DNA of 64,000 bases from NCBI GenBank assembly GCA_913060565.1, contig CAJXRU010000005.1:1-64000 (forward strand), read 5' to 3'. A program made the position numbers and the translations under genes. Below are positions 1 through 64,000 of the stretch, in pieces. A model generated the notes under the pieces. The model was not told the origin of the DNA. It was given only the letters and a program-made list of their open reading frames with translations, and searched no databases. Every line of letters starts with the position of its first letter. Positions within the stretch are counted from its first letter, which is position 1. The DNA is from an uncultured Gammaproteobacteria bacterium. GTDB lineage: Bacteria; Pseudomonadota; Gammaproteobacteria; Enterobacterales; Psychrobiaceae.

Positions 1-26
1 CAGCGTCAGATGTGTATAAGAGACAG
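1..26 (+). other. Nextera sequencing adapter remnant (artefact)
   Basis: Bases 1-26 match the 3' part of the Illumina Nextera read-1 transposase adapter, ending in the 19-bp Tn5 mosaic end AGATGTGTATAAGAGACAG at 8-26. This is library DNA left on the contig end, not genome. It interrupts waaA and supplies the apparent stop codon of the minus-strand reading frame at 6-8. It also creates a false plus-strand reading frame beginning MCIRDR, which is a translation of the adapter. Confidence 0.97.
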
Positions 27-626
27 ATCGTTAGGTAACCCAAGGTTAGTGAATCGCTCACCATCACTGGCGTACTGCGCTGCGACACAGTCAAGGTTAT
101 TGAGCATTTCATGCATTAGCGGCGCGGCTTTGCTGAGGTACCCATTCATTGATTTTTCAGACATTCGCGCATTCGCCAGCAATATCGGGGTTTTAGCCTG
201 AGCAAGTTGATGAATTAAATTAGGCCAAAGCTCGGTTTCCATCACTATTGCAGCTTGCGGAGTTATTTGCTTTAAAAAACGCGCAACACTACCCGGTAGA
301 TCAATGGGCAAATAGCAATGCTCAACACTGGCACCAAAGAGTTTTTTTACCATCGCACTGCCAGTGGGTGTACTGGTTGTTACTAAAACTTGGTGTGAAG
401 GATAATCACTAACAATTTGCTTGATTAATGGGGCTGCAGCAATGGTTTCTCCTACTGAAACACTATGAATAAAAATGACTGGTTTAGTGATGCCTAAACG
501 TTTAAATCCAAACCGTTCAGCAACTCGGCCACGATAGTCTTCACTCTTAAAGGCGCGGTATAGTAAATATATCAGTACAAACGGAGTGGCTAAATACATA
601 AAAACATTGTAGAAAAAGCGATTCAT
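27..626 (-). CDS. waaA: 3-deoxy-D-manno-octulosonic acid (Kdo) transferase, N-terminal 200 residues (truncated by contig end)
   Basis: Inner-membrane-anchored glycosyltransferase that adds Kdo to lipid A precursor (lipid IVA) in lipopolysaccharide synthesis. The fragment begins with an N-terminal membrane anchor (about residues 8-24), followed by the GT30 N-domain with the family motifs PVIFIHSVSVGETIAA and VMETELWPNL. The second E of the SVGE region and the ETELWPN stretch are typical of KdtA. The ATG is at 624-626. Only the first 200 codons are genomic: the following LSLIHI and the stop come from the adapter. The C-terminal nucleotide-sugar domain is missing because the contig ends, so this is not a biological truncation. 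Confidence 0.93.
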
Positions 627-748
627 TGTTTTGCACTGACTCCGATAACAGGTTACATTGGCGAGGTGTTTAACGGCATTCTACGTTGTTTTAAGTGAAA
701 TCAAAATAACGGGCTTCAAACAAACAATAAGATAGTGAAAAGCTACGT

Positions 749-1414
749 ATGAAAACAAAAGATAAAATCATCCAAGGCAGCATCGAATTATTTAACCAGC
801 AGGGTGAGCGCAATGTGACGACGAATCACATTGCTGAATATGTTGGGATAAGCCCTGGTAATCTCTATTATCATTACCGCAATAAAGACGACATCATCCG
901 TTCTATATACAAACTCTATGAAAAGAACCTAGATCAAATGTTCCAACCTCAAGACTCAAGTAGTCAGGGAATGGATGAGATGATGTATTACTTAGAACGT
1001 GTTTTTTATTCGATGTGGCAATTTCGATTCTTTTACGCCAATTTACCTGACATTTTGGCGCGAGATCCTCAGCTACATGAACGATATCTTGTAGCTCAAA
1101 AATCACTTTACCAACGAATTGTTAGTACGTTAAAACAAGTGCGTAGTCAGGGGTTTATAACGCTAGATGATGCAATGATTGATGATTTAGCACATACATT
1201 AAAGCTCGTTGTAGCATTTTGGATTAGTTATCAACACACCCAAAGCTTAGGGGAAATTACCCAAGCAACAATTTCTCAGGGTGTTATTAAAGTATTTAAT
1301 GTCGTCAAGGGATATTTAACGCCGTCAGGCCTGAGTAATATTCAAGAAATTGAGAGTAAATATCTAATGATGATGAAAACTAATGCAATAGATATTGATA
1401 AGACATTAGTTTAA
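749..1414 (+). CDS. TetR/AcrR family transcriptional regulator
   Basis: A 221-residue DNA-binding repressor-type protein. Residues 1-60 form a TetR N-terminal helix-turn-helix (IIQGSIELFNQQGERNVTTNHIAEYVGISPGNLYYHYRNKDDI), and the rest is a helical ligand domain with no recognisable ligand signature. It lies between waaA (divergent) and kbl-tdh (same strand, 216 bp downstream), so control of kbl-tdh or of itself is possible but only inferred. A perfect inverted repeat spans its stop codon (see 1400-1424). Specific function is unknown. Confidence 0.88.
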   Translation: MKTKDKIIQGSIELFNQQGERNVTTNHIAEYVGISPGNLYYHYRNKDDIIRSIYKLYEKNLDQMFQPQDSSSQGMDEMMYYLERVFYSMWQFRFFYANLPDILARDPQLHERYLVAQKSLYQRIVSTLKQVRSQGFITLDDAMIDDLAHTLKLVVAFWISYQHTQSLGEITQATISQGVIKVFNVVKGYLTPSGLSNIQEIESKYLMMMKTNAIDIDKTLV

Positions 1415-1424
1415 CTAATGTCTT
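1400..1424. terminator. Palindrome spanning the tetR stop codon (terminator-like or operator)
   Basis: AAGACATTAGTT (1400-1411) and AACTAATGTCTT (1413-1424) are perfect inverted 12-mers with one central base. As RNA this would fold as a 10-bp stem with loop TTTAA containing the TAA stop. The next T-run (TTTTT) comes only about 15 bases later, so an intrinsic terminator is not certain. A DNA operator is the alternative. Confidence 0.5.
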
Positions 1425-1630
1425 AGGTAACTCCATTAGGTTTTTAATATTTAAAACAGTGTATTAAATACGTAATGATATCTTTACCATGAAATATTCT
1501 AATACTGCTTAAATATCCCACTTCAAAAGCTGATTTACTTTTTTAATCCGATTACACTTAACTCAATTATTTCGTAATGACGTGTCGCTAAGCAGCCTCT
1601 TCATTACCCAAATTTAAGTGAGGAGAGAAT

Positions 1631-2821
1631 ATGTCTAGCGCATTTAATCAATTTATTACTGAGCAACTAGAGCAAGTAAAAGCAGAAGGTCTTTATAAAG
1701 AAGAGCGGTTCTTACTGTCTCCTCAAGAAACTGACATTAGTGTTGCTAAAGGTGATGTTATTAACTTTTGTGCTAATAACTACTTAGGCCTCGCAAATCA
1801 CCCTCAATTAGTTGAAGCAGCGAAAGCTGGCTTAGATGCCAATGGCTTCGGCATGGCATCTGTACGCTTTATTTGTGGTACTCAAGACATTCACAAACAA
1901 CTAGAAAGTGATTTAAGTGCATTCTTGGGAATGGAAGACACTATTCTTTATTCTTCATGTTTTGATGCTAACGCTGGCTTATTTGAAACCCTATTAGGCC
2001 CAGAAGATGCAATTATCTCTGATGCACTAAATCATGCCTCAATCATTGATGGTGTACGTTTATGTAAAGCAAAACGTTTCCGTTATGCAAACAACGACAT
2101 GGCGGCACTAGAAGAGCAGCTTATCGCGGCAACTGAAGCAGGCGCACGTTTCAAACTTATTGCAACTGACGGTGTATTCTCAATGGATGGCGTTATCGCT
2201 AATCTAAAAGGTGTGTGTGACCTAGCTGATAAATACGGCGCTATGGTGATGGTTGATGACTCTCATGCAGTTGGTTTTGTTGGTGAAGAAGGTCGCGGAA
2301 CGCATGAATATTGTGAAGTGATGGATCGCGTAGACATTATCACTGGTACCTTAGGTAAAGCATTAGGCGGCGCGTCAGGCGGTTTTACATCGGCTAGCAA
2401 AGAAGTTGTTGAATGGTTGCGCCAACGTTCGCGCCCTTACTTGTTCTCAAATTCACTAGCACCAGCAATCGTAACAGCCTCTATCAAAGTATTAGACATG
2501 CTTAAAAATGGCCAAGAACTACGTGACCGCGTTAAGAGCAATGCTGAATACTTCCGCACACAAATGGGCGCTGCTGGTTTCACCATGGCTGGTGCCGATC
2601 ACGCCATTGTTCCTGTGATGTTAGGTGATGCAAAACTAGCGTCGACTATGTCTGACAAGCTGCTTGAAAAAGGCATTTACGTTATCGGTTTCTCTTTCCC
2701 TGTTGTGCCAAAAGGCCAAGCGCGTATTCGTACGCAAATGTCAGCGGCACATACTAAAGAGCAATTAGATCGCGCTATTGCTGCCTTTATCGAAGTTGGT
2801 AAAGAACTAGAGGTTATCTAA
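1631..2821 (+). CDS. kbl: Glycine C-acetyltransferase (2-amino-3-ketobutyrate CoA ligase)
   Basis: PLP enzyme that cleaves 2-amino-3-oxobutanoate with CoA to glycine and acetyl-CoA, the second step of threonine degradation. The 396 residues match the family length (about 398). Alpha-oxoamine synthase features are seen: [13 protein letters not shown] near the N terminus, [15 protein letters not shown] in the middle, and the PLP-lysine region [15 protein letters not shown] around residue 245. The start has a strong GAGGAG ribosome site seven bases upstream. The stop is 2 bp before the tdh ATG, so kbl-tdh is an operon and the unstable aminoketone can pass straight between the two enzymes. Confidence 0.97.
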
Positions 2822-2823
2822 GC

Positions 2824-3849
2824 ATGAAAGCCTTAAGTAAATTAAAAGCCGAAAAAGGCATTTGGATGGTTGATGCGCCTACCCCGAAAATGGGCCATAA
2901 CGATCTATTAATCAAAATTAAGAAAACCGCCATTTGTGGCACCGATATGCACATCTATGGTTGGGATGAGTGGGCACAGCGCACTATTCCTGTACCTATG
3001 GTGGTTGGTCACGAATACGTAGGTGAAGTTGTTGGTATCGGCCAAGAAGTGAAAGGTTTTGAGCTTGGCGATCGTGTTTCTGGCGAAGGCCACATCACCT
3101 GTGGCCATTGTCGTAACTGTCGCGGTGGTCGCACACACTTGTGTCGTAACACAACGGGTGTTGGTGTTGATCGTGAAGGTTCATTTGCTGAATTCTTAGT
3201 AATTCCAGCATTTAACGCCTTTAAGTTACCAGATGATATTTCTGATGAATTAGCCGCGGTATTCGACCCTTTCGGTAACGCTGTTCACACGGCCTTGTCA
3301 TTTGATTTAGTCGGTGAAGACGTATTAATTACCGGTGCTGGTCCTATCGGCATTATGGCCGTTGCTATCTGTAAGCATGTTGGTGCGCGTAATGTTGTTA
3401 TTACTGATGTAAACCCATACCGCTTAGAACTTGCTAAGAAAATGGGTGCAACACGTGCTGTAAACGTTGCTAATGAAAAACTTGAAGATGTTATGAGCGA
3501 ATTGGGCATGACTGAAGGTTTTGACGTTGGTATGGAGATGTCAGGTGTTCCGATGGCGTTTCAGGGTATGCTAGAAGCCATGAATCACGGCGGTCGTATT
3601 GCCATGTTAGGTATTCCACCATCAGACATGTCAATTGATTGGGACAAAGTGATTTTCAAAGGCCTAGTAATCAAAGGCATCTACGGCCGTGAGATGTTTG
3701 AAACTTGGTACAAGATGGCAAGTTTAATTCAATCAGGTTTAGATATCTCGCCAATTATTACTCACCATTTCCCTATCGATGAATTTCAGAAGGGCTTTGA
3801 CGCGATGGAATCTGGCCAATCAGGTAAGGTTATTCTGCACTGGGATTAA
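2824..3849 (+). CDS. tdh: L-threonine 3-dehydrogenase
   Basis: Zinc-dependent NAD oxidoreductase that converts L-threonine to 2-amino-3-ketobutyrate, the substrate of the upstream kbl product. The 341 residues equal the E. coli enzyme. The catalytic zinc site is seen in [15 protein letters not shown] (Cys about 38) and GHEYVGEV (His about 63), and the structural zinc site in [15 protein letters not shown] (about 97-111). The Rossmann motif is [10 protein letters not shown] (about 172). It is followed by a clear intrinsic terminator, so the operon ends here. Confidence 0.97.
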
Positions 3850-3877
3850 CTTTTGGTTGATTAGTGATGGATAATGG

Positions 3878-3903
3878 AAAGCCCAACGATGTTGGGCTTT
3901 TTT
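3878..3903 (+). terminator. Intrinsic terminator of kbl-tdh
   Basis: AAAGCCCAAC (3878-3887), loop GAT, GTTGGGCTTT (3891-3900), then further T to 3903. It lies 29 bases past the tdh stop. Confidence 0.9.
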
Positions 3904-3925
3904 GCGAGTAAAATATTAAAAGTGA

Positions 3926-4135
3926 CTATATACGCGCTGCTGAGTAGCCGTTTTTAAAGCCTTGAATAAAGCATTCAATTCCTTCTGGAATATTGTGAAT
4001 ATCGGCATTGGGGATGATTGAAAATACTAATAAACCAGCTGAAAAAACAATCGTTTGCTTAGGGTTACTTTTCTTGTTGGATACAAAGACTGCGATTGCT
4101 AAAGTGGCTAAAATGAGAATTTTAATAGTTAGCAT
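3926..4135 (-). CDS. Small membrane protein, unknown function
   Basis: A 69-residue product with two hydrophobic stretches (about residues 3-18 and 29-42) and a short polar tail. The ATG is preceded by AAGGAAA at suitable spacing, which supports a real gene. It reads in the same direction as recQ, which lies 63 bp upstream of it, so read-through from recQ is possible. I do not recognise the family. The coding call rests on the ribosome site, hydrophobic pattern and absence of an overlapping gene. Confidence 0.55.
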   Translation of the reverse strand: MLTIKILILATLAIAVFVSNKKSNPKQTIVFSAGLLVFSIIPNADIHNIPEGIECFIQGFKNGYSAARI

Positions 4136-4198
4136 AAATTTCCTTATTAATTGTCTATTGAGTTCTTTTTAAATTAGCACGTTATTACAGGCTAATCA

Positions 4199-6016
4199 TT
4201 AATTCTCAAACTGATATTCCCTAATCAACGCTAAGAAGTCATCGCCAAATTTCTCTAATTTACGCTCACCAACACCGTTTACGCGTAACAATTCGTAAGG
4301 TGTTTGAGGTTGCTGCTCGGCCATTTCTGCAAGACTAGCATCGTTAAAGACGACATAAGGTGGTACACCTTGAGCGTCGGCGATGGTTTTACGTAGGGTG
4401 CGCAGTTTAGCGAATAACACCTCGTCATAATCGTAATCATCTTTGCGACTACGGCCTTTGGCACTGTTTGAGCTCTTGCTAATGGCTTGTAGACGCGGCA
4501 CCGCAAGTTCTATGACTTTTTCGCCTTTTAGCGCACTACGGGCTTCTGGGTTTAATACCAAAATTGAACTGCGGGTGATGTCTTGGCGTAAATATCCTAA
4601 GTGAATAAGCTGGCGGAAGATACTGAGCCAATATTCTGCGCTGTGTTCAACACCGATACCGTAAGTGGTTAACTTGTCGTGGCCGTACTCTAAAACTCGT
4701 TGATTCTTAGAGCCGCGTAGTACATCGATGACATAGGCGACCCCAAAGTTTTGTTGCACGCGATACACACAAGATAGTGCTTTTTGTGCCACGACTGTGC
4801 CATCAAAATGCTGTGGTGGATCTAAGCAGATATCGCAGTTGCCACATTTACTTGAGCCGTATTCGCCAAAATAATGGAGTAATACTTGTCGGCGACAGGT
4901 TTGTGCTTCTGCAAAAGCCGCCATCGCATTAAGTTTTTGATGTTCAACTTGTTGTTGTGCTGGATTATTACCTTGCTCAATCAAAAAGCGTACACGACCG
5001 GTATCACTTGGGTCATAAAGCATTACGGCTTCTGCCGCCATACCATCACGACCAGCACGGCCGGTTTCTTGATAATACGACTCAATATTCTTGGGAATAT
5101 TGTAATGGATAACAAACCGTACATCAGGCTTGTCGATACCCATGCCAAAGGCCACCGTTGCCACCACAATATCGGTATCACCGCGAATAAAGCTCTCTTG
5201 CACACTCATGCGCTCGCTGTGTTCCATGCCGCCGTGATAACCCAGCACACTAAAGTTTTGCTGTTGAAGTTTAAACGCCGTTTCTTCAACTTGTTTTCGT
5301 GTGGTGCAATAGATAATGCCTGAGTTATTATCTTGGGTTTTCAGGTATTGCAGTAGCTGAGTAAACGGCTTGAATTTTTCATACAGGGTGTAGCGAATAT
5401 TAGGGCGATCAAAGCTTGCTTGATGATAAAACGGGTCGTTTAAATTAAGGCGCGACGAGATTTCTTGGCGTGTTGCATCATCGGCAGTCGCCGTTAACGC
5501 CATAATAGGTGGTGTAGGCAATACTGATTTTATTTGTCCGAGACTGGCATATTCAGGTCTAAAATCATGTCCCCATTGTGAGATACAATGAGCTTCATCA
5601 ATAGCAATCAAAGAAATATGCAATTGTTGAATGCGTTCTAAAAAGTTAGGCTGCAAAATTCGTTCTGGGGCGACATAAATTAGTTTTATCTCACCATATT
5701 GCATTGCGTTTAACACCTGCATGCTTTCTTCGCGTGTTTGACTCGAATTTAAGTACGCAGCAGCAACACCGTTGGCTTGTAGGGTATCAACTTGGTCTTT
5801 CATTAATGAAATGAGTGGTGATACGACAATAGTGAGTCCAGACATTAGTAGTGCTGGGATCTGGAAACAAAGTGATTTACCGCCGCCAGTAGGCATGATC
5901 ACCAAAGAATCACGATGACTCAATGCCTGTTCAATAATATCTAATTGTCCCGTGCGAAATTCACTATAACCAAATACTTGGCTCAGGACTTGTTGGGGAG
6001 TAGGGGGCTGCTGCAC
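4199..6016 (-). CDS. recQ: ATP-dependent DNA helicase RecQ
   Basis: 3'-5' superfamily 2 helicase of the RecF recombination pathway and fork repair. The 605-residue length is standard. Walker A is MPTGGGKS (about 41-48), the DEAH box is DEAHCISQWGHDFRPEY (about 139-155), and motif VI is YYQETGRAGRDG. The RQC zinc site is CRRQVLLHYFGE...CGNCDIC (about 375-398), followed by a winged helix and a C-terminal HRDC domain (about 525-600). The start is GTG at 6014-6016 behind AGAGA, because no upstream ATG is in frame. It is divergent from the YigI-type thioesterase gene, an adjacency similar to the E. coli yigI-pldA-recQ region. Confidence 0.96.
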   Translation of the reverse strand: MQQPPTPQQVLSQVFGYSEFRTGQLDIIEQALSHRDSLVIMPTGGGKSLCFQIPALLMSGLTIVVSPLISLMKDQVDTLQANGVAAAYLNSSQTREESMQVLNAMQYGEIKLIYVAPERILQPNFLERIQQLHISLIAIDEAHCISQWGHDFRPEYASLGQIKSVLPTPPIMALTATADDATRQEISSRLNLNDPFYHQASFDRPNIRYTLYEKFKPFTQLLQYLKTQDNNSGIIYCTTRKQVEETAFKLQQQNFSVLGYHGGMEHSERMSVQESFIRGDTDIVVATVAFGMGIDKPDVRFVIHYNIPKNIESYYQETGRAGRDGMAAEAVMLYDPSDTGRVRFLIEQGNNPAQQQVEHQKLNAMAAFAEAQTCRRQVLLHYFGEYGSSKCGNCDICLDPPQHFDGTVVAQKALSCVYRVQQNFGVAYVIDVLRGSKNQRVLEYGHDKLTTYGIGVEHSAEYWLSIFRQLIHLGYLRQDITRSSILVLNPEARSALKGEKVIELAVPRLQAISKSSNSAKGRSRKDDYDYDEVLFAKLRTLRKTIADAQGVPPYVVFNDASLAEMAEQQPQTPYELLRVNGVGERKLEKFGDDFLALIREYQFEN

Positions 6017-6155
6017 GTTATCTCTTTATTTATTGCTGAGGTATTAACCAGAGACTGTAGTGTAATCGAGTATCGATGGCTTGTCTTATTAAAATGCTTG
6101 TTTAAATTGATTGTATTACTTATTCTGTGGGCTGGTTAATCAAAGAGAAAACATC

Positions 6156-6623
6156 ATGGGGACACAACTAAGCGCTCAAACATTCAGGAAGATGCTTAAG
6201 GATATTTTTGAGCTACAGATGCCATTTCATCAATTAATTGGTCTTGAAATTCCGTGCTATGAAAATAACAAAATCGAATTAAAGATCGCAATGAAGCCTG
6301 AATTAGTTGGAAATATCATGCATGGCATTTTGCACGGCGGTGTCACGGCGAGCTTGTTGGATGTGGCTGGAGGCATGATTGTGTTTTCAGATGTACTTGA
6401 AAACATGGAAGACTTAAGCGAAGAAGCAGTTACTAAGCGCTTACAAAACTTAGGCACTATCGATTTACGTATTGATTATTTACGTCCGGGTCGCGGTAAA
6501 GAATTCACCGCTACAGCAACTGTGATTAGAACAGGTAATAAAGTTGCTGTTGCACGCATGGAATTACATAATGAGCAAGGCGATCACATCGCATTTGGCA
6601 CAGGCACCTATATGGTTGGATAA
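6156..6623 (+). CDS. yigI: YigI-type hotdog-fold acyl-CoA thioesterase
   Basis: PaaI-like hotdog protein predicted to hydrolyse medium/long-chain acyl-CoA in the cytoplasm. From the ATG at 6156 (behind AAAGAGAAA) it has 155 residues, the length I recall for E. coli YigI. Upstream in-frame codons back to 6111 (MYYLFCGLVN...) lack a ribosome site and homology. The hotdog core is NIMHGILHGGVTASLLDVAGG (about 51-71), with HGG and the D as active-site features, and DLRIDYLRPGRG follows. Its position next to recQ agrees with yigI in enterics. The substrate is inferred from the family. Confidence 0.88.
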   Translation: MGTQLSAQTFRKMLKDIFELQMPFHQLIGLEIPCYENNKIELKIAMKPELVGNIMHGILHGGVTASLLDVAGGMIVFSDVLENMEDLSEEAVTKRLQNLGTIDLRIDYLRPGRGKEFTATATVIRTGNKVAVARMELHNEQGDHIAFGTGTYMVG

Positions 6624-6661
6624 TTCAACTATACTTAATATTTTATGGTGCGAGCTCCTTC

Positions 6662-7411
6662 ATGTATTCCAAAATATTTAAGTATATTGTTATTTTATTT
6701 TGCTTTAATTGTGGCTCGTTATTAGCAAAACCTATCACCGTTGTTACGGAATATTTGCCTCCTTTCCAAATAAAAAAAGAAGACGGTTCTCTCGGCGGCT
6801 ACTCCACTGCGGTGGTTAATCGTTTATTTGAATTAACAAATTTGCGTTCAAAAGTATTCGTGTTGCCATGGGCACGGGCTTTTTTGATGGCTAAGAAAGA
6901 GCCTAATATTTTGATTTATTCGATGATCAGAACAAAAGAACGTGAATCTCAATTTCAGTGGGTAGGTAACCTACAAACTCAACATTTCCATTTGTGGGGC
7001 CTAAAGAAAAACTTTAACCAACCACTAGCATCACTTGACGAGGCTAAGAAGTATCGCATTTCAACCTCCAAAGGTTATAGCTCTGCCTATTTTTTGAAAG
7101 AGAATGGTTTTACTAATGTTTTGTTGACCGCTAGAGACACGCAAAATGTAGGCATGTTGTACAAAGAACGCGTGGATATTATTTCTGGACCTGCATTGCT
7201 ACTAAAATATATGGTCTCTGAACTTGGATATGACCCAAGTCAGTTGCAACGATTACATGAAGTTAAAGCACTCAATAAGGATATGTCGATTGCTTTTAGT
7301 AAAGACACAGATCCTAAATTGGTAAGACGCTTTAAAGTGGCGTTTAACTATTTAGAAAAAACTGGCGAATTAGCAAAAATAAAACGCCAGTGGGGAATTA
7401 CAAAGTATTAG
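6662..7411 (+). CDS. Periplasmic solute-binding protein, family 3 type
   Basis: A 249-residue secreted protein with an N-terminal signal peptide (about residues 1-22, KYIVILFCFNCGSLLA then KP). An SBP_bac_3-like fold follows: ITVVTEYLPPFQ at the start of the mature chain and GGYSTAVVNRLFE. The C-terminal end resembles the TGELAKIKRQWG pattern of amino-acid-binding proteins. No permease or ATPase gene is adjacent, so it may be a stand-alone binder of the kind common in Alteromonadales rather than part of a local ABC transporter. The ligand is unknown. Confidence 0.85.
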   Translation: MYSKIFKYIVILFCFNCGSLLAKPITVVTEYLPPFQIKKEDGSLGGYSTAVVNRLFELTNLRSKVFVLPWARAFLMAKKEPNILIYSMIRTKERESQFQWVGNLQTQHFHLWGLKKNFNQPLASLDEAKKYRISTSKGYSSAYFLKENGFTNVLLTARDTQNVGMLYKERVDIISGPALLLKYMVSELGYDPSQLQRLHEVKALNKDMSIAFSKDTDPKLVRRFKVAFNYLEKTGELAKIKRQWGITKY

Positions 7412-7417
7412 AGTTTG

Positions 7418-8473
7418 TTACTCACCAATATCTTGCTTAGATTGGATAAATGAAGATACTAACGCTGCTAACCCTTGCCCGACATCACTGACTCCCGCTT
7501 CAATTCCTGACGGATGCTGACATGGCGCGCCTTCTGCAAGGTGTAAATAACAAGATTGTGGTAACTGAGCAATCGCGTGGACATAAAATTGCGCATCAGT
7601 CATCTCAACACCAACATTTGTATAGGCACTTGCCGGCATGAAAGAAATTGCGTCAACGTCTAGCTCAATGCCAACAGGCGCATTACTGTCATTAAGGTAA
7701 CAGCATGCATCGTTAATTGCTTGCTCAAATGACACCTCACGTCTGACATATATCTGCTGATAACTGACATAAGGAAAGTGATGCTTGTTGAGGCTACTAA
7801 TATTGGCAGCTGAATTTTTTAATTCATGCATTCCCAACGAGAAGTAATGGCTCAGCAGGCTTTCATTTGCAGCATAGCTAAAACCGTTTCCGCTATGACG
7901 CCCTTCAATACTTCTAAAGTCCGTGTGTGGATCTAGATTAACAGCAGCCATTGGTTGTTCTTTCGCTTGGCTCATCCCTTTGAGAATGCCATAGGCATTG
8001 TTATGACCGCCTCCGATAACGATTGGGATTAGGTTCAGCTTCGCAATAGCTTGGATTACTGCGCTCACTCGTTCATCTAACTGACTCACAAGTTCACGAA
8101 TAGTGTTTAGTCCGCTTGCTGTTGTTAGATCTAAATCATCGCTTAATTTTTGTAGATCATCAGTAATAACATGGCCTAATAAGCCAATCTCATTGCTACG
8201 AATAAAATTGTTCTGCTGTAGATTTAAAAAGCGTGATAAGAATGCTTGCCAACCTTGTGTGCTGCCGCCTCGTCCTAAATTTGCACGCGGGCCAATATCT
8301 TCAGGAATACCTAATAAAATGAATTTGGCGCCTTGGTTCTTGAAAGTCGCTAATACTTGTTCAAGGTTATTTGAATCAGGAAAAAGTAGCTGTTGGCCAA
8401 TTTTTATCTCATGTAGACGCTCACTAATAAGTGGTGCGACTGAGCTGGCGGTCGAGAATTGAATTTGTGTCAT
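7418..8473 (-). CDS. Formimidoylglutamase / arginase-family ureohydrolase
   Basis: Predicted binuclear-manganese hydrolase. The arginase metal-binding motifs are present: GGGHNNAYG (about 153), NLDPHTDFR (about 179, the DxHxD motif) and ELDVDAIS (about 268, the DxD motif). N-terminal ILLGIPEDIGPRANLGRGGS resembles HutG-type formimidoylglutamases, which release formamide from N-formimidoyl-glutamate in histidine breakdown. No other hut gene is nearby, so the substrate is inferred. I start it at the ATG at 8471-8473 (351 residues). The frame extends upstream only to a TTG at 8518. Agmatinase or another ureohydrolase activity is possible. Confidence 0.8.
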   Translation of the reverse strand: MTQIQFSTASSVAPLISERLHEIKIGQQLLFPDSNNLEQVLATFKNQGAKFILLGIPEDIGPRANLGRGGSTQGWQAFLSRFLNLQQNNFIRSNEIGLLGHVITDDLQKLSDDLDLTTASGLNTIRELVSQLDERVSAVIQAIAKLNLIPIVIGGGHNNAYGILKGMSQAKEQPMAAVNLDPHTDFRSIEGRHSGNGFSYAANESLLSHYFSLGMHELKNSAANISSLNKHHFPYVSYQQIYVRREVSFEQAINDACCYLNDSNAPVGIELDVDAISFMPASAYTNVGVEMTDAQFYVHAIAQLPQSCYLHLAEGAPCQHPSGIEAGVSDVGQGLAALVSSFIQSKQDIGE

Positions 8474-8551
8474 AGTAGGCGTTATTTGTGAAACTAAATT
8501 GAACGCTTTATAACACAAACTAATGTGTTACAAAGCGATAAAGATGGGTAA

Positions 8552-9037
8552 TTATTCGATATCTAATGGATCTGGCGACAAGATAATGCCAGTTGAATCG
8601 GCATAAACATGATCTTCAGGCAAAAAAGTAACACCGCCAAAATTGACGGGCATGTCTGTTTCACCATCTTGACTATCATTGGCTAATACTGGAATAGAGG
8701 CCAATGCTTGAATGCCAAGATCTAGTTCGTCAATTAAATCTACTTCGCGAATACAGCCATAAACAATGATTCCTTCCCAGCCGTTGTCTAATGCAAGCTC
8801 GGCAAGTTCAAAATCGACCAGCGCTCTGCGTAGCGAGCCGCCGCCATCAATGACTAATACTTTGCCTGCACCACTTTGGGTCAACGCTTCGCGAATAAGG
8901 CCATAGGCTTCGTGGCATTTGATAGTAACAACTTCACCACCAAATGAATTACGACCACCAAAATTGGCAAACATAGGCTCTACTACATCGACGCTGTCTA
9001 AGTACATGTCGCATAATTCAGAAGTATTGTATTGCAT
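8552..9037 (-). CDS. rraA: Ribonuclease E activity regulator RraA
   Basis: A 161-residue trimeric protein that binds RNase E (and DEAD-box helicases) and lowers RNA turnover. It is the same length as E. coli RraA and close throughout: [32 protein letters not shown] at the N terminus, [21 protein letters not shown] in the middle, and the C-terminal [24 protein letters not shown] ending DPLDIE. It sits downstream of ntrBC on the same strand with a 78-bp gap. Confidence 0.96.
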
Positions 9038-9115
9038 GGTCAGATCCCATTATCTAAGAGTTACTTAGATAGTAGCTCATGACACTATCAATGCCAAGAT
9101 GCGACTGTTGCCAAC

Positions 9116-10516
9116 TTAATTGATATCAAGTTCTTTCAATTTACGCGTAAGGGTATTTCGTCCCCATCCCAACTTCTTAGCGGCAAGCTGTTTATGCCCG
9201 GCGCTGCTCGTTAATGCACAATCAATGACAGTGCGTTCAAACTCAGGCATGGCTTGATTAAGTATCGCTTCATCACCATTGTTAAGCTGTTCCATACACC
9301 AAGCCCGTAGTGCTTGTTGCCAGTCACTGTGTTGGGTGAGTTGTGTCTTAGCTTGCGATAATTCAGGCGGTAAATCATTAATCAGAATTTCTTGTCCTGA
9401 TGCCATTACCGTTAGCCAGCGACATGTATTTTCTAATTGCCTTACATTACCTGGCCATTCAAGTGTAGTTATATATGTTTGCGCTTCTTTACTCATCTTC
9501 TTCGCTTCTACCTTTAATTCTTTGGCGGCGAGGCTTAGAAAATGATTAGCAAGCGTTGGAATGTCTTCTCGGCGTTCATTAAGGCTTGGAATATGAATTC
9601 TTATAACATTGAGACGATGGAATAAGTCTTCCCTAAATTCACCATCGGTGACGAGTTTTTCTAAATTTTGATGAGTGGCTGCAATAATTCTTACATCAAC
9701 AGAGACAGGCTGGTGGCCACCAACGCGATAAAACTGACCATCTGCTAAAACACGCAGTAGGCGAGTTTGAACATCTAATGGCATATCGCCAATTTCATCT
9801 AGAAATAACGTGCCGCCATTGGCTTGCTCAAATCGTCCTTCACGTACAGTGTTAGCGCCCGTAAAAGCGCCTTTTTCATGACCAAATAACTCTGACTCAA
9901 TTAAGTCTTTTGGGATAGCAGCCATGTTAAGGGCAATAAAGTTATTATCTTTGCGTGGGCTGTGCTTATGAAGGGCTTTAGCAACAAGTTCTTTACCTGT
10001 GCCTGATTGACCATTAATTAAGACACTGATACTTGAAGAAGATAATCGGCCAATAGCACGAAAAACTTCTTGCATGGCCGGCGCTTCGCCAATAATTTCA
10101 GGTGCCGGAGTTTGTTTGCTAGCTGATTTTTTTGCACGTTTGGTTTGCTCTAAACTGTGCTCAATAGCGCGATTAATTAATCCAAGCGCGTCATCAATAT
10201 CAAAGGGTTTAGGTAAATACTCAAATGCACCACTTTGGTACGCGCTAACGGCGCTATCGAGATCTGAATGTGCTGTAATTATGATGACCGGAATGTCAGG
10301 GTAGTGTTCTTGAACACGGCCTAGTAATTCCATACCATCGGTATCAGGCATGCGAACATCTGACACTATTACGCTTGGTTGCTCGTGTGAGAGTGCTTCC
10401 CATAAGCTTTCTGCTGCGGCGAATGTGGCAACACTAATGTTGGCACTTGATAATGCTTTTTCTAGTACCCAGCGAATAGAGCTATCGTCGTCCAAGACCC
10501 ATACTTGTTCAGTCAT
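9116..10516 (-). CDS. ntrC: Nitrogen regulation response regulator NtrC (NR-I)
   Basis: Sigma-54 activator of nitrogen-starvation genes, phosphorylated by NtrB. It has 466 residues. The receiver domain (1-120) carries the phospho-Asp in [14 protein letters not shown] (about 54). The AAA+ domain (about 140-375) has Walker A GQSGTGKE, the sigma-54 contact loop GAFTGA and Walker [14 protein letters not shown]. The C-terminal Fis-type helix-turn-helix ends [22 protein letters not shown]. Its ATG overlaps the ntrB stop (TAATG), so translation is coupled. Target sites for this protein are visible upstream of glnA and ntrB. Confidence 0.97.
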
Positions 10517-11565
10517 TAGGCTTCCTTAATTACTGGCAATGAAACGGTAAATTCGGTAAATCCGGGACGTGATTTAAAATCGATACGTCCGTTATGTTGT
10601 TGTACTAGTGTTTGAGCGATAGATAACCCTAATCCTGTGCCTTGAGCGCGGCCAGTAATCATCGGATAGAACAGCGTGTTATGAAGGTGTGGCGCAATAC
10701 CTGGGCCGTTATCGATAATCTTAATTTCAATAGCCAACCGATGACGCTTTCCGTTAATAGTCACTTGGCTAGTGACTCGGCTCATAATCGTTAAGTGGCC
10801 GCTATCACCCATGGCTTGAATGGCATTTTGAATAATATTAAGTAGTGCTTGTTGAATTTGCTCATCATCAATCGAGATATCAGGAATGCTAGGATCGTAA
10901 TCCCGTTCAATGTGGATATCTTTGGGTAACTCAATGGAAACGAGTTGGATAATTTTTTCTAAGACTTGATGAATATTGTGTAATTGATGCTGGTGGTGCG
11001 TATTGGGGCCTAATAATCGTTCAACGAGGTTATTTAGGCGGTCAGCCTGCTCCATAATCATTTGCGTATATTCTTGATTGCTCTCATCAAGTTGGCGATG
11101 GAGTAATTGAGCGGCGCCGCGTAACCCACCGAGGGGATTTTTTATCTCGTGGGCGAGGCCTTTGACTAAGTTTTTAGCTAACTGTTGTTGGGTAAGTTGT
11201 TGCATCTCTTGTGAAATGCGTTGTTGTTGATCGACTTGTCTTATTTCTACCAGCAGTAAATGCTGTTGCTCCACCTCAATTGGACTCACACTAAGATCGA
11301 TTGTGACACTGCGACCATCAACGCAAATGAGTGTTGCTAAGTTATCGGTAAACCCCTGATCGGTTTCGAATACTTGGGAAAATAGCTGAGTATTTGAGCT
11401 GAGATGATGGAATAGTGTATTAAGGTGGCTTCCCGCCATTCGCTTACTGCTCAGTTTGAGGAGTTGTTCCGCTGCGGGGTTATTGTGATGTACACAAAGC
11501 TGTTGGTCGAGTAGAAAAATACTCGATACCACATTATCAAATATCGATTTATAAATGGTCGACAC
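10516..11565 (-). CDS. ntrB: Nitrogen regulation sensor histidine kinase NtrB (NR-II)
   Basis: Cytosolic PII-responsive kinase/phosphatase of NtrC. It has an N-terminal PAS domain (about 5-110), then the H-box GLAHEIKNPLGGLRGAAQLL (His about 140). The ATPase domain has NIIQNAIQAM (N box), DNGPGI (G1) and GTGLGLSIAQTLV (G2). There are no membrane segments, as expected. I choose the GTG at 11563-11565, which has GGAG six to seven bases upstream, over the TTG at 11575-11577 that opens the longest frame; the difference is four residues. It is transcribed with ntrC and preceded by an NtrC-type dyad at 11595-11611. Confidence 0.95.
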   Translation of the reverse strand: MSTIYKSIFDNVVSSIFLLDQQLCVHHNNPAAEQLLKLSSKRMAGSHLNTLFHHLSSNTQLFSQVFETDQGFTDNLATLICVDGRSVTIDLSVSPIEVEQQHLLLVEIRQVDQQQRISQEMQQLTQQQLAKNLVKGLAHEIKNPLGGLRGAAQLLHRQLDESNQEYTQMIMEQADRLNNLVERLLGPNTHHQHQLHNIHQVLEKIIQLVSIELPKDIHIERDYDPSIPDISIDDEQIQQALLNIIQNAIQAMGDSGHLTIMSRVTSQVTINGKRHRLAIEIKIIDNGPGIAPHLHNTLFYPMITGRAQGTGLGLSIAQTLVQQHNGRIDFKSRPGFTEFTVSLPVIKEA

Positions 11566-11594
11566 CCTAGGCTCCAAATTCGTAATCTAACTAA

Positions 11595-11611
11595 CGCACC
11601 ATTTTGGTGCG
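11595..11611. promoter_or_regulatory. NtrC-binding dyad upstream of ntrBC
   Basis: CGCACCA-TTT-TGGTGCG is a perfect 7-3-7 inverted repeat that fits the enteric NtrC consensus TGCACYA-N3-TGGTGCA. It sits 30-46 bp before the ntrB start and after the stop of the DUF4124 gene. This is where an autoregulatory site like E. coli glnLp would be expected to lie. Confidence 0.85.
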
Positions 11612-11649
11612 AAAGATTGACGATTGCAAACATATTGCTCATTTTTGGG

Positions 11650-12168
11650 CTATCGAGCTCTATTTATTGAGGCTTTATGCATGTAAACAACCGTTTCACT
11701 AGATGTTGCAAGAACTTTGCCACGACGGCCTTGCAGCTGTGCTTTTATTTTGATGATTCCACGATCTAATTCTTTGAGTGTAAAGGTGGTAGTTTGGACC
11801 GGAACGCCATAAGGCTTATCATTGATTAATAACTGAATTTTATAGCGGTTATCTGCCGCATGTGTAGTGCCCACCGTCACCGTTAACTCACCGGCATTAC
11901 TACGGATGGAGTCGCCATTGGTTGGCGATAGTATTGTAATAGTCGCTACTTCTTTCTCTGGAGCCTTTTCTGTGACTATAGGAGTTGGCAGTGGCTGAGT
12001 TTTACGAGTATTTATCGGTGGTAAGTTTACTTTTGTAGCACCGGGGAAAGGTTTATCTGAATAGACTACCGTGCCATCCTTATTTACTTTTTTGTAAACA
12101 GTAAAAGCGGAAACTTGATTGCTAATGATGACGTAGCAAATTAATAACAATCCAACAAAATATTTCAT
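11650..12168 (-). CDS. DUF4124 domain-containing exported protein
   Basis: A 172-residue protein with a signal peptide (about 1-21, ending VSA). A DUF4124 module follows at about residues 22-55 (FTVYKKVNKDGTVVYSDKPFPGATKVNLP). The second half (about 75-165) looks like an Ig-like beta-sandwich (ATITILSPTNGDSIRSNAGELTVTVG). The function of DUF4124 is unknown; such proteins are predicted to be periplasmic. It lies between glnA and ntrB on the same strand but is separated from glnA by a terminator, so it probably has its own promoter. A link to nitrogen metabolism is only positional. Confidence 0.85.
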   Translation of the reverse strand: MKYFVGLLLICYVIISNQVSAFTVYKKVNKDGTVVYSDKPFPGATKVNLPPINTRKTQPLPTPIVTEKAPEKEVATITILSPTNGDSIRSNAGELTVTVGTTHAADNRYKIQLLINDKPYGVPVQTTTFTLKELDRGIIKIKAQLQGRRGKVLATSSETVVYMHKASINRAR

Positions 12169-12236
12169 TACACGCCTTCAATTAAACGAGAGAAATATAA
12201 TAATGAGCCTTAACTGTGCATAATTCAAATTTCAAT

Positions 12237-12264
12237 AAAAAAGCCTGCAAGGTTGCAGGCTTTT
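12237..12264 (-). terminator. Intrinsic terminator of glnA
   Basis: Inverted GCCTGCAA (12243-12250) / TTGCAGGC (12253-12260) flanked by A-run and T-run. On the minus strand it ends in six U, 28 bases after the glnA stop. It could also work on the plus strand. Confidence 0.88.
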
Positions 12265-12291
12265 AGGTCTTTAAATTCGTTTAATCAGTGA

Positions 12292-13701
12292 TTAAACGCT
12301 GTAGTACATTTCAAACTCAACTGGGCTAACAGCAAGATTTAAACGTTCTACGTCTTTAGATTTTAACTCGATGTAAGCGTCAATCGCTTCTTTAGAGAAT
12401 ACGCCACCTTCAGTTAGGAAGTCGCTGTCTGCTTTTAGTGCATCTAGTGCTTCGCTTAGTGATTCAGCAACGGTTGGAATTTGTGCTGCTTCTTCTGCTG
12501 GAAGGTCGTATAAATCTTTATCCATGGCATCACCAGGGTGGATCTTATTTTTGATACCGTCAAGGCCAGCCATCAATAATGCTGCGAATGATAAATATGG
12601 ATTAGCCGTAGGATCAGGGAAGCGAACTTCGATGCGACGTGCTTTTGGTGACGGCACTACTGGAATACGAATCGATGCACTACGGTTACGTGCAGAGTAT
12701 GCAAGCATTACTGGCGCTTCGAAACCTGGTACAAGACGCTTGTACGAGTTAGTCGATGCATTAGTGAACGCGTTTAGTGCTTTAGCGTGCTTGATGATAC
12801 CACCAATGTAGTAAAGCGCCATTTCAGAAAGGCCGCCGTACTTATCGCCTGCAAATAAATTTTGACCATCTTTAGCAAGTGACATGTGACAGTGCATACC
12901 ACTGCCGTTATCTTGTGCTAGTGGCTTAGGCATGAATGTCGCTGTTTTACCAAATTCGTGTGCAACATTGTGAACAACGTATTTGTAAATTTGAATCTCA
13001 TCTGCTTTCTCAACGATAGTGTTGAAACGACAAGCAATTTCGTTTTGACCAGCGGTTGCTACTTCATGGTGATGTGCTTCAACCACTAAGCCCATTTGAT
13101 CCATTAGCATACACATAGCGCTACGGATATCTTGTGAAGAGTCTACTGGTGCTACAGGGAAGTAACCACCTTTAAGACCTGGACGGTGACCTGTGTTGCC
13201 TTCTTCGTATTCAGTGTTTGAGTTCCAACATGCTTCTTTGTCATCAATTGAGTATGACGCGCCATTGATGTCATTCTTGTAACGTACATCGTCAAATAGG
13301 AAAAATTCAGGTTCAGGGCCAAATAATACGTCGTCAGCGAAACCTGCGCCACGCATATATTCTTCAGCACGTTTAGCTACAGAGCGCGGGTCGCGATCGT
13401 AACCTTGCATTGTGTCTGGTTCTAAAATGTCACAACGAATGTTTAATGTAGGAATGTCTGTAAATGGGTCTAAAACAGCAGTAGAAGGATCAGGCATCAT
13501 GACCATGTCTGAATCGTTAATTGATTTCCAACCAGCGATTGATGAACCATCAAACATTTTTCCGTCTTCGAAAAAGTCTTCGTCAACTTGATGTGATGGG
13601 ATACTGATGTGCTGCTCTTTACCTTTAGTATCGGTGAAACGTAAATCAATAAATTTTACATCGTTTTCTTTAATTAACTCTAAAACATTTTCAATAGACA
13701 T
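12292..13701 (-). CDS. glnA: Glutamine synthetase, type I beta
   Basis: Forms glutamine from glutamate, ammonia and ATP; the main ammonia-assimilating enzyme, active as a dodecamer in the cytoplasm. It has 469 residues, as in enterics. Signature sequences are [10 protein letters not shown] (about 48), [12 protein letters not shown] and the ATP region [16 protein letters not shown]. The adenylylation loop MDKDLYDLP carries the target Tyr at about residue 398, so GlnE control is expected. The start has AAGGAA upstream. It is transcribed from the sigma-54 promoter at 13757-13772 under NtrC and ends at its own terminator. Confidence 0.98.
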
Positions 13702-13756
13702 CTAGGTGTTTCCTTCTTACATGTTAAACATACAACAATTCAATTACTGCTCTCTT

Positions 13757-13772
13757 AGCTATAACTATGCCA
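13757..13772 (-). promoter_or_regulatory. Sigma-54 promoter of glnA
   Basis: Minus-strand TGGCAT-N5-TAGCT (13772 down to 13757) carries the GG at -24 and GC at -12 with exactly ten bases between, close to the consensus TGGCAC-N5-TTGC. Predicted start of transcription is near 13746, giving a leader of about 45 bases. The NtrC sites lie about 90-155 bp upstream, like glnAp2 of enterics. Confidence 0.82.
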
Positions 13773-13835
13773 AGACTTTAAGTTATTGATTAATTGTGTT
13801 TAATTGTTTTTTTGTTGTTGATAGTGCGCGATATT

Positions 13836-13902
13836 TGCACCAATAAGATCCCTTTGGTGCACCAACGTGGTGCGTAAAGGTTGTTTGCACCAAATTGCAA
13901 CA
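13836..13902. promoter_or_regulatory. NtrC enhancer: three TGCACCA elements upstream of glnA
   Basis: TGCACCA occurs at 13836, 13858 and 13886. The middle one forms a near-perfect NtrC dyad, TGCACCA-ACG-TGGTGCG (13858-13874). TTGGTGCACCAA (13854-13865) is an extra palindrome overlapping it. The outer elements have only weak second half-sites. The array is centred about 120 bp upstream of the predicted glnA start and is shared with the divergent typA promoter region. Confidence 0.8.
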
Positions 13903-14022
13903 TTTCGATGTGATGTGTGGTAGCTCATAAATTGACTAATAAAATCACCACTAACGCGGTATCAGCTATTAAATAGATAGCTTTTACTGAGACAAGTCTG
14001 TAGAATTTGCCGCCTAATTTTT

Positions 14023-14094
14023 GTACCCGTAAAGTTGTTTTATACGGTTTAGTCATGTGTTGGTCATACAACACAGGTAAATTGTTACGGGTAC
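14023..14094 (+). promoter_or_regulatory. Nested inverted repeats in the typA upstream region / leader
   Basis: The outer arms GTACCCGTAA (14023-14032) and TTACGGGTAC (14085-14094) are perfect 10-mers. Inside them are the perfect 7-mers TGTGTTG (14056-14062) and CAACACA (14069-14075). If transcribed, this makes a two-storey stem-loop ending 56 bases before the typA start codon. A smaller repeat, AGCTAT/ATAGCT, lies upstream (13964-13982). No known leader RNA family was recognised. Confidence 0.6.
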
Positions 14095-14150
14095 CCATGA
14101 TCTTTGAATAACTAAAGCAGATGCTGGTTATTCCTATTTAGGCGAAATAA

Positions 14151-15977
14151 ATGTCAAATAATATTACTGATATCAGCAAGTTGCGTAACGTTGCAATCAT
14201 TGCTCACGTTGACCACGGTAAAACTACCCTAGTTGACAAATTGTTAGCACAATCTGGTACGGTTGAGTCTCGCGGTGAAGCCGAAGAGCGCGTAATGGAT
14301 TCAAACGATCTTGAAAAAGAGCGTGGTATTACTATCTTGGCAAAACCAACTGCCATTAACTGGAATGATCATCGTATCAACATCGTAGATACTCCTGGAC
14401 ACGCCGATTTCGGTGGTGAAGTAGAGCGTATCATGTCGATGGTTGATTCTGTATTGCTACTTGTTGACGCTGTTGATGGTCCTATGCCACAAACACGTTT
14501 CGTAACGCAAAAAGCATTCGCTCAAGGCCTAAAGCCAATCGTTGTTATCAACAAAATTGACCGTCCTGGTGCTCGTCCTGATTGGGTTATGGATCAAATT
14601 TTTGATTTATTCGATAACTTAGGCGCTACTGATGAGCAGTTAGACTTTAAAGTTGTTTATGCATCAGCATTAAACGGTTGGGCAACAAATGATGTTGACG
14701 AACCGTCTGATAACATGAACCCATTATTTGATGCGATCCTTGAAGATGTTTCTGCGCCAGACGCAAACTCTGATGGTGATTTCCAAATGCAAATCTCTCA
14801 GCTTGATTACAACTCTTATGTTGGTGTAATCGGTGTTGGTCGTATTAAGCGTGGTATCGTTAAGCCTAACCAACAAGTTATGGTTTCTATGGCTGATGGC
14901 TCTACTCGTAAGGGTAAAGTTGGTACGGTAATGGGTTACTTAGGCCTTGATCGTAACGAAGTTGATGAAGCGCATGCGGGTAACATCGTTGCTATTACCG
15001 GTTTAGGTGAGTTAAAAATCTCTGACACTATCTGTGCCGTTGAAAATGTTGACCCATTACCTCCTCTAAGTGTTGATGAGCCAACAGTAACCATGACTTT
15101 CCAAGTAAACAACTCTCCGTTTGCTGGTAAAGAAGGTAAATTTGTAACCTCTCGTAATATTAGCGAACGTTTAGAACAAGAACTTGTTCATAACGTAGCA
15201 TTACGCGTAGAGCCAGGCGATGATCCTGATAAATTCCGTGTTTCTGGCCGTGGTGAGCTTCACCTAGGCGTATTAATTGAAACTATGCGTCGTGAAGGTT
15301 TCGAACTTGCTATTTCTCGTCCTGAAGTAATCATCAAAGAAGTTGATGGCGTGAAAATGGAACCGATGGAAAAAGTAACTGTAGATGTTGAAGAAGAGCA
15401 TCAAGGTACAGTTATGGAAAAACTAGGTACTCGTAAAGCTGTTATGTGTGACATGCAGTTAGACGGAAAAGGCCGTGTACGTATAGATTTCGATATGCCT
15501 TCACGTGGTTTAATCGGTTTCCAAACTGAATTCATGTCAATGACTTCTGGTTCTGGCTTAATCTACCATACGTTTGAAGAGTACGCAGAGCATAAAGGCG
15601 GCGATATCGGTCAACGTGCTAACGGCGTATTGATCTCTAACGCTACTGGTAAAGCATTAACTTACTCTTTGTTTAACCTACAGCAACGCGGTCGTTTATT
15701 CGCTAGCCACGCTGATGAAGTTTACGAAGGTCAGTTATTAGGTATTCATAGCCGTGATAACGATTTAACCGTTAACGCACTTAAAGGTAAGCAGCTAACG
15801 AACGTACGTTCATCAGGTACTGATGAAGCACAAGTACTTACGCCACCAATCGTTTACACACTTGAGCAAGCGCTTGAGTTCATCGATGATGATGAGTTAG
15901 TAGAAGTAACACCTGTAAGCATTCGTCTACGTAAGAAGCTTCTTACTGAAAACGAACGTAAACGTGCAAATCGCTAG
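14151..15977 (+). CDS. typA: Ribosome-associated GTPase TypA/BipA
   Basis: Translational GTPase of the EF-G family that helps large-subunit assembly and growth in cold and stress. It has 608 residues. The G domain carries AHVDHGKTT (G1, about 19), RGITI (G2), DTPGHADFG (G3) and NKID (G4). EF-G-like domains III and V and the BipA-specific C-terminal domain follow (about 390-608). The gene is divergent from glnA, as in E. coli. Its codons favour TAAC/CGT/GGT types of a highly expressed gene. An intrinsic terminator follows the stop. Confidence 0.98.
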
Positions 15978-15995
15978 AGATTAAACGTTAATGAG

Positions 15996-16021
15996 AGGCC
16001 GTCAATATGTCGGCCTTTTTT
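15996..16021 (+). terminator. Intrinsic terminator of typA
   Basis: AGGCCG (15996-16001), loop TCAATATGT, CGGCCT (16011-16016), then T to 16021. It lies about 20 bases past the typA stop. Confidence 0.85.
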
Positions 16022-16032
16022 GTGTCTGAAAT

Positions 16033-17277
16033 TTAATTCATTTGTGGTGCGTCGCAGTCTTCTAGATGCTCCGCCCATTCAATTGCTTGTTGATAATATT
16101 GATTGATGGTTTCAATAGGGATGCGTAACTTTAGCGCCTCACGCTCTGATAGATGCCAGCTCCCGTGTTCTAAATGTCTAATAGTACGTAATGCCATGCT
16201 AATAGGTGTTTGTGATAGATCATCGTCATCAAGGAGGGTTTCACAAATAACTTCATCCAATGATAAGCGTATGGTGATGTCTTGCATTGGAATATCCAGA
16301 ATGGCATCAATTAACGAAAACATCCCAGTCATAAACGCTTGATCGCAAATTGCGGGTGCTAAATCATTGATAACCAATTCACAAAACTTTGCACGAGTTG
16401 CGCAAATTTGAATGAGTTCAGGTGGCTTATCTTGCGCTAATACCGCGGTAAAAAATAATGAGATTAATTCTTTTAACTGTAATTCACCCATGTAGGTTAT
16501 GGCTTGTTTTACTGAGGTGATTTTACCTTTTAAAGGAAAAATTCCCGAGTTTACGTAACACAAAAGCTTGTAGACTAATCCACAATCTTTCTCTAACAAG
16601 CTTATAATTTTGCTGTAGTTTATATTTTTCTTATTAACTTCATTGAGCAGCATTACTAGCAATAGCTGTGTTGATTCGACTTCTTGGCTTTGTTTCATTT
16701 CCGGTTTACAAAAATAATAGCCCTGAAATAAATGAAAGCCCATTTCAATCGCTTGTTTATATTCGGCGTGAGTTTCTACTTTTTCTGCAAGTAATTTGAT
16801 GCGTGTTTTAGCCAGTAGTTCGCGAACCAAAGGCTCGATGTCACTGAGAGATGTATGTTGAATATCGAACTTAATAACACGCACTACGGTTAAAAATCGT
16901 TTCCATTCTGGTTTATAGACGAAATCATCAAGTGCAATTGAATATCCTGATTTCACTAGCTCTTGGCAAACTAAAAAAATCTCATTGCTTGGTGTTACGT
17001 CCTCTAATATCTCTATTAAAATTTCGTCTTTAGGTAAAAGAAAAGGTAATCGTTTTAGCAATGACTCTTCGGAGAAATTGATCAATGCGCGTTTACCGGA
17101 GGTAAATGGTTTGATGCCTTTGTTGAAATAAGTACGGCCAATCAGTTTTGACGTAGCGACATGATGATTGGTGTTTTCTGGATAAGCGTTTACCTGCCCT
17201 TCGCGAAAGAATAGCTCGTAGGCAGAAACTTGTTTTTTTCTGTTTAAGATAGCTTGTCGAGCAATAAAAACATTCAT
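16033..17277 (-). CDS. EAL-HDOD signalling protein (YuxH/CdgJ-like)
   Basis: Cytoplasmic regulator with an N-terminal EAL-like domain (about 1-200) and a C-terminal HDOD domain (about 205-395). The N terminus MNVFIARQAILNRKKQVSAYELFFREG is typical of the family. The EAL residues are degenerate (EILIEILED, ALDDF and AEKVET remain, but a full catalytic set is not seen), so it is probably not an active c-di-GMP phosphodiesterase. I use the ATG at 17275-17277 by family alignment, although no good ribosome site is visible. A TTG at 17307 would add ten residues. Related proteins affect motility and biofilm. Confidence 0.85.
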   Translation of the reverse strand: MNVFIARQAILNRKKQVSAYELFFREGQVNAYPENTNHHVATSKLIGRTYFNKGIKPFTSGKRALINFSEESLLKRLPFLLPKDEILIEILEDVTPSNEIFLVCQELVKSGYSIALDDFVYKPEWKRFLTVVRVIKFDIQHTSLSDIEPLVRELLAKTRIKLLAEKVETHAEYKQAIEMGFHLFQGYYFCKPEMKQSQEVESTQLLLVMLLNEVNKKNINYSKIISLLEKDCGLVYKLLCYVNSGIFPLKGKITSVKQAITYMGELQLKELISLFFTAVLAQDKPPELIQICATRAKFCELVINDLAPAICDQAFMTGMFSLIDAILDIPMQDITIRLSLDEVICETLLDDDDLSQTPISMALRTIRHLEHGSWHLSEREALKLRIPIETINQYYQQAIEWAEHLEDCDAPQMN

Positions 17278-17375
17278 AAAGGAACCAATATCAAGATGAG
17301 TTTCCAACCTAAGGTAATTCCTTAGTATTGTAAACTCTCATTACTCAAACTATGGTCTAATGACCGTTTCGAAAA

Positions 17376-17852
17376 TTACTCAACAAAAATGGCCATCTCT
17401 TCGCCAATTTGTTTACGCATATCCATTAATCGAATGGCTGTATCATGCTGTTTTTTATCTTCTTCGGTTTCTGGTGTCCAAGTAGGTACTTGAATGGATT
17501 CACCGTGCTCATCTACGGCGACCATAATCACGATACAGTGTGTTGTTAGGCGTTTATTGAGGGATTTAGGATCACAAGCATTGACTTCAAGCGCAATGTG
17601 CATTGACGATTTTCCAGTGTAAATAACCTTGCCTGTAACTTCTACTAGGCTGCCAACATGAATTGGCGACACGAATCGAATACCACCGGCATAAGCGGTT
17701 ATACAATAGCGACCACTCCAACCTGCAGCGGTTGCATAAGCGGCTAAATCTATCCATTTCATTACGGCACCGCCATGAACTTTTCCGCCAAAGTTGACGT
17801 CTTGAGGCTCTGCTAAAAAGCGCAACGTGAGTTCGCGTTGTGGGTTGTTCAT
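17376..17852 (-). CDS. Acyl-CoA thioesterase, hotdog fold (YciA/ACOT type)
   Basis: A 158-residue cytoplasmic hydrolase of acyl-CoA. The single hotdog domain contains DVNFGGKVHGGAVMKWIDLAAY (about 18-39), where the N and D positions match ACOT/YciA active sites, and GIRFVSPIHVGSLVEVTGKVIYTGKSSM. The chain ends with an extra helix (EEDKKQHDTAIRLMDMRKQ). It is a single gene between unrelated neighbours, and chain-length preference cannot be read from sequence. Confidence 0.88.
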   Translation of the reverse strand: MNNPQRELTLRFLAEPQDVNFGGKVHGGAVMKWIDLAAYATAAGWSGRYCITAYAGGIRFVSPIHVGSLVEVTGKVIYTGKSSMHIALEVNACDPKSLNKRLTTHCIVIMVAVDEHGESIQVPTWTPETEEDKKQHDTAIRLMDMRKQIGEEMAIFVE

Positions 17853-17916
17853 GGGGCTTCCTTTTACTTGGATTAACGCTTAATTAAATAATCTTATGAT
17901 CTAAATAAAAAATTTG

Positions 17917-18777
17917 CTAGCTTTGCTGCTTATTAAAGAAGTGGTTGAGCCAGAGAGAGAATAAAATAATCCCGCCGCCAACAGCTAATCTCGTCAAATC
18001 TTCATCTCGATTCCAAATGAGAATATTCACTACTAATCCAGCAGGAACTAGCGCGTTATTCATTACTGCCAGTGTTCCTGAATTCACTAGTGTTGCGCCT
18101 TTATTCCAAGCGAAATAACCAAGGCCTGAAGCGATAACTCCAAGATAAATTAGCACTCCCCATTGAGTGTTAGTGGTTGGTAATCTATCGATATTGCCAA
18201 ATAGCGTGAATAATATCAGCGCCACAATAAACGCGCCGACATAAAAGAGACCAAAGATTGAAGACTGCGATAGTTGATTATTTTCGTCAGATTCCATGAC
18301 ACGCTTGTATGCGACTTGGCCTAACGCAAAGCTAACATTAGCGCCTTGTACCACTAAAAAACCTAGTAGGAAGCCTTCATTGATGCCTTGATACTTTATC
18401 ATCATCGCACCGAACACTGCGACGACGGCACTCACTAAAAATCCCAATGAAAATCGGCGCTGACTAATATCGTAGAACAACGTGACATAAATAGGTGTTA
18501 ACACGGTAAACAGTAGAACTTCAGGGACGGATAAATAGAGAAATGATTGATAATAAAAACAATACATCATCCCCAGTTGTACACCGCCGATACTCATCAG
18601 TTTTAGTGCTAATGGCTTGGGCATGTTTTGTAGTTTAAGCAGTGGCAGAAATAACAACATAGCCAATGAAATACGCGTTAACGCAGAAAACCACGCGTCA
18701 ACTTGTCCTGCTAAATAGACGCCAATCAGGCTAAATGAAAAGGCCCAGAGTATGGTGGTGGCAGCTAAGTAGTTCAT
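17917..18777 (-). CDS. EamA/DMT-family transporter
   Basis: A 286-residue inner-membrane protein with about ten hydrophobic segments arranged as two EamA repeats. The first starts LAATTILWAFSFSLIGVYLAGQVDAWFSALTRISLAMLLFLPL, and the second includes LIYLGVIASGLGYFAWNKGATLV. Members export or import small metabolites; the substrate here is unknown. The gene lies 17 bp downstream of the ferredoxin gene on the same strand, so they may be cotranscribed. Confidence 0.9.
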   Translation of the reverse strand: MNYLAATTILWAFSFSLIGVYLAGQVDAWFSALTRISLAMLLFLPLLKLQNMPKPLALKLMSIGGVQLGMMYCFYYQSFLYLSVPEVLLFTVLTPIYVTLFYDISQRRFSLGFLVSAVVAVFGAMMIKYQGINEGFLLGFLVVQGANVSFALGQVAYKRVMESDENNQLSQSSIFGLFYVGAFIVALILFTLFGNIDRLPTTNTQWGVLIYLGVIASGLGYFAWNKGATLVNSGTLAVMNNALVPAGLVVNILIWNRDEDLTRLAVGGGIILFSLWLNHFFNKQQS

Positions 18778-18794
18778 AAGGCCTCAGTGTATTG

Positions 18795-19121
18795 TTATTC
18801 GACAATCAGTTGGTCAATTTTATTGGGAGTACCATTGACGCTGTCGGCGTTGGGCAATGGTTTAATGACTTCAGTAATCTTTGGCCACATCTCGCTCAGT
18901 TCAGCATTGAGCTCTTTAAATTGCTCTTGACCGGCGGGAAGCTCATCTTCCTGAAAAATAGCATTAGCGGGGCATTCAGGTACGCATAAATCACAATCGA
19001 TGCAGTCAACTGGGTTAATGGCTAGAAAATTAGGCCCCTCATGAAATGCATCCGCCGGACACACTGATACGCAATCAGTGTATTTACATGCAATACAGTT
19101 GTCAGTGACAACAAACGCCAT
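18795..19121 (-). CDS. fdxA: 7Fe-8S ferredoxin (FdxA type)
   Basis: A 108-residue electron carrier. The first cluster motif is [14 protein letters not shown] (C-x2-C-x4-C-x3-CP, with the 3Fe-4S-type spacing), and the second is [12 protein letters not shown] (a 4Fe-4S ligand set). A C-terminal extension (about 60-108) is typical of this subfamily. The start ATG at 19119-19121 has GGAG seven bases upstream; the longer frame from TTG at 19133 adds only four residues. The redox partner is unknown. The divergently encoded COG2509 flavoprotein is a neighbour but no link is shown. Confidence 0.92.
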
Positions 19122-19330
19122 GAGTTGCTCCAAAATATATGTAATAAAGATTTTTACGGATCATACGTATTGTTATATGAATTTCAACGCTTGATAGAGC
19201 TTAATATGGAATGTGCTGAGTGTGACGCCAATTTTTGATGCTTTACAGCGGTTAATTGCTCCGAAATAACATACAATACCCATCTTAATTTTTACTATAG
19301 CCAAGTAACATTGCCACACAGGAATTTCCG

Positions 19331-20941
19331 ATGATTCGTTTAACCAATCTCAAACTCAATTTAGATCACACTGAAGATGATCTGAAAAACATTATTATGT
19401 TTACCTTAAAAATTAGCGCTGAAAAGCTCGTTGATTTTACGGTGTTTCGTCGCGGTATTGATGCGCGTAAAAAGCGTAACATTGTTTTACTTTATACCGT
19501 TGACGTTGAAACGACTGAAGAAGACGAATTATTAGCGAAGTTTGAGCGCGACCAATCAATTCGTAAAACTCCAGATATGGAATATAAATTTGTGGCGCAA
19601 GCACCAACTGATTTAGGCGACCGTCCAGTCGTTGTTGGTTTCGGTCCTTGTGGTATTTTTGTTGGTTTGGTTTTAGCGCAAATGGGTTATCGTCCAATTA
19701 TTCTCGATCGTGGTAAAGAAGTGCGTGAACGTACTAAAGATACTTTTGGTTTTTGGCGCAAGAAAACACTTAATACAGAATCAAATGTACAGTATGGCGA
19801 AGGTGGTGCGGGTACTTTCTCTGACGGTAAGTTATATAGCCAAGTAAAAGACAAGAAGCACTATGGCCGTAAAGTCCTTAATGAGTTTGTTGCCGCAGGG
19901 GCGCCAGAAGAAATTTTATATGTAAGTAAACCACATATCGGTACCTTTAAATTGGTGACCATGGTTGAAAAAATGCGCGCTGAGATTATTCGTTTAGGCG
20001 GTGAAATTCGCTTTAGCGCCCGCGTAGATGACTTTGATATTGAAGATGGCAAAGTAACAGGTCTTACGTTAGCCGACGGTGAGAAGATAGTTTCGAGCCA
20101 TATCGCATTAGCAATAGGCCACAGTGCTCGTGATACGTTCCAAATGATTCACGATAAGGGCATTTATGTGGAAGCAAAGCCGTTCTCTGTCGGTTTCCGT
20201 ATTGAGCATCGCCAGTCGCTAATCGACGAAGCGTGTTGGGGTAAAAATGCAGGGCATCCAATTCTAGGTGCTGCAGATTACAAACTTGTTCATCATTGTA
20301 AAAATGGTCGTAGCGTTTACAGCTTCTGTATGTGTCCAGGTGGAACTGTGGTTGCGGCAACCTCTGAAGAAAATCGTGTTGTGACCAATGGGATGAGTCA
20401 ATACTCGCGTAACGAGCGAAATGCTAATAGTGCCATTGTGGTCGGAATCGACCCGTCTGATTATCCTGGTGGCCCATTAGCGGGCATTGATTACCAACGT
20501 GAATTGGAAAGTGCGGCATTTAAATTGGGCGGAGAAACCTATGACGCACCAATGCAGCGTGTTGGTGATTTCTTAAAAGGTGCTGAAACGCAGGAAACAG
20601 GTGAAGTCGAACCATCATACAAACCGGGTGTTAAATTTGCTGACCTAACGAGTTTACTACCTGAGTACTGTAATGAAGCGCTGCGTGAAGCGATTCCTGC
20701 GTTTAATCGTAAGATCCACGGCTTTGCAATGGATGATGCAACGTTGACAGCAGTTGAAACTCGTACATCGTCTCCGATTTGTATTAAGCGTGATGCATCG
20801 ATGCAAAGTATTAACACGCAAGGTTTGTTTCCAGCGGGCGAGGGAGCAGGTTACGCAGGCGGTATACTATCAGCAGCAATCGATGGTATCAAAATAGCCG
20901 AGGCCATGGCATTGTCGATTAATGGTGAAAGCCAAGAGTAG
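19331..20941 (+). CDS. FAD-dependent dehydrogenase-like protein (COG2509)
   Basis: A 536-residue flavoprotein of unknown reaction. It has an N-terminal alpha/beta extension (about 1-90), then the FAD-binding motif VVVGFGPCGIFVGLVLAQMGY (about 98-118). GEGGAGTFSDGKLYS follows at about 157, and a C-terminal FAD segment TQGLFPAGEGAGYAGGILSAAIDGIKIAEAMA lies at about 496. These are typical of the widespread uncharacterised COG2509 family. It is monocistronic, with a bidirectional terminator after it. Confidence 0.9.
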   Translation: MIRLTNLKLNLDHTEDDLKNIIMFTLKISAEKLVDFTVFRRGIDARKKRNIVLLYTVDVETTEEDELLAKFERDQSIRKTPDMEYKFVAQAPTDLGDRPVVVGFGPCGIFVGLVLAQMGYRPIILDRGKEVRERTKDTFGFWRKKTLNTESNVQYGEGGAGTFSDGKLYSQVKDKKHYGRKVLNEFVAAGAPEEILYVSKPHIGTFKLVTMVEKMRAEIIRLGGEIRFSARVDDFDIEDGKVTGLTLADGEKIVSSHIALAIGHSARDTFQMIHDKGIYVEAKPFSVGFRIEHRQSLIDEACWGKNAGHPILGAADYKLVHHCKNGRSVYSFCMCPGGTVVAATSEENRVVTNGMSQYSRNERNANSAIVVGIDPSDYPGGPLAGIDYQRELESAAFKLGGETYDAPMQRVGDFLKGAETQETGEVEPSYKPGVKFADLTSLLPEYCNEALREAIPAFNRKIHGFAMDDATLTAVETRTSSPICIKRDASMQSINTQGLFPAGEGAGYAGGILSAAIDGIKIAEAMALSINGESQE

Positions 20942-20946
20942 ATATT

Positions 20947-20974
20947 AAAAAGGCCATCGCGAGATGGCCTTTTT
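20947..20974. terminator. Bidirectional intrinsic terminator
   Basis: AAAAAGGCCATC (20947-20958), tetraloop GCGA, GATGGCCTTTTT (20963-20974): a perfect 12-bp stem with a GNRA loop, between convergent genes. It can end both the COG2509 gene and the doxX-rluF transcript. Confidence 0.93.
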
Positions 20975-20975
20975 G

Positions 20976-21413
20976 TTAGCGTTTCTTTAGCCAATACTCT
21001 GCGGTTGTTTTATCATGTTGCCAGCCAAGTATTAACACGCCGATAATTAATATTAATCGTGTGAAGGTGTGTCCATCGATATCAAATAATGGCGTCGCGA
21101 GTGCATGACCATATGTGGTGATAATTAATAGCACACCAACTGACGTTAATGCGGCTCTTAGTTGCCAGCCGATAAGAATTAGCGCACCAGCTAGTAGTTC
21201 CCAATAAGGAATAACATAACCACCAGTCAACAACGCCCATTGTGGGATCCAAGAATCGGCATAGGCGGCAACGAAGAAGTTTTCTGCATGCACTTTAGCG
21301 GTGAGCGTAAATACCTTCCAATAACCTGCCATCAAAAATAAAACACCTACAATCCAGCGCATTAAGAATGATGCAATGGTTAGGTTATGAGTATTTACAG
21401 ATGAGTTATTCAT
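20976..21413 (-). CDS. DoxX family membrane protein
   Basis: A 145-residue protein with four hydrophobic segments, starting SFLMRWIVGVLFLMAGYWKVFTLTAKVHAENFF, which is characteristic of DoxX. DoxX proteins are small inner-membrane subunits linked to quinone or thiol redox systems in some organisms, but the role here is unknown. It starts 6 bp after the rluF stop, so the two form an operon. Confidence 0.85.
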   Translation of the reverse strand: MNNSSVNTHNLTIASFLMRWIVGVLFLMAGYWKVFTLTAKVHAENFFVAAYADSWIPQWALLTGGYVIPYWELLAGALILIGWQLRAALTSVGVLLIITTYGHALATPLFDIDGHTFTRLILIIGVLILGWQHDKTTAEYWLKKR

Positions 21414-21419
21414 TGGCGG

Positions 21420-22310
21420 TTACTTTTTTGGCGGTGTGTAGGCATAAGTGGCTTTTTTAGGGCCTCTACGTTCATCGCGTTTTGATTTGGAGAAACCAGA
21501 TGGCTTGTCACGATTAAATCGTTTAGGAGCATTATCGGTTTTTGATTCTCTTATTTCTGGTTTCTCTGGTGTATAACCAGGTGCCGTTTTACGTGAGTCT
21601 GCAATAAGGTTATTTAATTCACGCATTTCATGCTTTTTGAGATGACGCCATTCGCCTGCTTTAATATTATCAAGCGTTAGATTCATAATACGCATGCGTT
21701 TCAGCTTGCGTACACGAAAACCAAAGTGCTCACACATACGACGAATTTGACGATTCAGCCCTTGAGTTAGCGTGATATTGAAGCTGTATGGACCTGTTTT
21801 TTCGACTTTACATTTATTGGTGACAGTATCAAGAATCGGGACGCCGTTACTCATGCCAAATATAAAATCATTGTCGATTTCTTTATCCACAGTCACTACG
21901 TACTCTTTTTCATGATTATTACCTGCACGTAGAATTTTGTTAACGATATCGCCATCGTTGGTTAACAAGATCAATCCTTCTGACGGCTTATCAAGGCGGC
22001 CGATTGGAAAGATACGTTCAGGGTAATTGACGTAATCAACAATGTTGCCGTCGATGTGCTGATCTGTCGTACACGTGATACCACGTGGTTTATTTAAGGC
22101 GATATAAACAGGCTCGGCTTTACTACCAATTAGCTTACCACTAACGCGTACTTCATCACCTGGCTGAACTTTCATGCCCATAACAACTTTTTCGCCGTTG
22201 ATAGTGATGATGCCTAAGTCGATATATTTATCAGCTTCGCGGCGCGAGCAATATCCCGCTTCACTAAGGTATTTATTAACGCGAATGCCAGTTGAGGCTT
22301 GATCAGACAT
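21420..22310 (-). CDS. rluF: 23S rRNA pseudouridine(2604) synthase RluF
   Basis: RsuA-family pseudouridine synthase acting on 23S rRNA U2604 (and tRNA-Tyr in E. coli). It has an N-terminal S4 domain (IRVNKYLSEAGYCSRREADKYIDLG), then the catalytic core with the GRLDKPSEGLILLTNDGD motif (catalytic Asp about 109). KILRAGNNHEKEYVVTVDK and LTQGLNRQIRRMCEHFGFRVRKLKRMRIM are close to E. coli RluF. A basic, low-complexity tail (about 235-296) follows. I choose the ATG at 22308-22310; the longer frame (TTG at 22352) adds a non-conserved leader. Confidence 0.95.
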   Translation of the reverse strand: MSDQASTGIRVNKYLSEAGYCSRREADKYIDLGIITINGEKVVMGMKVQPGDEVRVSGKLIGSKAEPVYIALNKPRGITCTTDQHIDGNIVDYVNYPERIFPIGRLDKPSEGLILLTNDGDIVNKILRAGNNHEKEYVVTVDKEIDNDFIFGMSNGVPILDTVTNKCKVEKTGPYSFNITLTQGLNRQIRRMCEHFGFRVRKLKRMRIMNLTLDNIKAGEWRHLKKHEMRELNNLIADSRKTAPGYTPEKPEIRESKTDNAPKRFNRDKPSGFSKSKRDERRGPKKATYAYTPPKK

Positions 22311-22381
22311 AGTAATGGGCTTTATAGAATAGAATATGGGCAATTCTAACATTGATTAGGGTGGTCGAGAAATAGAATTAA

Positions 22382-22402
22382 GGGATGGTTGAGCGCCATC
22401 CC
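22382..22402 (-). terminator. Terminator-like hairpin after aroG
   Basis: GGGATGG (22382-22388) / CCATCCC (22396-22402) with a 7-base loop, just after the aroG stop. The following minus-strand tract is only moderately U-rich, so strength is uncertain. Confidence 0.55.
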
Positions 22403-22415
22403 ACACTTACAGTGA

Positions 22416-23471
22416 TTAAGCGTTACGTCTTGCTTTCACTGCTTCACTTAATTGACGTAAGACAGTCTCGGAGTCTTCCCAGCCAATACAAGCATCAGTA
22501 ACACTCTGGCCGTAAGTTTCTGCACCGCCGTTGACGATATCTTGGCGGCCTTCAACAAGATGGCTTTCAATCATCACGCCAAAGAGCGATTTGTCACCTG
22601 CGGCGATTTGTTCGCTAATATCAGTCGATACATCCATTTGGCGCTTAAACTGCTTTAGGCTGTTGGCATGACTGAAATCAACCATGATGTTGTTTGGAAG
22701 TTTAGCTGAGGTTAGTTGTTCGTTGACGGCGTCGACGTGAGCTTTAGAATAATTAGGCTCCTTACCGCCACGCAAAATGATATGGCAATCTTCATTACCG
22801 CGTGTTTGTACAATGGCAGAATGACCATATTTGGTCACAGACAAGAAGTTGTGTGGTGCACTGGCGGCTCCTATTGCATCAATCGCCACTTTAATCGTGC
22901 CGTCGGTACCATTCTTAAAACCAACAGGGCATGACATACCTGACGCTAATTCACGATGTACCTGTGATTCTGTGGTACGTGCGCCTATGGCACCCCAACT
23001 CATTAAGTCGGCAATGTATTGCGGCGTGATCATATCTAAAAACTCACCAGCTGTTGGTAATCCCAACTCGTTGACGTTGAGTAATAGTTTACGCGCCAAA
23101 CGTAAGCCATCATTTAATTGGCAGCTATTGTCCATGTAGGGATCATTAATCATGCCTTTCCAGCCAACAGTGGTACGTGGCTTTTCAAAATAAACACGCA
23201 TCACCACTTCTAATTCTTCTTTTAGTTCTTCACGGAGTAGCGCGAGGCGTTCTGCATATTCTAATGCTGCTTTAGGATCGTGGATAGAACATGGGCCAAT
23301 AACTACTAATAATCGGTCGTCTTTACCAGTAAGAATGTTATGGGTTGCCTGACGTGCATCAAAAACTGTTTTAGAAGCGGTTTGACTAAGTGGAAATCGC
23401 TCTAGTAAAGCAACAGGAGGTAACAGCTCTTTAATTTTGTCTATATTGACGTCGTCAGTTTGGTAATACAT
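22416..23471 (-). CDS. aroG: 3-deoxy-7-phosphoheptulonate synthase, AroG type
   Basis: First enzyme of the shikimate pathway, condensing phosphoenolpyruvate and erythrose 4-phosphate. It has 351 residues and is close to E. coli AroG from end to end. Matching segments include MYYQTDDVNIDKIKELLPPV at the N terminus, LLVVIGPCSIHDP, VYFEKPRTTVGWKG (active site), GAIGARTTESQVHRELASG, and CIGWEDSE near the C terminus. The N-terminal region resembles the Phe-sensitive isoenzyme, but the effector cannot be proven by eye. It is preceded by a 187-bp region with several hairpins. Confidence 0.95.
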   Translation of the reverse strand: MYYQTDDVNIDKIKELLPPVALLERFPLSQTASKTVFDARQATHNILTGKDDRLLVVIGPCSIHDPKAALEYAERLALLREELKEELEVVMRVYFEKPRTTVGWKGMINDPYMDNSCQLNDGLRLARKLLLNVNELGLPTAGEFLDMITPQYIADLMSWGAIGARTTESQVHRELASGMSCPVGFKNGTDGTIKVAIDAIGAASAPHNFLSVTKYGHSAIVQTRGNEDCHIILRGGKEPNYSKAHVDAVNEQLTSAKLPNNIMVDFSHANSLKQFKRQMDVSTDISEQIAAGDKSLFGVMIESHLVEGRQDIVNGGAETYGQSVTDACIGWEDSETVLRQLSEAVKARRNA

Positions 23472-23525
23472 GGTAATTCCTTAAGTTAATGTCCTCAGCG
23501 GTGGCTGAAAGCCCACGTTAACGAA

Positions 23526-23561
23526 GCCTTAGCGATTTAGCAATACTAGTTTTGGCTAAGG
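23526..23561 (-). promoter_or_regulatory. Inverted repeat in aroG upstream region
   Basis: CCTTAGC (23527-23533) / GCTAAGG (23555-23561) with a 21-base loop. A second, bulged stem, GTGGCT/AGCCCAC (about 23502-23517), is nearer the start codon. TrpR/TyrR-type sites or attenuation are possible. No leader peptide rich in aromatic residues with a start codon was found. Confidence 0.35.
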
Positions 23562-23616
23562 GATAACTTTTAAGAATGAATAATGAAATTAGGTAAGAAT
23601 TAATGGTGAAAATAAT

Positions 23617-23646
23617 AAAACTCTTGCCACTATTGAGTGGCTAGAG
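23617..23646 (-). terminator. Intrinsic terminator after the yihI-DUF2489 pair
   Basis: CTCTTGCCACT (23621-23631) / AGTGGCTAGAG (23636-23646) forms a stem with one internal mismatch pair zone and loop ATTG. On the minus strand it is followed by a U-rich tract, 13 bases past the DUF2489 gene stop. This separates that pair from aroG. Confidence 0.75.
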
Positions 23647-23658
23647 TGTTTTAGCATT

Positions 23659-24135
23659 TTATGTTGCCGGTGTGAAGCTCATTAATATTTCACACTCTTG
23701 TTTAATATCGGACTTTAAACGGTCTTCTTGCTGAGCGCGCTTTACATCAAAACGCATACGTTCTTTACGCTCTAACGCCTTATATCCAGCATGTGTTGGG
23801 TAATCAGCTAAAAATGAATCAAGTTCGTGTAAGGCTGGGTAGCGTGTTGGATAATTCGCGTCTTGGGTGACGTAGACTTTTTCAAGTAAACGGCAAATAC
23901 GGATCGCGCCTTCAGATAACTCACACTGCTCTTCGCCAACAGCTTTCGCAATTAAACGAATACTGTCAACAAGCTTTTGATTATGCTTAGTAATTTTTTC
24001 GTTATGGGCTGTAATAGCATCTTGCTGTTGTGCTGTTTGCACGCGCAGTTTAGCAATTAAACTACCCGCATAATAAGCAAGGCCGCCAATAATCAATAAA
24101 GCTAAAACAATTAACACAATATAAAGGGGGGTCAT
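23659..24135 (-). CDS. DUF2489 domain-containing membrane-anchored protein
   Basis: A 158-residue protein with one N-terminal transmembrane helix (about 4-28, LYIVLIVLALLIIGGLAYYAGSL), then a coiled-coil-like stretch (about 30-62). A conserved DUF2489 body follows (GEEQCELSEGAIRICRLLEKV...YPALHELDSFLADYPTHAGYKALERKERMRFD). The function is unknown. The start codon overlaps the yihI stop, and this pairing is common in marine gammaproteobacteria. A role near ribosome assembly can be guessed only from yihI. Confidence 0.85.
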   Translation of the reverse strand: MTPLYIVLIVLALLIIGGLAYYAGSLIAKLRVQTAQQQDAITAHNEKITKHNQKLVDSIRLIAKAVGEEQCELSEGAIRICRLLEKVYVTQDANYPTRYPALHELDSFLADYPTHAGYKALERKERMRFDVKRAQQEDRLKSDIKQECEILMSFTPAT

Positions 24136-24668
24136 TACGATTTAAACTCATCAAATTCAGAACTATCTAACTCTTCCCATGCTTCTTTTTTGTCTTCTTC
24201 GTTGGCTTCTGCATCATCTATTTGTGCTAGCAGTTTTTGATGCTTAGCCGTTTGATGATCGATATAAGCCTGATCTTTAGCTGAGATTTCATTGCCCTCA
24301 TCTAAGGCGTCTAATAAATTATTTAAGCGCTCATCGTTCTCAACCTGAGCAAGTTGTTGCTCTATCGATAACGTTGGTGTTGGTTTAGCCTTTTTGACCA
24401 CAACTTTAGGCTGTAAGTTCTTAGGTGCTTGACTCGGCACAAGCTCAATCGCTTTTTTACTACCAACTCTGCTGTCTAGCTCTGATGCGCTATTGCTTGA
24501 TGAACGTGTTTTTTTAACTTTAACACCATCAATATTCGCTTTCGCACCAGAAGGGCGGCCTTTGCCTTTCTTCTTAGAGTTGTCTTTGATTCTTTCCGAT
24601 TGCTTTAGCAGTGGTTTTTTTGCTGCGCCAATGGTTTTTTCAGTACGAGTCTTTTTCTTACGAGTCAT
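24135..24668 (-). CDS. yihI: Der GTPase-activating protein YihI
   Basis: A 177-residue, highly charged protein that stimulates the GTPase activity of Der (EngA) in 50S ribosome assembly. The basic N terminus (MTRKKKTRTEKTIGAAKKPLLKQSERIKDNSKKKGKGRPSGAK) and the acidic C-terminal half (QVENDERLNNLLDALDEGNEISAKDQAYIDHQTAKHQKLLAQ) are typical. It is translationally coupled to the DUF2489 gene. The same chromosomal neighbourhood (typA-glnA-ntrBC-yihI) exists in E. coli. Confidence 0.93.
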   Translation of the reverse strand: MTRKKKTRTEKTIGAAKKPLLKQSERIKDNSKKKGKGRPSGAKANIDGVKVKKTRSSSNSASELDSRVGSKKAIELVPSQAPKNLQPKVVVKKAKPTPTLSIEQQLAQVENDERLNNLLDALDEGNEISAKDQAYIDHQTAKHQKLLAQIDDAEANEEDKKEAWEELDSSEFDEFKS

Positions 24669-24763
24669 GGTGGTGTTTCATCTAAATTAATTAGCGCGTG
24701 TTATACCAGAATTGGCTGTTGATTTCAGTAAATGAGGGGAAAAAATGTGCACAAAAGCGGAAA

Positions 24764-24793
24764 TAAAAAAAACGGCAGATAAAATCTGCCGTT
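24764..24793 (-). terminator. Strong intrinsic terminator with no gene in front of it
   Basis: AACGGCAGAT (24771-24780), loop AAA, ATCTGCCGTT (24784-24793). On the minus strand it is followed by eight U (bases 24772 down to 24765 on the template side). The only sequence upstream on this strand is the non-coding hairpin region, which implies a minus-strand transcript ending here, about 100 bp before yihI. Confidence 0.9.
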
Positions 24794-25148
24794 ATTGAGT
24801 GAATACACACTACTTTTATATTTGAGCTCTCCTTCAAATATAAAAGAAAGGTTGTTTCCTAATTTCACATCCTATTTTTATTCAACCTTCCATGATTGCT
24901 TGGTGAATATAAGATTATGTATTTTATTATTATAAGCTTCGAAAAACATTTTAGTTAAAATTAACTATTTAAGTTTGACTACAAGCTAACCTAAATTTAG
25001 GTCGAACTCTTAAAGTTAAGAGTAAAAGAGACAATGTCTCGTGCCATAAAGGCTATTTGTTATTTTCCTAGGTAAACCTAGGTAGTTCAAAATCGAACTA
25101 TATAAAGTACTTAGTAAATACTGCAAAGTACTGAAGGTACAAGGTACC
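24764..25148 (-). ncRNA. Candidate structured non-coding RNA (CsrC-position hairpin array)
   Basis: About 385 bases upstream of yihI contain roughly ten inverted repeats and no plausible reading frame. Perfect stems include a 13-bp one at 24813-24846 with minus-strand loop AGGAGAGC, TAGTTAA/TTAACTA (24952-24967), ACCTAAATTTAGGT (24989-25002), ACTCTTAA/TTAAGAGT (25006-25023), GAGACA/TGTCTC (25028-25040), CCTAGGT/ACCTAGG (25067-25082), TAGTTC/GAACTA (25083-25100), AGTACTT/AAGTACT (25106-25132) and GGTAC/GTACC (25136-25148). The minus strand ends in a strong terminator. It has five A(N)GGA motifs there, four of them within 24830-24891, and none on the plus strand. E. coli csrC is also just upstream of yihI on the same strand. 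The 5' end is a guess. Confidence 0.5.
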
Positions 25149-25809
25149 AAATTTATTATTTTAAATGTTGAATCATCAACTTAGTTTAAACACTTATTAT
25201 TATGTATTTTAATTATAATTTTGTGGTCGCGTTTAACTGGGGCTTACTTTACTGGTGTGAATATTCATCACAAGTGTTTTTAGTTACTTTTTTTATTTGT
25301 GATTAAGTCAATTTTGGTTAAGTTGTTGTAATAGTTTAATTATAACAATAATTGACGTTTACGTAATGGCGTATGTCTCACGGGTTTTGTGGTGTATTTC
25401 TCTATCATTATGTGGTCTATTTCTTAATGTGGAGTATGTTTTTTTATCATTTGTTAATTTAATGTTATCGATCAATTGAGTGAGGTAGTGTCGATCGGTT
25501 TAAAAACTAAGCGAACGTGCGTTTGAATTGATAATGCCATAAACAAAGCCTTTCCACTTATAATTGGTAGAACTTTTATAGGATAAATTGCTCATTTTTT
25601 GTTGATAATTAGGCGTTTCAGAATTTTTAAACATCCAGTGCAACTTAAATTTAACAAATAGGCTAAGGCTTATTGCGTACATGCTTAATGCTTACGCAGG
25701 TTCGAGATAAGTTGATTTCCGACGATTTACTTAATATAGAAATAGAACTCTCTATGGTGGAGGTTGGTGATGTTTCGATTAACGCTGTGTTAGACTACGC
25801 GCTCTTTAA
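25149..25809. other. AT-rich intergenic region without a supported gene
   Basis: About 660 bp between the hairpin array and yjjX. The one minus-strand reading frame (25500-25682, 60 codons) has no ribosome site or recognisable protein pattern. A TATAAT hexamer on the minus strand lies near 25338-25343 but has no good -35 partner. A divergent promoter pair for the candidate RNA and yjjX is expected here, but none could be fixed by eye. Confidence 0.5.
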
Positions 25810-25827
25810 ATGGACAGTAATAGTGTT

Positions 25828-26367
25828 ATGCCAAATAACGTAATTAATATAGTGGTAGGATCTAAAAATCCTGTAAAAGTGAACGCAATAAAATCGGCTT
25901 TTGAAACTTACTTTCCTAATAATGAAATCAATTGTCGTGGTATGCATGCACCCTCTCTTGTCTCTGAGCAGCCAATGACGAGTAAAGAGACGCGTGATGG
26001 CACTGTTAATCGTTTACGTTATTGCCAGGCGCACGAGAAGGCTGACTTTTACGCTGCTATTGAGGGCGGTGTTGATCTTTTTGAAGATGGCGCAGCCACC
26101 TTTGCTTTTGTTGCGATAGCAAACGATGAACACTTATCAGTGGGGCGTGGTGCTAATTTACCTTTGCCAATGAATGTCTATCAACGTTTGCAAGCCGGCG
26201 ATGAATTAGGTCCGTTAATGGATCAATTGTTTAATACCACTAATATAAAGCAAAAAGGTGGCGCAATAGGTTTATTAACAAATGGGCATGCAACACGCGA
26301 GGCTAATTATACGCATGCTGCAATTTTGGCCATGTCGCGCTTTGCCCATCCTGAGTTTTATGCCTAA
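25828..26367 (+). CDS. yjjX: Inosine/xanthosine triphosphatase (YjjX family)
   Basis: House-cleaning nucleotidase that removes ITP and XTP. From the ATG at 25828 it has 179 residues. The N-terminal motif INIVVGSKNPVKVNAIKSAF and the later EQPMTSKETRDGTVNR, AAIEGGVDLFEDG and GGAIGLLTNGHATREANYTHAAILAMSRF are typical of YjjX. An earlier ATG at 25810 is in frame (six extra residues). Neither start has a clear ribosome site, and the later one fits the family better. A terminator follows. Confidence 0.92.
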   Translation: MPNNVINIVVGSKNPVKVNAIKSAFETYFPNNEINCRGMHAPSLVSEQPMTSKETRDGTVNRLRYCQAHEKADFYAAIEGGVDLFEDGAATFAFVAIANDEHLSVGRGANLPLPMNVYQRLQAGDELGPLMDQLFNTTNIKQKGGAIGLLTNGHATREANYTHAAILAMSRFAHPEFYA

Positions 26368-26386
26368 ATGAATTTCAACGAATATG

Positions 26387-26415
26387 AAAACGCCGCTAAG
26401 TTAAGCGGCGTTTTT
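26387..26415. terminator. Bidirectional intrinsic terminator
   Basis: AAAACGCCGCT (26387-26397), loop AAGTTA, AGCGGCGTTTT (26404-26414), between convergent yjjX and sthA. Confidence 0.93.
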
Positions 26416-26432
26416 ATTTCAATAATAGGATG

Positions 26433-27878
26433 TTAGAACAAACGATTTAATCCGTTCATTGCCGCCACTCGGTAAGCTTCGGCCATTGTTGGGTAGTTAA
26501 ACGTGGTATTAACAAAATACTCAATATTATTGCCGTCATCTTTCTGCTCCATAATCGCCTGTCCGATATGCACGATTTCTGAGCTACGCTCACCGAAACA
26601 ATGAATGCCTAGCAATTGTTTAGTGTCGCGATGGAACAACAGCTTTAAGAAACCAACATTAATACCACCGATTTGTGCGCGAGCAAGATGCTTAAACTGT
26701 GCACGGCCAACTTCATAAGGCACTTTTTGTTCCGTTAGCTCTTGCTCTGTTTTACCTACCGAACTAATTTCAGGAATGGTATAGATACCTGTAGGGATAT
26801 CATGGATAAGTGAACCTTCATCGTTACCACTGATCATTGCTTTTGCGGCGATACGGCCCTGATCGTAAGCGGCACTTGCAAGTGATGGATAGCCAATTAC
26901 ATCCCCAACAGCATACACATTTTCTACAGCTGTCTGATAATGTTCATTAACATCAACTTGGCCACGTGAATTAACGTTTAAGCCAATATTCTTAAGGCCT
27001 AGATCATGAGTATTACCAGTTCTGCCATTAGCAAATAAAATACAATCAGCGCGCATCTTCTTGCCGGACTCTAAATGAACAACAACGCCATTACCTGTGT
27101 CTTCTATTTTTTCATAAGACTCACTGTGACGAATAACGACACCACTATTCCAGAAATGATAAGACAGTGATTCACTTACTTCGGTATCGAGGAATGATAA
27201 TAAACGATCTCGGGTGTTGATTAGGTCAACACGAACCCCAAGACCTCTAAAGATCGATGCGTATTCAGAACCAATGACACCCGCGCCATAAATAATGATG
27301 CTCTTTGGGTCTTTATCAAGGGATAAAATAGAATCACTGTCGAAAATATGTGGGCTATTGAAATCGACGTCCGCTGGGCGGTATGGGCGAGAACCTGTAG
27401 CAATAACAAATTGATCAGCACTCAAATACTCTTTTTCGCCGCCTTCTTTAGAAATTTCGATTACGTTGGTATTAACGAACTGAGCGTGGCCAGTATAAAC
27501 AGGGCACTCGTTGCGCATGTAAAAGCCTTGGCGTAATTTCACTTGATCGCTAATAACGCGCTCGGTATGTTTTAAAATCGACTTAAATGAAAATTGCTTA
27601 CTAAAATCACCTTCAACATCGTAGCCACTGCGGCGAAATTCTACGATACGTGAAACAGAATGACGCAAAGCCTTTGATGGAATTGTTCCCCAATGAGTAC
27701 AACCACCGCCAACTTGAGGAGCTCGTTCTATAACGGCAACAGACTTTCCTTGTTTCGCTAATCCCATTGCGGCACCTTCACCACCTGGGCCGGTACCAAT
27801 TACGATAGCATCGTAATGATTAGAAATATTAAATTGCTCGCTAATTGCTGCTGGCGACGATTTCTTGGCTTTAGGCAC
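26433..27878 (-). CDS. sthA: Soluble pyridine nucleotide transhydrogenase (Si-specific)
   Basis: Cytoplasmic flavoprotein that moves hydride between NADPH and NAD, balancing the two pools. It has 481 residues of the disulfide oxidoreductase fold: FAD motif [20 protein letters not shown] (about 26-45) and NAD motif [20 protein letters not shown] (about 195-214). The redox-active position reads [16 protein letters not shown], with Thr in place of the second Cys, which is the mark of SthA versus lipoamide dehydrogenase. The dimerisation domain is C-terminal. It is divergent from the TonB receptor gene. Confidence 0.96.
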
Positions 27879-27997
27879 GTGTCGATCCTTATTATTAGAT
27901 TATTTGGCTACAAATATTAACGCGAGTGGTGATAAATCGCTATGTTTAATAAGCGTTCATTAGTCTTAGGCTACAACTCAGATTGTATAATTACTGC

Positions 27998-28025
27998 TTG
28001 ACATAGTTAGGTGATGTTATAACAT
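27998..28025 (+). promoter_or_regulatory. Promoter of the TonB receptor gene
   Basis: TTGACA (27998-28003) is a perfect -35 box. TAACAT (28020-28025), 16 bases later, is the best -10 and lies inside the palindrome ATGTTATAACAT (28014-28025). A repressor bound there would block transcription. Confidence 0.6.
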
Positions 28026-28052
28026 TTGTCTTGTTATGTTGTAACGTTACAA
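28014..28052. promoter_or_regulatory. Tandem palindromes at the TonB receptor promoter (Zur-like)
   Basis: ATGTTATAACAT (28014-28025) and TTGTAACGTTACAA (28039-28052) are perfect palindromes with centres 26 bp apart. GTTATGTTGTAAC (28033-28045) between them agrees with the Zur core GTTATAATATAAC at 10 of 13 positions. The metal-receptor gene downstream makes Zur the likely regulator, but this is inference. Confidence 0.6.
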
Positions 28053-28065
28053 TTTGGAATCTGAA

Positions 28066-30228
28066 ATGAATACTAAAAAATCACTACTCGCGACGCTAAT
28101 TTGCATGTCGTGTGTCCCTGCTCATGCTAATGAAAAAGCGCCTAAAGATGCTGATAAGAAAGCTAAAACTGAAACTATTGTGGTTCGCAGTAATGCGCAT
28201 TTATTACGTAGTGATTTAGATTCTTTAATTTCTTCAACGCTTATTGAACGTGAACAACTCGACATGATGCAGGCAAGCAGTCTTGGTGAAACATTAAAGT
28301 TTACGCCTGGTATTCATGCTAATTATTATGGTCCTAGCTCATCACGCCCGATTATTCGTGGTTTAGATGGTCCTCGCGTGAAGATTCTGCAAAATGGATT
28401 AGCTGCTGGCGATGCTTCTGCTAGTGCACCTGATCACCAAGTTAGTAGTGAAGTGAGCACTGCAACACAGATTGAAGTGTTACGAGGTCCTGCAACCTTG
28501 TTACATGGGAGCGGTGCTATCGGTGGTGTTGTTAATGTCATTGATGAGCGTATTCCTACTAAATTATCTGATGAAATTTCTGGTGAAGTGATTGGAGCAT
28601 TTTCAACCGTAGATGACGCTAAAGATGCTGCATTTTCTATCAGTGGCTCAAGCGGAAACTGGGCATTTTATGCTGATGGTTTTGCAAAAGACGCGAATGA
28701 GACAAATATTCCCGTGCTTGCTGCTCATGAAGAGCACGATGAACATGAAGAAGAAGATCATGATGAGCATGAAGAAGAAGGCCATGATGAACACGAAGAG
28801 TCTACGCGTAAGGTTATTGAAAATAGTCAAAACCGCAGTGATGGTTTCACATTAGGCACTAGCTACATTACCGACAGTTTTATGATGGGTTTCGCTTTTG
28901 GTTCAACGAGTTCTAAATATGGCTTAGTAGGGCATTCTCATGAAGAACATGAACATGAAGAAGAGCACGAAGAAGAAGGTCATGATGAGCATGCGGATGA
29001 AATGCTACCATTTGTTTTAACAGAGCAAGACAGAACACAATTTAATGCGAAATGGTTTGATTTAGGTAATGGCATTGAGTCTATTTCTCTTAAAGCGGTA
29101 CATGTTGACTACAAGCTTCAAGAAATAGAAGAAGGTGCAGTTGGCACTCAGATCACTAATAAAACTGACGAAGTGAAATTGCAGTTGAATCACAACTGGA
29201 TTGAGCAATGGCAGGGTATCGTTGGCGTTCACATTCAGAATGATTCAACAACACCTGTTGGCGCAGAAGCTAATTCTCCAGCAACAAAAACAAATGCAAC
29301 TGCGATTTTTGCAACGCAACGTCGTCAATTAGGTGCTGCACAATGGCATTTAGGCGCTCGTATTGAACAGGTAGACATTAAACCTACATTAACTCAAGCT
29401 AATGCACTATCGAGCATTGATTTTACGCCTGTTAGCTGGGCTGCTGGTGTTGATTGGGCGATGACTGAAAACCAACAATTGTTAGTAAATTTAAGTCATA
29501 GTCAACGAGCGCTGAGTGCGAGCGAATTATTTGCCTTTGGTGAGCATTTAGGAACGCAAACTTTCGATGTTGGTACATATTTTAATATGGGCGTAGTCGA
29601 TGGTAATGCGACTCACCAACCAACAACACAATTTAATAAATTAGAAACAGAAGACGCCAATACGTTAGATATTGGTTGGCGCTATGAGGGTGGTGATTTT
29701 GTTTTCGCTACTTCTGCGTTCTATAGTCGCGTTAATAATTATGCATATCGCGAACGTGTTGTTGAGGGGAGTGGTGAATTACCTGTTTATCAATATCGCC
29801 AAAATGATGCCAAGTTATATGGTGGTGAAGTTCAGTTTAGTTATTTCTTTAATGAACAATTAACCTTTAGTTCGTTTGTTGACTATTCGCAAGTACAGCT
29901 AACATCAGGAGAAGATTTACCACGCATTCCACCGTTACGTATTAAGAATACATTGAACTGGGAACATATGGATTGGCATTACAATGTTGGTGTGACAACG
30001 TATGCTAAGCAGGATAAAGTAGGCCAGTTTGAAGAAGAAACTGACGGTTATACACTAGTAGATGTTGGTGTGTATAAACATCAAAATATATCTGTTGGTC
30101 AGCTTAAGTATTTCTTAAAAGTAAATAACCTGTTTGATGAAGAAGCACGAGTACATAGCTCTTTCTTAAAAGAACAGGCACCATTACCTGGTGTTAATGT
30201 TAAATTAGGTGTGCGTTGGACATTCTAA
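28066..30228 (+). CDS. TonB-dependent outer-membrane receptor, ZnuD-like (zinc) with His/Glu-rich loops
   Basis: A 720-residue receptor predicted to import zinc across the outer membrane. It has a signal peptide (about 1-22), then a plug domain (about 40-165) with SSSRPIIRGLDGPRVKILQNGLAAGDASASAPDHQV and VLRGPATLLHGSGAIGGVVNVIDERIP, close to ZnuD. A 22-strand barrel follows, ending in the C-terminal Phe (VRWTF). Two extracellular-loop-type insertions, residues about 221-246 and 290-312, each hold seven His among Asp/Glu. The start is ATG at 28066 behind GGAATC; a TTG four codons earlier is in frame. No partner transporter is adjacent. Confidence 0.93.
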   Translation: MNTKKSLLATLICMSCVPAHANEKAPKDADKKAKTETIVVRSNAHLLRSDLDSLISSTLIEREQLDMMQASSLGETLKFTPGIHANYYGPSSSRPIIRGLDGPRVKILQNGLAAGDASASAPDHQVSSEVSTATQIEVLRGPATLLHGSGAIGGVVNVIDERIPTKLSDEISGEVIGAFSTVDDAKDAAFSISGSSGNWAFYADGFAKDANETNIPVLAAHEEHDEHEEEDHDEHEEEGHDEHEESTRKVIENSQNRSDGFTLGTSYITDSFMMGFAFGSTSSKYGLVGHSHEEHEHEEEHEEEGHDEHADEMLPFVLTEQDRTQFNAKWFDLGNGIESISLKAVHVDYKLQEIEEGAVGTQITNKTDEVKLQLNHNWIEQWQGIVGVHIQNDSTTPVGAEANSPATKTNATAIFATQRRQLGAAQWHLGARIEQVDIKPTLTQANALSSIDFTPVSWAAGVDWAMTENQQLLVNLSHSQRALSASELFAFGEHLGTQTFDVGTYFNMGVVDGNATHQPTTQFNKLETEDANTLDIGWRYEGGDFVFATSAFYSRVNNYAYRERVVEGSGELPVYQYRQNDAKLYGGEVQFSYFFNEQLTFSSFVDYSQVQLTSGEDLPRIPPLRIKNTLNWEHMDWHYNVGVTTYAKQDKVGQFEEETDGYTLVDVGVYKHQNISVGQLKYFLKVNNLFDEEARVHSSFLKEQAPLPGVNVKLGVRWTF

Positions 30229-30282
30229 TGAAACAGATATTCAAGCCACTTTGAGATATGCATCTAGAGGTGAGTGAATACT

Positions 30283-30312
30283 AAAGCCGTTTTGATTTCA
30301 AAACGGCTTTTT
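30283..30312. terminator. Intrinsic terminator of the TonB receptor gene
   Basis: AAAGCCGTTTTGA (30283-30295), two loop bases, TCAAAACGGCTTT (30298-30310), then T: a 13-bp stem between convergent genes. Confidence 0.92.
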
Positions 30313-30320
30313 TATTGGTG

Positions 30321-30683
30321 TTAATTGATAGTCACTATGGTTGTCTGATTTGCGATAGGGTGTTTTACCGCTGCGAAATCGGTGATAGTGACATTACCTC
30401 TTCGGTATCTATTAATATGTTTTGCTGTACGTTGCGCATTATATTTGGCAGCAAAATTTGCGATGTTTTCACCATTACAAAGGGTCGCTTGAGCAACGTG
30501 TCGATCGCTTAATCCAGAGTTATCTACTTGCTGATTGTATTGCATCAAATTGTTGTTCGCTGCGGCAACACAAAATTTTGTGTAGGTACTATCATTTCCC
30601 GCAACAAACTTAAACTCACCAGCTTGTGCCGAGCTAGCGCAAAATATTATTCCCGAGATTAAAGTAACTGTTAATGCTTTCAT
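30321..30683 (-). CDS. DUF3718 domain-containing exported protein
   Basis: A 120-residue small secreted protein with a signal peptide (about 1-22, ending SAQA). The DUF3718 pattern FKFVAGNDSTYTKFCVAAANNNLMQY and LSDRHVAQATLCNGENIANFAAKYN is present, with two Cys likely to pair in the periplasm. The family is common in Shewanella, Colwellia and relatives and has no known function. The ATG at 30681-30683 has GGAG at good spacing; the longer frame adds four residues. Confidence 0.85.
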   Translation of the reverse strand: MKALTVTLISGIIFCASSAQAGEFKFVAGNDSTYTKFCVAAANNNLMQYNQQVDNSGLSDRHVAQATLCNGENIANFAAKYNAQRTAKHINRYRRGNVTITDFAAVKHPIANQTTIVTIN

Positions 30684-31035
30684 GATGTTCTCCATAATTA
30701 TTAAATGTGTCTTCTGATAGAACGATCACCAATTGAAATGAGAGCTCGGTAATTTTTGTTCTGTCCTTCTATAAAGTATTCATTCGAGCAATAAACTCTC
30801 AGTGATAAATTTTGCAAATGTAAATGAATGTATTTCGAAACAGTTATTGATGTAATGTTTACAATTGCTCTAATGCATTGTTTTGTCGGTTGTAATGATG
30901 GGCAATAGATCGTTTTAGGGCTGAAAATTAGGTAGTGTTGGGAAACTATTTGTAACATCAGGCTCAATTCTAAGCCGAGAAATTGAGATAATTCGTGCAA
31001 TATTAAATGAGTAATCATGAGGAAGGAGTTTTAAT
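30684..31035. other. Intergenic region between the DUF3718 and sigma-factor genes
   Basis: A 352-bp divergent promoter region. The notable structure is CTCAATT (30963-30969) / AATTGAG (30981-30987), an inverted repeat with an 11-base spacer about 50 bp before the sigma-factor start. A 105-codon minus-strand frame (30701-31018) has no ribosome site and odd composition and is not called. Confidence 0.5.
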
Positions 31036-31611
31036 ATGCGCGAAATTCATCAACCTTTACCAAGAGAATCTCTAACTTGTGAGCATTTATGCCAGCGTGT
31101 TGCTTCTCAAGAGGCGGGGGCAGAGGTTGACACTGTTAATCTTCTACTGCCTTTCCTAACCAAAAAGCTAGCAATGAAAGCCGATATGAACTTGGTGGCA
31201 GATCTTGTTCAAGAGACATTAATGGCATTAATAGTAAAAATGCGCGCTGGAAAAATACAGCAACCTTCCGCCCTCAAATATTACGCTTATTCAATCGCTA
31301 ACCATCTTTTGATAAAGCAGATGACTATTGCCAAGCGTATGCAAGAAATTGATATTGATGATTTAGAGTTGATGGCAGGTACGCCATCGGTAGAGCAAGT
31401 GCTTGAACTGCAACAACAACGACTTGTATTAATGACTGCGATAAGCAAAATGCCGCAACAGCGTGATAGAACTATATTGACTGCCTTGTTCATTGGTATG
31501 CAAGACAAGTTAGCTGTGTGTCAGCAGTGGGATATTCTTCCTGCTGACTATGACCGTATTGTGTCGCGGGCTAAACAACGGCTAACTGCCATTGTTAACG
31601 CGCAAGATTAA
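31036..31611 (+). CDS. Sigma-70 family (ECF-like) RNA polymerase sigma factor, orphan
   Basis: A 191-residue protein with a region-2-like segment (about 40-105: LLLPFLTKKLAMKADMNLVADLVQETLMALIVKM...ALKYYAYSIANHLL) including the DLVQET pattern of ECF sigma factors. The C-terminal half (about 125-190) is region-4-like but weak (MPQQRDRTILTALFIGMQDKLAVCQQWDI..YDRIVSRAKQRL). An AAGGAG ribosome site precedes the ATG. No anti-sigma gene is adjacent: the next gene is convergent and its stop abuts this one. Targets are unknown, and it may be a divergent or atypical sigma. Confidence 0.75.
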   Translation: MREIHQPLPRESLTCEHLCQRVASQEAGAEVDTVNLLLPFLTKKLAMKADMNLVADLVQETLMALIVKMRAGKIQQPSALKYYAYSIANHLLIKQMTIAKRMQEIDIDDLELMAGTPSVEQVLELQQQRLVLMTAISKMPQQRDRTILTALFIGMQDKLAVCQQWDILPADYDRIVSRAKQRLTAIVNAQD

Positions 31612-32124
31612 CTAGCCCTGCCAATACTTTTCAAACAGATTTGGATAGCTTGTTTTAAGGTATTTTCGAGTGTCTTTAAACCGCTTACCAAACGGTTGGC
31701 TTTGACCTGAGGGTACATAAGGAAGCTCGTGTTCATTGCGTTCTTCAAAGAGCTGGCCAGCAATTAGATCGTACTCTTCTAGGTACGGATTGGCGAAGCC
31801 TTCTTTATCTTGCGCAATATCTAGATTCGCTAAAGTATCTGGCTTTTTCAATGCTTGCTCGAAGGTTTCTTGACCACGAGAAATTAACCAACAGCGAAAC
31901 TCTGCAAAGGCGTATTCACTGTTGCATCCAGCAATAATAAAAGCCGCACCCCAAACTCTCCATGTATAGCTGTCACGCATTTTTAAACTAAAGTGTTTGT
32001 CGAATGCGGCAAGTTGCTCGTCGTCTAACGGCGTTAATTTTTCGCTAAGTTGCTCTGCCAGTTCATCTGAACCAGCGAGCGGGTTGGCGGCGGTTACCAG
32101 TTGCCAAAATTCAATTTCTGTCAT
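31612..32124 (-). CDS. DUF4240 domain-containing protein
   Basis: A 170-residue cytoplasmic protein. The N-terminal half matches DUF4240 (MTEIEFWQLV...LTPLDDEQLAAFDKHFSLKMRDSYTWRVWGAAFIIAGCNSEYAFAEFRCWLISRGQETFEQAL). The C-terminal part is charged and includes FEERNEHELPYVPSGQ. The family has no known function and appears in bacterial accessory genes. The stop codon directly abuts the convergent sigma-factor stop. Confidence 0.82.
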   Translation of the reverse strand: MTEIEFWQLVTAANPLAGSDELAEQLSEKLTPLDDEQLAAFDKHFSLKMRDSYTWRVWGAAFIIAGCNSEYAFAEFRCWLISRGQETFEQALKKPDTLANLDIAQDKEGFANPYLEEYDLIAGQLFEERNEHELPYVPSGQSQPFGKRFKDTRKYLKTSYPNLFEKYWQG

Positions 32125-32167
32125 GATTTAATTTAGAGAGTAAATAATGCCGTCAATGATACCTCAG

Positions 32168-33103
32168 TTAACATTCATGTGCAGCTTCAAGTACTTTCTG
32201 TCTAAACCAAATATGACTGGCATCATGGTGTAATAAGGGAGACCAAATCATTTTTAATTCTATTTCTGGAATATCAAACGGTGGCTCCAATAAAGTAAAA
32301 CGTGGTGCCGTAATAAAACGTGCAGCTGCTTTGCTTGGTAGCGTCGCAATGAGTTGATCTTCGAGAGCAAGCTGAATGGCTACATTGTAGTTACGGGTAA
32401 AGACGCGAATATCGCGTTTTTCGCCTATGTTCGCTAATGCTTCATCCACCCAACCAAGCTTTTGCACGTCTTTGGGATCCATACCAACGCCAACACCGAA
32501 TCCTGTTTTAGATACCCAAATATGTTTAGCGCGTAAGTAGTTTTGAAGCCCAAAGCGTTTCACCATCGGGTTATCTGAGGCCATTAAACACGTGAAATTA
32601 TCATGCCATAGTGTTTTTTGATGGAATGATTGTGGTAATTCTTCAAAGCGGTTAATTGCCATATCAACTTTACCGGCTTCAACGTCGTGAAAATTAATAT
32701 CACTAGGCGTCATGATATCGATGCTGATATTGGGTGCGATTTTACTAAGGTTGCTTAAAAGTTTTGGCACTAATGTAGACGCTGCATAGTCACTGGCCAT
32801 CAAACGAAATACCCGATCGCTAGTTGCTGGATTGAAATTATCCTCACTTTGCAACGCTTCTTCTAGCTCTAATAAAATTTTTCTAATGACGGGGGCTAAG
32901 GCTTGAGAGCGCTCTGTCGGCGCCATGCCATCAGATGTTCTAACAAGAATTGGATCATTAAATAGATTACGTAATCGTTTCAAGCCATTACTCATTGCAG
33001 GTTGAGTGATATTGAGTTGATTGGCTGCTCTCGTTACGTTTTTTTCGCGCAACAAAACGTCTAGGTAGATAAGTAAGTTAAGATCTATTTTATTAATATT
33101 CAT
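32168..33103 (-). CDS. LysR family transcriptional regulator
   Basis: A 311-residue regulator. The N-terminal winged helix (about 5-65: LNLLIYLDVLLREKNVTRAANQLNITQPAMSNGLKRLRNLFNDPILVRTSDGMAPT) is NodD/LinR-like, and a LysR effector-binding domain follows (about 90-300). It is divergent from aceA across a 387-bp region, so it may control isocitrate lyase or the glyoxylate shunt. The effector is unknown. A TTTGAAA/TTTCAAA inverted repeat lies 50 bp upstream of its own start. Confidence 0.9.
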   Translation of the reverse strand: MNINKIDLNLLIYLDVLLREKNVTRAANQLNITQPAMSNGLKRLRNLFNDPILVRTSDGMAPTERSQALAPVIRKILLELEEALQSEDNFNPATSDRVFRLMASDYAASTLVPKLLSNLSKIAPNISIDIMTPSDINFHDVEAGKVDMAINRFEELPQSFHQKTLWHDNFTCLMASDNPMVKRFGLQNYLRAKHIWVSKTGFGVGVGMDPKDVQKLGWVDEALANIGEKRDIRVFTRNYNVAIQLALEDQLIATLPSKAAARFITAPRFTLLEPPFDIPEIELKMIWSPLLHHDASHIWFRQKVLEAAHEC

Positions 33104-33490
33104 GTGACTGATGCTCGCGATAAAAAATATAACTTACCTTAATGATTGATTGTTTGAAAGTAAAATTTCAAATGCCTGTTTAATTATTGTTGTGAAGTAG
33201 ACAAAAGTATAGTTGTTTGTAATTTAACCAGTGATTTTGGGCGATGGTAAACTCGATATCTGTGTAACACGCGTTAGTAAAGGTCATTATCTATTATCAA
33301 AGCGTGAAGTTAATTTCCATATGCGCTCTCGCAGAGCGCATTACTTAACGTAGGTATTTACCGAGTGAATGTTCGCAATAATAATTATAAAGTATTTTTA
33401 TAGTGGTTAGCTCGGCTAGTATTTAATCAAACCACGGCACTATGTAAGCCGCTCTACAATAAATATTACTGATACGAAGGAAGAATGCTT
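33104..33490. other. Divergent regulatory region between the lysR gene and aceA
   Basis: It holds an inverted repeat TTTGAAA-N6-TTTCAAA (33153-33172), a possible LysR or other operator. It also holds a perfect hairpin ATGCGCTCT-CGC-AGAGCGCAT (33321-33341), about 150 bp before aceA. The hairpin lacks a T-tract, so it is probably not a terminator. No coding sequence is seen. Confidence 0.55.
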
Positions 33491-35086
33491 ATGTCTACAT
33501 ACACTACTGAAATCGACAACGTTGCAAACCTATGTCAACAACAAGGCGAAGCATGGAGTGCGATTAACCCAGAATCTGTTGCTCGTATGAAATTGCAAAA
33601 TCAATTTAAAACGGGCTTAGATATCGCTCGTTATACGGCCGGTATCATGCGCCGTGATATGGAAAACTACGATAACGATTCTAGTAAATACACTCAGTCA
33701 CTAGGTTGTTGGCATGGCTTTATCGGTCAGCAAAAAATGATTTCGATTAAAAAGCATTTTGAAAATACAGATCGTCGTTACCTATACCTTTCTGGTTGGA
33801 TGGTTGCAGCACTTCGTTCAGATTTTGGTCCATTACCTGATCAATCAATGCACGAAAAAACGTCAGTATCAGGTCTCATTGAAGAGCTATATACTTTCCT
33901 TCGCCAAGCTGATGCGCGTGAGCTCGGCGGTTTCTTCCGCGAGTTAGATGCGGCGAGAAAAAGCGGTGATGAAGTAGAAGCGGCACGTGTTCAGGCTAAA
34001 ATCGATGGCCATGTAACTCATGTCGTGCCAATTATTGCTGATATCGATGCTGGTTTTGGTAACGCTGAAGCCACTTACTTACTGGCTAAGCAAATGATTG
34101 AAGCAGGTGCATGTTGTATCCAGCTAGAGAACCAAGTATCTGACGAAAAACAATGTGGTCACCAAGACGGTAAAGTTACAGTTCCTCATTCAGACTTCTT
34201 AGCGAAGATTAATGCGGTACGTTATGCCTTCCTTGAGCTAGGTGTTGATGATGGTGTTATCGTTGCGCGTACTGATTCATTGGGTGCTGGCTTAACTAAA
34301 CAAATCGCTGTAACAAATGAACCAGGTGATTTAGGTGATCAATACAATGCGTTCTTAGACGTTGAAGAAGTTGATGCGGCTGATATCCAAAACGGTGATG
34401 TTATTTTAAATCGCGACGGTAAATTAGTTCGCCCTAAGCGTTTAGCAAGTAACTTATTCCAGTTTAAACAAGGTACAGGTGAAGCACGTTGTATTCTTGA
34501 CTGTATTACGTCATTACAAAATGGTGCTGATTTATTGTGGATTGAAACTGAGAAACCCCACGTTGCGCAAATCGGTGGCATGGTAAATGAAATCCGTAAA
34601 GTGATTCCAAATGCTAAGCTTGTTTACAACAACTCGCCTTCGTTCAACTGGACGCTAAACTTCCGTCAGCAAGTATTTGATGCAATGGTAGAAGCGGGTG
34701 AAGATGTGAGTGCTTATAATCGTGACAACCTAATGAGTGTTGATTACGATGACACTGAATTATCTAAAACCGCTGATGAGAAAATTCGTACTTTCCAAGC
34801 TGATGCAGCACGTGAAGCTGGTATCTTCCATCATCTAATTACGTTACCAACTTATCATACGGCTGCTCTCTCAACCGATAACTTGGCTAAAGAGTACTTC
34901 GGTGACAAGGGGATGTTGGGTTACGTTGAAGGTGTACAACGTAAGGAAATACGTCAAGGCATTGCCTGTGTTAAACATCAAAACATGGCTGGCTCTGATA
35001 TGGGTGATGACCATAAAGAATACTTCGCTGGCGATGCAGCACTAAAAGCGGCAGGTGAAGATAACACCATGAATCAATTTGGTTAA
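33491..35086 (+). CDS. aceA: Isocitrate lyase, long isoform
   Basis: Glyoxylate-shunt enzyme that splits isocitrate to succinate and glyoxylate. At 531 residues it is the long isoform known from Pseudomonas and Colwellia rather than the 434-residue enteric form. The catalytic loop reads KQCGHQDGKVTVPHSDF (about 216), where enterics have KKCGH. GFGNAEATYLLAKQMIEAGACCIQLENQ and YNNSPSFNW are present. The ATG at 33491 has AAGGA nine bases upstream; the ATG at 33485 is too close to it. Malate synthase is not in the window. Confidence 0.96.
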   Translation: MSTYTTEIDNVANLCQQQGEAWSAINPESVARMKLQNQFKTGLDIARYTAGIMRRDMENYDNDSSKYTQSLGCWHGFIGQQKMISIKKHFENTDRRYLYLSGWMVAALRSDFGPLPDQSMHEKTSVSGLIEELYTFLRQADARELGGFFRELDAARKSGDEVEAARVQAKIDGHVTHVVPIIADIDAGFGNAEATYLLAKQMIEAGACCIQLENQVSDEKQCGHQDGKVTVPHSDFLAKINAVRYAFLELGVDDGVIVARTDSLGAGLTKQIAVTNEPGDLGDQYNAFLDVEEVDAADIQNGDVILNRDGKLVRPKRLASNLFQFKQGTGEARCILDCITSLQNGADLLWIETEKPHVAQIGGMVNEIRKVIPNAKLVYNNSPSFNWTLNFRQQVFDAMVEAGEDVSAYNRDNLMSVDYDDTELSKTADEKIRTFQADAAREAGIFHHLITLPTYHTAALSTDNLAKEYFGDKGMLGYVEGVQRKEIRQGIACVKHQNMAGSDMGDDHKEYFAGDAALKAAGEDNTMNQFG

Positions 35087-35106
35087 ATTAATTATCAACT
35101 AAGCGT

Positions 35107-35134
35107 AAGCCTCGAGATGACTCGGGGCTTTTTT
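35107..35134 (+). terminator. Intrinsic terminator of aceA
   Basis: AAGCCTCGAG (35107-35116), loop ATGA, CTCGGGGCTT (35121-35130) with one G-U pair, then T. Confidence 0.88.
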
Positions 35135-35188
35135 GTATCTGCAGTTCTGCTATCCTACAGTCATATTTTCACTTTATTCTAATTTTTC

Positions 35189-35869
35189 ATGACCAAAACG
35201 CGCATCTTAGTTGTTGAGGACGAGCAAGCTATCGCTGACACCGTCATTCATGTTTTAGAAAATGAAGGCTTCGTTGTCGATTGGGTCTCCTTGGGTGGCG
35301 ATGCCATTACATCGTTGAATAAAAAGAAATACGCGTTGATGATCCTAGATGTTGGTTTGCCTGATATGAATGGCTTTGAGGTGTGTAAAGCCATTCGAGC
35401 TCATCATAATCTACCCATTATCTTTTTAACGGCGCGCAGTGAAGAAATAGACCGTGTTGTAGGTCTTGAAATTGGCGGTGATGACTATGTCACCAAGCCT
35501 TTTAGTCCACGTGAACTAGCGGCGCGGGTGAAGGTTATTTTAAAGCGTGTTAATCAAGCGCCTACTGAAATTGTTCACAGCAATAAATTACAAGTCGCAT
35601 CCTCAGGATGTGATTTTTTACTTAATAATCAATTATTATCATTAACTTCCATTGAATTTAAACTGTTACAGCACATGCATCAGCACGCCGGCATGGTCAT
35701 GAGTCGTGAACAGTTATTAACGGCGGGTGGCTTTGCCCATGATGCTGGTTATGAACGTAATATCGATAGCCACATCAAATCATTGCGGGCTAAATTGAGA
35801 AAGTTTGATGACAATGAATACATTAAAACTCATCGCGGTTTTGGTTACTCTCTTAATGAGATTACGTAA
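35189..35869 (+). CDS. creB: Two-component response regulator CreB
   Basis: OmpR-type regulator of 226 residues. The receiver (about 3-118) has the phospho-Asp in ALMILDVGLPDMNGFEV (about 53) and the switch Lys in DDYVTKPFSPREL. The winged helix (about 130-225) is LTSIEFKLLQHMHQHAGMVMSREQLL...HRGFGYSL. CreBC responds to carbon/energy state and, in Aeromonas, to beta-lactams (BlrAB). The gene sits 2 bp before creC and is followed by creD, which fixes the assignment. Confidence 0.92.
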   Translation: MTKTRILVVEDEQAIADTVIHVLENEGFVVDWVSLGGDAITSLNKKKYALMILDVGLPDMNGFEVCKAIRAHHNLPIIFLTARSEEIDRVVGLEIGGDDYVTKPFSPRELAARVKVILKRVNQAPTEIVHSNKLQVASSGCDFLLNNQLLSLTSIEFKLLQHMHQHAGMVMSREQLLTAGGFAHDAGYERNIDSHIKSLRAKLRKFDDNEYIKTHRGFGYSLNEIT

Positions 35870-35871
35870 AT

Positions 35872-37323
35872 ATGACATGGCCTAAAATCCCATTTGGACT
35901 GCGATTATTTCTGCTTTACGCAGTCTTTGTGGGATTTTGTGCCTATTTGGTGTTGCGCACGATGACAGCGGAAATCAAACCCGGCGTTCGTCAAACGATG
36001 GAAGAAACCTTGGTTGATATGTCTAGCTTGATTGCCGTTGTTGTGGCTAATGATGTTAAACAAGGGACGTTGAATCAAAGCCAATATCCTCGGTTGTTTC
36101 GCTTATTTGGTGAGCATATACCCCAAGCATCTATTTGGGGGATGGATAAAATAGATGCCAATAAGCGTATATATATTACCGATCATAAAGGCATCGTTAT
36201 TTTGGATTCTGATGGCAGGGCGCTTGGCCAAGATTATTCACGCTGGAATGATGTTTATTTAACGTTGCGTGGAGAGTATGGCGCGCGCACGACTAAGCTC
36301 GATATCGATGATGAGTTATCAACGGTTATGCACGTTGCTGCGCCTATAATGGATGAGGATGAAATAATTGGTTCAGTGACGGTTGCCAAAGCTAATATTG
36401 CGATGCAGCCATTTATTGAACGCTCTAAAAATCGGCTTATTTTGTGGGGCATCGTGCTTGGTAGCGTTGCCATGATACTTGGTGCGTTAATTTCGTGGCG
36501 TATAACCAAGGCACTCGGACGTTTGAGCGATTATGCCGAGCAAACGATTAAAGGTGACAAAGTATCGCCGCCGCAATTTAGAGTGTTTTATGAATATGGC
36601 GATTTGGCGCAAGTGATTGACCGTATGCGCCATCAATTAGAAGGTAAAAATTACGCTGAGCGATATGTGCAGAGCTTAACGCATGAGTTAAAAAGCCCCA
36701 TAGCAGCGATTCGCGGCGCTAGCGAAATATTACAAACATCGCCAGAGCCCAAAAGCCAGCAGCGGTTTCTATCGAATATCGAGCATGAAACGAAGCGCTT
36801 ACATCTACTGATTGAACGAATGCTAAACCTGTCAGCGGTTGAGAAGCAGCAAATGATAGAGAATCGTCAGTCTTTTTCTATCAAAAGTGCGTGTGAGCAA
36901 GCCGTTAGAGCCATTGAAGGGGAATGTTTGCAGCGAAGCATTACCTTGCAAATTGACTTGAACAGGAGTGCTGATGTGTCAGGCGATGAACTCCTATTGC
37001 AACAAGCCATCGTTAATTTATTACAAAACGCCGTAGAGTTTTCTCCTGCTGGTGGCTTGGTATCATTAAATTGTGTGACCAAAGAAGGCTTGTTAGTGCT
37101 TACCGTATTTAATCAAGGAGAGGCGATCCCAGATTTTGCGCTTGAAAAGCTGCAAGAACGATTTTTTTCATTACCTCGTCCAAGTACGGGTAAGAAAAGT
37201 ACGGGACTAGGCCTAAACTTCGTTGCTGAAGTGGTTAAACTGCATAGCGCACAATTTACAATCAATAATATTGATGGGGGAGTCGCAGCTAGCATTATAT
37301 TTTCTCAGTCTAAAAGGCGTTAA
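35872..37323 (+). CDS. creC: Two-component sensor histidine kinase CreC
   Basis: Inner-membrane kinase for CreB, 483 residues. The first transmembrane helix is at about 8-27, a periplasmic sensor region follows (about 30-180, with GMDKIDANKRIYITDHKGIVILDSDGRALGQDYSRWNDVY typical of CreC), and the second helix is at about 186-205. HAMP follows, then H-box SLTHELKSPIAAIRGASEIL (His about 270), N box QQAIVNLLQNAVEFS and G2 STGLGLNFVAEVV. The signal is unknown. Confidence 0.93.
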   Translation: MTWPKIPFGLRLFLLYAVFVGFCAYLVLRTMTAEIKPGVRQTMEETLVDMSSLIAVVVANDVKQGTLNQSQYPRLFRLFGEHIPQASIWGMDKIDANKRIYITDHKGIVILDSDGRALGQDYSRWNDVYLTLRGEYGARTTKLDIDDELSTVMHVAAPIMDEDEIIGSVTVAKANIAMQPFIERSKNRLILWGIVLGSVAMILGALISWRITKALGRLSDYAEQTIKGDKVSPPQFRVFYEYGDLAQVIDRMRHQLEGKNYAERYVQSLTHELKSPIAAIRGASEILQTSPEPKSQQRFLSNIEHETKRLHLLIERMLNLSAVEKQQMIENRQSFSIKSACEQAVRAIEGECLQRSITLQIDLNRSADVSGDELLLQQAIVNLLQNAVEFSPAGGLVSLNCVTKEGLLVLTVFNQGEAIPDFALEKLQERFFSLPRPSTGKKSTGLGLNFVAEVVKLHSAQFTINNIDGGVAASIIFSQSKRR

Positions 37324-37326
37324 ATT

Positions 37327-37353
37327 CCCACCTAAACTACACATAAATCCCAC
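37327..37353 (+). promoter_or_regulatory. CreB-type direct repeats before creD
   Basis: CCCAC (37327-37331), TACAC (37338-37342) and CCCAC (37349-37353) recur with an exact 11-bp period. This is the spacing of the E. coli cre tag TTCAC-N6-TTCAC, and they sit between creC and creD. Only the last bases of each half-site match the enteric tag. Confidence 0.6.
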
Positions 37354-37399
37354 ATTGATTATTTAAGCTACTTCTCAACATTAACAAGGAGAAGTAACC

Positions 37400-38743
37400 A
37401 TGCAACTTAAATATAAACTCATTGCGATAGGCGTGTTGATTGTCGTGCTGACAGCAGCATTAGCGATGATTAACGGTTTGGTTAGTGAGCGTCAATCACT
37501 GCAATATGATGTCCAACAAGAAATAGCCCGCAGTAGCAGTGGTGAGCAGCAAATCATCGGTCCATTTTTGGTGGCGAAGTTTAAAAAAGATGTATTAGAA
37601 ACGTCCACTGACGGTAAAACTCAGCGTTTGGTGACTCATTATGTTTATAAAAATTTATTGCCAAAAAAGTTTGAGTTTAACGGTAATTTAGACACGCAGT
37701 ATCGCGCGCTAGGTATCTATAAAGCGCTGCTTTATCAGGCAAAAAATAACATTCGAGGAGAGTTTGTTATCCCGCACAATTGGGTTGAGATGGAAGACGC
37801 GACTTTAATGAATGTTGTTATGGTGACGGCCATTAGTGATGTGCGCGGTATCCAAAATGGTTTAGCTTTAACGTTAAATGATAGGTCATTTGAGCTGTTA
37901 CCAAGTACAGGTAACAAACGTTTTAAAAACGGTGTTCACAGTGATATAGAGCCACAATGGCTTGCACAACAGCAACAACTGAAGTTCAAACTAACCCTCA
38001 ATCTGCAGGGGATGGAGTCGTTAAATATTGCGCCGATTGGTCAAGAAACCGCAGTAAATATTACGGCGTCGTGGCCACACCCAAGCTTTATTGGAAATTA
38101 CCTTCCTATCGAATCGACTATTGAAGAAAACTCCTTTACAGCACATTGGCAAACTACTTTCTTCGCCACCAACATGGCGAAGAAAATGAGTCATTGTATA
38201 AATAGTGCAGCCTGTGACGATATTCATCATTCTGTACTTGGTGTCTCGCTAGTTGATCCTGTAAACCAATATCTAAAAACCGATCGCGCGATTAAATACG
38301 CAGAGCTATTTATCTTGCTAATACTTTTTGGCTTTATGGCGTTCGAAATTTTCAAAGGATATTCGGTACATCCGGTGCAATATACCTTGGTGGGTGTTTC
38401 TATGGCTTTGTTCTATTTATTATTGTTGTCTTTGTCTGAGCACATAGCCTTTAATACTGCTTATGTTATTGCAAGTGTTAGCTGTGCAGCGGTATTGGGA
38501 ATTTATATTTCAGGTGTATTGGGAGAAATTAAACACGGTTTGCTGTTTAGTGTTGGCGTGTTGGTGTTATATGCAATTCTCTTTGGTTTACTAGCGGCAG
38601 AAGACTTTGCGCTATTAATGGGGTCGATTTTTGTATTCGTACTGGTTGGCACTGTAATGATAGTGACGCGCCGCGTTGATTGGTATCAGTTGGGAAAATC
38701 TAAAGCTAACGATGAGTCGACTGAGATTGCTCAACGCGATTGA
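37400..38743 (+). CDS. creD: CreD family inner-membrane protein
   Basis: A 447-residue membrane protein induced by CreBC. It has an N-terminal helix (about 7-26), then a large periplasmic domain (about 28-295) containing RSSSGEQQIIGPFLV and LPKKFEFNGNLDTQYRALGIYKALLYQ, which are CreD signatures. A bundle of about six C-terminal helices follows (about 305-430). Its biochemical role is unknown; CreD homologues affect envelope stress and beta-lactam response. The ribosome site is AAGGAGAAG. Its last 38 bp overlap the convergent small membrane protein gene. Confidence 0.92.
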   Translation: MQLKYKLIAIGVLIVVLTAALAMINGLVSERQSLQYDVQQEIARSSSGEQQIIGPFLVAKFKKDVLETSTDGKTQRLVTHYVYKNLLPKKFEFNGNLDTQYRALGIYKALLYQAKNNIRGEFVIPHNWVEMEDATLMNVVMVTAISDVRGIQNGLALTLNDRSFELLPSTGNKRFKNGVHSDIEPQWLAQQQQLKFKLTLNLQGMESLNIAPIGQETAVNITASWPHPSFIGNYLPIESTIEENSFTAHWQTTFFATNMAKKMSHCINSAACDDIHHSVLGVSLVDPVNQYLKTDRAIKYAELFILLILFGFMAFEIFKGYSVHPVQYTLVGVSMALFYLLLLSLSEHIAFNTAYVIASVSCAAVLGIYISGVLGEIKHGLLFSVGVLVLYAILFGLLAAEDFALLMGSIFVFVLVGTVMIVTRRVDWYQLGKSKANDESTEIAQRD

Positions 38744-38975
38744 TAATATGGCTGATGCGATAGGCAAGGATGCCGAGCCAGCCGATTAATACAAGGAGTA
38801 AGGCGATGGTAATAAGGATGACAGCGCCGTAGCCTAACCACGAATCTTCGCTTGGGTTATGCCATAACAAGGCTAAACCTGCACCAAATAAAACAAGGCC
38901 ACTAAAAAACAAAGCAACGCTCTGTTTTATATAGTGGCCCAGCGGGTATAGTAACCGTTTAGCGCGTTCTAACAT
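38706..38975 (-). CDS. Small two-helix membrane protein
   Basis: An 89-residue protein with two transmembrane helices (about 18-38 and 48-70) and a short charged tail. The start codon overlaps the nfuA stop (TAATG), so it is cotranscribed and translationally coupled with nfuA. Its end overlaps the 3' end of creD on the other strand. I do not recognise the family; the coupling to nfuA is the main evidence that it is real. A link with Fe-S assembly is not established. Confidence 0.7.
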   Translation of the reverse strand: MLERAKRLLYPLGHYIKQSVALFFSGLVLFGAGLALLWHNPSEDSWLGYGAVILITIALLLVLIGWLGILAYRISHIINRVEQSQSTHR

Positions 38976-39553
38976 TAATAGTAAGAATGATCGCCAGCTT
39001 GGTGCTCAGTCATATCTTTAACACCGGTTAATTCACCAGCAAAGATTTCTAGCATTTCTTTTTCAATGCCTTCTTTAAGGGTTACATCAACCATCGAACA
39101 ACCGTTACAACCGCCGCCAAATTGTAGAATAGCGTTACCGTCGTCGGTAATTTCCATGAGTGTTACTTGACCACCATGGCTTGCTAGCTTTGGATTGATG
39201 TCTGATTGAATGAAGTAATCAACGCGATCAACCAATGGTGCATCATCGCTTACTTTACGCATCTTAGCGTTAGGCGCTTTAAGCGTTAATTGAGAGCCCA
39301 TTTTGTCAGTGACATAATCGATTTCTGCTTCATTAAGATAAGGAACGCTTTGCTCATCAACAACAGCAGAAAAACCATTGTATTCAAAACGCTTATCGCT
39401 TTCTTCTAGCGCTTCTGGTGGGCAGTAAGATACGCCACATTCTGCGTTTGGCGTGCCAGGGTTAACGACAAAAACACGGATCGCTGTGTTCTCTGGCTGA
39501 TTACTCAATAGCTCACTGAAATGAACTTGAGCTTGATCTGAAATTGAAATCAT
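38975..39553 (-). CDS. nfuA: Fe/S biogenesis protein NfuA
   Basis: A 192-residue carrier that delivers 4Fe-4S clusters to target enzymes under stress or iron limitation. It has an N-terminal degenerate A-type (HesB-like) domain (about 1-100, [16 protein letters not shown]) and a C-terminal Nfu domain (about 105-190) with the cluster CxxC motif [20 protein letters not shown]. The nfuA-comF(gntX)-bioH gene group is the same as in E. coli. Confidence 0.96.
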
Positions 39554-39667
39554 TAGCTACCTCGAAAATTGCTCTTTAATCTGACTAAAATGGTCAAGTT
39601 TTATATTCTACCGTGTTAATGGGGACGCGGATAGGAGATTTAAATACTTAGCTATAATTTTTCGTCC

Positions 39668-40423
39668 TTATTCACTAATAACAGTTCGTGCAACTACCCA
39701 ATGTTGAATCTCAATAGTTTGTTGTTGGAGTATCGTCTCGCTAATTTCATGCATAGTTGCGCCCGTAGTGTATACGTCATCAACTAAGGCAATTGAATCA
39801 TAGGTAATTGGTTTACGTAATTGAAAGGCGTTGTCTAAGTTGTGTTGTCGTTGCTTAGCGTCTAACTCAGCTTGTGACTGTGTTGAGCGATGCCGTTTAA
39901 TGTTATCGATGACGGGAATGTTTAGATAGTGACTCAGTTCATAGGCGATTAATTGGGCTTGATTAAACCCTCGCTTTGCTTGTCGTTGCCAATGAAGAGG
40001 AACCGGTTGAATCGCTTGCGGCATGTCAATAATATCTTGATCTATAAGCTTATAAATACGCCGTGCTAAAAAATGGGCTAGTTCGCGCGCTAGGCTCATT
40101 TGCTGACGATATTTAAAATCGCTCAACAATTGCTTTATGGGCGTTTGATAATACCCACCACTCACAAGAATAAAATAAGGTTCTGATTGTTGGCATTGTC
40201 CGCACCATTTCACTGTTGCGGAGATGCTCTTGGCACAACCACTACATAATTGTTGAGGGAATATTAGATCTTCACGGCAAGTATCGCAGAGTCGATGTCG
40301 AAAATGGGGGGTCTGTTCTTGGCAAAGATAACAACCATGAGGTAAACCATTACGTAAAGTAATAACAGATTGCGTTATCCAGTGGTAAAACTTGAGTGAT
40401 ACAATACGATATCTGCTAGTCAT
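39668..40423 (-). CDS. ComF family protein (GntX-like)
   Basis: A 251-residue protein with an N-terminal zinc-ribbon-like Cys set (CYLCQEQTPHFRHRLCDTC...CSGCAKSISATVKWCGQC, about 32-77). A phosphoribosyltransferase-type domain follows, with the PRPP motif ALVDDVYTTGATMHE (about 214-228). ComF is needed for DNA uptake in competent bacteria; enteric GntX/YhgH has a related role in DNA utilisation. The divergent bioH and the nearby nfuA match the enteric cluster. Confidence 0.9.
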   Translation of the reverse strand: MTSRYRIVSLKFYHWITQSVITLRNGLPHGCYLCQEQTPHFRHRLCDTCREDLIFPQQLCSGCAKSISATVKWCGQCQQSEPYFILVSGGYYQTPIKQLLSDFKYRQQMSLARELAHFLARRIYKLIDQDIIDMPQAIQPVPLHWQRQAKRGFNQAQLIAYELSHYLNIPVIDNIKRHRSTQSQAELDAKQRQHNLDNAFQLRKPITYDSIALVDDVYTTGATMHEISETILQQQTIEIQHWVVARTVISE

Positions 40424-40506
40424 AAGATTAACTATAGACGATAGAAAAGAGTATCGATGAATCGTTACTTTTTGAGTTTTATTCTGATTAATAAAGGTAA
40501 TACTAC

Positions 40507-41268
40507 GTGGTACATGTTGAAAAAATAGGTCAGGGCCCAGCGCTTGTCTTAGTGCATGGTTGGGGACTCAATAGTGGTGTTTGGGCGCAAGTTCAGATGT
40601 CTTTGGCTGAGAACTTTACTTTATATTGTGTTGATTTGCCGGGTTTTGGCCATAGTGAACAACGCGTTAATTCGAATATAGAGGCATGGGCTAAATCTGT
40701 GGCGCAAGTCATTGAAGAGCCTGCTGTATGGTTGGGATGGTCACTAGGTGGGTTGATCGCAACACAGGTTGCACTTGATTATCCTCAGCAAGTTAAAGGG
40801 CTCATTACGGTAGCTAGTTCTCCACGATTCTCTGAAAACGACCAATGGCCAGGAATCAAACCTGAAATAATGACAATGTTTACCAAGCAGTTGGCGACAG
40901 ACTTTGCACAAACCTTAGAGCGATTTTTGGCAATTCAGGCAATGGGTAGCAACAGCGCGAAACGTGATATAAAAGCGCTAAAAGCCGTTCTTGATGAACG
41001 CCCACTTCCACAACAACAATCGTTGCACGACGGATTATTATTGTTAAATGATGTTGATTTACGTGAAGCACTTAAAAATATCGAACAACCCTTCTTGAGG
41101 ATTTATGGCCGCTTAGATTCGTTAGTGCCAAGTAAGGTTATTAGCTTAGTTGATGAATTATCTCCAAAAAGTGAAAAGGTCATTTTCAAAAAAGCATCTC
41201 ACGCGCCGTTCATTTCTCATGGTGATGAATTTATAGCGGTGGTAAAAGACTTTATGGCGACAGTTTAG
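40507..41268 (+). CDS. bioH: Pimeloyl-ACP methyl ester carboxylesterase
   Basis: Alpha/beta hydrolase of 253 residues that frees pimeloyl-ACP from its methyl ester in biotin synthesis. The oxyanion region is LVLVHGWGLNSGVW. The nucleophile elbow is GWSLGGLIATQVALDYP (Ser about 80), the catalytic Asp lies in RIYGRLDSLVP, and the His in KKASHAPFISH. Translation starts at GTG (40507) behind AAAGG. Context next to comF and nfuA, as in E. coli, supports BioH over other esterases. Confidence 0.92.
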   Translation: MVHVEKIGQGPALVLVHGWGLNSGVWAQVQMSLAENFTLYCVDLPGFGHSEQRVNSNIEAWAKSVAQVIEEPAVWLGWSLGGLIATQVALDYPQQVKGLITVASSPRFSENDQWPGIKPEIMTMFTKQLATDFAQTLERFLAIQAMGSNSAKRDIKALKAVLDERPLPQQQSLHDGLLLLNDVDLREALKNIEQPFLRIYGRLDSLVPSKVISLVDELSPKSEKVIFKKASHAPFISHGDEFIAVVKDFMATV

Positions 41269-41344
41269 CATTAAATTTAACTTTCAATTTTGTGATAATT
41301 GATTAATAATTAGACTAACCGCCAATTTAAAAAAGGGATACAAA

Positions 41345-41620
41345 ATGAATATTCAATCTGCATTTGATTCCGGTGTTGCTGGATTTAATCAAGCGACCGA
41401 GCGAGCGGCGGAGTCTGCAAGAGAAATTAATCAACAACAAGTGACCCCAGCACAACCAAATGAAGAAGTTGCTGAAACTGAAATACCAGCACAACAAAAT
41501 ACGCCAGTAACTGAAAGTCTTATTAATTTACGTTTAGCAGAAACCCAAGCGCAAGCTTCTGCTAAAGTCATTGAAACTGCCGACAATATGTTAGGTAGTT
41601 TAATTGATACCAAGGTTTAA
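41345..41620 (+). CDS. Small conserved hypothetical protein
   Basis: A 91-residue polar protein, rich in Gln, Glu and Ala, with no signal peptide or membrane segment. It has a middle low-complexity stretch (about 30-58, QQQVTPAQPNEEVAETEIPAQQNTP) and a predicted helical C terminus. A GGGATAC ribosome site precedes the ATG. It ends 9 bp before the SprA-type protease gene and is probably cotranscribed with it. I do not know its function; it may be a partner or substrate of that protein. Confidence 0.65.
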   Translation: MNIQSAFDSGVAGFNQATERAAESAREINQQQVTPAQPNEEVAETEIPAQQNTPVTESLINLRLAETQAQASAKVIETADNMLGSLIDTKV

Positions 41621-41629
41621 ACATTTGCT

Positions 41630-42487
41630 ATGAACATCACCACTAACTATCCAAACGTTAGTCTAGTTACCACTAATCCGGCGACCGATAGAGTTGCTCG
41701 TGATAACGCTGTGCGTCCTGTGGTACCGCCGGTGACTCAACCAAATAGCGCTGGCGCTGAACCAGCAGTCGCTGGTGATAAAGAAAAAGCTCAACCTAAC
41801 TTACCAATCGCGCCAAGTCTTAATCCGACATATGACCAATTACAGCACTCACCTACTCAACCTAAAGAGTTAAACGAAAATCAAGAGCAGTCGGATCAAC
41901 AACAAAATGAAGAGCGCGAACAATCCAACGATGATAATGAGCGCTTTACAGAGCAAGAACAAGCAAAGATCGATGAATTAAAAGATAGAGATCGTGAAGT
42001 TGTAGCCCATGAACTTGCACATGCAAATGCTGGTGGACAATATGCTGGCTCGCCAAGTTATACGTATGAAACTGGGCCCGATGGTGTTAAGTACGCTGTT
42101 GGTGGTGAGGTGCCTATTGATACATCAAAAATAACTGGTGATCCTCAAGCGACTATTGCAAAGGCTGCGCAAATTAAGCGTGCTGCACTAGCGCCAGCGG
42201 AGCCGTCAGGACAAGACCGAAAAGTCGCTGCACAAGCGGATCGTATGGCTGGTGAAGCTCGTAGTGAATTACTCGCAGAGAATAGCGCTGTTTCTAAGGA
42301 TGATGAGGAAAGTGAAAGTAATTTCCGTATCGATAATGCGGTTGAGTCTGATCGCTTTAATGAAAAAGCAACTTTAGCGAAAGATGAAGAATTCCAACAA
42401 ACAATTGTTAATAGAAGCCAGCATATTAATGCCTTCTATCAACAATCTAGCCAAGCTTCAAACCCTCAGTTTTATTCTCAAGCTTAA
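41630..42487 (+). CDS. SprA-related putative zinc metalloprotease
   Basis: A 285-residue protein of the SprA-related/CJM1_0395 family. The N-terminal half is disordered and Gln/Glu/Pro-rich (about 25-115). The conserved core (about 115-205) holds DREVVAHELAHANAGGQYAGSPSYTYETGPDGVKYAVGGEVPIDTS, with the gluzincin-like HELAH zinc motif. A polar tail follows. No signal peptide is seen, so it may be cytoplasmic or exported by another route. Its stop overlaps the tex stop by four bases on the opposite strand. Protease activity is predicted only from the motif. Confidence 0.85.
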   Translation: MNITTNYPNVSLVTTNPATDRVARDNAVRPVVPPVTQPNSAGAEPAVAGDKEKAQPNLPIAPSLNPTYDQLQHSPTQPKELNENQEQSDQQQNEEREQSNDDNERFTEQEQAKIDELKDRDREVVAHELAHANAGGQYAGSPSYTYETGPDGVKYAVGGEVPIDTSKITGDPQATIAKAAQIKRAALAPAEPSGQDRKVAAQADRMAGEARSELLAENSAVSKDDEESESNFRIDNAVESDRFNEKATLAKDEEFQQTIVNRSQHINAFYQQSSQASNPQFYSQA

Positions 42488-44748
42488 TTCTTTCTCGCTG
42501 TATTAAATGCCGCAGCCATTGTTCCTTGGGTCGCTAATTTCTTTTTATTTTCTGTGTGATGATGCTTAGTACCGGATGTACTTTGTTGTTTCATCGATAA
42601 TGCGATTCTTTTTCTAGCGACGTCAATATCGGTCACTCTAACTTTAACGACCTGTCCAACTTTCACCACTCTACGAGGATCACTCACAAAACCGTCGGCT
42701 AGCTGTGATATATGCACTAGGCCATCTTGATGTACACCAATATCGACAAATGCACCGAAATTAGCAACATTGGTTACAGTGCCTTCAAGTTCCATTTCTA
42801 ATTCTAGATCATTAATTGTTTCAATACCTTCCATGAGTTCTGCCGCTTTAAAATCTCCGCGGGGATCACGTGCTGGACGCTTTAGTTCGTTGATAACATC
42901 AATGACTGTTGGTAATCCAATGTTAGTAGTGGTGAATTCTGTAGCCTTTAGATTATTGAGTAGACTATCGTTACCAATTAACTCTTTAATATTCTTCCCA
43001 CATCTTTTCATTATATTGCTCGCCAAGTGATATGACTCAGGATGAACAGCACTAGCATCTAATGGCTCGTTTCCATTGCTAATACGCAAAAAACCAGCAG
43101 CCTGCTCATAAGCCTTAGGACCTAAGCGCGGTACCTTCAGTAGCTGTTTTCGGTTCTGAAATTTGCCAATTGATTCTCGAAAATGAACGATGTTATTGGC
43201 TAGCGTTGCATTCAGTCCACTCACTCTTTGTAAAAGAGGCGCAGAAGCGGTGTTTAATTCAACACCAACACCATTAACACAATCCTCGACAACTTCATTC
43301 AATCGTACGTTGAGTTGGTTTTCATTAACGTCATGTTGATATTGACCAACGCCTATTGCTTTAGGCTCTATTTTTACTAGTTCCGCGAGTGGATCTTGTA
43401 AGCGACGAGCAATAGAGACAGCACCGCGCAGAGATACGTCTAACGATGGAAATTCATTAGCTGCGAGTTCTGAGGCCGAATAAACTGAGGCTCCTGCTTC
43501 GCTAACAATGATTGTGGTTATATCTAGTTGATGCTGCTTTTTACAATCTAATACTAATTTTTCAGTTTCACGGGAGCCTGTGCCGTTACCAATACTGATT
43601 AACGTAATATGGTGGCGTTTGATTAGCGCTGCTAACGTTGAAATAGACTGTTGCCATTGATTTCTTGGTGCGTGTGGATAAATGGTTTCGGTTGTCAATA
43701 GTTTACTTTGCTTGTCAACTATCGCAGCTTTTACACCAGTGCGAATACCTGGATCTAATCCTAACGTTACTTGATTTCCAGCTGGAGCGGCCATTAATAA
43801 ATCCGATAGGTTATTTGCAAAAACATCAATTGCTTGAGTTTCAGCGCTTTCTTTCGCTTTGTTAATGAGTTCATTAGTAACGCTCGGTAGGACTTTTAAC
43901 TTCCAACATTGTTGCGCTACATCACTTAACCACAGCGACATTTTTGGATTACGCTGAGAGAGTTTGAGTGACTGGTTGATTAATTCAAGGCAGGGATGAA
44001 TTTTAGGTTCAAAGCTGAGCGTTAAGTTTATTTGGAGTGCGCCAGCTGCTTTGCCTCTTAATAGTGCCATCATTCTGTGAGATGGAATTTTATTTATGGA
44101 CTCCTGATGTGCAAAATAATCTTTAAATTTAGCGAGTATATTTGGATCGATTGCTGGTGTTTTCTTACGTGCTTGTTTGGCACTAATAATACCTTGTGAC
44201 CACAATTGATGACGAATCTTATTCATCATTACAATGTCCTGAGGCAACTCTTCGCTAATAATTGCTGATGCACCTTCTAGTGCTTGCTCTGAACTTTTGA
44301 TAGCAGATTGTGAAGCGATAAATGCACTCGCTAAAGTTTGTGGAGATTGATTGTTTGATGAGAGTAGCTGTTTTGCCAATGGTGCTAACCCCGCTTCAAT
44401 GGCAAGTTGTCCTTTAGTTTTACGACTACTTTTAAAGGGTTTATATATTTCTTCTAATGCTGTTTTGCTTTGACACTGCTCGATAGAGCGTTGCAGTGAT
44501 GAAGTTAACTTTTGGTTTTCAGTTAATGCTGCCAGAATTTTCGTTTTTCGATCAACTAATTCTCTTGTGTAATTTAATTCTCTAGATAATAGCCTCAATT
44601 GCGTGTCATCAAGTCCTTGAGTAGCCTCCTTTCGATAACGAGCAATAAAAGGAACCGTAGCTCCTTCATCTAGTAAATTGATAGCTGCTGTTGCTTGAAT
44701 TAATGAAATGTCTATTTTCTTTGAAATGATATCGACGGTTTTGTTCAC
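42484..44748 (-). CDS. tex: Tex family RNA-binding transcription accessory protein
   Basis: A 754-residue nucleic-acid-binding protein related to eukaryotic Spt6 (YhgF in E. coli). Features in order: N-terminal helical region (about 1-200, ATVPFIARYRKEATQGLDDTQLR), the YqgF-like domain (about 325-450, QVTLGLDPGIRTGVKAAIVD), helix-hairpin-helix segments (about 490-570), and a C-terminal S1 domain (about 640-715, LEGTVTNVANFGAFVDIGVHQDGLVHISQLADGFV). A basic tail ends the chain. Confidence 0.95.
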   Translation of the reverse strand: MNKTVDIISKKIDISLIQATAAINLLDEGATVPFIARYRKEATQGLDDTQLRLLSRELNYTRELVDRKTKILAALTENQKLTSSLQRSIEQCQSKTALEEIYKPFKSSRKTKGQLAIEAGLAPLAKQLLSSNNQSPQTLASAFIASQSAIKSSEQALEGASAIISEELPQDIVMMNKIRHQLWSQGIISAKQARKKTPAIDPNILAKFKDYFAHQESINKIPSHRMMALLRGKAAGALQINLTLSFEPKIHPCLELINQSLKLSQRNPKMSLWLSDVAQQCWKLKVLPSVTNELINKAKESAETQAIDVFANNLSDLLMAAPAGNQVTLGLDPGIRTGVKAAIVDKQSKLLTTETIYPHAPRNQWQQSISTLAALIKRHHITLISIGNGTGSRETEKLVLDCKKQHQLDITTIIVSEAGASVYSASELAANEFPSLDVSLRGAVSIARRLQDPLAELVKIEPKAIGVGQYQHDVNENQLNVRLNEVVEDCVNGVGVELNTASAPLLQRVSGLNATLANNIVHFRESIGKFQNRKQLLKVPRLGPKAYEQAAGFLRISNGNEPLDASAVHPESYHLASNIMKRCGKNIKELIGNDSLLNNLKATEFTTTNIGLPTVIDVINELKRPARDPRGDFKAAELMEGIETINDLELEMELEGTVTNVANFGAFVDIGVHQDGLVHISQLADGFVSDPRRVVKVGQVVKVRVTDIDVARKRIALSMKQQSTSGTKHHHTENKKKLATQGTMAAAFNTARKN

Positions 44749-44869
44749 TAAGATTTCCGAAGTTTTATGTTACTTGATGAGTGATTTTAAGGATTGCTAA
44801 TAATAGAGGATATACTATAGTGCGAACGTGGTATATAAAATATAACGTTAAAAACACAAGGAATAAATA

Positions 44870-46807
44870 ATGAATATCTTAACTAAGAGCCTGTTTGCTC
44901 TTATTATTTTGTTTGGAATGAATGCTGATTTATTCGCAACTTCTAAGCAAATTCCTGTAAAGGATTTTTTTAAAAACCCTGGTTACAGCCAGTTACAATT
45001 ATCACCCAATGGTAAGTATTTGGCAGCATTAATTGATGTATTAGACCGCCGAAATCTTATAGTCATGGAAACTAACAACCTTGCTAAATATGAAGTTTTG
45101 ACAGGCTTTAAAAAGCAAAATGTTGGAAGCTTTTTCTGGGCAAATGATGAAAGAATAGTTTTTACAATGGATAGTAGTAATGGAATGGAGGCTTTAAGTC
45201 TTTATACAGTTGAACATGGAAAGAAAAAGCCAAAAATAGTTCAATTGCTGGGCGCAGAACCAACAACTCGAGGTGTCGTTACTGCAAGTATCGTTTCTAC
45301 TCTGCCGGAAGAGCCTAATCATATTATCGTTTCTTACAACAGGCGTTATATCAAAGCGCCTGATCTTTATAAAGTTGCATTAGATAGCAAGTGGAATGGT
45401 AAAAAGAAACGTAATCACTCAATGAAATTAATTGCAGAGAATCCAGGTAATGTTGAAGGATGGATTGTGGATCATGATGGTGATGTTCGCGGTGCAATTT
45501 CTGTAGATGAATTAGTTGGGAAGTTCTTATATAAAGATAAAAATGAAAAAGAATTTAAAACATTAGCAACTTATAACATCTTTGATGAGCATATTTCACC
45601 GTTGGGCTTCACATATGACAATCAAAAAATGTACGTGTCTTCGAATATTGGACGTGATCGTAATGCTATTTACGAGTTTGACCCAAAAACAGCAAAACTT
45701 GGCAATTTAATTTATGAGCATGATGAAGTAGATGTTTCTGGTTTAATGATGTCACGTAAGCAGAAAAAACTTCTTGGTGTGTCATATACAGCTGACTATC
45801 CTGAAAGAGTGTATTTTGATGTAAAAGAAAAACAGCTCCAAGCCTCGTTAGAAAAAATCTTTAAAGGCAAAAGAGTTTCGACGGCTAGCATGGATAAAGA
45901 AGAAAAACTAAGAGTAATAGTTGCTTATGATGAAACGGATCCTGGCACTTACTACCTTTATGATGGTGTAAAAAATAAAATTAGCTTGTTGGCTAAGGTA
46001 ATGGATTGGTTAAATCCAGAGCAGTTAGCTAAAATGAAGCCTTTCCGCTTTAAAAGTCGCGATGGTCTAACTTTACGTGGTTATGTTTCTGTACCTCGAG
46101 AAAGTAATGGAAAAAACCTGCCACTGATAATTAATCCTCATGGTGGTCCATATGGTGTAAGAGATAGCTGGGGATTTAATCCTGAAGTACAGTTCTTAGC
46201 TAGTCGTGGCTATGCTGTCGCGCAGGTGAACTTTCGTGGTTCAGGTGGTTACGGAAGAAAGTTTGAGCAAGCTGGTTACGACGGTAAATGGGGTGCTGAA
46301 ATGCAGCACGACATTACAGATACTGTTGAATATCTGATTAGCCAAGGTATCGCAGATCCTGATCGTATTTGTATCTTTGGTGCAAGTTACGGTGGTTATG
46401 CAACGATGGCTGGATTAACGTTCACACCAGACCTTTATAAATGTGGCATTAATAATGTTGGTGTAACAGACGTAGGACTTCTATTTGATACACTGCCAAA
46501 GCATTGGGAAAATGGCCGTAAAGCATTAGAGAATCGTATTGGAGACCCAAAAGACGCTAAGTTGATGGAAAGAATGTCGCCACTTGCACATGTTAAAAAT
46601 ATTAAAGCTCCTGTGTTTATTATTCATGGTCGACGTGATATTCGAGTGAAAATGAAGCATGCTGATTTATTACGAAGTGAGCTTGACGAGCTAGGAAAAG
46701 AATATGAATGGCTTGTAAAAAATAAAGAAGGCCATGGTTTTAGAAAAGTTGAAAACAAAGTTGAAATGTATGAAAAAGTTGAGAAGTTTCTAAGTAAACA
46801 CCTATAG
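44870..46807 (+). CDS. S9 family prolyl-oligopeptidase-type peptidase, secreted
   Basis: A 645-residue serine peptidase with a signal peptide (about 1-23, ending LFA). The beta-propeller region (about 30-370) shows WD40/TolB-like repeats (YSQLQLSPNGKYLAAL, FFWANDERIVF). The C-terminal alpha/beta hydrolase (about 400-645) carries the nucleophile motif FGASYGGYATMAGL (Ser about 506), Asp in IHGRRDIRVK and His in KEGHGF. Alteromonadales have many such dipeptidyl/acylaminoacyl peptidases for peptide scavenging. It is monocistronic with a terminator. Confidence 0.93.
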   Translation: MNILTKSLFALIILFGMNADLFATSKQIPVKDFFKNPGYSQLQLSPNGKYLAALIDVLDRRNLIVMETNNLAKYEVLTGFKKQNVGSFFWANDERIVFTMDSSNGMEALSLYTVEHGKKKPKIVQLLGAEPTTRGVVTASIVSTLPEEPNHIIVSYNRRYIKAPDLYKVALDSKWNGKKKRNHSMKLIAENPGNVEGWIVDHDGDVRGAISVDELVGKFLYKDKNEKEFKTLATYNIFDEHISPLGFTYDNQKMYVSSNIGRDRNAIYEFDPKTAKLGNLIYEHDEVDVSGLMMSRKQKKLLGVSYTADYPERVYFDVKEKQLQASLEKIFKGKRVSTASMDKEEKLRVIVAYDETDPGTYYLYDGVKNKISLLAKVMDWLNPEQLAKMKPFRFKSRDGLTLRGYVSVPRESNGKNLPLIINPHGGPYGVRDSWGFNPEVQFLASRGYAVAQVNFRGSGGYGRKFEQAGYDGKWGAEMQHDITDTVEYLISQGIADPDRICIFGASYGGYATMAGLTFTPDLYKCGINNVGVTDVGLLFDTLPKHWENGRKALENRIGDPKDAKLMERMSPLAHVKNIKAPVFIIHGRRDIRVKMKHADLLRSELDELGKEYEWLVKNKEGHGFRKVENKVEMYEKVEKFLSKHL

Positions 46808-46825
46808 AAACAACTTATCGGAATC

Positions 46826-46851
46826 AAGGCCAGCAATTCGCTGGCCTTTTT
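46826..46851 (+). terminator. Intrinsic terminator
   Basis: AAGGCCAGC (46826-46834), loop AATTC, GCTGGCCTT (46840-46848), then T. It lies between the S9 peptidase gene and the convergent GST gene and can act both ways. Confidence 0.9.
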
Positions 46852-46853
46852 AA

Positions 46854-47498
46854 TTATTTACCAAATACAGCTAACTCTTGAGCTAGTTGCTCTTTAACTT
46901 CCGTTCGCGCTAAAAATGCGTTGTTGAAAGTCGCTACTGCTGGCCAGCGAGTGGCGTCGATATCGAACTGTGTATGATAAAGGCTGAGCATGTGGCTGCC
47001 AATAGATAAGTCAGCGACACTGAATGAGTTACCGACAAAATAAGGTTTTCCAGCGAGTGTTTTCTCTAAATAATCTAATTGTGCTGGGATTAAATTAGTA
47101 AGTAAGTCATCAACTCGCGTCTGGTCTGTATCGTGTTGGAAAAACATTGGTCCAATGATGCGTTGATAATAAAGTGCAGAAACCACTTCTGAAAATTTGG
47201 TATCACTATATTCTTCTAGCGCAAGGGCTATTGCGTATTCTTCCGCGTTTTCAGGATACAGCGAGTTAGTGTTATTTGTACGTTCAAGATAAGCGATTAT
47301 TACCGATGAGTCCGAGAATGCAGTGGTGTCATTGAGTCGATAAGCTGGAATTTTTCCAAATGGTGAGGCTGCGCGAAATTCAGGATCATCACTGCCTGGC
47401 ATCGTTGGTTTTAATTCAGCACTAATGCCTTTAATTGCATGCGCTAGTAATGTTTTACGAACGTACGGTGAAGGTGGTACACCATAGATAATAGCCAT
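46854..47498 (-). CDS. Glutathione S-transferase
   Basis: A 214-residue GST. The N-terminal thioredoxin-like domain (about 1-78) has IIYGVPPSPYVRKTLLAHAIKG with the active-site Ser/Tyr region, GKIPAYRL with the cis-Pro, and DSSVIIAYLE (glutathione contact). The helical C-terminal domain (about 88-205) includes PYFVGNSFSVADLSIGSHM. The likely role is conjugation or reduction of toxic electrophiles in the cytoplasm. The operator-like 16-mer in its promoter is identical to that before the adjacent TetR gene, which suggests repression by that regulator. Confidence 0.92.
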   Translation of the reverse strand: MAIIYGVPPSPYVRKTLLAHAIKGISAELKPTMPGSDDPEFRAASPFGKIPAYRLNDTTAFSDSSVIIAYLERTNNTNSLYPENAEEYAIALALEEYSDTKFSEVVSALYYQRIIGPMFFQHDTDQTRVDDLLTNLIPAQLDYLEKTLAGKPYFVGNSFSVADLSIGSHMLSLYHTQFDIDATRWPAVATFNNAFLARTEVKEQLAQELAVFGK

Positions 47499-47515
47499 AT
47501 TTCATTTCCTCTTTA

Positions 47516-47531
47516 TAAACCATTCGGTCTA
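47516..47531. promoter_or_regulatory. TetR-type operator copy 1 (GST promoter)
   Basis: TAAACCATTCGGTCTA, 18 bp before the GST start. It is an exact inverted copy of 48173-48188. Dyad pattern TA-ACC-N4-GGT-TA. Confidence 0.8.
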
Positions 47532-47571
47532 GTTTTGTTTAAAAATATAAAGTGTATTCAGTATTCTTTGT

Positions 47572-48162
47572 TTAACTCAGTAATTTAAGGGTGAACGCAT
47601 GCCACCTATTGAGTGGCTCACCACTGCTGAGTGCTTTCATCCTCAACATCGCGCCTTCCCAACTGTCGACGATAAAGTAAGCTGTTTGTTCGGCGTCAAT
47701 ATCAGATGATATTTCATTGTCCTGAATTCCTTGAGTAATGACATGCATGAAAACCTGCGACATACGCTGCAAGGTGTCATTGAGTTTCTGGGCGAACACG
47801 GGACATAAGTCGGTAAGCTCTTGCGTTAAATTGCCAATAGGACAGCCATAAGAAAAATTAGATTGTGAAAAATCGTCAAAGTAATGCTGGTGAAAAGCGG
47901 TTATTTTTTCACGACTGCTGAGTGCTGGATTATGCAAATGCAATGGAAGACTATTTTTAAACTGCTGACGATAGTGGTCAATAATGGCAAAGCCTAGTTG
48001 ATCTTTGTCGTCAAAATGAAAATAGAATGAGCCTTTAGAGACATTGGCAGCTTTTAATATCTGCGCAATACCAGTGTGATTAAAGCCTTGTTGATAGATG
48101 AGTTGAGCGGCAGATTCGATAATGTTCTGCTTGGTCTGCTCACCTTTAGATAATGTATTCAT
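47572..48162 (-). CDS. TetR/AcrR family regulator of the GST gene (predicted)
   Basis: A 196-residue regulator. The N-terminal helix-turn-helix (about 10-58) is KQNIIESAAQLIYQQGFNHTGIAQILKAANVSKGSFYFHFDDKDQLG. The C-terminal domain resembles the LmrA/YxaF-type subgroup (YGCPIGNLTQELTDLCPVFAQKLN). It lies directly upstream of the GST gene on the same strand. Identical 16-bp sites lie before this gene and before the GST gene, so autorepression plus GST control is the simplest model. The inducer is unknown, perhaps an electrophile. Confidence 0.9.
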   Translation of the reverse strand: MNTLSKGEQTKQNIIESAAQLIYQQGFNHTGIAQILKAANVSKGSFYFHFDDKDQLGFAIIDHYRQQFKNSLPLHLHNPALSSREKITAFHQHYFDDFSQSNFSYGCPIGNLTQELTDLCPVFAQKLNDTLQRMSQVFMHVITQGIQDNEISSDIDAEQTAYFIVDSWEGAMLRMKALSSGEPLNRWHAFTLKLLS

Positions 48163-48172
48163 AAAGCGATAA

Positions 48173-48188
48173 TAGACCGAATGGTTTA
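48173..48188. promoter_or_regulatory. TetR-type operator copy 2 (tetR promoter)
   Basis: TAGACCGAATGGTTTA, 11 bp before the tetR start at 48162. It is the exact reverse complement of 47516-47531, 657 bp away. Confidence 0.8.
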
Positions 48189-48210
48189 TTATTGCAATGA
48201 CTGTTAATAA

Positions 48211-49293
48211 CTATTGGTTATTTAGCCACCAAGACCGTTGGTATTGTCGGGTGTTATTTGTCGTTAAGTCGTCAAAATTAACCGATTGCCCAAAAATGGG
48301 AGAAAGCATTTGTGTATTGTGTTTAATGCTTGCGCTGAGTGCGCGATCTAGCGGTTCAAACCATTCATGAAGTGCCAAGTCAAAAGTCGAATTATGAATA
48401 GGCAGCATAAATTTACCTTTTAAATCAACATGAGCTTGGACACTTTGTTCTGGATTCATATGAATTTCATTCCATAGATCGTTGTAGGCGCCTGTTTCTA
48501 CCATGGTAATATCAAATGGGCCGTAGCGTTCACCTATTTGTTTGAAACCTGGGAAGTAACCAGAATCACCACTAAAAAATACTTTACGTTGGCTGCTGTT
48601 TATCACCCAGCTTGCCCATAGTGTTTCATCTCGGTCAAACAGGCCACGGCCTGAAAAATGTTGCGCTGGCGTCGCAACAAATTCAATGCCTTCCAGTGTC
48701 ACTGTTTGCCACCAATCACGCTCAATAATCTTGGTACTGTCGATAATATCTTCAATATGCTTACTTAAACCAAGTGGCACGACAAAGTGTTTAGTTTTCT
48801 CTGCAAGCGCTTCTAATGTGGCGCTATCTAGGTGGTCGTAATGATCATGACTCAAGACAACAACTGCAATTGTCGGCAAATCATCAACATTGATAGGCAT
48901 TGGATGAAACCGCTTAGGGCCAGCCCATTGCACCATAGATGCTCTCTCACTAAATACGGGATCGGTCAGTATATAATGCCCATCTAATCGCAGTAGCTGT
49001 GATGAATGACCAAGGCGAAATAGAGCATCATGCGTTTCGCTGAGGATATCTGCCGTAATTTCATTGACGGGAATGTGTGTTGGTGTTGCTGCAGCACGTT
49101 TCGTCGTTGCATAAGCTTTGGTGATGTCCCAAATATTTCTCATACTTGTTGCGTAATTGATGTGTTGATTTAAAAACTTACCGTCGGATTTACGCGATGT
49201 ATCATATTCGTATGGCTGGCTAATGGCATTGCTGTTCATAAGGGCTCCTGTCAACGTAACTATTGCACTAAAAATTAAAGTGGCAGATCTCAT
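48211..49293 (-). CDS. MBL-fold metallo-hydrolase (NAPE-PLD/RomA-like), exported
   Basis: A 360-residue protein with an N-terminal hydrophobic signal (about 1-22, ATLIFSAIVTLTGALMNSNA). The metallo-beta-lactamase fold follows with the zinc motif VVVLSHDHYDHLDSATLEAL (HxHxDH, about 135), later ligands in FVATPAQHFSGRGLFDRDETLWASW, and SGDSGYFPGF. HxHxDH with the TPAQHFSGR stretch is typical of RomA/UlaG-like or NAPE-PLD-like hydrolases. The substrate is unknown. An operator-like dyad lies 18 bp upstream, shared with the divergent TetR gene. Confidence 0.88.
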   Translation of the reverse strand: MRSATLIFSAIVTLTGALMNSNAISQPYEYDTSRKSDGKFLNQHINYATSMRNIWDITKAYATTKRAAATPTHIPVNEITADILSETHDALFRLGHSSQLLRLDGHYILTDPVFSERASMVQWAGPKRFHPMPINVDDLPTIAVVVLSHDHYDHLDSATLEALAEKTKHFVVPLGLSKHIEDIIDSTKIIERDWWQTVTLEGIEFVATPAQHFSGRGLFDRDETLWASWVINSSQRKVFFSGDSGYFPGFKQIGERYGPFDITMVETGAYNDLWNEIHMNPEQSVQAHVDLKGKFMLPIHNSTFDLALHEWFEPLDRALSASIKHNTQMLSPIFGQSVNFDDLTTNNTRQYQRSWWLNNQ

Positions 49294-49310
49294 TTTTATT
49301 ACCTAAAATG

Positions 49311-49331
49311 TAAACTATACGGTGTAGTTTA
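49311..49331. promoter_or_regulatory. TetR-type operator between the MBL hydrolase and tetR genes
   Basis: Arms TAAACTA (49311-49317) and TAGTTTA (49325-49331) around TACGGTG. The full 21-bp dyad has one mismatched pair around a central G. It lies 18 bp before the MBL gene and 71 bp before the divergent TetR gene. Confidence 0.75.
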
Positions 49332-49401
49332 TTTATTGTTTGTTGATAAGTAAACGTCATGAGTTAAAATAATCGAAATTATGTGATGTAAGTGTGTTGG
49401 T

Positions 49402-50019
49402 ATGACAGAAGCAAAACAGACAAGAAGTGAGTTAAAACGCAGCGCTATTTTGGTGGCTGCCAATAATGCATTTAGACAAGACGGCGTTAAAGCTACTAGT
49501 ATGGATAAGATTGCGGAATTGGCGCAGGTGTCTAAACGTACCGTTTACAATCACTTTTCAACTAAAGAAGCATTAGTACTTCAACTCCTCTCTGAGTTGT
49601 GGGGTGATGCCGTGATGAAGACAGGCATGACTTATCAGGCAGATGTGCCCATTGAGCAGCAACTCACTGATATTTTATTGTTAGAAGTGAAAACCATGGC
49701 TAGCGAAGAATATATTGCGCTAGTTCGCGTTGCGTTAGGGCACTTCTTATTTGAAGCGTCTGAACTGCAAGAAGAAATGTGTAAAATTCATAATCGCGAA
49801 ACCGATCTTGAACGTTGGTTAAAAGCGGCGGTTGCTGATAATAGGCTGCAAATTGAAAATGTTGAAGTGGCGATGGAACAGTTGCATAGTTTATTGAAAG
49901 GTAGCTGTTTTTGGCCACAATTGATTCGTGTATGTGATGTGTTAACTGAGCAAGAAGGCAAGCAACTCGTTAACCGTAGTGTTGAGATGTTTTTGAATCA
50001 ATATCAGATCAAAGGTTAG
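49402..50019 (+). CDS. TetR/AcrR family transcriptional regulator
   Basis: A 205-residue regulator with helix-turn-helix (about 8-58: ELKRSAILVAANNAFRQDGVKATSMDKIAELAQVSKRTVYNHFSTKEAL) and an AefR-like C-terminal domain (about 80-200). It is divergent from the MBL hydrolase gene with a good dyad between them, so it probably represses that gene. It is 11 bp before greB on the same strand, so some read-through into greB is possible. Confidence 0.9.
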   Translation: MTEAKQTRSELKRSAILVAANNAFRQDGVKATSMDKIAELAQVSKRTVYNHFSTKEALVLQLLSELWGDAVMKTGMTYQADVPIEQQLTDILLLEVKTMASEEYIALVRVALGHFLFEASELQEEMCKIHNRETDLERWLKAAVADNRLQIENVEVAMEQLHSLLKGSCFWPQLIRVCDVLTEQEGKQLVNRSVEMFLNQYQIKG

Positions 50020-50030
50020 GCTTTTCATCA

Positions 50031-50507
50031 ATGAAGAAGACTAATTTAGTGACACCAGCGGGTTGGAATAAACTTGATCAGGAGTTGAAGTATTTGTGGA
50101 AAGTAAAACGTCCTCAAGTGACTCGTGCTGTGTCTGAAGCTGCTGCTTTGGGGGATCGTAGTGAAAATGCCGAATATAAAGAAGGTAAACGCGAATTGCG
50201 TTCTATTGATCGTCGATTACAATTCTTAATGAAACGTTTAGAAGAGTTAGAAATTGTCCATCATGCCCCTTCACAAGAAGGAAAAGTGTATTTTGGTGCC
50301 TATGTCGAACTTGAAAACGATCAAGAGCAGCAGGCTATTTATCGCGTTGTAGGCCCAGATGAAATTGATGTCGATAATAATCACATTACTATTGACTCAC
50401 CAATGGCTAGAGCCTTAATAGGTAAAGAAGTTGACGATGAAGTCACTGTTAAAACGCCCTCTGGTGAACTCGTTTGGTACATCAATAGAATTTACTACAA
50501 AGCATAA
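50031..50507 (+). CDS. greB: Transcription elongation factor GreB
   Basis: A 158-residue factor that enters the RNA polymerase secondary channel and stimulates cleavage of backtracked RNA. It has an N-terminal coiled coil (about 8-75, TPAGWNKLDQELKYLWKVKRPQVTRAVSEAAALGDRSENAEYKEGKRELR) with the acidic tip DRSENAEYKE, and a C-terminal FKBP-like domain (about 80-156). Length and the HHAP segment fit GreB rather than GreA. The greB-ompR-envZ neighbourhood is conserved among gammaproteobacteria. Confidence 0.95.
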   Translation: MKKTNLVTPAGWNKLDQELKYLWKVKRPQVTRAVSEAAALGDRSENAEYKEGKRELRSIDRRLQFLMKRLEELEIVHHAPSQEGKVYFGAYVELENDQEQQAIYRVVGPDEIDVDNNHITIDSPMARALIGKEVDDEVTVKTPSGELVWYINRIYYKA

Positions 50508-50630
50508 TTCTCCAATCCTTAATTAAACATACTTTGTAACAAAGCACCGTCAAATTACACAATTGAGATTTTGCTTTATAAGCCGTTAGATTTTATAGTA
50601 ATTGTTATTGAATCTAGTAGAGAAATAATC

Positions 50631-51353
50631 ATGAGTCATGAAACCACCAAAATTCTAGTTGTCGATGACGATGCGCGCTTACGTAGCTTGCTAGAGCGTT
50701 ATTTAGTCGAGCAAGGTTTTCAAGTGAGAACGGCCAACGATGGCGAGCAAATGGATCGACTGATGGAGCGAGAAAATTTTCACATGATGGTGCTAGATCT
50801 CATGTTACCTGGTGAAGATGGATTAACGATATGCCAGCGTCTACGTAAGAAAAATAACGACATCCCTATTTTGATGTTAACGGCTAAAGGTGACGAAGTT
50901 GATCGTATTATTGGTTTGGAGTTAGGGGCTGATGATTACCTACCTAAGCCATTTAATCCTCGTGAATTGTTGGCGCGAGTCAATGCTGTACTGCGTCGTC
51001 GTAGCAATGATGTGCCCGGCGCACCTTCACAAAATGAAGAAGAGATCGAATTTGGCGACTTTAAGTTAAATCTTGCAACTCGCGAGATGCATCATGGTGA
51101 TGAAGTCACATCTCTCACATCTGGCGAATTCGCCGTCTTAAAATCGCTAGTAACCCATCCACGCGAACCATTATCACGAGATAAGTTAATGAATATGGCG
51201 CGTGGCCGAGATTATAGCGCGCTTGAACGTAGTATTGATGTCCAAGTTTCTCGTTTACGCCGCATGATTGAAGATGATCCAACGAATCCACGTTATATTC
51301 AAACAGTTTGGGGCTTAGGTTATGTATTTGTTCCTGACGGTCGTGCCCACTAA
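50631..51353 (+). CDS. ompR: Osmolarity response regulator OmpR
   Basis: A 240-residue regulator of porin and envelope genes, phosphorylated by EnvZ. The receiver (about 5-120) has the phospho-Asp in [17 protein letters not shown] (about 56) and [19 protein letters not shown]. The winged helix (about 138-236) is [32 protein letters not shown]...[17 protein letters not shown], almost the E. coli sequence. I use the ATG at 50631 (behind AGAGA), not the frame opening at 50571, because OmpR homologues begin here. The stop overlaps the envZ ATG (TAATG). Confidence 0.96.
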
Positions 51354-52663
51354 TGAAGCGTTGGTTTCCTAAGAGTGCTTTTGGTCAAACGGCGCTCTTA
51401 ATAGGTTTTCTATTGCTGATCAACCAACTTGTTTCTTATACGCTTGTTGCTAAGCATTATGTCGAGCCTAGCTTTAGACAGATAACAACACTGCTAGCAA
51501 AGCAAGTAAAACTGGTATTCATGAATATGCCAGAGCAAGGACGAGAGCAACTTCCTACCGACGAAATTCTTACCGAACAATTTAAAGAAGTCACTGGTTT
51601 ACGTGTTTATCCTGCATATTTGGCCTCTCGTTATGGGCTGGATAAAGCGGTTCCTTATCGATTTATATCGGAACAAATGAGTGAGCACCTTGGCGGAAAA
51701 ACAGAAGTTCGTGTCGCCAAAGAAGAGCTATTTATGGTGTGGATAAGACCGCCTCAAGATCCCTATATTTGGATTAAAATTCCGTTAGAGAAATTTGATG
51801 ATAGTGAATTTTCGCCACTGACATTTTATCTTATTGTTATTGGTAGCCTGTCGTTAATAGGCGGGTGGCTGTTTGCCAGACATCTCACTAAACCGCTTCG
51901 AAACTTACAACTAGCGGCGAATCAGGTAGCAAAAGGTGAATTTCCAGAGCGCTTAGCATTTGAAGGCTCGTCTGAAGTTGTCGATCTAACAAGAGCTTTT
52001 AACTCAATGGCGTCAGGTATCAAGCAGCTAGAAGATGATCGCGCTTTGTTGATGGCGGGTATATCTCATGATTTACGAACGCCGCTGACGCGAATTCGCT
52101 TAGCGACAGAAATGCTTGATGATAAAGAATCATTCTTTAAAGAAGGTATTGAGCAAGATATTGATGATATGAATGAAATCATCGATCAATTTATTACCTA
52201 TATTAAGTTAGATCGTGAAGAAATCGCAGAGCTTAATGATTTGAATGAAATTATCAGTCAAGAAGTGAAAGCTGAAGCGAGTCGTGGCCGTAATATCACT
52301 GCTAAGCTTGATAAAATCCCATTGATGATGCTTAGGGCTAATGCCCTTAAACGTGTGCTTGCTAATTTAATTAGTAATGCAATTCGCTACGGTGGCGGTG
52401 AAATTGAAATTCAGTCAGGTATATCTGGTCGAGGCGTTGCCTATTTCAAAGTAGAAGACAATGGTCCAGGTATTCCGATGGAGAATATCAAGCAACTCTT
52501 TAAGCCTTTTGTGCAAGGGGATAATGCGCGTGGTGGGCAGGGCAGCGGATTAGGTCTCGCCATAGTTCATCGTTTTGTAAACAATCACGGTGGTCGTGTA
52601 CTCATTAAAAATCGCGATCAAGGTGGTCTTTGTGTACGGATTGAACTACCAATTTACAAATAA
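51353..52663 (+). CDS. envZ: Osmosensor histidine kinase EnvZ
   Basis: A 436-residue inner-membrane kinase/phosphatase for OmpR. It has a transmembrane helix at about 11-30, a periplasmic region (about 35-150), a second helix (about 153-173), and HAMP ([44 protein letters not shown]). The H-box [19 protein letters not shown] has its His at about 238. ATPase boxes are [19 protein letters not shown] and [13 protein letters not shown]. It is coupled to ompR. Confidence 0.95.
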
Positions 52664-52680
52664 ACTATTAATACTCTGTT

Positions 52681-52703
52681 TATAATAGGTTTTGCCTATT
52701 ATA
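52681..52703 (+). terminator. Hairpin after envZ
   Basis: TATAATAGG (52681-52689), loop TTTTG, CCTATTATA (52695-52703), then TTTATC: a perfect but AT-rich 9-bp stem 18 bases past envZ. It is a weak terminator candidate. Confidence 0.55.
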
Positions 52704-52803
52704 TTTATCGTTTGTTTCATTTGGCATTTTGCATAATTTTTCTTCATACTGGTTTCATAGTCATTTAACACATGACACCTTTAAAATCAGTATGGAGAAT
52801 AAA

Positions 52804-53532
52804 ATGTTAGAAAATAAAGAAGGCCAATCAGTTCCTAATGTAACGTTTAAAACTCGTCATAACGACGAATGGTTAGATGTAACTACACAATCTCTTTTTG
52901 AAAATAAAACAGTCGTTGTATTCTCGTTACCAGGCGCTTTCACCCCAACATGTTCTTCAACGCATCTTCCTCGTTACAATGAGTTAGCGGGTGTATTAAA
53001 AGCGAACGGTGTTGATGAAATCGTTTGTATGTCTGTTAACGATACCTTTGTAATGAATGCATGGCTTAGCGATCAAGATGCTGAGAATATAACGGTTATT
53101 CCTGATGGTAATGGTGAATTCTCTGATGGTATGGGGATGTTAGTCGATAAAGAAGACCTTGGTTTTGGTAAGCGTAGCTGGCGTTATTCTATGCTGGTTA
53201 AAAATGGTGTTATCGAAAAAATGTTTATCGAGCCAAACAAACCAGGTGACCCGTTTGAAGTTTCTGACGCAGATACTATGCTTAACTATATAAATAGTGA
53301 TGCTAAAGCACCAGCAGATGTTGCATTATTTAGTAAAGTTGGTTGTCCACATTGCGCCCGAGCTAAAGAATTACTAGCTAGTAAAGGTATGACATTCGAA
53401 GAGATTGTGGTTGGATCTGATGCGACTTTATTATCGTTACGAGCAATGACAGGAAGAACCACAGTACCACAAGTGTTTATTGCCGGTGAGCATATCGGTG
53501 GCGCTGATGAGTTAACCGCTCATTTAGCATAA
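52804..53532 (+). CDS. Peroxiredoxin-glutaredoxin fusion (glutathione-dependent peroxidase)
   Basis: A 242-residue hybrid enzyme that reduces hydroperoxides with glutathione. The N-terminal Prx5-type domain (about 1-160) has the peroxidatic Cys in LPGAFTPTCSSTHLPRY (about 49). The C-terminal glutaredoxin domain (about 170-242) has KVGCPHCARAKELL (CPHC redox pair) and TVPQVFIAGEHIGGADEL. Its layout matches Haemophilus PGdx. The ATG at 52804 has GGAG upstream; the longer frame from 52729 adds a non-homologous leader. OxyR control is common for this gene, but no oxyR is adjacent. Confidence 0.94.
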   Translation: MLENKEGQSVPNVTFKTRHNDEWLDVTTQSLFENKTVVVFSLPGAFTPTCSSTHLPRYNELAGVLKANGVDEIVCMSVNDTFVMNAWLSDQDAENITVIPDGNGEFSDGMGMLVDKEDLGFGKRSWRYSMLVKNGVIEKMFIEPNKPGDPFEVSDADTMLNYINSDAKAPADVALFSKVGCPHCARAKELLASKGMTFEEIVVGSDATLLSLRAMTGRTTVPQVFIAGEHIGGADELTAHLA

Positions 53533-53556
53533 TGATAATGGAACAATGAGGACAGG

Positions 53557-53982
53557 ATGATGATTGATTTGAAAGTGAAGGATTTTATAACGCAAAATGC
53601 TCCAGTGATTACATCAACAACATTGTTATCAGATGCCGTTGATAAGATTGAGCAAAGTGATCAAGATAGCGCTGTAGTGGTTGATAATGATCAAGTTGTT
53701 GGTATTTTAAGTGAACGCGATTGTTTAAAAACGCTTATCTCAAGTAGTTATTATTGTGATGGCGCACCGACTGTTAAAGAGTTTATGAAAAGCGATGTTG
53801 TGACTGTGAATGCTGACGATAATATTCATGATGTGGCAGCAAAGGTTATTTCAGATACGGCGGGATTTTGTGACCAAACATGTTTTCCGGTTATGCAAAA
53901 TAATGTGTATGTAGGTCTTATTGGTGTTAAGGGATTGGTTGAGGCGCTCAATCAATATTTTAAAACCTGTCAAGCGTACTAA
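53557..53982 (+). CDS. CBS-domain protein
   Basis: A 141-residue protein made of two CBS motifs (about 8-60: VKDFITQNAPVITSTTLLSDAVDKIEQSDQDSAVVVDNDQVVGILSERDCLK; and about 75-135: VKEFMKSDVVTVNADDNIHDVAAKVIS...FPVMQNNVYVGLIGVKGLVEAL). Such pairs bind adenine nucleotides and act as energy sensors. There is no effector domain. It is 24 bp after the Prx-Grx gene and probably cotranscribed. GAGGACAGG precedes the start; an ATG one codon later is equally possible. Confidence 0.87.
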   Translation: MMIDLKVKDFITQNAPVITSTTLLSDAVDKIEQSDQDSAVVVDNDQVVGILSERDCLKTLISSSYYCDGAPTVKEFMKSDVVTVNADDNIHDVAAKVISDTAGFCDQTCFPVMQNNVYVGLIGVKGLVEALNQYFKTCQAY

Positions 53983-54011
53983 ATATCGCCAAGTTCTTGT
54001 TGTTTCAACGT

Positions 54012-54041
54012 AAAAACCAATATCAATGATATTGGTTTTTT
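54012..54041 (+). terminator. Intrinsic terminator after the CBS-protein gene
   Basis: AAAAACCAATATC (54012-54024), loop AAT, GATATTGGTTTTT (54028-54040), then T. Confidence 0.92.
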
Positions 54042-54186
54042 TATTTGGTTTGCGTGAAAATTGCACTCACTTCAAAGTTAGTCAAATAACTTGCACGAAA
54101 AGTAGGTCAAAATGCAATGATCCTGTACACTAGCCCGCTTTTTGAGCCACTGCCTTTTCGTCCACCGATGATTAGCTAACGAATAA

Positions 54187-55602
54187 ATGAGTTTAATGAT
54201 GAAATTTGCTGAATTGGGCCTATGTCCACAAATACTTGAAGCTGTTGCAGCCCAAGGTTATGAATCACCTTCACCGATTCAAGCTCAAGCTATTCCTGCT
54301 ATTTTAGCCGGTAAAGATGTAATGGCGGCTGCGCAAACTGGTACTGGTAAAACAGCGGGTTTTACACTACCTATTTTAGAAAACTTAAGTAAAGGTAAGC
54401 CAGCTAAAGGCAATCAGGTTCGCTGTTTAGTGTTAACTCCTACTCGTGAGTTGGCTGCTCAAGTTGCTGAAAATGTTTCGCAATATAGTCAAAAGCTACC
54501 GTTAAAATCAACAGTCGTGTTTGGTGGCGTTAAGATTAATCCACAAATGCAAAAACTGCGCGGTGGTACTGATGTACTCGTGGCTACTCCTGGTCGTTTA
54601 CTTGATCTATACAGCCAGCGAGCAATTCGTTTTGATGAGCTTGAAGTATTAGTATTGGATGAAGCTGACCGTATGTTAGATATGGGCTTTATTCACGACA
54701 TTAAGCGCATTATTAAGATGTTGCCTAAAAAACGTCAAAACCTACTGTTTTCAGCGACATTCTCACAAGATATTCGTCAGTTAGCAAAAGGATTAATTAA
54801 TGATCCTGTTGAAATATCGGTAACCCCAGAAAATTCAACTGTTGATCGCATTGAGCAATGGTTATGTCCATTAGATAAGGGTCGTAAAACGCAAGCATTG
54901 ACCTTCTTAATCGAAGATAATGACTGGCAACAAGTGCTTGTCTTCTCTCGTACCAAACACGGTGCAAACCGTATTGCTAAACAATTGGAAGCAAAAGGAC
55001 ATAGCGCAGCGGCTATCCATGGTAACAAGAGTCAAGGTGCAAGAACAAAAGCATTAGCAGGCTTCAAAAGTGGTGAAATCAAAGTGCTTGTTGCTACAGA
55101 TATCGCTGCGCGTGGATTAGACATTGAGCAATTGCCGCAAGTGGTAAATTTTGATTTACCTAATGTTGCTGAAGATTATGTACATCGTATCGGTCGTACT
55201 GGCCGAGCTGGTGCAACAGGTGAGGCTATTTCGTTAGTCAGTAATGATGAAATGCAGCAACTTCAAGATATTGAACGCTTGATCAAAATGTTGATTCCAA
55301 GAAAAGAGATTCCAGGTTTTGAAGCAATTCACCGCGTGCCTGAAACAGAATTAGACACTCGTCCAATTAAAGCTAAGAAGCCGAAAAAGCCTAGAAAGCC
55401 AAATCATGACCATAAAGATGGCCAGCGTTCTGGTGAAAATGCACGTGGGCATAAGCCTAAGAGTGCTAATGGGCGCCATAAGCAGGGCGATGGCGGTAAC
55501 AAACAGGGAAATGGTGGAAACCCTCGCCGTAGTAATAATGGCGGTGGTAATAAGCCTGCAGGCGGCGCTAATAAAAATAGACGTTCACGCCCGCAAGTTT
55601 AA
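54187..55602 (+). CDS. rhlE: DEAD-box RNA helicase RhlE
   Basis: ATP-dependent RNA helicase of 471 residues for ribosome assembly and RNA decay. Motifs are Q motif [26 protein letters not shown] (about 48), Ia [21 protein letters not shown] (about 157), III SATF, and [12 protein letters not shown] (about 337). A basic, Gly/Asn/Lys-rich tail (about 395-471) is typical of RhlE and probably binds RNA. It is monocistronic, and no clear terminator was seen before the convergent VOC gene. Confidence 0.94.
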
Positions 55603-55611
55603 GATAGCGAT

Positions 55612-56403
55612 TTAACCTACAGGTGTTAATAGCTCAATAATTGAGAACGTAGCACCTTGTGGGTCGTTAATGACAGAGAATCGACCCACTTCAGGAATTT
55701 GTGTTGGTGGAACGCAGATTACAGCACCTAGCTCTTGGGCTTTGTTGGCCATCTTTTCACAATCATCAACGGCGAAATAATTCATCCAGTGAGGTGGTGT
55801 GTCTCCCCACTCTTCAGTCATTTCTAGCATGCCACCTTCTTGATGAGATCCCACTTTTAACTCGGTGTATGTAATGCCCATCATGTCCTTGTCATCAAAC
55901 TCCCAACCAAGCACTTGATGATAAAATGCCTTACTGTCTTCACGATTAAGTGTTGCCAGTTCGCTCCAACATAATGCACCTTCTACATCTCTTACTTCGA
56001 TGCCTGTGTGTTGATTGGCTTGCCAGATAGCGAACACTGCACCATTTGGTTCTTGTAAAATGGCCATACGACCGGCATCCATTACGTTATGCGGGCCAGC
56101 AATTACAGTTGCGCCTAACGGCTCGGCAAGTGCGAGAGTGTCGTCAACGTTATCCACAGCAATATAAGTTAACCAGTTGGTCATTACGCCTTGTTCTTCT
56201 TGTTCTGGCATGCGCTGAAACATCGCGGCAACGATTTTGTCATTACAATGCATTTTTGTGTAAAACATGCCATCGCCAATATCTTCGTCGTCGGCGCGCC
56301 AATTGAATAAATCGCAGTAGAAAGATTTGGCTTGTTGCCAGTCGGCGGCTGTTAATTCTAGCCAACAGAATTGCCCTTGCTGTTTCTTGTCCATCGTTAT
56401 CAC
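55612..56403 (-). CDS. VOC family protein with two glyoxalase-like domains
   Basis: A 263-residue protein built of two tandem vicinal-oxygen-chelate domains (about 8-130: QFCWLELTAADWQQAKSFYCDLFNWRADD; and about 140-260: ALCWSELATLNREDSKAFYHQVLGWEFDDKD). It resembles the CFP-30B/SgaA type seen in actinobacteria and marine bacteria. Metal-ligand residues are not fully kept, so the activity is unknown. It is a single gene convergent with rhlE. Confidence 0.88.
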   Translation of the reverse strand: MITMDKKQQGQFCWLELTAADWQQAKSFYCDLFNWRADDEDIGDGMFYTKMHCNDKIVAAMFQRMPEQEEQGVMTNWLTYIAVDNVDDTLALAEPLGATVIAGPHNVMDAGRMAILQEPNGAVFAIWQANQHTGIEVRDVEGALCWSELATLNREDSKAFYHQVLGWEFDDKDMMGITYTELKVGSHQEGGMLEMTEEWGDTPPHWMNYFAVDDCEKMANKAQELGAVICVPPTQIPEVGRFSVINDPQGATFSIIELLTPVG

Positions 56404-56457
56404 CTTTGTTAAGAGTGGGAGTTTACACCCTAGCTGGTGAGTAAGTTGAATGCAAAT

Positions 56458-59400
56458 TTAAACGATTTCAACTGGGAACGAGATGCTAAATACGGTTCCT
56501 TGATTAATTTCACTGGCGCAGTTAATAGTGCCATGAAGTTGATTAGTAACGATGTTATAAACAATGTTTAACCCCAAACCACTGCCACCGTTATCGCGAT
56601 TAGTCGTATAGAAAGGCTCAAATATTTTACTTAAATTTTCGTGCTTTATGCCGCTTCCATCGTCAATTATCATTAGACTTAATTGATTGTTGGTTTGAGC
56701 AACCTTGATGTCGATTGCACCTTTTGTATTGGGGAATGCGTGAATGCTGGCATTAAGCACAAGGTTAGAAATAATTTGCGCAAATGAACCGGGGCAGCCA
56801 TTAATCGTTAAGTCAGGATCGCAAGATACTTCGATGGTGATTTGTTGCTGCTTAATAACGTGATGAATACTCGTGAGTATCTCTTCAATATATTCAGCCA
56901 CATTAAAAACGCGAGATTGTGATGAACTTTGATCGACAGAGACCTGCTTAAAGCTTCGTACTAGCTCTGCTGTACGCTCTAGATTGCGCATTAGTAACTC
57001 CGCAATTTCCTTAGACGCACCCAAATAGCTATCAAAGTCACTTTTTTTCATTTTTTGTTGTTGATATTTGTGGTCAATATCTTTATTTAGCTCGAGAAAG
57101 TGTGTCGCTGCTGTTAAGCCGATACCAACAGGGGTATTTATTTCATGTGCAACCCCTGCAACTAGGCCACCTAAACTCGCCATTTTTTCTGATTCAATGA
57201 GCTGCTGTTGCGCTTCTTTAAGTTCTTTAATTGATGACTCAAGCTCAGCGTTGCTATTCATTAATTGGGCATTATGCGTTATTTGGGCTTCTTCTAGTTG
57301 TTTTTTATCATTGATATCCCGCCACACCACGTGCACTGTATTCTCATTATTACGAATAATTTGTGTGAGTACTATTTCAACCCAAAACAGCTGTTCATCA
57401 GCTTTTTTGAAAACCCATTCAAAACGTTGTGAGCCGTCGCTTGAGCAAAGCTCATCGATGTTTTCTCTTTGTTCTGCAGATATTTGTCCATTCGGTTGTT
57501 GTACCGGCGATATATCGACAGGCGTTAAGCCAATGATTTGATGCTTGTCATTAAAACCCAGCATGGCAATGGCAGCATTATTACAATCAGTGTATATACC
57601 GTCTGTCATTAGTAGTAAGCCATCTGACGTATCGTAGAATAAGGTTTCAAAAATTTCTTTTTGTTCTTGCAGTTCAGCCATGCTTTGAGAGAGTTCGTCA
57701 TGAGATTGAGAGACTTGTTTTTTAGCAATTTTCACGCGGCGATAGCTGTGGAAAAATATCAGTGTAATAACGAAAAAAACCAGTAATATCCAATAAATAA
57801 TTTCATAATCGATGGCGGTTTTTATGCTGCGTTTTACCCACCGTTGGCGAATTTCATTATGAGTAGCATCATCGATTGATGTGAGTACTTTATTGATAAT
57901 CGACAGCAAGGTTTGTTGATCGTCGTGCACCATGATGCGATGAGAAAATCCTGCATCTAATTGACCGACAATCTTGAGCCGATGATAGCGTGTCTCTAAT
58001 TGAAATATAGCGACAGCCATATGGCCAATATATGCGTCGGCTTTTTTCTTATCGACTAAAGACAGCGCTTGAGCCATTGAACTTGTCTCGATGATTTTAG
58101 CTTCTGGGTATTGTTTTTTAATGAAATAAAACACAGGATCGCCCTTTGGGAGGGCGATTGTTTTATTAGATAGTTCGCTCAATGTATCGACAAATGAAGC
58201 GTCTTCTCCCATGACAATACCAAAGTTAAAAAATGAAAACTCATTAGAGATAATGCCAGACGAAGCGTGTTGCTCAATGTCGGTGATTCCGGGAATGAGA
58301 TCAATACGTTGTTGCTCAAATGCTTTAATAACACCCGGCCATGTTTGTTCTTCAATTAAGGTAAATTCAATACCAGTTTTTGCGCTAATAATATCTAGAT
58401 AATCGGCCATTAAACCGCTGAATTTTCCATTTTCTACAATGGACAATGGATGCCAATTAACTTCAGAAAAGCGAATTACTGGATGAGAGTCGAGGTAGCG
58501 TTGTTCTTGATTGGTAAACGCCAGTTCATTATTTTGATAATTGAGTCGATGATAGATAGCCGAAATATAACTAAATCGAGTTTGATCTCTAAAATGCTGA
58601 ATATTGGGGATTAAACTAGTACCTTTTAAACTGTTGTTAATATGTTCGTCGGCAAAGTAGACGTTGAGAAATCCCTGAGGTGAAGCAACTTTGTCGAATA
58701 TATTAATAATATCTTGCTGGTTAAAGTAGGGGGTAGAAGCTGTTGGAATAACAGACTGTGAAATAAGTTGTTGCTGATTATCAAATACATCTATTCGCTC
58801 GATATACGGAAGGCTAACTAAGGTGTCGAGTAATGACTTGAGTGGTGTTGGATCAGGAGAATACATGTGGTTGGCAATAATGGCTGAGAATAGTTGGGCT
58901 GCTTCGTTTTTATGTTGAATGACGTTATTAGTATACTGCTTAATAATGTAATCGTATTCTCCACTCTCCTTAATGTTTTTTAGTCCTCGATTAAATCTGT
59001 CGCGAATGTACTTATCTCTGAATCCAACTTGAGTCGCATTGCGTTTTTGAAATGGATAATGAAAACTAAATTTTTCAATTCCTTGGCTATTTTTGTGCTG
59101 TGCATGCCATGCAAATATGCGTTTATCGATAACTAGCACGTCACCTTCACCCTGTAAAAATGACGCGACTTGCTGCTGTTGAAATTTGTATTCACGGTAG
59201 TTGTCTGGACGAGTTTGCGGGTTAAATAATTCGTAATAATCATTACCAAGATATTTATAGGCGTCGACAAAAGAAAGCGTAGCTAGGCCGTCAAGTTGAT
59301 TAACTTCGTTAATGGTTAGGTTGTCGCTTTTTCTAGAGACAACGATATTTTCAAAAGTAACGAAAGAATCGGAATAATAATAACCATCGTTTTTTGCATT

Positions 59401-61143
59401 AACTGCAATTTTAGCGTCTAAATTGGCGTTGTTATTTAATGCTTGATGGAGCAATGGTGTTGAAAGGTATTGGGCGTTATATATTTCAATACCTTGGTTT
59501 TTCAGTACGCGATACATTAAATCATATTCAATTCCTCGAATTTTAGGGTGGTCTAATGTAAACGGTTCTTTGCCTAATCCAAAAGCAAGATTGAGTCCGG
59601 TTTTGTGATGAGTAGCCGTTAACCAGTCGTTGGTAATTATCTTCTTTCTGGACTGACTAATGAGCATGAGTGATTTGCTTAAGATGCTTTTCAGAAGCAG
59701 ATCGTTGGGCTGTATTTGCATCGCGATATGTTGACGTGACTGGTCGTGTAACGGAATAGTCTTGATGCCGTGTATAAAGTTGTTTTCAATAAATTGTGAA
59801 ATTAAATAGTTATCTCCCCATAAAGCATCTGCCTCATTGGCATTGAGAAGTTGTAATGCATGATTGTAATCATCTGCATAAATGATTGTTGTTTCTTTAT
59901 TTAGCTGATTTGAAATGTCTTGATAGCGCGAGTTTTTTATAATGAGTAAGCTCTTATTTTTCAGATCGGATAAATCGCTAATGTCGTTACGTGAGTCGCT
60001 AATAAATAAAGATGAGTCTAAGCTTAAATAATTAGTGGTGGTCGAATTCGTGTATTGAAAAAGGCTACTAGTAAAGTTAGCTGGGATGATATCAATTAAT
60101 TGATCTTCAAATGATTGCTGCAATTGTTCTCGGCTGTTATTAACCGCTTGAAATGAAAGGCCGGAGGTCTTTGACACCTCAGCGATAATATCACCAACAA
60201 TCCCATTGATAGCATGCTTTTGATTGGAAAAAAGATATGGCTTCCAAGTATCTACACCTACTTTTATTGGTGGGGCCTCGCTAATATAAGCTAACTCTTC
60301 ATCAGTAAATAACCGGTTATTGTTACTCGTGTTAAACCATTTTTCAGTTAACGCTGCTAGTTGTTCTTTTGAAATTGATGTTACGCCTTTATTTATGATC
60401 TTATGGAGCAAAGGCTGGCTGTTATGCGTCGCAATGGCTAGATTGCCTGTGTTGTTAATTATTGCTGCAGCCAATTTTAATCCCATCTTCTTTGCTTTAT
60501 CGCTATTAGCGTGCGTAAAAATAGTTGCGTCCACTCGACCTGAAGCGACTGCTTGATAGCCGGCATCAGTTGAGGGCAAGTATTGAATTTCTTTTGGGGT
60601 TACATGTTGTTTTATATAATCACTTATTAGGTGGTTTTTAAAAATGGCAATGCGTTTTCCTTCCAGATCTTGCAGTGACTTAATGTCATTATTGTCGTTC
60701 TTGGTGAGGACATGCTGTGCTGCAAAGTAATAAACAGGAGAAAACGATAGATACTGTTGTCGCTCTGGCGTTGGAGTTACTGACATCAATGCCCTTATTT
60801 TCCCAGCCACTAGTTCGTCAAAGGCTTGAGACCACGAACTATGGCGTTTGATTGAAAAATCTGTCTGCAGGTTTTTGTTAATTAACGCGATAAGTTCCTT
60901 ATTAAAACCGTCAACACGGCCTTGTTGATTGATAAATACAAAAGGATACCAGCTATGATCAGACGCAATTTCTACTCCAGGATTAGCAGCTAGCCATTGA
61001 CGCTCTTTGGGGGTTAATAATGAAGGATTATGATGATGTAAGGTAGGAGTAACGAGCGATTGCTGATTCACAGAAGCAGCTGCTGTATTAACAGTACTTA
61101 ACAGGGCAATAATGCTTAGCAGTGACAACAAGAAAGTTTTCAT
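56458..61143 (-). CDS. Giant orphan hybrid sensor: four solute-binding domains, PAS and histidine kinase
   Basis: A 1561-residue inner-membrane sensor kinase. Signal peptide about 1-24. Periplasmic SBP_bac_3-like domains are predicted at about 50-272 (PGVEIASDHSWYPFVF), 288-505 (IKVGVDTWKPYLFS), 514-745 (LNLAFGLGKEPFTL) and 885-1105 (IRFSEVNWHPLSI). An unassigned 750-875 segment precedes the fourth. Transmembrane helix about 1111-1132, coiled coil, PAS about 1160-1275, H-box GLVAGVAHEINTPVGIG (His 1333), N box NLVLNASIHA, G1 DDGSGI, G2 GGSGLGL. There is no receiver domain and no adjacent regulator. A long inverted repeat lies in its promoter region. Confidence 0.92.
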   Translation of the reverse strand: MKTFLLSLLSIIALLSTVNTAAASVNQQSLVTPTLHHHNPSLLTPKERQWLAANPGVEIASDHSWYPFVFINQQGRVDGFNKELIALINKNLQTDFSIKRHSSWSQAFDELVAGKIRALMSVTPTPERQQYLSFSPVYYFAAQHVLTKNDNNDIKSLQDLEGKRIAIFKNHLISDYIKQHVTPKEIQYLPSTDAGYQAVASGRVDATIFTHANSDKAKKMGLKLAAAIINNTGNLAIATHNSQPLLHKIINKGVTSISKEQLAALTEKWFNTSNNNRLFTDEELAYISEAPPIKVGVDTWKPYLFSNQKHAINGIVGDIIAEVSKTSGLSFQAVNNSREQLQQSFEDQLIDIIPANFTSSLFQYTNSTTTNYLSLDSSLFISDSRNDISDLSDLKNKSLLIIKNSRYQDISNQLNKETTIIYADDYNHALQLLNANEADALWGDNYLISQFIENNFIHGIKTIPLHDQSRQHIAMQIQPNDLLLKSILSKSLMLISQSRKKIITNDWLTATHHKTGLNLAFGLGKEPFTLDHPKIRGIEYDLMYRVLKNQGIEIYNAQYLSTPLLHQALNNNANLDAKIAVNAKNDGYYYSDSFVTFENIVVSRKSDNLTINEVNQLDGLATLSFVDAYKYLGNDYYELFNPQTRPDNYREYKFQQQQVASFLQGEGDVLVIDKRIFAWHAQHKNSQGIEKFSFHYPFQKRNATQVGFRDKYIRDRFNRGLKNIKESGEYDYIIKQYTNNVIQHKNEAAQLFSAIIANHMYSPDPTPLKSLLDTLVSLPYIERIDVFDNQQQLISQSVIPTASTPYFNQQDIINIFDKVASPQGFLNVYFADEHINNSLKGTSLIPNIQHFRDQTRFSYISAIYHRLNYQNNELAFTNQEQRYLDSHPVIRFSEVNWHPLSIVENGKFSGLMADYLDIISAKTGIEFTLIEEQTWPGVIKAFEQQRIDLIPGITDIEQHASSGIISNEFSFFNFGIVMGEDASFVDTLSELSNKTIALPKGDPVFYFIKKQYPEAKIIETSSMAQALSLVDKKKADAYIGHMAVAIFQLETRYHRLKIVGQLDAGFSHRIMVHDDQQTLLSIINKVLTSIDDATHNEIRQRWVKRSIKTAIDYEIIYWILLVFFVITLIFFHSYRRVKIAKKQVSQSHDELSQSMAELQEQKEIFETLFYDTSDGLLLMTDGIYTDCNNAAIAMLGFNDKHQIIGLTPVDISPVQQPNGQISAEQRENIDELCSSDGSQRFEWVFKKADEQLFWVEIVLTQIIRNNENTVHVVWRDINDKKQLEEAQITHNAQLMNSNAELESSIKELKEAQQQLIESEKMASLGGLVAGVAHEINTPVGIGLTAATHFLELNKDIDHKYQQQKMKKSDFDSYLGASKEIAELLMRNLERTAELVRSFKQVSVDQSSSQSRVFNVAEYIEEILTSIHHVIKQQQITIEVSCDPDLTINGCPGSFAQIISNLVLNASIHAFPNTKGAIDIKVAQTNNQLSLMIIDDGSGIKHENLSKIFEPFYTTNRDNGGSGLGLNIVYNIVTNQLHGTINCASEINQGTVFSISFPVEIV

Positions 61144-61157
61144 GAATTGCCCAGATA

Positions 61158-61204
61158 ATGGTTAACGAAAATACAATTGAATTTTAAGTATAGTCGTTAA
61201 CCAT
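61158..61204. promoter_or_regulatory. Long-spaced inverted repeat upstream of the giant kinase gene
   Basis: ATGGTTAACGA (61158-61168) and TCGTTAACCAT (61194-61204) are perfect 11-bp inverted arms with a 25-base spacer. They start 15 bp before the kinase ATG and end before the dapB stop. This could be a dimer-of-dimers operator or an mRNA hairpin in the leader; there is no T-tract. Confidence 0.65.
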
Positions 61205-61227
61205 GAATACGCAGGGCGCAGCGCAGA

Positions 61228-61959
61228 TTAATCCATCAAGTGCTCTAATCCATAGACAAGCGCGTTACGTTCAACTACTTTCTTACAGGCCAATACAACA
61301 CCAGGCATAAAAGACTCGCGGTGTTGGGAGTTGTGTTCAATCTTCAGTGTTTCACTCAAGCCACCAAAGAATACGGTTTGCTGAGCAACAACGCCCGGTA
61401 GACGAATTGAGTGGAGTTTAACGCCGTGTAATTGTGCGCCGCGAGCACCTTCAAATAGCTCTTTGTCGCTGGTGGTTTGCGGTGTGCCGGTACGTGCTTG
61501 GGCAATCATTTCCGCGGTGCGCAACCCAGTGCCTGATGGACTTTCTTCTTTTTGTGGACTGTGGGCTTCAATAACTTCAACATCGGGTAGATATTTAGCT
61601 GCTTCGGCAGAGAATTTCATCATTAGTACTGCGCCGACACTAAAGTTAGGGGCAATTAAACCGCCTAGTCGTTTGTCTTGAGATAATGCTTGTAGCTCTT
61701 GTACTTGGCTTTCTAAAAATCCACTGGTACCGATAACAGGACAAGCACCATTATTTAGAATGGTCTTTGTATTGTCGTAACCTGCTGATGCGGCCGTAAA
61801 GTCTACGACCACTTGAGGTCTTAAACGTGTAATGGTTGCTGCTAAGTCGTCTTGATAATCAATTTCGCCTACTAAATTTAAAGCAGGATCGTTATTAATA
61901 GCACTAACTGCTTCTTTTCCCATGCGCCCATTGGCGCCGTTTACTAATACGTTAATCAT
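61228..61959 (-). CDS. dapB: 4-hydroxy-tetrahydrodipicolinate reductase, Firmicutes-like DapB
   Basis: NAD(P)H-dependent reductase of the lysine/diaminopimelate pathway, 243 residues (E. coli 273). The Rossmann motif is VNGANGRMGKEAV (about 6-18). GTSGF and APNFSVGAVLMMKFS follow, then the active site EAHSPQKEESPSGTG (about 136), with the first His and the Lys kept but the usual second His replaced by Ser. GARGAQLHGVKLHSIRLPGVV and the end ALVYGLEHLMD resemble Bacillus-type DapB as I recall it. It lies 7 bp after the aminotransferase gene in an operon with ilvA, so it may be a second, transferred copy. Confidence 0.88.
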   Translation of the reverse strand: MINVLVNGANGRMGKEAVSAINNDPALNLVGEIDYQDDLAATITRLRPQVVVDFTAASAGYDNTKTILNNGACPVIGTSGFLESQVQELQALSQDKRLGGLIAPNFSVGAVLMMKFSAEAAKYLPDVEVIEAHSPQKEESPSGTGLRTAEMIAQARTGTPQTTSDKELFEGARGAQLHGVKLHSIRLPGVVAQQTVFFGGLSETLKIEHNSQHRESFMPGVVLACKKVVERNALVYGLEHLMD

Positions 61960-61966
61960 TGTCGTG

Positions 61967-63088
61967 TTATTTACCTAATGCAGATTTTAGTGCCGCTAAA
62001 CATAACGCGACATTTTCGTTGCGCGCCGCGTAGCCCATCAAACCAATGCGCCATGCTTTACCAGCGAGTGCGCCTAAGCCTGCACCAATTTCTAAGTTAT
62101 AGTCATTTAGTAATGTTCCGCGAATGGCTGCATCATCAGCACCTTCTGGAATTACTACGGTGTTTAATTGTGGTAGTCGATGCGCTTCATCAACAATAAA
62201 CTCAATACCCATTTCAGTTAAGCCAGCCTTGAGTTTTTCGTGCTGTGCTTGGTGGCGAGCCCATGCGTTCTCTAAACCTTCTTCTTGTAGCATAACTAGC
62301 GACTCATGTAGTGCATATAACGAGTTTACAGGAGCCGTATGATGATAACTACGCTTTCCTTGGCCACTCCAATAACTCATCACCAGCGTTTGGTCTAGGA
62401 ACCAGCTTGGTACTTTACCATCACGTTGACTTAATTTTTCAATGGCACGTGGGCCAAAACTCACAGGGGAAATGCCCGGAACACAAGATAAACATTTTTG
62501 GCTGCCTGAATAAATGGCGTCTATACCCCATTCATCGACGCGTAATTCGACGCCACCTAATGACGTTACTGCATCAACGATAGTCAGTGCATCGTGTTCT
62601 TGCGCTAGTGCACATAAGGTTTTTGCATCAGATAATGCACCCGTTGATGTCTCGGCATGAACAAAGGCTAAAAACTTAGCATCAGGATGATCTTGTAGCG
62701 CCTGTGTTACTTTATCAACAGAAACAGGGTGACCCCACTCGTCATTAATCACAACAGCTGTAGCGCCTAAACGCTCTACATTTTCCACCATACGCATGCC
62801 AAACACACCGTTTACACAAACAATCACTTTGTCTTGGGGCTCAACTAAGTTAACAAAACAGGTTTCCATGCCTGCACTACCAGGTGCTGATACCGCAATA
62901 GTAAACTCGTTTTTAGTTTGAAATGCATACTGAAGGAGACTTTTTACTTCATCCATCATTCCAACAAACTCTGGATCTAAATGACCAATAGTAGGACGGC
63001 CTAATGCTTGTAAAACGCGTGGCGATACATCACTTGGCCCTGGACCCATTAACGTGCGCGGCGTTGGATGAAATGATGAAATAGTCAT
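61967..63088 (-). CDS. Class V aminotransferase (alanine/serine-glyoxylate aminotransferase family)
   Basis: A 373-residue PLP enzyme. The family N terminus is TPRTLMGPGPSDVSPRVLQALGRPTIGHLDPEF. The PLP-binding region is VNGVFGMRMVENVERLG, AETSTGALSD and DAVTSLGGVELRVDEWGIDAIYSGSQKCLSCVPGISPVSFG, with the Schiff-base Lys at about 197. Family members move amino groups between alanine or serine and glyoxylate or pyruvate. It stands between ilvA (12 bp upstream) and dapB (7 bp downstream), so all three are cotranscribed. The physiological substrate pair is not certain. Confidence 0.9.
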   Translation of the reverse strand: MTISSFHPTPRTLMGPGPSDVSPRVLQALGRPTIGHLDPEFVGMMDEVKSLLQYAFQTKNEFTIAVSAPGSAGMETCFVNLVEPQDKVIVCVNGVFGMRMVENVERLGATAVVINDEWGHPVSVDKVTQALQDHPDAKFLAFVHAETSTGALSDAKTLCALAQEHDALTIVDAVTSLGGVELRVDEWGIDAIYSGSQKCLSCVPGISPVSFGPRAIEKLSQRDGKVPSWFLDQTLVMSYWSGQGKRSYHHTAPVNSLYALHESLVMLQEEGLENAWARHQAQHEKLKAGLTEMGIEFIVDEAHRLPQLNTVVIPEGADDAAIRGTLLNDYNLEIGAGLGALAGKAWRIGLMGYAARNENVALCLAALKSALGK

Positions 63089-63100
63089 GAATTAAGTCCT

Positions 63101-64000
63101 TTAATGGGTTAAAAATAAATTGTAAACAGGGTTATCACTTTCGTTCTTATACTGATACCCAAGCTGCTCTAAATGTTTGATAAATTCATCGTATTGCTCA
63201 TCTGGCAATTCGAATCCTGCTAATACTCTGCCAAAAGCAGCGCCATGATTACGATAATGGAATAAGGTTATATTCCAATTCTCCCCCAGCGTCGCTAAGA
63301 AATTTGTTAATGCGCCGGGACATTCTGGAAACTCAAAGCTAAAGAGCTTTTCTTGCACCATTTCCTGAGGGCGGCCGCCAACCATATAACGAACGTGTAA
63401 TTTTGCCAATTCATTATGTGATAAGTCTTGTGCGGGATAGCCCTGTTCGGTCAAGTTATTAATGGTTGAATTGAGTTCTGTTTCGCCGTTGGCGAGACGT
63501 AAACCAACAAAAATACTCGCGTTACTCCGATTAGCAAAACGGTAATTAAATTCAGTAATAGGTCTGCCATCTAAAATTTGGCAAAAACGGCGAAAGCTGC
63601 CTTTTTTCTCCGGAATAGTCACGGCGAGCACACCTTCTTTTTGCTCACCTAACTCACAACGTTCAGAGACATAACGCAGGCCATGAAAGTTAACATTAGC
63701 GCCCGACAAAATAGCCACAAGGTGTTGTTGTTCAACATTATACTGTGCGCAGTATTTCTTTAAGCCAGCTAATGCTAACGCGCCAGAAGGTTCAGCAATA
63801 GCACGAGTATCTTCAAAAATATCTTTTACCGCAGCACAGATTTCATCGCTTGATACCGTAATCATTTCGTCAACATAATCTTTGGCGAGCCTAAAGGGTT
63901 CATCGCCAACACGTTTAACGGCAACACCATCGGCAAATAAACCGACGCGATCTAAATCTGTTGGTTGTCCTGCTTCTAAAGCAGCACACAAGCAGGCTGA
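63101..64000 (-). CDS. ilvA: Threonine ammonia-lyase, biosynthetic (C-terminal 300 residues, cut by window end)
   Basis: PLP enzyme making 2-oxobutanoate from threonine for isoleucine synthesis. The frame is open to the window edge (SACLCAALEAGQPTDLDRVGLFADGVAVKR). DTRAIAEPSGALALAGLKKY and ILSGANVNFHGLRYVSERCELGEQKEGVLAVTIPEKKGSF follow, then two ACT-like regulatory domains (about the last 200 residues) ending VYNLFLTH. The two regulatory domains mark the isoleucine-feedback biosynthetic type, not catabolic TdcB. The N-terminal part with the PLP Lys is outside the window. Confidence 0.96.
   Translation of the reverse strand, partial: SACLCAALEAGQPTDLDRVGLFADGVAVKRVGDEPFRLAKDYVDEMITVSSDEICAAVKDIFEDTRAIAEPSGALALAGLKKYCAQYNVEQQHLVAILSGANVNFHGLRYVSERCELGEQKEGVLAVTIPEKKGSFRRFCQILDGRPITEFNYRFANRSNASIFVGLRLANGETELNSTINNLTEQGYPAQDLSHNELAKLHVRYMVGGRPQEMVQEKLFSFEFPECPGALTNFLATLGENWNITLFHYRNHGAAFGRVLAGFELPDEQYDEFIKHLEQLGYQYKNESDNPVYNLFLTH

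Follow-up and report, generated by a model that had tools for sequence, protein, structure and literature searches.

CsrC (RF00084), described in E. coli and Salmonella, is encoded upstream of yihI on the same strand and consists of an array of small hairpins followed by a terminator stem-loop, with 14 GGA motifs in the 246 nt of the E. coli RNA. Zere et al. (2015, PMC4682653) describe the UvrY box of its gene as having weak symmetry; it reads TGTGAGACATTGCCGATA in E. coli and TGTGAGACATTGACCATT in Salmonella, and in E. coli an additional TGTAAG half-site lies 16 bp upstream of the box (PMC4682653). The locus described here lies in a stretch of 64,000 nt from a marine gammaproteobacterium, analysed as a whole and referred to as the window. 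It shares with csrC the same-strand placement upstream of yihI, a weakly symmetric UvrY-type box with a half-site about 23 bp away, the GTAAAGTA -10 element, the array of small hairpins and the terminator stem-loop, which in one related genome (G006) is identical. The RNA differs from CsrC in being twice as long, in carrying 3–6 GGA motifs rather than 14, and in its A/U-rich loops and (AAU)n linkers. The gene is very probably the csrC orthologue of the genus, and the best reading is that its RNA would no longer be a high-capacity CsrA sponge. Most of the GGA motifs with which CsrC normally captures CsrA are gone, suggesting another or a diminished role for the csrC gene in this organism. The GGA array is the hallmark by which Csr sponges are identified, and this RNA escapes the usual searches, whether by Rfam models or by GGA counting.

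The original prediction placed an RNA of about ten stem-loops at 24764–25148, a 385-bp stretch thought to hold no plausible gene. The stretch indeed contains no ORF of at least 60 aa and no conserved small ORF, and a small coding gene was rejected on the latter ground. A known RNA family was likewise rejected, as no Rfam family matched in the window, and the 3' segment was not found in a scan of viral contigs. Inverted repeats are densely packed here, with minus-strand folding far better than that of dinucleotide shuffles (z -5.8 for the window stretch and -3.6 to -7.8 across nine species), and the strong minus-strand terminator that had been predicted is found at the end of the stretch (24763–24793; AACGGCAGATTTTATCTGCCGTT followed by T8). 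While the array itself stands, its 5' edge and hairpin count do not: the promoter and the closing stem P1 make the unit ~90 nt longer, to ~25238, and about 14 hairpins are present. The putative csrC-orthologous RNA, of ~474 nt with both ends predicted, accordingly spans 24765–25238 on the minus strand (as do all features given below), as delimited from its conservation in 10/10 genomes, covariation, promoter and terminator. Placing the 5' end as in E. coli csrC (TAAAGT, 7 nt, then A) gives a predicted start at 25238, which coincides with the first base of P1. Downstream, yihI (24135–24668; Der GTPase activator, Pfam PF04220) has its own extended -10, CTGGTATAAC (24700–24709), conserved in the alignment and located after the terminator, and the RNA therefore appears to be a unit of its own.

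The strand cannot be told from folding strength alone, since the plus strand reached z -8.9. Promoter and terminator indicate the minus strand, as does the consensus energy, which was -41.2 kcal/mol compared to -30.0 kcal/mol for the plus strand; a strand test based on interior G-U versus A-C mismatches gave 4 versus 12, counts dominated by chance helices. The plus-strand folding, equally stable against shuffles, could be taken to mean that the inverted repeats act on that strand or as DNA, in a yjjX leader or as a repeat element. This is highly improbable, as the gene upstream changes between species while the array stays, the weaker plus-strand consensus loses P1, the array is present in a single copy in the genome, and both promoter and terminator point to the minus strand.

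In each of the ten genomes of the genus examined, yihI is directly preceded by the array, one copy (G003) being cut by a contig end. Alignment identities of 52–87% separate two clades, with the window and G001, G002, G004, G007, G008 and G009 in clade A (seven species), and G005, G006 and, as placed by its 3' part, G003 in clade B. When 395 genomes of the order were searched with a covariance model of the 3' end, short-calibrated and hence with rough E-values, only these ten were recovered. Two additional weak matches outside the genus (L055 and L056) were rejected as ordinary terminators of other genes. The sample covers ten genomes of one genus, and an intermediate RNA in a close sister family was not seen in the genomes examined. 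The gene on the upstream side varies by species (yjjX, an HTH gene, a cytochrome c gene or a HupE-like gene); in G008, a divergently oriented GTPase gene (MMR_HSR1) beside a cytochrome c gene lies just upstream of the RNA, a placement resembling that of yihA, the GTP-binding protein gene upstream of E. coli csrC.

A dozen or more hairpins are maintained by compensatory changes. The 5' closing stem P1 (AGTTAAACGC/GTGTTTAAACT; 25183–25238) bears an A/U-rich loop and is paired in 97.5% of cells, with many G-U pairs. It is followed by P2–P10 (24988–25180), which have stems of 3–10 bp and mostly A/U-rich loops of 3–5 nt and whose arms pair at 96–100% with their own partner versus 55–80% with arms swapped between species, and by the branched hairpin P11/P12 with a subsequent AUAAUAAUAA linker (24926–24987). 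Towards the 3' end, the 13-bp hairpin P15 (24813–24846) displays compensatory changes between the clades. Its loop, AGGAGAGC in clade A and CATATTGAT in clade B, is invariant inside each clade and wholly different between them. The original prediction had proposed covariation among homologous yihI upstream regions as a check, and when the fold of one member was placed on the alignment, 48 pairs were changed on both sides compared to 29.6 in shuffles, with a covariation score of 0.256 versus 0.178 and 79% of cells paired versus 37–44% for slid versions. Similarly, stem arms paired at 96–100% with their own partners compared to 53–83% with arms swapped between species, a comparison that is illustrative since the arms were picked from folds. 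Stems and terminator are conserved across the genus, where homologous regions lacking them would have counted against the prediction.

The promoter (25246–25273) comprises a -35-like TTGTGA (25273–25268), a 16-bp spacer and the -10 element TAAAGT (25251–25246) within GTAAAGTA, and this TTGT...TAAAGT arrangement was conserved at a fixed distance in 8/8 species tested. At 142 bp upstream of the predicted 5' end, comparison with the published csrC boxes revealed a candidate UvrY box of the csrC type, CGTGAGACATACGCCATT (25365–25382), of the weakly symmetric form TGTGAGACATTG.CCATT. The canonical palindromic box TGTAAGN6CTTACA was rejected because its spacing does not fit; the csrC boxes match instead, with 12–16 of 18 positions identical. 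In every species read the box lies between -141 and -143, despite their differing upstream genes. In seven of nine species no shuffle, or almost none, matches as well, while in L057 and L063 the proximal box was reached by 29 and 40 of 300 shuffles, respectively. The boxes of G009 (TGTGAGACATTGGCTATT) and G007 (TGTAAGATATTGGCCATT) are very like those of csrC. Two degenerate copies (25388–25428) lie 23 bp and 46 bp above the proximal box, at -165 and -188, and the upstream TGTAAG half-site of E. coli csrC has about the same ~23-bp period. Taken individually, the distal boxes are weak in several species, and so is the 40-nt tandem segment as a whole, whose comparison with E. coli was significant in only a few species; the signal is that of the proximal box. 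Directly downstream of the box, most species of the genus have a conserved ACGTAAACGT (25355–25368), which is absent from E. coli csrC and may be the site of a second regulator.

A scan with a degenerate form of the box returned this locus as the sole exact match in the genome. Elsewhere in the order, most matches had no such RNA behind them, but the box also precedes GGA-rich RNAs with a GTAAAGTA/G -10 in three families (f6 at L130, f7 at L106 and f13 at L108), and the -10 context, GTAAAGTA or GTAAAGTG, is common to these csrC-like genes and E. coli csrC. The f6 RNA (L037/L130) shares with the window RNA the box type, a -10 of the GTAAAGTG form, a csrC-type terminator stem-loop (GGCGACAGAGCAATCTGTCGCC) and a location close upstream of yihI, and differs in its 16 GGA in ~382 nt and in the one gene between it and yihI. 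Compared to the terminator stem-loop of E. coli csrC, that of G006 is identical at 22/22 positions and those of G008 and G003 at 20/22, while the window's own has diverged. In G006 the Rfam CsrC model matches the terminator only (22 bits), and this terminator type is also found elsewhere, in many short CsrC-model matches.

The position on the same strand upstream of yihI in ten genomes and in E. coli, the csrC-type box far upstream, the -10 and start context, and the terminator make it very probable that the gene is orthologous to csrC and would be under UvrY control. An independent origin of a new RNA beside yihI, with a csrC-like box and terminator by coincidence, would account for RNA bodies that bear no recognisable similarity to CsrC. 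The same is suggested by the common terminator type and by the absence of any CsrC-model match at this locus in the window with E allowed up to 10. Such an origin is nevertheless improbable, because box, box-to--10 spacing, -10 context, terminator and neighbouring gene all agree, and because this very locus has the genome's single match to the degenerate box. The proposal of a csrC position is thereby strengthened by box, -10 and terminator, even though the Rfam CsrB and CsrC models it had recommended for checking found nothing at the window. Its two further suggestions divide: a diverged Csr-type sponge holds for the gene and fails for the RNA, which lacks a GGA array in a genome that keeps a separate GGA-rich CsrB, whereas a different RNA altogether is unlikely as to origin and may still apply to function.

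The GGA content sets the RNA apart from its relatives. It amounts to 3–6 per RNA of 433–496 nt, no more than in shuffles, compared to 30 in 580 nt for the organism's own CsrB and 16 in 382, 13 in 344 and 30 in 550 nt for the csrC-like f6, f7 and f13 RNAs, and a bulk Csr sponge was rejected on this count. The five GGA of the original prediction are all on the minus strand, as stated, each in an ANGGA or AGGA context. Four ANGGA (GGA at 24889–91, 24870–72, 24857–59 and 24830–32) form a 3' cluster at 24830–24891, a candidate residual CsrA module. Across the seven species of clade A, 3–5 ANGGA fall within 66 nt near the 3' end, a density reached by 0–28 of 1000 shuffles, and this cluster may still make the RNA a working CsrA antagonist. 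As with McaS and other sRNAs that have only a small number of CsrA sites, a few GGA in the window RNA could titrate CsrA.

These observations raise the tentative alternative of a low-capacity sponge, in which CsrA dimers would sit on the 3' ANGGA cluster, one site being in the P15 loop, and the remainder would be a stabilising scaffold. The csrC promoter and locus agree with it, as do the cluster itself, the invariant AGGAGAG of the clade A P15 loop and the enrichment of TAGGAA (14 versus 1.6). Less easily reconciled with it, clade B has lost the cluster, retaining three dispersed GGA, yet has kept hairpins, promoter, terminator and unpaired (AAU)n linkers; moreover, three of the window's five GGA are mostly paired in the predicted ensemble, and CsrB-type RNAs are already available. 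One or two of the latter were found in 7/10 genomes, in both clades and most of them GGA-rich, at E up to 0.001 with none above the Rfam cut-off. CsrA was found in 9/10 genomes, as was a UvrY orthologue over the family cut-off.

A-rich linkers between the hairpins are conserved as well. In the nine full RNAs, ATAATAA occurs 48 times compared to 1.9 expected, ~25-fold over shuffles, and AATAAT lies mostly in unpaired linkers. The distal face of Hfq binds ARN repeats, and the genome has an hfq gene. Unpaired ARN/AAN tracts together with the U-tail of the terminator are as expected of an Hfq-bound RNA, a combination insufficient on its own; Hfq binding is proposed here from the motif, and the A-rich linkers could be mere spacers. 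An Hfq-dependent sRNA that pairs with mRNAs through the 3' segment AACCUUUCUUU or the P15 loop, the csrC promoter reflecting history only, would fit the invariance of CTTTCTTT in ten sequences as well as the (AAU)n motifs, U-tail and Hfq. We consider it unlikely, given that the P15 loop differs wholly between clades and that 474 nt of covarying hairpins far exceed what base-pairing would need. As a seed for target prediction, the 3' segment is too short and A/U-rich.

The explanation we favour, and think probable, is that this is the csrC gene of the genus, activated by UvrY, and that its RNA either retains no more than a small CsrA module or has acquired another role, perhaps one involving Hfq. 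The csrC-like control region and locus, the covariation, the scarcity of GGA and the AAUAAU enrichment are its support in the sequence; expression, UvrY control and binding by Hfq or another ligand are what it predicts. As the promoter is that of csrC, BarA-UvrY would switch on the RNA through the boxes ~140 bp upstream and the TAAAGT -10, yielding a product of 430–500 nt with about 14 short hairpins and a csrC-like terminator. In clade A the CsrA capacity would at most be the compact 3' module of 3–5 ANGGA (~two dimers), and in clade B this module would have been lost, while in both clades selection would maintain the scaffold of hairpins together with the unpaired (AAU)n linkers. The RNA might then mainly serve a ligand other than CsrA. 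Hfq is the most plausible one; it would bind by its distal face, which takes A-rich sequence, and by way of the U-tail, and UvrY would thereby gain a second output. The stronger version, a change of client in which the GGA array was swapped for (AAU)n linkers under unchanged BarA-UvrY control and the RNA titrates or loads another RNA-binding protein such as Hfq, is a conceivable outcome that we put forward with some reserve. If confirmed, it would mean that BarA-UvrY output can be rewired via the binding motif of an RNA while promoter and scaffold are kept, and the two clades of one genus would form a natural series of CsrA-site loss.

The organism's own CsrB-type RNA (L044; G000:C46, 1501–2080, minus strand), with 30 GGA in ~580 nt, is preceded by a canonical palindromic UvrY box, TGTAAGAGATCTCTCACA. 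It resembles the window RNA in being multi-hairpin and in its BarA-UvrY setting, and differs from it in box and GGA number. Its score with the Rfam CsrB model was only 26 bits, compared to a cut-off of 71. Among the other Csr-type RNAs encountered, that of f13 (L084/L108; G083:C117) has ~38 GGA in the part that was read and contains internal repeats of ~66 nt (ACGGAACGAAAGCATAAGTCATGAGGACTTATCGCAGGACGCTCAGGACC) that are almost identical to one another, so that it looks as if it had grown by tandem duplication. Finally, in family f10 (L079, L080 and L083) two CsrC-model matches with UvrY-type boxes share a strand at a distance of ~660 bp, as candidate tandem Csr RNAs.
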